Source of the DNA: an uncultured Chloroflexota bacterium
Lineage (GTDB): Bacteria > Chloroflexota > Anaerolineae > Aggregatilineales > Phototrophicaceae
DNA: 5,561 nt
NCBI GenBank assembly: GCA_903904765.1
Contig: CAIVEA010000280.1
Coordinates: forward strand, 1-5,561
Direction: 5' to 3'
The position numbers and the translations under genes were made by a program. The notes beneath the pieces are model-generated. The model worked only from the letters and a program-made list of their open reading frames with translations. It did not search any database and was not told the DNA's origin. This document shows, piece after piece, positions 1 through 5,561 of this stretch (positions within the stretch are counted from its first letter, which is position 1; each line of letters starts with the position of its first letter).

Positions 1-3
1 ACA

Positions 4-40
4 CCCTTCGCCCTGAGGGAGAAGGGCAGGGGATGAGGGT
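4..40. repeat. Dispersed C/G-rich hairpin repeat, copy 1
   Basis: A hairpin-forming core (4-26) pairs CCCTTC with GAAGGG and, inside it, CCCT with AGGG. A G-rich tail reading GGGGATGAGGGT follows at 29-40. The same unit recurs in the same orientation at 1258-1295 with two substitutions and one extra base. Its position downstream of a minus-strand gene end (rbsK), like copy 2 downstream of the STAS gene, suits a REP-like intergenic repeat that may also end or stabilise transcripts. It lacks the T-run of an intrinsic terminator on the minus strand. That it is a genome-wide family is inferred from only two copies here. Confidence 0.65.
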
Positions 41-48
41 TGTGCCGC
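36..48. repeat. 13-bp direct repeat of the rbsK 3' end (outer copy)
   Basis: AGGGTTGTGCCGC at 36-48 is identical to 185-197, which encodes the last residues of ribokinase (AAQP) plus part of its stop codon. The two copies enclose 136 bp that holds the palindrome and other C/G-rich sequence. It may mark an insertion or duplication at the gene end. A chance match is possible for a repeat of this length. Confidence 0.4.
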
Positions 49-75
49 AAAAAACCTACCCTTGAAAGCCCCCAA

Positions 76-101
76 CCCCTCAGCCATGCATGGCTGAGGG
101 G
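76..101. repeat. Perfect 26-bp palindrome
   Basis: The left arm CCCCTCAGCCATG (76-88) and right arm CATGGCTGAGGGG (89-101) are exact reverse complements with no spacer. In RNA the centre would open into a small loop on a very stable stem. It lies about 80 bp past the rbsK stop, so it could act as a 3' barrier or bidirectional terminator-like hairpin. No T-tract follows directly on either strand: the minus strand continues TTGGGGG. A repeat-element end or a protein-binding site is equally possible. Confidence 0.6.
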
Positions 102-182
102 AAAAAGGGGAGGAGATTCTGTGTTCAACATCCCTTATTTTGATACCCGATGGGGTACAAGACGGGATGAAGGGTTTCCGGT

Positions 183-1097
183 TTAGGGTTGTGCCGCCAT
201 CAGCGCCTCGACTTCGGCGCGGGTGGGCATGCTGGGCGCGGTGCCGGGACGGGTGACGCACAGCGCCGCCGTCGCGTTGGCGAACTTGATCGCTGCTTCG
301 AGGCTTTTCCCTTCGGCCAGTGCCACCGCGAGGCCGCCATTGAAGGCATCGCCCGCGCCAGTGGTATCCACCACGTTCACCTTGTAGGTGGGCATCTGGG
401 CGCTGCTGCCCTTGCGGACGTAACATGCCCCCGCCGCGCCCAGCGTGACGACGGCGGTCTGTTCTTCGGTGGTGAGCAGCGAACGTGCCGCCACACTAAC
501 TTCTGCGCCGGGCATGCCACTGAGGGCTTCCAGTTCGGTTTCGTTGGGGGTCAGGTAGTCCGCCAGCGCCACCACTTCGGCGGGCAGCGTGCCAGCCGGC
601 GCGGGGTTCAAAATCGTCCGCACGCCTTTTTCCTTCGCCACCTTCAGCGCATAGGCCACCATGTCGTAGTTGATCTCCAACTGCGTGATGAGCACATCGG
701 CGCTGGCGATGATGGCGGCGGCGGCATCCACATCGGCGGGTTGCATGTTCAGGTTGGAGCCGAGGACGACGACGATGCTGTTTTCGCCCGCATCATCCAC
801 CCAGATCGGCGCAACACCGGTGGCATGGTCGGGGTCGCGGATGACGAACTCGGTATGGATGCCTTCTTTCTTCCATGTGTTGATGGCCGCTTCCGCGAAC
901 ACATCCTCGCCCACGCGCCCGATAAACCATACTTCTGCGCCCAGTCGCGCCGCCGCCACCGCTTGGTTCGAGCCTTTGCCGCCCGGCCCGGTGACGAACT
1001 TGCGCCCGCCCACCGTCTCACCGGGGCGCGGCAGACGTTCCATGTAGGCGGTCAAATCCATATTGAAGCTGCCAACCACAACAATTTTGGGGGTCAT
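183..1097 (-). CDS. rbsK: Ribokinase (PfkB family)
   Basis: This 304-residue cytoplasmic sugar kinase has the normal length for ribokinase. It phosphorylates D-ribose with ATP to ribose 5-phosphate, feeding the pentose phosphate pathway and nucleotide synthesis. The N-terminal substrate motif GSFNMDL is at 9-15. PfkB signature 1, GPGGKGSNQA, is at 37-46, with the two glycines and asparagine that contact the sugar. NPAP is at 164-167 and NETE at 185-188. Signature 2, DTTGAGDAFNGG, is at 244-255, with D250 the expected catalytic base. The C-terminal VTRPGTAPSMP fits the monovalent-cation site. The ATG at 1097 is preceded by AAGGA nine bases upstream. It has its own -10 box, and no ribose transporter, RbsD or LacI-type regulator is adjacent, so it appears monocistronic. 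Another PfkB sugar or nucleoside kinase is possible, but the motifs favour ribokinase. Confidence 0.93.
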   Translation of the reverse strand: MTPKIVVVGSFNMDLTAYMERLPRPGETVGGRKFVTGPGGKGSNQAVAAARLGAEVWFIGRVGEDVFAEAAINTWKKEGIHTEFVIRDPDHATGVAPIWVDDAGENSIVVVLGSNLNMQPADVDAAAAIIASADVLITQLEINYDMVAYALKVAKEKGVRTILNPAPAGTLPAEVVALADYLTPNETELEALSGMPGAEVSVAARSLLTTEEQTAVVTLGAAGACYVRKGSSAQMPTYKVNVVDTTGAGDAFNGGLAVALAEGKSLEAAIKFANATAALCVTRPGTAPSMPTRAEVEALMAAQP

Positions 1098-1115
1098 GAT
1101 TTTGTGTCCTTAACA

Positions 1116-1139
1116 GCGCGAATTTTCGTTTGATCGCGC
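1116..1139. promoter_or_regulatory. Dyad over the predicted rbsK start point (candidate operator)
   Basis: GCGCGA (1116-1121) and TCGCGC (1134-1139) form an inverted repeat with a 12-base spacer. It begins directly downstream of the rbsK -10 box, so it covers the expected transcription start and early leader. That is where a repressor would block the promoter. No regulator gene is in the window. The arms are short and GC-rich, so chance cannot be excluded. Confidence 0.3.
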
Positions 1140-1145
1140 ATTATA
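1140..1145 (-). promoter_or_regulatory. rbsK -10 box TATAAT
   Basis: On the minus strand this reads TATAAT, a perfect sigma-70-type -10 hexamer in otherwise GC-rich sequence. It lies 42 bases before the rbsK ATG and predicts a leader of about 35 bases that contains the Shine-Dalgarno sequence. I see no good -35 hexamer at 16-18 bases upstream (the sequence there is GAGGGT-like). A regulator-assisted promoter is therefore possible. Confidence 0.5.
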
Positions 1146-1196
1146 ACGCTCTTTCGGGGTCTACCCTCACCCTAAATCCCTCAACCCTCATTGCGG

Positions 1197-1273
1197 GGGA
1201 CTTTAATTCTCTTGCTCCCTTTACCCTGAGGGCTGAGGGATTTTAATTGTCTCACTCCCCTTCGCTCTGAGGG
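1197..1273. repeat. Degenerate tandem repeat, 40-bp period
   Basis: Two imperfect units lie side by side. Unit one (1197-1232) begins GGGACTTTAATT and ends CCCTGAGGG. Unit two (1237-1273) begins GGGATTTTAATT and ends CTCTGAGGG. They share GGGA, TTTAATT, TCT, CTCCC and CTGAGGG blocks in the same order. The second unit runs into dispersed repeat copy 2, so this may be a partly duplicated, decayed repeat element. No coding signal is seen. Confidence 0.5.
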
Positions 1274-1295
1274 AGAAGGGGCGGGGGATGAGGGT
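1258..1295. repeat. Dispersed C/G-rich hairpin repeat, copy 2
   Basis: This copy has the same layout as 4-40: CCCTTC, a CTCTGAGGG inner stem, GAAGGGG, then a G-rich tail ending GGGGATGAGGGT. It stops two bases before the stop codon of the downstream STAS gene, so the STAS operon transcript would run directly into the hairpin. Both copies have the same orientation and they bracket rbsK. Confidence 0.65.
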
Positions 1296-1297
1296 GC

Positions 1298-1696
1298 CTA
1301 ACCAGCCGGAGGCCGCCGGATATTAAGCGGGTCTGTGTATTGCACTTCGGTGGGGCTGAAGAAGCCTTTCACCGCTTCATCAGCAGTCCAGAACACCTCA
1401 AAGACGCGATCAAATTTCGCCAACCGGATAATGTCCTGTGCGCTCTCCATTTTCGGCCACACTAGTTTGACATCCCCGCCCGCCTGCCGGGTGCGCTTGA
1501 GCGTGCTGACCAGAATTGCCATGCACGAGCTATCCATAAACGTGACATAGGTCAGATCTATGACGAGGCGCGATACGCCACCGGCAATTGTTTCGTAAAG
1601 TTGGTTACGAATGGATGCGATGTTATAGGTATCGGCACGATCATGGAGTTCTGCGACCACAATACGAATGTGGTGTTCGGTCAGCGTAATGTCCAT
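1298..1696 (-). CDS. STAS-domain protein, anti-sigma factor antagonist type (downstream paralog)
   Basis: This 132-residue soluble protein has a single STAS domain at about 3-112. In the SpoIIAA/RsbV family such proteins bind an anti-sigma or switch kinase, and serine phosphorylation turns them off. The RLVIDLTYVTFMDSSCMAIL segment (43-62) is the core strand plus phosphorylation loop. D55 and S57 match the conserved Asp and phospho-Ser positions, but the usual glycine after them is C58. LKRTRQAGG (66-74) and LVWPK (78-82) complete the fold. A short tail rich in Pro and Arg (113-132) is absent from the neighbour. The ATG has GGGAG five bases upstream. It lies 36 bases after the stop of a close paralog and is probably cotranscribed with it. 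No kinase, phosphatase or sigma gene is in the window, so its partner is unknown. Confidence 0.85.
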   Translation of the reverse strand: MDITLTEHHIRIVVAELHDRADTYNIASIRNQLYETIAGGVSRLVIDLTYVTFMDSSCMAILVSTLKRTRQAGGDVKLVWPKMESAQDIIRLAKFDRVFEVFWTADEAVKGFFSPTEVQYTDPLNIRRPPAG

Positions 1697-1732
1697 AGCA
1701 TCTCCCGTTAGCGATAGGTACGGCGAGAAGAG

Positions 1733-2071
1733 TTAGAAGCTGTTCACCGCTTCGTCAACGGTGTCGTAAATCTGAAAGACCGCATCGAACTTGGCGAGGC
1801 GGATAGTGCGCTGCAAATCTTCCAATTTCGGCCAGACCAGTTTCAGGTTGCCGCCAGCGGTGCGGGCGCGTTTCATCGAACTTACCATAATGGACATGCT
1901 CATGCTGTCCAGAAAGCTCACTTTGCTTAAATCCAGCACCAGCCGGTATCCCCCGCTGTCAATCAGGCTATAGACCTTTTCGCGCACTTCGGCGACGTTG
2001 AACGCATCAACACGGCCTTCCAATTGGATACTGATGACACGCAAGTAGTATTCGTTGGATTTGATCGCCAT
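1733..2071 (-). CDS. STAS-domain protein, anti-sigma factor antagonist type (upstream paralog, altered phosphosite)
   Basis: This 112-residue single-domain STAS protein is clearly homologous to the next gene. LKLVWPK, IRLAKFD, DEAV and KRAR/KRTR coincide at the same residue numbers. The switch loop is FLDSMSMSIM (53-62). D55 is kept, but the usual phospho-serine position 57 is Met, with serines at 56 and 58 on either side. It may therefore not be phosphorylated like classical antagonists, or may use a shifted serine. An ATG at 2128 would add 19 residues, but that start sits directly against the predicted -10 box. Starting at 2071 (MAIKSNEYY) puts D55 in register with the paralog and leaves about 50 bases of leader. 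The Shine-Dalgarno is weak (AGAAAG). First gene of the two-gene operon, divergent from ada. Confidence 0.83.
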   Translation of the reverse strand: MAIKSNEYYLRVISIQLEGRVDAFNVAEVREKVYSLIDSGGYRLVLDLSKVSFLDSMSMSIMVSSMKRARTAGGNLKLVWPKLEDLQRTIRLAKFDAVFQIYDTVDEAVNSF

Positions 2072-2128
2072 AACACACTTTCTATTGAGAGATTGCTGCG
2101 GCGCGAAATAGAGAATGTTCCTGTGCAT

Positions 2129-2134
2129 ATTATA
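2129..2134 (-). promoter_or_regulatory. STAS operon -10 box TATAAT
   Basis: The minus strand reads GGTTATAATATG here, with a perfect TATAAT. Transcription would start around 2121-2123, inside the codons of the longer possible STAS reading frame, which argues for the start at 2071. No convincing TTGACA lies 16-18 bases upstream. The rbsK promoter has a similar GTTATAAT context. The Ada operator lies 38 bases further upstream in the same gap. Confidence 0.5.
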
Positions 2135-2171
2135 ACCAAGTTACGGCGCTATGGGGCATCTGGTCATAACG

Positions 2172-2188
2172 AATTGGAGCGCAAGATT
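2172..2188 (+). promoter_or_regulatory. Ada operator (Ada box) upstream of ada
   Basis: AATTGGAGCGCAAGATT fits the Ada recognition pattern AAT-N6-GCAA exactly (AAT 2172-2174, GCAA 2181-2184). From memory, the E. coli ada operator reads AATTAAAGCGCAAGATT, so only two of 17 positions differ. It ends 39 bases before the ada ATG, just upstream of where a -35 element would sit. That is where methylated Ada binds to recruit RNA polymerase. The match and its position in front of an Ada-type gene make autoregulation likely. Confidence 0.75.
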
Positions 2189-2215
2189 CCGGTAGCCAGA
2201 TCGCTTCGCCGCCGT

Positions 2216-2221
2216 TAAGAT
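2216..2221 (+). promoter_or_regulatory. Candidate ada -10 box TAAGAT
   Basis: TAAGAT matches four of six bases of TATAAT. If used, transcription would begin at or very near the ATG at 2228, giving a leaderless or nearly leaderless mRNA. No clear Shine-Dalgarno lies before that ATG (the sequence is GATGACCTC), which fits. The spacing from the Ada box is also suitable for activation. Weak on its own and supported only by context. Confidence 0.35.
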
Positions 2222-2227
2222 GACCTC

Positions 2228-3280
2228 ATGAATACACAACACTTCTGGCAGGCTATCCTAGATCGTGACCCGCACTTTGATGGGGTTTTCGTGTATGGCG
2301 TTCGCAGCACGGGTATTTACTGCCGTCCCACCTGTCCGTCACGCCGCCCGCGCCCGGAAAATGTGGTGTTCTTCGAGGCGGCGGCGCAGGCACAAGCGGC
2401 TGGTTTTCGCCCCTGTCGGCGCTGTGCGCCCGATCAGCAGCATGCGCCGGATGCCGAGATCGCTCGCGCCGTCTGCACCCTGATCGAAACATCCGATGGG
2501 AAGCGGTTGACGCTGGATGAACTGGGCGAACGGCTACACCTCAGCCCATTTCATGTGCAGCGGGTGTTCAAGCGCGTGATGGGTGTATCTCCCGCGCAGA
2601 TGATGCGCCAGCGCCGCCGCGAACGCGCCAAGACCACGCTGCGTCAGCAGCCCAACATCAGCGCCGCCGCGTATGAGGCGGGTTTTGGTTCGAGCAGTCC
2701 GTTTTACAGCGAGTCACGGGCGCACTGGGGCATGACCCCCGCCGCGTATCAGCAGGGAGGGGCAGGCATGGAGATGTGTTTTACGGTGCGCGAATGCGCG
2801 TTGGGGCAGGTGCTGGTGGCGCGGACTGGTCGCGGCATCTGTGCGGTCACGCTGGGTGAGTCGGCGGCGGCGCTTGAAGTGGCGCTGCGGGTGGAATTTC
2901 CGGCGGCGGACATCCGGCAGGCGGACGAGGATGCGCTCCTGCGTGGTTGGTCGGATGTGCTGCACACGTATTTGGCGGGAGGCGCTCCGGCAGTGCTGAC
3001 GGCGCTGCCACTGGATATGCAGGGAACGGCGTTTCAGGCACGAATCTGGCAGGTGTTACGCGAGATTCCGGCTGGCGAGACCCGCACGTATGGCGAGATC
3101 GCCCGTCAGATCGGGCAGCCCACCGCCGCCCGCGCTGTTGCTCGCGCCTGTGCTACCAACCACATCGCGCTGCTCATTCCGTGCCATCGGGTGCTGCGCG
3201 AAGGCGGGGGACTCAGCGGCTACCGCTGGGGCGTGGATCGCAAGGCGGCGTTGCTCAAACGCGAACGCGAGGGCGCTTAG
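2228..3280 (+). CDS. ada: Bifunctional Ada: methylphosphotriester/O6-methylguanine-DNA methyltransferase and transcriptional activator
   Basis: This 350-residue protein has the standard full Ada layout. The N-terminal zinc domain (about 1-75) carries C32 and C36 in YCRPTC and C63 and C66 in RPCRRC. C32 matches E. coli C38, which takes methyl groups from phosphotriesters and turns Ada into an activator. An AraC-type helix-turn-helix domain spans about 78-175 (LTLDELGERLHLSPFHVQR at 95-112, then YEAGFGSSSPFY at 149-160). The C-terminal O6-alkylguanine methyltransferase (about 182-345) has GTAFQARIWQVLREIPAGE and the active-site PCHRV, with C319 accepting the methyl group from O6-methylguanine or O4-methylthymine. 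Each methyl transfer uses up its cysteine. All key residues are present. An Ada box lies upstream, so the gene is probably self-induced by methylating agents. Its stop overlaps that of the convergent Uma2 remnant. Confidence 0.96.
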   Translation: MNTQHFWQAILDRDPHFDGVFVYGVRSTGIYCRPTCPSRRPRPENVVFFEAAAQAQAAGFRPCRRCAPDQQHAPDAEIARAVCTLIETSDGKRLTLDELGERLHLSPFHVQRVFKRVMGVSPAQMMRQRRRERAKTTLRQQPNISAAAYEAGFGSSSPFYSESRAHWGMTPAAYQQGGAGMEMCFTVRECALGQVLVARTGRGICAVTLGESAAALEVALRVEFPAADIRQADEDALLRGWSDVLHTYLAGGAPAVLTALPLDMQGTAFQARIWQVLREIPAGETRTYGEIARQIGQPTAARAVARACATNHIALLIPCHRVLREGGGLSGYRWGVDRKAALLKREREGA

Positions 3281-3354
3281 TCGGGGAAAATGACGCTCAA
3301 CGGAAGGGTGAATCCGGGCAGCACGTCGCCGCCATCGAGGGTGCTATCGCGGTC
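3277..3354 (-). pseudogene. C-terminal remnant of a Uma2-family (DUF820) gene
   Basis: The minus strand here encodes DGGDVLPGFTLPLSVIF and a few more residues before a TAA stop. This strongly resembles the C-terminal end of Uma2-family proteins, which have a PD-(D/E)XK nuclease-like fold and commonly finish with a DVLPGF-L-P motif. The frame stays open further upstream (to about 3486), but what it encodes there does not look like Uma2. No nuclease core is present, so this is a scrap of about 25 residues. Its TAA (3277-3279) overlaps the TAG of ada (3278-3280), as expected if an intact gene once converged on ada. Upstream it runs into the outer 38-bp repeat, so the body of the gene was probably lost in the rearrangement there. 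Confidence 0.6.
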
Positions 3355-3446
3355 ACGCGGCTGGCTGACGATGCTGCCGTGATCGGTTTTTCGCGCAGAA
3401 CCATCCTGTAGTCTCCCAAACTCATGCTGTCGGGATGCTATGAGTA

Positions 3447-3484
3447 TATCACTCCAGCCCCACCCACGCGCCTTCGGGCAGCAT
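3447..3484. repeat. 38-bp perfect direct repeat, outer copy (displaced DUF1684 3' end)
   Basis: This is identical, base for base, to 3999-4036. On the minus strand it encodes MLPEGAWVGLE followed by a stop, the exact C-terminus of the DUF1684 protein, but here it is detached from that gene. It begins two bases after the stop codon of the DUF2442 gene. With the inner copy it brackets a 552-bp unit holding DUF4160 and DUF2442. Confidence 0.9.
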
Positions 3485-3486
3485 GG

Positions 3487-3747
3487 TCAGACTGTTTCGG
3501 CCTGTGGGTTTATCAAGCGAGGGGGGATACCTTTCATCATCTCATCCACATCCAACCCGTCATCTAGTTCAGGCCAATACACGCTGAGTTCATAACATTC
3601 CACATGGGCGCGTTGTTCGGCGGTGGCGTTCGCTAACCAAGGATGCCAGTCCAGCGGGTTGCCGATGATGCGCCCATCTGCGAGGCGCAGGATGACCATT
3701 TCGCCATCAAAGCGAACCTCAACCACTTGATTTAAGGATTGGTTCAT
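3487..3747 (-). CDS. DUF2442 domain protein
   Basis: This small acidic protein (86 residues from the chosen start) has the pattern of DUF2442: an N-terminal beta-rich half (VVEVRFDGEMVILRLADGR), then the P-L-W-P-L-ATAEQR block (33-49 or so) and the C-terminal VYWPELDDGLDVDEMMKG. The molecular function is unknown. The family often sits next to DUF4160, and such pairs have been suggested to be toxin-antitoxin-like, which this sequence does not prove. Two ATGs are adjacent (3750 and 3747). GGAGG lies two bases from the first and five from the second, so the second is preferred. It follows the DUF4160 stop by about 15 bases and is surely cotranscribed. Base composition is lower in G+C than the flanking genes. 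Its stop abuts the outer 38-bp repeat. Confidence 0.82.
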   Translation of the reverse strand: MNQSLNQVVEVRFDGEMVILRLADGRIIGNPLDWHPWLANATAEQRAHVECYELSVYWPELDDGLDVDEMMKGIPPRLINPQAETV

Positions 3748-3762
3748 CATGCCCTCCGCATT

Positions 3763-3990
3763 TCAATACAGTCTGTGCCACTCCGATAATAGAAAGTCGT
3801 AATTCTCACGGATAATGTTGAGAATCTTACTTTGCTCATTGGCGTTAAATCCCCCATTCCGTTCAAATTCAACTGACTCTAATAGCACTTTTGCCAGCTT
3901 GCCCTCGCGCCGAACATGAACATGCGGAGGTGGATGATCTGAACTGAACATGATGAATTGATAACCACCCACACGAAGAACTGTAGGCAT
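3763..3990 (-). CDS. DUF4160 domain protein
   Basis: This 75-residue protein has the hallmark DUF4160 N-terminus MPTVLRVGGYQFIMFSSDH, followed by PPHVHV (21-26) with two conserved histidines, and ends with an F-L-W-H helix (67-72). The biochemical role is unknown. Pairing with DUF2442 is recurrent, and a toxin-antitoxin-like module is one proposed reading. A longer frame starting at 4041 exists, but it overlaps the DUF1684 coding end and lacks family similarity, so the ATG at 3990 is chosen. The only Shine-Dalgarno-like sequence, GGAG, sits in the last codons of DUF1684 inside the 38-bp repeat, 13 bases upstream, suggesting translational coupling. By hand count 3781-3960 is about 43% G+C, far below DUF1684 next door, pointing to a foreign origin. 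Confidence 0.85.
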   Translation of the reverse strand: MPTVLRVGGYQFIMFSSDHPPPHVHVRREGKLAKVLLESVEFERNGGFNANEQSKILNIIRENYDFLLSEWHRLY

Positions 3991-3998
3991 TTTGATTG

Positions 3999-4036
3999 TA
4001 TCACTCCAGCCCCACCCACGCGCCTTCGGGCAGCAT
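3999..4036. repeat. 38-bp perfect direct repeat, inner copy (true DUF1684 3' end)
   Basis: This covers the last 11 codons and the stop of the DUF1684 gene plus two bases beyond. It is identical to 3447-3484 at an offset of 552 bases, and similarity ends abruptly at both edges. Full identity, including third codon positions, implies a recent duplication or a functional constraint on the sequence. It also holds the GGAG that precedes DUF4160. Confidence 0.9.
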
Positions 4037-4531
4037 CTCACCCGCCCGCAGCGCCACCGTCAGCCGATTTTCGGCGGGCGTAATCGGGCAACTCCAGCCG
4101 GGGCCGTAGGCGCAATACGGGTTGTAGGCGCGGTTGAAATCCACATGCAGCCGCCCGCCGCCTAGCTCATCCGGTTCGATGTAGCGCCCCGCCGGATAGG
4201 TTTCCGTTCCAGCCAGCGCGTCCACGAACGGCAGGAAATAGCCGTAGTCAGCCTCGTAGACCGTCAGCCGCGCCAATTCGTCGCCCACCATAAAGGTGAT
4301 CTCGCCCACGCGCTGATACTCGCGCACTGTGCCGGTGGTCGTCTGTACTGGAATCACCTTGATGTCCGAAAAGGGGTTCAGCGGCAAAATCAGGTCGAGC
4401 GCGGGGTTGTAGGGGAAGTAGCGCAGGGCGGTGAAGGCAGCCTGTTGCGCGGGCGTGAGGGGGGACTGGGCGTGGGTACGGAAGAACGCATCCTTCTGGC
4501 GGCGTTCGGTGGTGATCTGGGCTTCGTTCAT
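4001..4531 (-). CDS. DUF1684 domain protein
   Basis: This 176-residue protein has the full set of DUF1684 blocks: RQKDAFFRTHAQSPLTPAQ near the start, RYFPYNP (37-43), an A-L-V-YEADYGYFLPFVDALAG core, TYPAGRYIEP (111-120), DFNRAYNPYCAY (131-142) and CPITPAENRL (148-157). Length is typical of the compact form. The function of the family is unknown. No signal peptide or membrane segment is visible, so it is probably cytosolic. The ATG has GAGGAG eight bases upstream, so the start is secure. It probably leads an operon with DUF4160 and DUF2442 (10-base gap). The C-terminus is intact despite the cassette directly behind it, because the 38-bp repeat preserves the last codons. Confidence 0.9.
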   Translation of the reverse strand: MNEAQITTERRQKDAFFRTHAQSPLTPAQQAAFTALRYFPYNPALDLILPLNPFSDIKVIPVQTTTGTVREYQRVGEITFMVGDELARLTVYEADYGYFLPFVDALAGTETYPAGRYIEPDELGGGRLHVDFNRAYNPYCAYGPGWSCPITPAENRLTVALRAGEMLPEGAWVGLE

Positions 4532-4648
4532 CGGGGATTCTCCTCATCATCCGTGCATAGGAGTTGGATGGCGTTTCCCCTGCCGATCTTACGCGGCGGG
4601 AAAATGGCTTCAAATCTTTATGGGTCTTGAACGATCGTACTGGTTTTG

Positions 4649-4678
4649 TAGGGGACATCCTGCCAATGTATGTCCCTA
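4649..4678. other. Imperfect inverted repeat between the unknown gene and DUF1684
   Basis: TAGGGGACAT (4649-4658) and ATGTCCCTA (4670-4678) pair with a single bulged G around an 11-base loop. It lies in the 229-bp gap 4532-4760, past the end of the upstream minus-strand gene and before DUF1684. No T-run follows on the minus strand, so it is not a standard terminator. An operator or an RNA hairpin is possible. The rest of the gap shows no gene and no strong promoter. Confidence 0.35.
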
Positions 4679-4760
4679 TGAAAGAATGCTTGAGGACGCA
4701 AATTCCCGATTGAAAGAGGATGCGGGTTCGGCTTACTCTGGTTTGAGGATGTATGGGAGA

Positions 4761-5561
4761 CTACTTGGCACGCAGTCCTTCGGCCACCAGATTGACCGTG
4801 TGGTGCGTGCGGAACAGGCTGTACTGCCCACCCCTGCCGGGAACCATGTTCAGGACATTTTCAGTTTCCATCACCGAGAACCAGAAATCCAGCACCCACG
4901 ACCCATTGGGGTCAATGTTGCGTACGCTCTGTTCGTTGATGGGCGTGTTGCGTTCGTACAGCGCCAGCAGCAACCGGATGAACGAGTCGCGCTGCGCCAG
5001 CACGTTCCGGCAAACCTCGGAGTCCATGTGGAGCGAGATGCCTTTGGTCATGAAGTCGCTTTGCGGGTTGGAATATTCTGAGACGGCGGCGGATTCGTTG
5101 TCCTTCAGGTATTCCACCGCCCGCTGGAAGGCCATGCCCGTGTCATACACGCGCAGGCGGCGGTGCAAGCTGCCCAGCGGACACCATGTGAAGTTGCGGA
5201 AGCTGGTGAACTGCTCCACGCTGATGATGACGCGCCGCACCATGTCGGCGGTGTCTGGGTTGGAGTGTTCCAGTTCTGCCATCGAAATGCCCGCCCAGTT
5301 GATCTCCTCCATCAGATGCTCGTCCTCACCGAGGGGCGGCATCGCAGGCAGTTCCAGATCGGGGCGCAGCTTAATCACCGGAACCAGATCGTCCGGGTTG
5401 TGGCGGTGCGGGATGAGTTCGCGCACCAGAATATGCTCGCGCACGAGGCAATCAATCCACTCGGAACGCCACTGGTCGCTCAGGTTGCAGCCCGGGCGCT
5501 CCAGATCACGATCCATCGCCAACCCCTTGAGCAGGAAGCCGTAATTCACGTATTCCCACCC
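4761..5561 (-). CDS. Protein of unknown function, C-terminal part (N-terminus beyond window)
   Basis: I do not recognise this family. The frame is open to the right edge and ends with TAG at 4761, giving 266 visible residues. A GTG at 5549 could start it, but there is no Shine-Dalgarno in front, and the codons before it (GWEY) read on naturally into VNYGFLLKGL. A longer protein is therefore more likely. Two compact helical/strand segments resemble winged-helix units. One is near 25-62 counted from the GTG (QWRSEWIDCLVREHILVREL, then IPHRHNPDDLVPVIKL). The other is near 186-250 (QRDSFIRLLLALYERNTPI, then WVLDFWFSV and GGQYSLFRTHHTV). This is a guess from pattern only. There are no transmembrane segments or obvious catalytic motif. 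It reads toward DUF1684 with a 229-bp gap, so it is probably a separate transcription unit. Confidence 0.7.
   Translation of the reverse strand, partial: GWEYVNYGFLLKGLAMDRDLERPGCNLSDQWRSEWIDCLVREHILVRELIPHRHNPDDLVPVIKLRPDLELPAMPPLGEDEHLMEEINWAGISMAELEHSNPDTADMVRRVIISVEQFTSFRNFTWCPLGSLHRRLRVYDTGMAFQRAVEYLKDNESAAVSEYSNPQSDFMTKGISLHMDSEVCRNVLAQRDSFIRLLLALYERNTPINEQSVRNIDPNGSWVLDFWFSVMETENVLNMVPGRGGQYSLFRTHHTVNLVAEGLRAK

Follow-up and report, generated by a model that had tools for sequence, protein, structure and literature searches.

The DUF1684 locus and its cassette

The window (the whole stretch of DNA that was analysed, 5,561 nucleotides from an uncultured Chloroflexota bacterium) carries on its minus strand a DUF1684 gene followed by ten bases, a DUF4160 gene, a DUF2442 gene, two bases and a second, outer copy of the end of DUF1684 (Table 1). 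DUF4160 (PF13711), DUF2442 (PF10387) and DUF1684 (PF07920) all passed their Pfam cut-offs. The 38-bp repeat that an earlier note on this DNA had reported at 3447-3484 and 3999-4036 was searched for with up to three mismatches allowed; it was found exactly twice in the window, both times as an exact match, and was absent from 200 shuffled sequences, which excludes a chance repeat. As had been stated, it consists of the last 11 codons and the stop of DUF1684, to which two bases past the stop have to be added, and the spacings of two bases (DUF2442 stop to outer repeat) and ten bases (DUF1684 stop to DUF4160) were confirmed. The similarity was also said to stop sharply at each edge; at 3447 it runs on for six further bases, of which four match, and the longer register (3441-3484 against 3993-4036) is identical at 42 of 44 positions. 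Only the two small genes lie between the copies, with no further long frame, and frames and Pfam comparison agreed with the note in placing no recombinase gene there. Seven window proteins were compared with Pfam and none was an integrase; the insert contains no transposase frame and no inverted pair of at least 14 nt joining its ends.

Table 1. Features of the DUF1684 locus in window coordinates
Feature	Position	Strand	Remarks
DUF1684 gene, host, 3' end duplicated	4001..4531	-	PF07920 133.8 bits; G020 protein 93% identical
Gene-proximal 38-bp copy	3999..4036	-	DUF1684 last 11 codons, stop and 2 bases; exact match
DNA absent from the G020 site	3485..3998	-	514 bp; 48.8% G+C against 58.8% for the window
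DUF4160 gene, 75 aa, predicted DhiTA-type toxin	3763..3990	-	PF13711 61.5 bits, cut-off 23
DUF2442 gene, 87 aa, predicted DhiTA-type antitoxin	3487..3750	-	PF10387 53.5 bits, cut-off 23.9
Distal 38-bp copy	3447..3484	-	Next comes the native 3' flank, as after DUF1684 in G020
Imperfect repeat extension past the 3447 edge	3441..3446	-	4/6 bases; partner 3993-3998
Uma2-like gene remnant beside the insertion	3277..3404	-	191-aa frame at the equivalent place in G020

A 266-aa open frame upstream of DUF1684 (4761-5561) had no Pfam match. A palindrome-like intergenic repeat is present in three copies in the window (4-32, 1217-1239 and 1258-1286), with CCCTTCGCYCTGAGGGAGAAGGG in the two best copies.

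Judged by its domains, the pair is of the known DhiTA toxin-antitoxin (TA) type, an identity that the earlier note had not given: the DUF4160 and DUF2442 genes are adjacent and the toxin gene comes first. According to excerpts of the published reports, DhiTA has its toxin gene first and is active in Dickeya and E. coli (PMC8198452), and DUF4160 toxicity is neutralised by DUF2442 in homologues (PMC8198452, PMC12724237). For a pair of these families on a Thermus plasmid, excerpts (PMC12724237) state that plasmid persistence was raised, that the second gene was needed in Thermus to tolerate the first, and that neither gene had a visible effect in E. coli. By analogy with these homologous systems, toxin and antitoxin roles are predicted for the window genes. 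The cassette shares both Pfam families and the toxin-first order with DhiTA and the Persistence Enhancing Module, which are known as chromosomal and plasmid loci; flanking copies of a host-gene end are not mentioned in the excerpts. A DNA-level search for the cassette in plasmids found nothing, and neither a 23-mer of the repeat nor DUF4160 had a match in viral contigs.

A DUF1684 search in 101 relatives of one genome yielded G020, a draft genome of a different species from the window and not a strain of it. Its contig L108 is 85% identical to the window left of the site and 89% identical on the DUF1684 side; over the 112 bp up to and including the outer repeat copy the identity is 94%. G020 has a single repeat copy, one base different from the window copies, joined straight to the flank of the outer copy, which is the cassette-free site that the earlier note had predicted. 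The window has 514 bp and one repeat copy more than G020, in which DUF4160 had no match at an E value of 0.001 (draft genome). Since the G020 site is empty, the structure is read as an insertion duplicating the gene 3' end and not as a decayed gene copy, and since DUF4160 is unmatched there as well, the cassette most likely came from outside. The empty site and the recombinase-free insert likewise support the proposal of the note that insertion at the gene 3' end had kept the gene whole. The more economical reading is a gain in the window, and from it we infer that a complete DhiTA module was probably inserted at the DUF1684 3' end together with a second 38-bp copy. Precise loss in G020 through recombination between the repeats is possible; an exact loss, if it occurred, would mean that the structure is able to excise.

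Only the two ends of the Uma2-like gene are left beside the insertion in the window, and G020 has about 420 bp more and the 191-aa frame; the name was given by eye and from a Pfam match of the G049 protein at the equivalent place. The gene upstream of DUF1684 (window 4778-5561) corresponds to L108 8211-8994, elsewhere on the contig, inverted and 87% identical.

The same pair in other genomes

A search for the DUF4160 gene covered 200 relatives of G020 and gave a match in 79 of them. For 42 pair units the upstream sequence was scored against the downstream sequence, with a cross-locus null whose 99th percentile was 26 and whose maximum was 43. Four units had clear flanking-repeat scores (G051, 81; the window, 78; G049, 46; G113, 41), and G113, whose score lies below the largest null value, is also backed by a protein-level match. 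L165 (score 38) was set aside as low complexity. The pair stands directly after DUF1684, as in the window, in four other genomes (G049, G113, G021 and G045) and is followed there by a copy or remnant of the DUF1684 end (such copies of a host-gene end are hereafter called tails). The tail copy of G021 is decayed (score 22) and was recognised by eye, and G045 has a DUF4160 fragment, DUF2442 and then a tail copy with an internal gap. The host gene in G051 is a different gene, not DUF1684; the order there (L142 3265-4723) is host gene, DhiTA, tail, MNT-HepT, tail, so that the same host-gene tail comes after each of two unrelated TA modules, and the DhiT frame is broken. Most distant pairs among the 42 units had no flanking gene-end repeat. 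The expectation that pairs elsewhere would lie between repeats of the end of their host gene therefore held for G051, the window, G049, G113, G021 and G045 and failed for most distant pairs; the DUF58-associated arrays instead carry tails after some inner units.

Compared with 135 distinct DUF1684 ends, the remnant was closest to the gene end of its own genome in 8 of 11 comparisons (with two G049 entries, one of them won by 51 to 50). Only the gene end of the sister genome G020 was closer to the window remnant than its own, and the own gene end ranked 7th in G048 and 5th in G021. One old insertion inherited by all species was rejected, since the remnants are mostly nearest to their own genome's gene end; trees of the cassette and of the DUF1684 gene, built to test inheritance, gave no resolution.

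Arrays of DhiTA units convergent into a DUF58 gene were found in G116, G057, G118, G108 and G106, and all five carry full or partial copies of the DUF58 end after some inner units. The array tail copies match at up to 48 of 48 positions (G108) and 88 of 96 (G116, after a lone DUF2442), and after four inner units of G057 and G108 the separators barely match the gene end (13-18 of 48). Neighbouring units in G116, G057, G118 and G108 have protein identities of 37.5-50.6% for DUF4160 and 44-63% for DUF2442. The first two units of G057 align with each other at 71% DNA identity, as do the first two of G108, so unit duplication is possible for those two pairs, whose separators are among those that barely match the gene end. 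Seven inner array units have 32-33 nt from the stop to the next start, and in eight of the nine genomes with a DUF58 neighbour (DUF58-convergent loci L151-L155, L163, L166, L169 and L170) the stops of DUF2442 and DUF58 overlap by exactly 8 nt, the ninth having a gap of 374.

Other cargo, other host genes and the divergence of the tails

Downstream DNA of 144 DUF1684 loci (969 kb; 135 distinct gene ends) was scanned for a second copy of the locus's own gene end. Clear copies were found in eight (the window, G025, G049, G048, G113, G072, G103 and L053), of which the window, G049 and G113 were already known through the DUF4160-DUF2442 pair; weak ones were found in G045 and L014/L214, and G021 was below threshold. 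In G025 the cargo consists of a PIN-domain gene and a small gene that matched no Pfam family. G048 (L177 4548-12197) carries at the DUF1684 3' end a 7.1-kb element with genes for a large serine recombinase, a Rep-like protein (below the Pfam cut-off), a regulator, a SIR2-like protein and HerA, and a diverged gene-end copy after it; this element, unlike the window cassette, has a recombinase inside. The recombinase frame extends about 197 nt antisense into DUF1684. L053, G072 and G103 have other operons, in whose frames, judged by eye, no recombinase was noticed. An Uma2 gene recurs beside the DUF1684 site in G049 (Pfam) and in G020, G045 and G012 (by eye). Tandem Uma2-like genes follow DUF1684 in L182 (G012) and L205 (G045), and their last approximately 60 nt are far more alike than the remainder.

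As a hot spot, DUF1684 has a weak to modest statistical excess over other gene ends: second copies were counted at 4 of 95 DUF1684 ends against 9 of 1019 others at score 40 (p=0.02) and at 2 of 95 against 6 of 1019 at score 50 (p=0.14), in a case set that omits the window, G049 and G048 and in which the G025 case is not among the top matches. A smaller count at score 40 gave 1 of 60 against 4 of 566.

Between copies of other host-gene ends lie DUF433-DUF5615 in L145 (G024; 66 of 72 positions matching), a PIN gene with a small neighbour in L146 (G188; 47 of 49) and, in L075 1929-4652 (Ca. Kapaibacterium), a BsoBI-family restriction enzyme with a DNA methylase (36 of 36, host-gene 3' end). In 186 loci centred on DUF1684 and DhiTA (1.71 Mb), scanning for repeats found 58 pairs. 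Where one copy of a pair is intergenic and the other lies at a gene edge, the stop is covered in 11 pairs and the start in 1; the 11 are not independent and include the window, two G051 pairs and three DUF58 arrays. Scanning 1805 gene ends gave 25 matches at a score of at least 46, plain tandem paralogues included. Set aside were L050 and one L182 pair (in which the copy belongs to an open frame of some length), L052 (score 52, a short repeat located at the stop), L058 (score 33 against a null maximum of 32) and the repeats of L197 and L157 (nature ambiguous).

For a follow-up in the same bacterial order, the best-scoring, non-random loci (30, 30, 30, 30 and 21) of five families, three TA and two control, were taken; 154 genomes supplied the DUF5615, HepT and thioredoxin loci and 36 the PIN and Nudix loci. 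DUF5615, HepT and PIN were picked since they had earlier been seen as cargo, and the source loci (G024, G051, G025 and G188) are not in the samples; the PIN and Nudix sets were added once the first three sets had been seen. Direct repeats flank 10 of 67 full-length TA loci (DUF5615 6/26, HepT 1/24, PIN 3/17) against 0 of 50 control loci (thioredoxin 0/24, Nudix 0/26; p=0.003), a count that leaves out truncated loci, L275 among them, and retains the hairpin-like L380; without three short or hairpin-like cases (L254, L258 and L380) it is 7 of 67 (p=0.018). Any direct repeat was present at 19 of 81 TA loci and 2 of 60 controls (p=0.0005). Some flanking repeats sit away from gene ends, and in G063 the repeated piece is the start, not the end, of a dnaE-like gene. 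Candidates set aside were L293 (repeat inside one long frame) and L256 and L243 (repeats not flanking the TA genes).

In L375 (G005; 1125-2081) a PIN toxin-antitoxin module has on either side a repeat of about 160 bp, covering the antitoxin gene start and the end of a host gene which, by eye from its C-terminus, resembles xthA. The PIN toxin-antitoxin module of L380 (G020; 1420-2217) is enclosed by two identical hairpin-like repeats of 28 bp. In the truncated locus L275 (440-1506), MNT-HepT lies between 79-bp copies (97%) covering the 3' end of a gene that resembles glmS, again by eye from the C-terminus.

The divergence between tail copies was analysed in 18 comparisons, the cases having been selected because a repeat was seen and G051 being entered twice. 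Coding mismatches fell 18/12/70 on codon positions 1/2/3 (70 of 100 on the third), and of the tail-copy codons with mismatches 64 were synonymous and 26 nonsynonymous. This third-position excess had p=7.7e-14 against an expectation of one third, 3.8e-7 against 0.45 and 3.9e-5 against one half; the DUF1684 cases alone (10/7/41) gave p 0.001 and the other hosts (8/5/29) p 0.01 against one half. The excess was missing in G116 (4,1,3) and G150 (1,1,0), and there were no coding mismatches in the window, G025, L075, G146 and G108. A copy that had gone untranslated ever since its duplication should not show such a bias, so the tails have diverged as coding alleles and not as untranslated copies. The two copies in the window are identical and hence uninformative on import of the tail. 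An identical stretch longer than expected by chance was found in L053 (p=0.0015), G025 (p=0.0135) and, marginally, the window (p=0.047), and not in the other 13 testable comparisons; in G025 and the window the mismatches are few and all beyond the stop.

Possible routes of movement

Many TA and other small defence modules move between genomes without a visible mobility gene, and their manner of moving is an old open question. For the cassettes described here, the gene tail may act as a homology address at which the cassette is exchanged by ordinary recombination, a reading to which we assign about equal chances of being right or wrong. Recombination between two tails would loop the cassette out and leave an intact gene and a small circle in which one tail is joined to the TA genes; this circle, or a linear piece of DNA bearing a tail, would then enter the orthologous gene end in another cell by homologous recombination, presumably dependent on RecA. 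A recombinase gene would be unnecessary, the gene would be rebuilt each time, several modules could stack at one end, and the toxin would punish loss of the cassette. Such an exchange would explain why no recombinase is present, why the gene stays intact, why sites are used again, how arrays arise and why the tails look like alleles. The likeliest origin of the first tail is duplication at insertion. A length of 38 bp is short for RecA and counts against the tail as an address.

A wider proposal, which we regard as doubtful, is that Chloroflexota (Anaerolineae) carry a recombinase-free, integron-like system in which TA and defence cassettes with a borrowed host-gene tail are directed by homology across species and unrelated modules collect in tail-separated arrays. 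Other such modules do lie between copies of host-gene ends in related bacteria, and this may be the way they move. No account of TA cassettes flanked by host-gene ends was found in the titles and abstract openings of open-licence literature among the matches listed. If true, a gene-tail address with ordinary recombination would be a simple answer, the sites would be predictable, and a laboratory strain and a few hundred bases of DNA would suffice for testing the model.

The repeat may instead be a long target duplication made during insertion, by a staggered break or a replication template switch, with the tail as a by-product and not an address; this is possible, but we think it rather improbable. 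For the structure as observed, the closest known kind is the 'insertion with long target duplication' of restriction-modification systems, reportedly described by Nobusato et al. 2000 and Furuta et al. 2010. Features in common, as far as excerpts describe the original cases, are a small self-maintaining module, no transposase or recombinase seen, and long, variable direct copies of the target; the cases here include a relative of a different species (G020) whose site is empty and has a single target copy, and a repeat that is 38 bp long in the window and varies from about 28 to 160 nt elsewhere. In favour of duplication at insertion are the variable lengths and the perfect copy of the window, which ends two bases beyond the stop, and the restriction-modification pair of L075 has this anatomy with a fully matching tail. 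Long, variable target duplications of restriction-modification systems, of the order of 100 bp in one report (PMC3874152), are described in excerpts of PMC3874152, PMC1643837 and PMC3031569. The differences, with the originals compared by such descriptions only, are that the cargo in the window is toxin-antitoxin and not restriction-modification, that the duplicated piece is a reused gene 3' end, and that modules stack in arrays and copies differ as coding alleles. Against duplication at insertion stands the third-position bias of the diverged cases, which even when measured against one half is unexpected from untranslated decay alone; gene ends are, moreover, reused across species, and different modules gather at one end. 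If true, the address reading would extend the pattern of long target duplication from restriction-modification to toxin-antitoxin modules and arrays.

Site-specific integration in trans, in which a recombinase encoded elsewhere would use the DUF1684 or DUF58 3' end as attachment site and carry the cassettes as passengers, in the manner of integron cassettes, is unlikely. Integron gene cassettes are small and recombinase-less, and integrase-lacking arrays with a repeated separator exist; the cassettes here resemble them in size, in lacking a recombinase and in the repeated element between units, but their separator is the host gene's coding end and the insert is without an integrase gene. Integrative elements may rebuild a gene 3' end and leave a direct repeat at the far end, as is seen here, whereas the window cassette has no integrase and is about 0.5 kb long. 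The large serine recombinase at the DUF1684 3' end in G048 and the largely constant DUF58 geometry (overlap and inner spacing) favour integration in trans. Nevertheless, a recombinase of the G048 type (E up to 1e-40) had a match in a single genome, G048 itself, among 396 sampled from the class, and is unsupported as a general mover; the 5' edge of the DUF1684 repeat lies between 28 and 136 nt ahead of the stop, depending on the case, although decay may have shifted some edges, and, judged by eye, no motif is common to the DUF1684, DUF58 and other tails.

Tandem duplication of DUF1684 and its neighbours with loss of all but 38 bp, named in the earlier note as a refuting alternative, agrees with an outer copy that is a gene-end fragment followed by the native flank, but it is very improbable and was rejected as the source of the cassette on the empty site and missing DUF4160 match of G020, which has neither a tandem copy nor the cassette, and in most cases adjacent array cassettes differ from each other much more than the best tail copies do.
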